Shown here piece by piece: positions 1 to 5,232 of a DNA stretch of 5,232 bases. Below the pieces are notes generated by a model, which searched no databases, had not been told where the DNA came from, and worked only from the letters and a program-made list of their open reading frames with translations. Position 1 is the stretch's first letter; each line of letters opens with the position of its first letter. Both the position numbers and the translations under genes were made by a program. Source of the stretch: Bacillota bacterium (GTDB lineage: Bacteria > Bacillota > Clostridia > Tissierellales > Peptoniphilaceae); NCBI GenBank assembly GCA_023394215.1, contig JAEXBH010000009.1:1-5232 (forward strand), read 5' to 3'.

Positions 1-1634
1 GTTCAAAGACTATTCCTTTTAACCAATACTATGAACAGGCTGTATTGAAAAATATTTCTCCGGGAACAGGTTATTTAAATATACCTGATAAGCTTAAGGA
101 AGAGGGAATAGAGGAAATTGCTCCAAGCGTTACCTTTACTGCGGCGGTTTCAAAAGCGGGTAAGTTTTATATCTGGGGAAAAAATTATGAAAATGTATTC
201 TCTATTCCAGCAGATATTCAAAAGAGATTGGATAGCGAGCACATATCCCATGTTGCAGCAGGTCCTACCTTTATAATAGTAGCAAATGACAAGAACGAGA
301 TATTTGGTTGGGGTACAAATGCCTACGGAGAATCTCAAGCTCCTTCTAAAAACTATAATCTTGTTTTAAAAGAAGGTGTAAAGAAGTTGGTTGCGGGAGA
401 CCTTTACTCAGCTGTTCTTACAAACGAAGGAAGACTTATAACTTGGGGTGGAGTGAAGCCGAGTAAGTTAAATATTATACCTAAGGCTATACAAGGGCAT
501 ATTACAAATATAGAGGCATCTATCCTAAATATACTTGCAATGACCGATGACGGTAAAATTCATGTTTTAGGTATAAAGTCAGGGGAATTGGGAACAGAAC
601 TTCCAAAAGACTTGGCTGAAGGAAAGATTAAAATAGTTGATATAGCTTTAACTGAAAAGAACGGTTTGGCCCTTGGAGAAGACGGAAAGTTATACCAATG
701 GGGTTCAAATATAGACAGTATACCTAAGCCTCCTGAAGGAAACTTTAAGGAAATTGAAGGTGGACGTGTACACTTTACCGCTCTTGATACAGAGGGGAAA
801 ATGCATGCATGGGGAGCTGATAAGTATGGAGAAACAAAGGCTATCAGCGGAACTTTTGATAAGTTGGCAAGCGGATATTTTATAAATTATGCTATAAATA
901 CTGAAACAAAGGAAGTTGGAGCCAGCGGTTTGGACGGCTTTACTTTCGGTACCGACCAAAGAGGTAGGGACCAGCTTACAAGATTGATACATGGTGGAGC
1001 TACTACCTTGTTTATTGCTCTTGTTGCGGTCAGTCTTCAAGTTATTATAGGCGTTATTATAGGGATGATAGCCGGTTTTTACGGGGGGTTGGTAGACAAC
1101 CTACTTATGAGATTTGCTGAAATCATAGCGTCTTTCCCGTTCTATCCTTTGGTAATTACCATATCGGCAGCCTTGCCTGTAGACACTTCTCAGGACGTTA
1201 GAATCCTTATTATAATGATTTTGCTTGGTTTACTTGGTTGGACAGGTATAGCAAGATTGGTAAGGGCACAAATTTTATCTGAAAGGGAAAAAGACTATGT
1301 TTTAGCGGCTAAAGCATTGGGCTTGAGAGAAAGAAAAATCATAGTAAATCATATTCTTCCAAATATATTTACTATAGTTATAGTGCAAGCAACCTTGGGC
1401 TATGCATCAAATCTTCTTACAGAAGCGGGACTTTCATTCCTTGGTTTCGGGGTTGTGGAACCGAACGCATCTTGGGGTAATATGATGACAGCAGCACAAT
1501 CAACGGAAGTAATGCAACTTTATTGGTGGAGATGGGTTATCCCTTCAATGGCAATATTCCTAACAGCATTGTCAGTAAACTTGGTTGGAGATGCATTGAG
1601 AGACGCTTTAGATCCAAAATCACAAGAAAGGTAG
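1..1634 (+). CDS. oppC: OppC/DppC-type peptide ABC transporter permease with inserted RCC1-like propeller (5' partial)
   Basis: This is a membrane permease subunit of an oligopeptide/dipeptide importer, expected to pair with an OppB-type subunit. The frame is open to the left edge (first full codon at position 3). The TTG at 45 has no ribosome binding site and lies inside sequence resembling the OppC pre-GTD loop (QYYEQAVLKNISP), so the true start and TM1 lie upstream. Numbering from the TTG codon: residues 12-298 form seven RCC1-like repeats; 302-309 are the family motif GTDQRGRD; hydrophobic spans lie near 319-345, 358-379, 385-406, 440-458 and 497-515; the EAA coupling loop (AAKALGLRERK and following) covers 421-440; the C-terminus DALDP is typical. 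There is no cysteine in the visible 529 residues. Ordinary OppC proteins are about 300 residues, so the excess is the propeller. Substrate (oligopeptide, dipeptide or a metal chelate) cannot be told from this subunit. Confidence 0.95.
   Translation, partial: SKTIPFNQYYEQAVLKNISPGTGYLNIPDKLKEEGIEEIAPSVTFTAAVSKAGKFYIWGKNYENVFSIPADIQKRLDSEHISHVAAGPTFIIVANDKNEIFGWGTNAYGESQAPSKNYNLVLKEGVKKLVAGDLYSAVLTNEGRLITWGGVKPSKLNIIPKAIQGHITNIEASILNILAMTDDGKIHVLGIKSGELGTELPKDLAEGKIKIVDIALTEKNGLALGEDGKLYQWGSNIDSIPKPPEGNFKEIEGGRVHFTALDTEGKMHAWGADKYGETKAISGTFDKLASGYFINYAINTETKEVGASGLDGFTFGTDQRGRDQLTRLIHGGATTLFIALVAVSLQVIIGVIIGMIAGFYGGLVDNLLMRFAEIIASFPFYPLVITISAALPVDTSQDVRILIIMILLGLLGWTGIARLVRAQILSEREKDYVLAAKALGLRERKIIVNHILPNIFTIVIVQATLGYASNLLTEAGLSFLGFGVVEPNASWGNMMTAAQSTEVMQLYWWRWVIPSMAIFLTALSVNLVGDALRDALDPKSQER
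78..938 (+). other. RCC1-like seven-repeat beta-propeller domain inside the permease
   Basis: This is a domain within the permease gene. Seven units of 37-45 residues each follow the RCC1 pattern: a small-residue strand (for example FTAAV, YSAVL, FTALD), a turn such as EGR, DGK or EGK, then a hydrophobic strand ending in WG, often followed by N or D and YGE. Counting from the TTG at 45, WG lies at residues 44, 89, 134, 219 and 256. Unit 4 has LG at 175 and unit 7 has SG at 294, so these two are degenerate. Seven units match the usual closed seven-bladed RCC1 propeller. By the normal six-span OppC topology the TM1-TM2 loop is outside the cell, so the propeller should be extracellular; this placement is inferred. 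Ligand unknown: it could be a peptide, a cell-wall component or the binding lipoprotein. Confidence 0.88.
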
Positions 1635-1637
1635 GAG
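1633..1637 (+). promoter_or_regulatory. Ribosome binding site of oppD
   Basis: AGGAG overlaps the TAG stop codon of the permease and lies 4 bases before the ATG at 1642. The rather short spacing and the overlap with the upstream stop suggest translational coupling of oppD to the permease gene. Confidence 0.75.
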
Positions 1638-1641
1638 TAAT

Positions 1642-2637
1642 ATGGCTTTATTAGAAATAAAAGACTTACACACCTATTTTAATACTTCAAGGGGTCTGAT
1701 TAAGGCGGTAGATGGAGTTAGTTTAAGTGTGGAAGAAGGAAAGACTTTGGGTGTAGTAGGAGAATCCGGCTCAGGGAAGAGTCAAACAGCCATGTCTATT
1801 CTGAGATTATTTGAAAAGAATCAAAAAATATATAGTGGAAGTGTTTGGTTTGAAGGTAAGAACATTACGGAAACTACCGAGAAGGAAATGAGGGATATAA
1901 GAGGAAACGATATTTCTATGATTTTCCAAGAACCTATGACTTCATTGAATCCTGTATTTACAATAGAAAAGCAGCTTTGTGAAGCTTTGATGCTTCACAG
2001 GGATATGAATAAGCAACAGGCTAAGGAAAGGGCGGTTGAACTTTTGGGTATGGTAAAAATTCCAAATCCTGAAGTTGTTGTTAAGCAATATCCTTTCCAA
2101 TTATCAGGCGGGATGAACCAAAGAGCTATGATTGCCATGGCATTGGCTTGTGAACCTAAGCTTCTTATAGCTGATGAACCTACAACAGCCTTGGATGTAA
2201 CGATTCAAGCTCAAATATTGAAGCTTATGAATGACCTTAAGAAGGAAAAAGGAACATCTATTCTGTTTATAACTCACGATTTAGGAGTTATAAATCAAAT
2301 GGCGGATGAGGTGGCTGTAATGTATGCCGGACAGGTTGTAGAACAATCGCCTGTAAATTACATTTTCCAAGAAAATGCTACAAGATTCCAACATCCTTAT
2401 ACTGAGGGCTTACTTGGATCTATTCCTTCAATAACTTCAGACAGATCAAAGAGACTTGATATAATTGAAGGTTCGGTACCGCATCCTTTGGCTATGCCTA
2501 AAGGTTGCAGATTTGCCGCAAGATGTAAGTATTCTACACAAAAATGTATAGATGAAGAACCTCAATTACAAAAGGTTGCAGAAAATCAAATTATCAGATG
2601 TTTCTATCCTGAAAAGGGGGTAAGAAATGGAAAATAA
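1642..2637 (+). CDS. oppD: Peptide ABC transporter ATP-binding protein OppD/DppD
   Basis: This is one of the two cytoplasmic ATPases that drive peptide import; it pairs with OppF and couples to the EAA loops of the permeases. The 331-residue length is normal for the family. Visible motifs: Walker A GESGSGKS at 40-47, Q-loop Q96 in IFQEPMTSLNP, signature LSGGM at 154-158, Walker B LLIADE with catalytic Glu at 174-179, D-loop ALD at 183-185 and switch His212 in ITHDLG. The C-terminal oligopeptide-transporter extension has four cysteines (289, 295, 302, 320) in the GCRFAARC...KC...RC arrangement; this motif binds an Fe-S cluster in structurally studied relatives. The start at ATG 1642 is set by AGGAG just upstream and by the first family strand ALLEIKDL. 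The signature continues as MNQR, where MRQR is common. It follows the permease by 7 bases and overlaps oppF by 11. Confidence 0.97.
   Translation: MALLEIKDLHTYFNTSRGLIKAVDGVSLSVEEGKTLGVVGESGSGKSQTAMSILRLFEKNQKIYSGSVWFEGKNITETTEKEMRDIRGNDISMIFQEPMTSLNPVFTIEKQLCEALMLHRDMNKQQAKERAVELLGMVKIPNPEVVVKQYPFQLSGGMNQRAMIAMALACEPKLLIADEPTTALDVTIQAQILKLMNDLKKEKGTSILFITHDLGVINQMADEVAVMYAGQVVEQSPVNYIFQENATRFQHPYTEGLLGSIPSITSDRSKRLDIIEGSVPHPLAMPKGCRFAARCKYSTQKCIDEEPQLQKVAENQIIRCFYPEKGVRNGK
2614..2620 (+). promoter_or_regulatory. Ribosome binding site of oppF inside the oppD 3' end
   Basis: AAGGGGG lies within the last codons of oppD, 6 bases before the ATG at 2627. It fixes the oppF start and the 11-base gene overlap, which implies coupled translation of the two ATPases. 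Confidence 0.75.
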
Positions 2638-4189
2638 TCAAAAGAAGGTATTACTTTCAGTTAAAAACTTAAAAAAATATTTCCCTATAAAAAAGAGGGC
2701 GTTTGAAAGAAAGCAAAGATATGTAAGGGCCAACGAATCCATTACTCTTGAGATTTATGAAGGGGAAACGCTTGGTCTTGTAGGAGAATCGGGTTGTGGA
2801 AAGTCTACTTTCGGTAGAACTTTAATCCAGTTGTATTCTCAAACAGGCGGTTCAACCTTGTATTATGGAAGGACCTTGGCTGAGTTCGCACCTAAGTATG
2901 TAGCCGATTCTATAAAAAATATTCCCAAGCTTTATCCTAAGTTTAAAGTTGAGTCTCAGGAGTATGAAAAACTTTTGGCCGATTTGGAAAAGGCAGGGGC
3001 TGAAGATAGAGCTTCTTTGGAAGAAAAAGCTATAAATAAAAGAAGAGAAATCGAGGATAAGTATTTCAGCATATTAAGAATTGCCGGAGGACTTTTAGTC
3101 CATGATAACCTTGAGAAAGTAGCATCAACCCTTATGGAAAATTATCAGGAAAAGGTTAAATTGGCTGATTTCCAAAAGCAAATAGAACTTAGTGAATTAA
3201 GGCTTAAGGATGATCATTTCAAAGATAAGCACGCTGAAATAGAAAAGACATTACAAGACTTAAAGATAAAGAGGGATTATCAGGCAAATGAAGTTGAACT
3301 TAGGGACAAGCTTTTAGCCGACATGAAGGCGGAACTTCAAAATTATCCTGATTTTGAAAGGCTTGAAGCGGAATATGATTTGGGTATAGATCTTTCAAAG
3401 CTTACAACTTCAGAAATGAGAGAGCTTAGAAAAGAATTGCAAATGATTTTCCAAGATCCTTATTCATCCTTGGATACCAAGATGACTGTAGGAAACATAA
3501 TTGGGGAAGGCGTTCTTGCTCACGATATGTTTAAATCAAACAAGTCTGAAGAATATGATGCCTATATCAAGGAAGTAATGAAGCAATGTGGTTTGGCTGA
3601 ATACTTTATTCACAGATATCCTCATCAATTCTCAGGGGGACAAAGACAAAGAATAGGTATAGCCAGAGCCTTGGCTTTAAAGCCTAAATTTATAGTTGCG
3701 GATGAGGCTGTATCAGCCCTTGACGTATCTATTCAGTCACAGGTTATAAATTTGCTTCAAGACTTAAAGGAAAGCAACAACCTTACTTACCTGTTTATAA
3801 CTCACGATTTATCGGTAGTAAAATATATATCTGACAGGATTGGGGTAATGTATCTTGGAAATTTAGTTGAGCTTACGGATTCCGATAAGTTGTTTGCTAA
3901 GCCGCTTCACCCTTATACACAAGCCCTATTAGCAGCTATTCCGAGAACCGATGTTGAAAATAATCAAGATTTGGTAATACTTGAAGGAGATATACCGTCA
4001 GCGGTAAACCCTCCTAAGGGATGTAAGTTCCATACAAGATGTAAGTATGCTATGCCTAAATGTTCGGAATTTGAACCGATATGGCAAGAGCAGGAAGAAA
4101 GCCATTTTGTAGCTTGTCACTTATATGTTATGGACTCCGACGAAAGACAAGTTCATATGGACAAGGTTGATCAAAAGAGCTTTGCTTAA
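2627..4189 (+). CDS. oppF: Peptide ABC transporter ATP-binding protein OppF/DppF with large helical insertion
   Basis: This is the second cytoplasmic ATPase of the importer, forming a heterodimer with OppD. At 520 residues it is far longer than the usual 310-340. Visible motifs: Walker A GESGCGKS at 53-60, Q-loop Q276 in MIFQDPYSSLD, signature FSGGQRQR at 335-342, Walker B FIVADE at 355-360, D-loop ALD at 364-366 and His393 in ITHDLS. The C-terminal four-cysteine motif is complete (466, 472, 479, 497), as in OppD. The opening LKKYFPIKK and the Q-loop context identify it as OppF rather than a second OppD. Extra sequence occupies about residues 84-251, between the strand STLYYGRT and GIDLSKLTTSEMR. 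The residue after the Walker B glutamate is Ala (DEAVSALD), where the family normally has Pro. The frame is continuous and all motifs are intact, so the insertion is not a frameshift artefact. Confidence 0.96.
   Translation: MENNQKKVLLSVKNLKKYFPIKKRAFERKQRYVRANESITLEIYEGETLGLVGESGCGKSTFGRTLIQLYSQTGGSTLYYGRTLAEFAPKYVADSIKNIPKLYPKFKVESQEYEKLLADLEKAGAEDRASLEEKAINKRREIEDKYFSILRIAGGLLVHDNLEKVASTLMENYQEKVKLADFQKQIELSELRLKDDHFKDKHAEIEKTLQDLKIKRDYQANEVELRDKLLADMKAELQNYPDFERLEAEYDLGIDLSKLTTSEMRELRKELQMIFQDPYSSLDTKMTVGNIIGEGVLAHDMFKSNKSEEYDAYIKEVMKQCGLAEYFIHRYPHQFSGGQRQRIGIARALALKPKFIVADEAVSALDVSIQSQVINLLQDLKESNNLTYLFITHDLSVVKYISDRIGVMYLGNLVELTDSDKLFAKPLHPYTQALLAAIPRTDVENNQDLVILEGDIPSAVNPPKGCKFHTRCKYAMPKCSEFEPIWQEQEESHFVACHLYVMDSDERQVHMDKVDQKSFA
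2876..3379 (+). other. Helical/coiled-coil insertion within OppF
   Basis: About 168 residues (OppF 84-251) interrupt the beta-subdomain between Walker A and the Q-loop. The stretch is rich in Glu, Lys, Leu and Ala with heptad-like spacing in several runs (for example YEKLLADLEKA, KQIELSELRLKDD, EIEKTLQDLKIKRD, LLADMKAELQ). This suggests two or more long antiparallel helices joined by a less charged middle (FSILRIAGGLLVHDN). I recognise no named domain in it. In an ordinary OppF, the strand GEILFDG and the GKDIS-type segment follow each other directly here, so the boundaries are clear to within a few residues. The segment should lie on the cytoplasmic side; its function is unknown. Confidence 0.82.
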
Positions 4190-4198
4190 GAAATCCTT

Positions 4199-4202
4199 AA
4201 GG
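4199..4202 (+). promoter_or_regulatory. Ribosome binding site of the small membrane protein gene
   Basis: AAGG lies 7 bases before the ATG at 4210 and within the palindrome CCTTAAGG. It supports translation of the short gene, although the match is weaker than at the other starts in this window. Confidence 0.55.
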
Positions 4203-4209
4203 TAAAGAT

Positions 4210-4410
4210 ATGTTTAATAAAAAAAGAGACGACAAGAGCGAATTCGGTAAATTGAGTGAAGAGGAAAAAAAGAAAAGACTGGAGGAATTTAGAAATTCTT
4301 TGGATAAGGATGACGAAAGAGCTATGATATTTGCGGCTTTAAAGACATTCTTGCCGCCAGTGTTGGTATTTTTACTTATAATATACTTATTTGCCAAACT
4401 ACTTGGATAA
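4210..4410 (+). CDS. Small single-span membrane protein of unknown function, last gene of the opp operon
   Basis: This is a 66-residue protein that I do not assign to a named family. Residues 1-37 are highly charged and probably helical (LSEEEKKKRLEEFRNSLDKDDER). Residues 47-65 form one hydrophobic span with a Pro-Pro kink at 49-50 (FLPPVLVFLLIIYLFAKLL), leaving essentially no tail. There is no signal peptide or lipobox, so a cytoplasmic N-terminus with a C-terminal anchor is likely. Evidence that it is a real gene: AAGG at proper spacing, only 20 bases after oppF, a typical coding composition, and a terminator starting 6 bases after its stop. The opposite strand is also open across much of this region, but that frame has no visible start signals and encodes a low-complexity Ser/Leu/Asn protein, so it is a shadow. 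A role as a small accessory or stability subunit of the transporter is only inferred from position. Confidence 0.8.
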   Translation: MFNKKRDDKSEFGKLSEEEKKKRLEEFRNSLDKDDERAMIFAALKTFLPPVLVFLLIIYLFAKLLG

Positions 4411-4415
4411 GATTT

Positions 4416-4444
4416 AAGAGCGGGCTAAGAGCCTGCTCTTTTTT
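4416..4444 (+). terminator. Rho-independent terminator of the opp operon
   Basis: The stem AAGAGCGGGC (4416-4425) pairs with GCCTGCTCTT (4431-4440) over ten base pairs, one of them a G-U wobble, around the five-base loop TAAGA. A run of six T follows (4439-4444, the first two shared with the stem). It begins 6 bases after the stop of the small membrane protein gene. The reverse direction lacks a comparable T run, so it should act on the plus strand only. Confidence 0.92.
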
Positions 4445-4495
4445 AGTGGAATATTTTATAGATTTTTATTTATTTTTCAAATATAATTGATTTTT

Positions 4496-4524
4496 TTGAC
4501 ATAAATTTGATGATTTGATAAGCT
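4496..4524 (+). promoter_or_regulatory. Predicted sigma-A promoter of the lipoprotein gene
   Basis: A perfect -35 box TTGACA (4496-4501) is followed by a 17-base spacer and TAAGCT (4519-4524), which keeps the T, A and final T of the -10 consensus and is preceded by an extended -10 TG at 4516-4517. Upstream sequence is very AT-rich and could act as an UP element. A perfect TATAAT at 4545-4550 is an alternative -10 but has no recognisable -35 at the right distance. Transcription from the first promoter would give a leader of about 70 bases before the ATG at 4603. No riboswitch or strong hairpin is evident in the rest of this 158-base intergenic region. Confidence 0.65.
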
Positions 4525-4591
4525 AAAGATGAAGGGGCAGTTTATATAATTACCTAAATAGTTGAGAAGCCTTGTTAAGTAAGATAAGTAA

Positions 4592-4596
4592 AGGAG
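4592..4596 (+). promoter_or_regulatory. Ribosome binding site of the lipoprotein gene
   Basis: AGGAG, part of AAAGGAG, lies 6 bases before the ATG at 4603 and decides this start. The signal peptide begins directly from it. Confidence 0.85.
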
Positions 4597-4602
4597 AATA
4601 AT

Positions 4603-5232
4603 ATGAACTTTAAAAATTTAAGCAAATTTTTCTTGTCTGTATCTGTTGTTATATTCTGCTTTATTCTTGTAGCTTGTAATTCAAGTGATAAGAAGGCAAA
4701 TGAGGATACTCAAAAGCAGGTTCAGGAAGAGAAAACCGGTGAAGATAAGAAAAAGCCGAGTGATGGGTTGATAAAAGATATTATTTCAGATTTTGATATA
4801 AGGGGGTTGGATGGATATGTTGTTGATGAAACCGAAACAGGATATCTGATTCATAAGGAGGCAATCGAACTTGAACTTGATAAAAATCACAGGGTAATGA
4901 ATTTTGACGGCACCTACAATTTAAATAAAAATATTGCAAGCAAGTATAATTCTTTAGATGAAGTGATAAAGATGCTTTTTGATAAGGGCTATGTTAGTGG
5001 GGACTATGAGTTCAACAGAAAGTATCCCATAATGGATGCCGGATATTCGGTATTTCTTGCTAAGAAGTATCCTAATGGTATATTTAATCCCTATGATTGT
5101 ATAAAATTTTCTTTTGAAACGCAAACAAATAGGTTGATGAGTTTTAACAGAATTGAAGAGTATGTTGCCGAGGATAATCCTAAGTTATCAAAGGAAGAGG
5201 CAAGCCATATAGCAGTGGAAGCTTTACAAGAT
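4603..5232 (+). CDS. Secreted lipoprotein of unknown function (3' partial), possible PepSY/YcdB-like segment
   Basis: The frame is open from the ATG at 4603 to the right edge, 210 codons without a stop, so the gene continues beyond the window. Residues 1-25 are a lipoprotein signal: Lys at 4 and 8, a hydrophobic core, and the lipobox LVAC with Cys25 as the lipidated residue. Residues 26-53 form a Lys/Glu/Asp-rich linker, and a folded domain follows from about residue 54. Its visible end, a strand KFSFETQTNRLMSFNR followed by LSKEEASHIAVEALQ, resembles the strand-then-helix layout of PepSY/YcdB-type repeats; this is a weak family guess. It should be anchored to the outer face of the membrane. 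The gene has its own promoter and is separated from the opp operon by a terminator, so a shared function is not implied. It does not look like an OppA-type binding protein in the visible part. Confidence 0.88.
   Translation, partial: MNFKNLSKFFLSVSVVIFCFILVACNSSDKKANEDTQKQVQEEKTGEDKKKPSDGLIKDIISDFDIRGLDGYVVDETETGYLIHKEAIELELDKNHRVMNFDGTYNLNKNIASKYNSLDEVIKMLFDKGYVSGDYEFNRKYPIMDAGYSVFLAKKYPNGIFNPYDCIKFSFETQTNRLMSFNRIEEYVAEDNPKLSKEEASHIAVEALQD

What the first reader, a model, noticed from the sequence alone, without database searches (positions are those of the whole stretch)
1..1634. OppC-family permease carrying a complete RCC1-like beta-propeller in its extracellular loop
The sequence shows seven RCC1-type repeats, five with a clear WG, continuous in frame with an intact OppC core (GTDQRGRD, EAA loop, DALDP). 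The propeller lies where ordinary OppC proteins have only a short TM1-TM2 loop. RCC1 propellers are protein-interaction or ligand modules, and a transporter permease with one built in would place a binding platform at the channel mouth. It could dock the substrate-binding lipoprotein, capture substrate directly or tether the importer to the cell wall. I do not know of a characterised example.
Basis: partly seen in the sequence, partly recalled or inferred. Interest (0 to 1): 0.85.

Follow-up and report, generated by a model that had tools for sequence, protein, structure and literature searches.

The report
Peptide importer with built-in propeller
The channel subunit of a likely peptide importer of clostridial bacteria carries seven sequence repeats that are predicted to fold into a propeller outside the cell; the domain is conserved in many relatives, each time together with an extra segment in one ATPase subunit in the genomes searched for both, and it would likely serve as a landing platform for the protein that delivers the peptides.

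The parts
3..1634 (+). OppC-type permease with RCC1-like insert, 5' end cut by the window (residues 66-608 of the full-length form)
   Evidence: Pfam; full-length relative P0001
12..107 (+). linker between TM1 and the first blade (P0001 residues 69-100)
   Evidence: AlphaFold2 secondary structure
108..929 (+). predicted seven-bladed RCC1/BLIP-II-like propeller (P0001 residues 101-374)
   Evidence: Pfam RCC1_2 and WD40_RLD; model; fold matches; blades
948..1631 (+). permease core from GTDQRGRD through the EAA-type loop to DALDP
   Evidence: BPD_transp_1; E. coli OppC overlay; tree
1642..2637 (+). oppD, ATPase without insert (Walker A to Q-loop motif spacing 56)
2627..4189 (+). oppF, ATPase of 520 aa with the arm insert
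   Evidence: fold match to E. coli OppF
2867..3406 (+). segment of OppF that contains the arm: predicted long helices 99-122, 125-158, 162-194, 196-237 (OppF residues) between the Walker A and the Q-loop
   Evidence: genome searches
4210..4410 (+). small single-TM ORF (66 aa) just behind oppF, conserved at that place in related operons
   Evidence: no convincing family

Best explanation
This is the OppC channel subunit of a likely oligopeptide ABC importer with an RCC1/BLIP-II-like domain, predicted to be a seven-bladed propeller, set into its extracellular TM1-TM2 loop, and the propeller likely works as a docking platform for the peptide-loaded lipoprotein OppA. Shown: the insert and its place, its conservation and selection, the oppABCDF operon, the co-occurrence with an OppF insert. 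Predicted: a propeller of seven three-stranded blades whose last strand runs straight into GTDQRGRD, so that it would sit at the channel mouth on a short leash. Inferred: its face binds OppA next to the mouth and raises the local concentration or sets the orientation of loaded OppA, while ordinary Opp chemistry (OppB/OppC pore, OppD/OppF ATPases) moves the peptide. The helical arm of OppF would, on this reading, be a separate cytoplasmic adaptation fixed in the same ancestor; what it binds is unknown.
Against: No complex was modelled. The OppA insert is missing in the sister subclade, so it is not needed for whatever the propeller does there. The correlations come from related, non-independent pairs without a significance test, and OppA-OppB reaches 0.31-0.48 too. 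Docking does not explain why a cytoplasmic OppF arm comes with the propeller. The propeller is less conserved than the core (0.55 against 0.75; omega 0.109 against 0.035). RCC1 propellers bind many kinds of partner.
Confidence: 0.5

Rival explanations
1. Two-sided regulator: the outside propeller and the inside OppF arm are a functional pair that senses an extracellular ligand or partner and gates or clusters the importer, so that it also reports on peptides.
For: Exact co-occurrence: the same 44 of 130 genomes and the same 17 of 391; arm in 41 of 41 readable OppF rows of propeller loci (spacing 197-239; L001 and L102 are one locus), absent in 33 of 33 readable OppFs of related operons (51-53).
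Against: Propeller and arm are neighbours in an operon with one origin, so joint inheritance alone gives the pattern. Distances of propeller and arm are hardly correlated once the core is removed. No kinase or regulator was looked for. One genome (G287) shows the arm without a propeller, but its contig ends inside oppD.
Confidence: 0.2
2. The propeller itself captures substrate or acts as a lid on the channel mouth.
For: The last blade runs directly into GTDQRGRD, which puts it near the mouth.
Against: oppA is kept in the operon, so binding is already provided. No pocket was analysed.
Confidence: 0.12
3. The propeller tethers the importer to the cell wall or to another surface protein (for example a peptidase).
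For: RCC1 propellers are protein-binding modules; BLIP-II is the nearest fold.
Against: No wall-binding domain in the ORF and no conserved extra surface-protein gene was noticed in the operons, although neighbours were not surveyed systematically.
Confidence: 0.11
4. Assembly join, frameshift artefact or decaying insert.
For: The window starts inside the ORF; blades 4 and 7 have lost the WG.
Against: 240 of 240 listed homologues with both domains, no stops inside any of the matches listed, purifying selection (51 pairs), conserved blade residues over 63 sequences.
Confidence: 0.02

Closest known systems
Oligopeptide importer OppABCDF, clostridial type nearest NCBIfam Opp4C
   Same: Permease core, OppD and OppF with oligo_HPY tails, operon order; best NCBIfam match Opp4C
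   Different: About 300-residue propeller in the OppC loop, arm in OppF; Opp4C score 298.9 under its cut-off of 350, while the plain relatives L223 and L224 pass with 404.5 and 384.2
BLIP-II (beta-lactamase inhibitory protein II), RCC1 propeller superfamily
   Different: BLIP-II is a free secreted inhibitor; here the propeller is part of a membrane permease; no inhibitor function is claimed
Pneumococcal Ami importer (AmiC ectodomains ECD1 and ECD2)
   Same: Ectodomain in a permease subunit (AmiC residues 31-278), proposed to clamp and recognise the binding protein (PMC11192437, passages)
   Different: AmiC has 498 residues against 308 in AmiD and carries the ectodomains itself; that AmiC corresponds to OppB is recalled. 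Here the ectodomain is on OppC, is an RCC1 propeller, and OppB has 284-422 aa
Clostridial OppCs with another ectodomain ('REP' here)
   Same: Large extracellular insert in the same TM1-TM2 loop of a related permease core
   Different: No RCC1 repeats; no Pfam domain above cut-off in the insert of 3 of 21 scanned; OppF without arm; separate clade

Membership tests
Opp/Dpp-type ABC importer | BPD_transp_1 permease domain | tested here: met
   PF00528 106.5 bits, cut-off 26.4
Opp/Dpp-type ABC importer | TM1 before the core, as in solved OppC | tested here: met
   In P0001 and relatives: model overlays E. coli OppC 31..603, 278 of 278; OppC_N found in L001, L094, L100, L101. The window itself lacks TM1
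Opp/Dpp-type ABC importer | two ATPases with oligo_HPY tail in the operon | tested here: met
   PF00005 and PF08352 in both
Opp/Dpp-type ABC importer | substrate-binding lipoprotein OppA and partner OppB | tested here: met
   In relatives; upstream of the window and not seen for it
Opp/Dpp-type ABC importer | ATP-driven peptide uptake | not testable with these tools
   needs transport assay
NCBIfam Opp4C equivalog | score over the curated cut-off | tested here: not met
   298.9 against 350; only profile positions 52-278 align because of the insert
RCC1/BLIP-II propeller | RCC1 repeats over the curated cut-off | tested here: met
   PF13540 78.5 against 22, four stretches; PF25390 WD40_RLD 105.1, under its cut-off of 150
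RCC1/BLIP-II propeller | seven-bladed propeller fold | tested here: met
   Predicted, not solved. Ring closure was inferred from the match to BLIP-II, as no coordinates were read
RCC1/BLIP-II propeller | beta-lactamase inhibition or Ran exchange | not testable with these tools
   not claimed
Ami-type importer with ectodomain | ectodomain on the B (AmiC) subunit | tested here: not met
   Ectodomain is on OppC; OppB 284-422 aa in the propeller loci

The most novel reading that the evidence does not exclude
A two-sided peptide importer: propeller outside and helical arm inside form one obligate device that docks loaded OppA at the mouth, reports occupancy across the membrane to the OppF arm and thereby gates ATP use or gathers importers into clusters, a design kept since the ancestor of both subclades.
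Probability: 0.2. Interest if true: 0.8.

Novelty: new variant of a known kind. Interest (0 to 1): 0.6.

Why it matters
How binding proteins find and leave their permease is an open question for Opp importers. An importer with a rigid, separable propeller on one subunit makes the question directly testable: the propeller can be made alone and tried against OppA. It also adds an RCC1 propeller to the known ectodomains of ABC permeases, links it to an undescribed ATPase arm, and shows that the same OppC loop took up unrelated domains at least twice.

Tried and rejected
Assembly join: rejected. OppA insert as the universal partner of the propeller: rejected, absent in the sister subclade. Small ORF behind oppF as a propeller-specific subunit: rejected, 12 of 37 control loci have weaker homologues. 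Structure of the arm by sequence: the profile finds only weak coiled-coil matches in the PDB (nine at E 7e-4 to 0.01), read as composition; the fold search of OppF finds ordinary ABC ATPases with a gap at the arm. Other RCC1 hits (10 of 27 genomes) lie in other proteins; none of those places appeared in the permease-core search at E 1e-53. G412's arm match (E 8e-6) is an unrelated 450-aa protein. Spacing script used a wrong motif and was redone; the script failed and was redone. Literature: ten searches, nine aimed at the subject and one (72) at Ami; passages only were read of PMC11466899, PMC9218822, PMC11192437 and PMC3797127. Searches cover open-licence PMC papers only.

Rows left out: the core trees used 60 propeller cores; the G404 row (L101, L154) fell out because its motif reads otherwise, and near-identical cores were merged. 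In one search the label REP was given by length (OppC of 515 aa or more without RCC1, plus the fragment L229); nine REP sequences were looked at by eye. The conservation set leaves out the window and L020, which are cut.

Full report
What is there. ORF 3-1634 runs off the left edge of the window. Its residues correspond to 66-608 of P0001, a 608-aa protein 99% identical to it, which adds the cytoplasmic N-terminus and TM1. Pfam finds RCC1_2 (E 2.4e-22, four stretches), WD40_RLD (E 6.3e-30, under its cut-off) and BPD_transp_1 (E 1.8e-30). oppD (1642-2637) and oppF (2627-4189) follow at once. No whole genome is held for the window, and the organism is not known; named relatives are Anaerococcus, Ndongobacter and Tissierellia.

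Is it real and kept? All 120 rows listed of 1957 and all 120 listed of 3299 for the sister type (with Tissierella, Soehngenia, Proteiniborus and Caldicoprobacter among the names) carry both domains; rows further down were not shown. In genome searches with the propeller, 11 of 188 genomes of one order, 44 of 130 of one family and 17 of 391 of a class draw (where 10 further genomes hold RCC1 in other proteins) have it in a frame of permease length; a shorter 479-aa frame in G010 is cut by a contig end. Median omega over 51 related pairs is 0.109 in the propeller and 0.035 in the permease. W, G and P of the blades are conserved across 63 sequences, though the propeller as a whole is less conserved than the core (0.55 against 0.75).

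One origin, two subclades. Trees of permease cores put 60 propeller rows in one clade (support 100/99) with subclades of 23 and 37 rows, the window in the latter. Twenty-one OppCs with a different large ectodomain form another clade (100/98) with plain OppCs between the two, so the loop was filled at least twice on this tree; two further rows have a shorter, third kind of insert. Three of the 21 were scanned against Pfam and show nothing over cut-off in the insert.

The OppF arm. The window's OppF is 520 aa because its Walker A and Q-loop motifs are 223 residues apart; in 41 rows of propeller loci the distance is 197-239 (L001 and L102 are the same locus), in OppD of the window 56, in 33 of 33 readable OppFs of related operons 51-53 (two of 36 loci have no OppF on the contig and one was unreadable). 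The model shows long helices 99-122, 125-158, 162-194 and 196-237, blocks at pLDDT 76-97. A profile of the arm finds 44 of 130 family genomes, the very 44 with the propeller, and 19 of 391 class genomes: the 17 with the propeller, G287, whose contig ends inside oppD, and G412, an unrelated protein. The two searches share three genomes, so 58 of 58 genomes with the propeller have the arm. Because both genes belong to one operon of single origin, the pattern shows joint inheritance and does not prove joint function. One extra case: G583 has a second propeller OppC in an oppB-oppC-oppA set without oppD and oppF in the 19-kb stretch (L119).

OppA. In the window's subclade 22 of 22 OppA rows have a segment of 100-153 residues, charged and likely helical, where 23 of 23 rows of the other subclade have 33-48 (the window's own oppA lies outside the window; L101 was put with the second group by its OppA, as it is not in the tree). 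OppA of propeller operons is 603-866 aa, of nine plain operons 557-633, of three with the other ectodomain 766-822; one fragment (L090, 405 aa) was left out. Partial correlations of distances over 34 loci put the propeller closest to OppA (0.39; 0.40 and 0.55 inside the subclades), then OppB (0.32; 0.28, 0.42), and the arm last (0.21; -0.04, 0.13); OppA-OppB gives 0.32, 0.31, 0.48. This leans towards an outside partner and is weak evidence.

How it likely works. A rigid propeller leashed to the mouth by its last strand, of a superfamily that binds proteins, in an importer whose binding protein is encoded in the same operon, is best read as a docking platform for loaded OppA. Passages of PMC11192437 propose the same for the two ectodomains of pneumococcal AmiC, from AlphaFold-Multimer models. 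Shown: architecture, conservation, co-occurrence. Predicted: folds. Inferred: docking. The chief rival is a regulator that needs both the propeller and the arm.

Known or new. The parts are known: Opp importer, RCC1/BLIP-II propeller, permease ectodomains. The combination is abundant in databases under the plain name of ABC transporter permease subunit, but nine searches of open-licence papers found no description of it (one search was for Ami). Hence a new variant of a known kind.

Noticed in passing
window 4210-4410 +: A 66-aa ORF with one predicted TM directly behind oppF. Homologues lie behind oppF in 38 of 42 loci of the arm/propeller type whose oppF end is on the contig (33 of them built the profile; one, L140, shows no oppC) and, weaker (E 6e-9 to 0.0075), in 12 of 37 control loci; no convincing Pfam or NCBIfam family (one relative, L112, reaches PF09124 at 26.3 against 22, read as chance). 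Possibly an overlooked sixth Opp operon product.
   Followed up: partly
L101:12308-14710 and L100:5868-8147: OppA looks circularly permuted: the segment with the usual C-terminal PLYSN motif sits before the body (L101 175-216 matches L094 572-613, L101 241-794 matches L094 51-556).
   Followed up: partly
L198-L218 and L229 (OppC genes): OppCs of about 520-660 aa with an unnamed, repeat-like ectodomain in the same loop (units like FxYxGxxYxI), in operons with long OppD and, where seen, long OppA.
   Followed up: partly
L176:4355-5680 and L222:5494-6816: A third, shorter insert (about 145 aa) in the same OppC loop.
   Followed up: no
L119 (G583): Second propeller OppC in an oppB-oppC-oppA set without oppD/oppF nearby; it may borrow the ATPases of the full operon (L118).
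   Followed up: no
window 4603-5232 +: Start of a lipoprotein-like ORF, open at the right edge, with a sub-threshold YcdB/YcdC repeat match (E 0.011).
   Followed up: no
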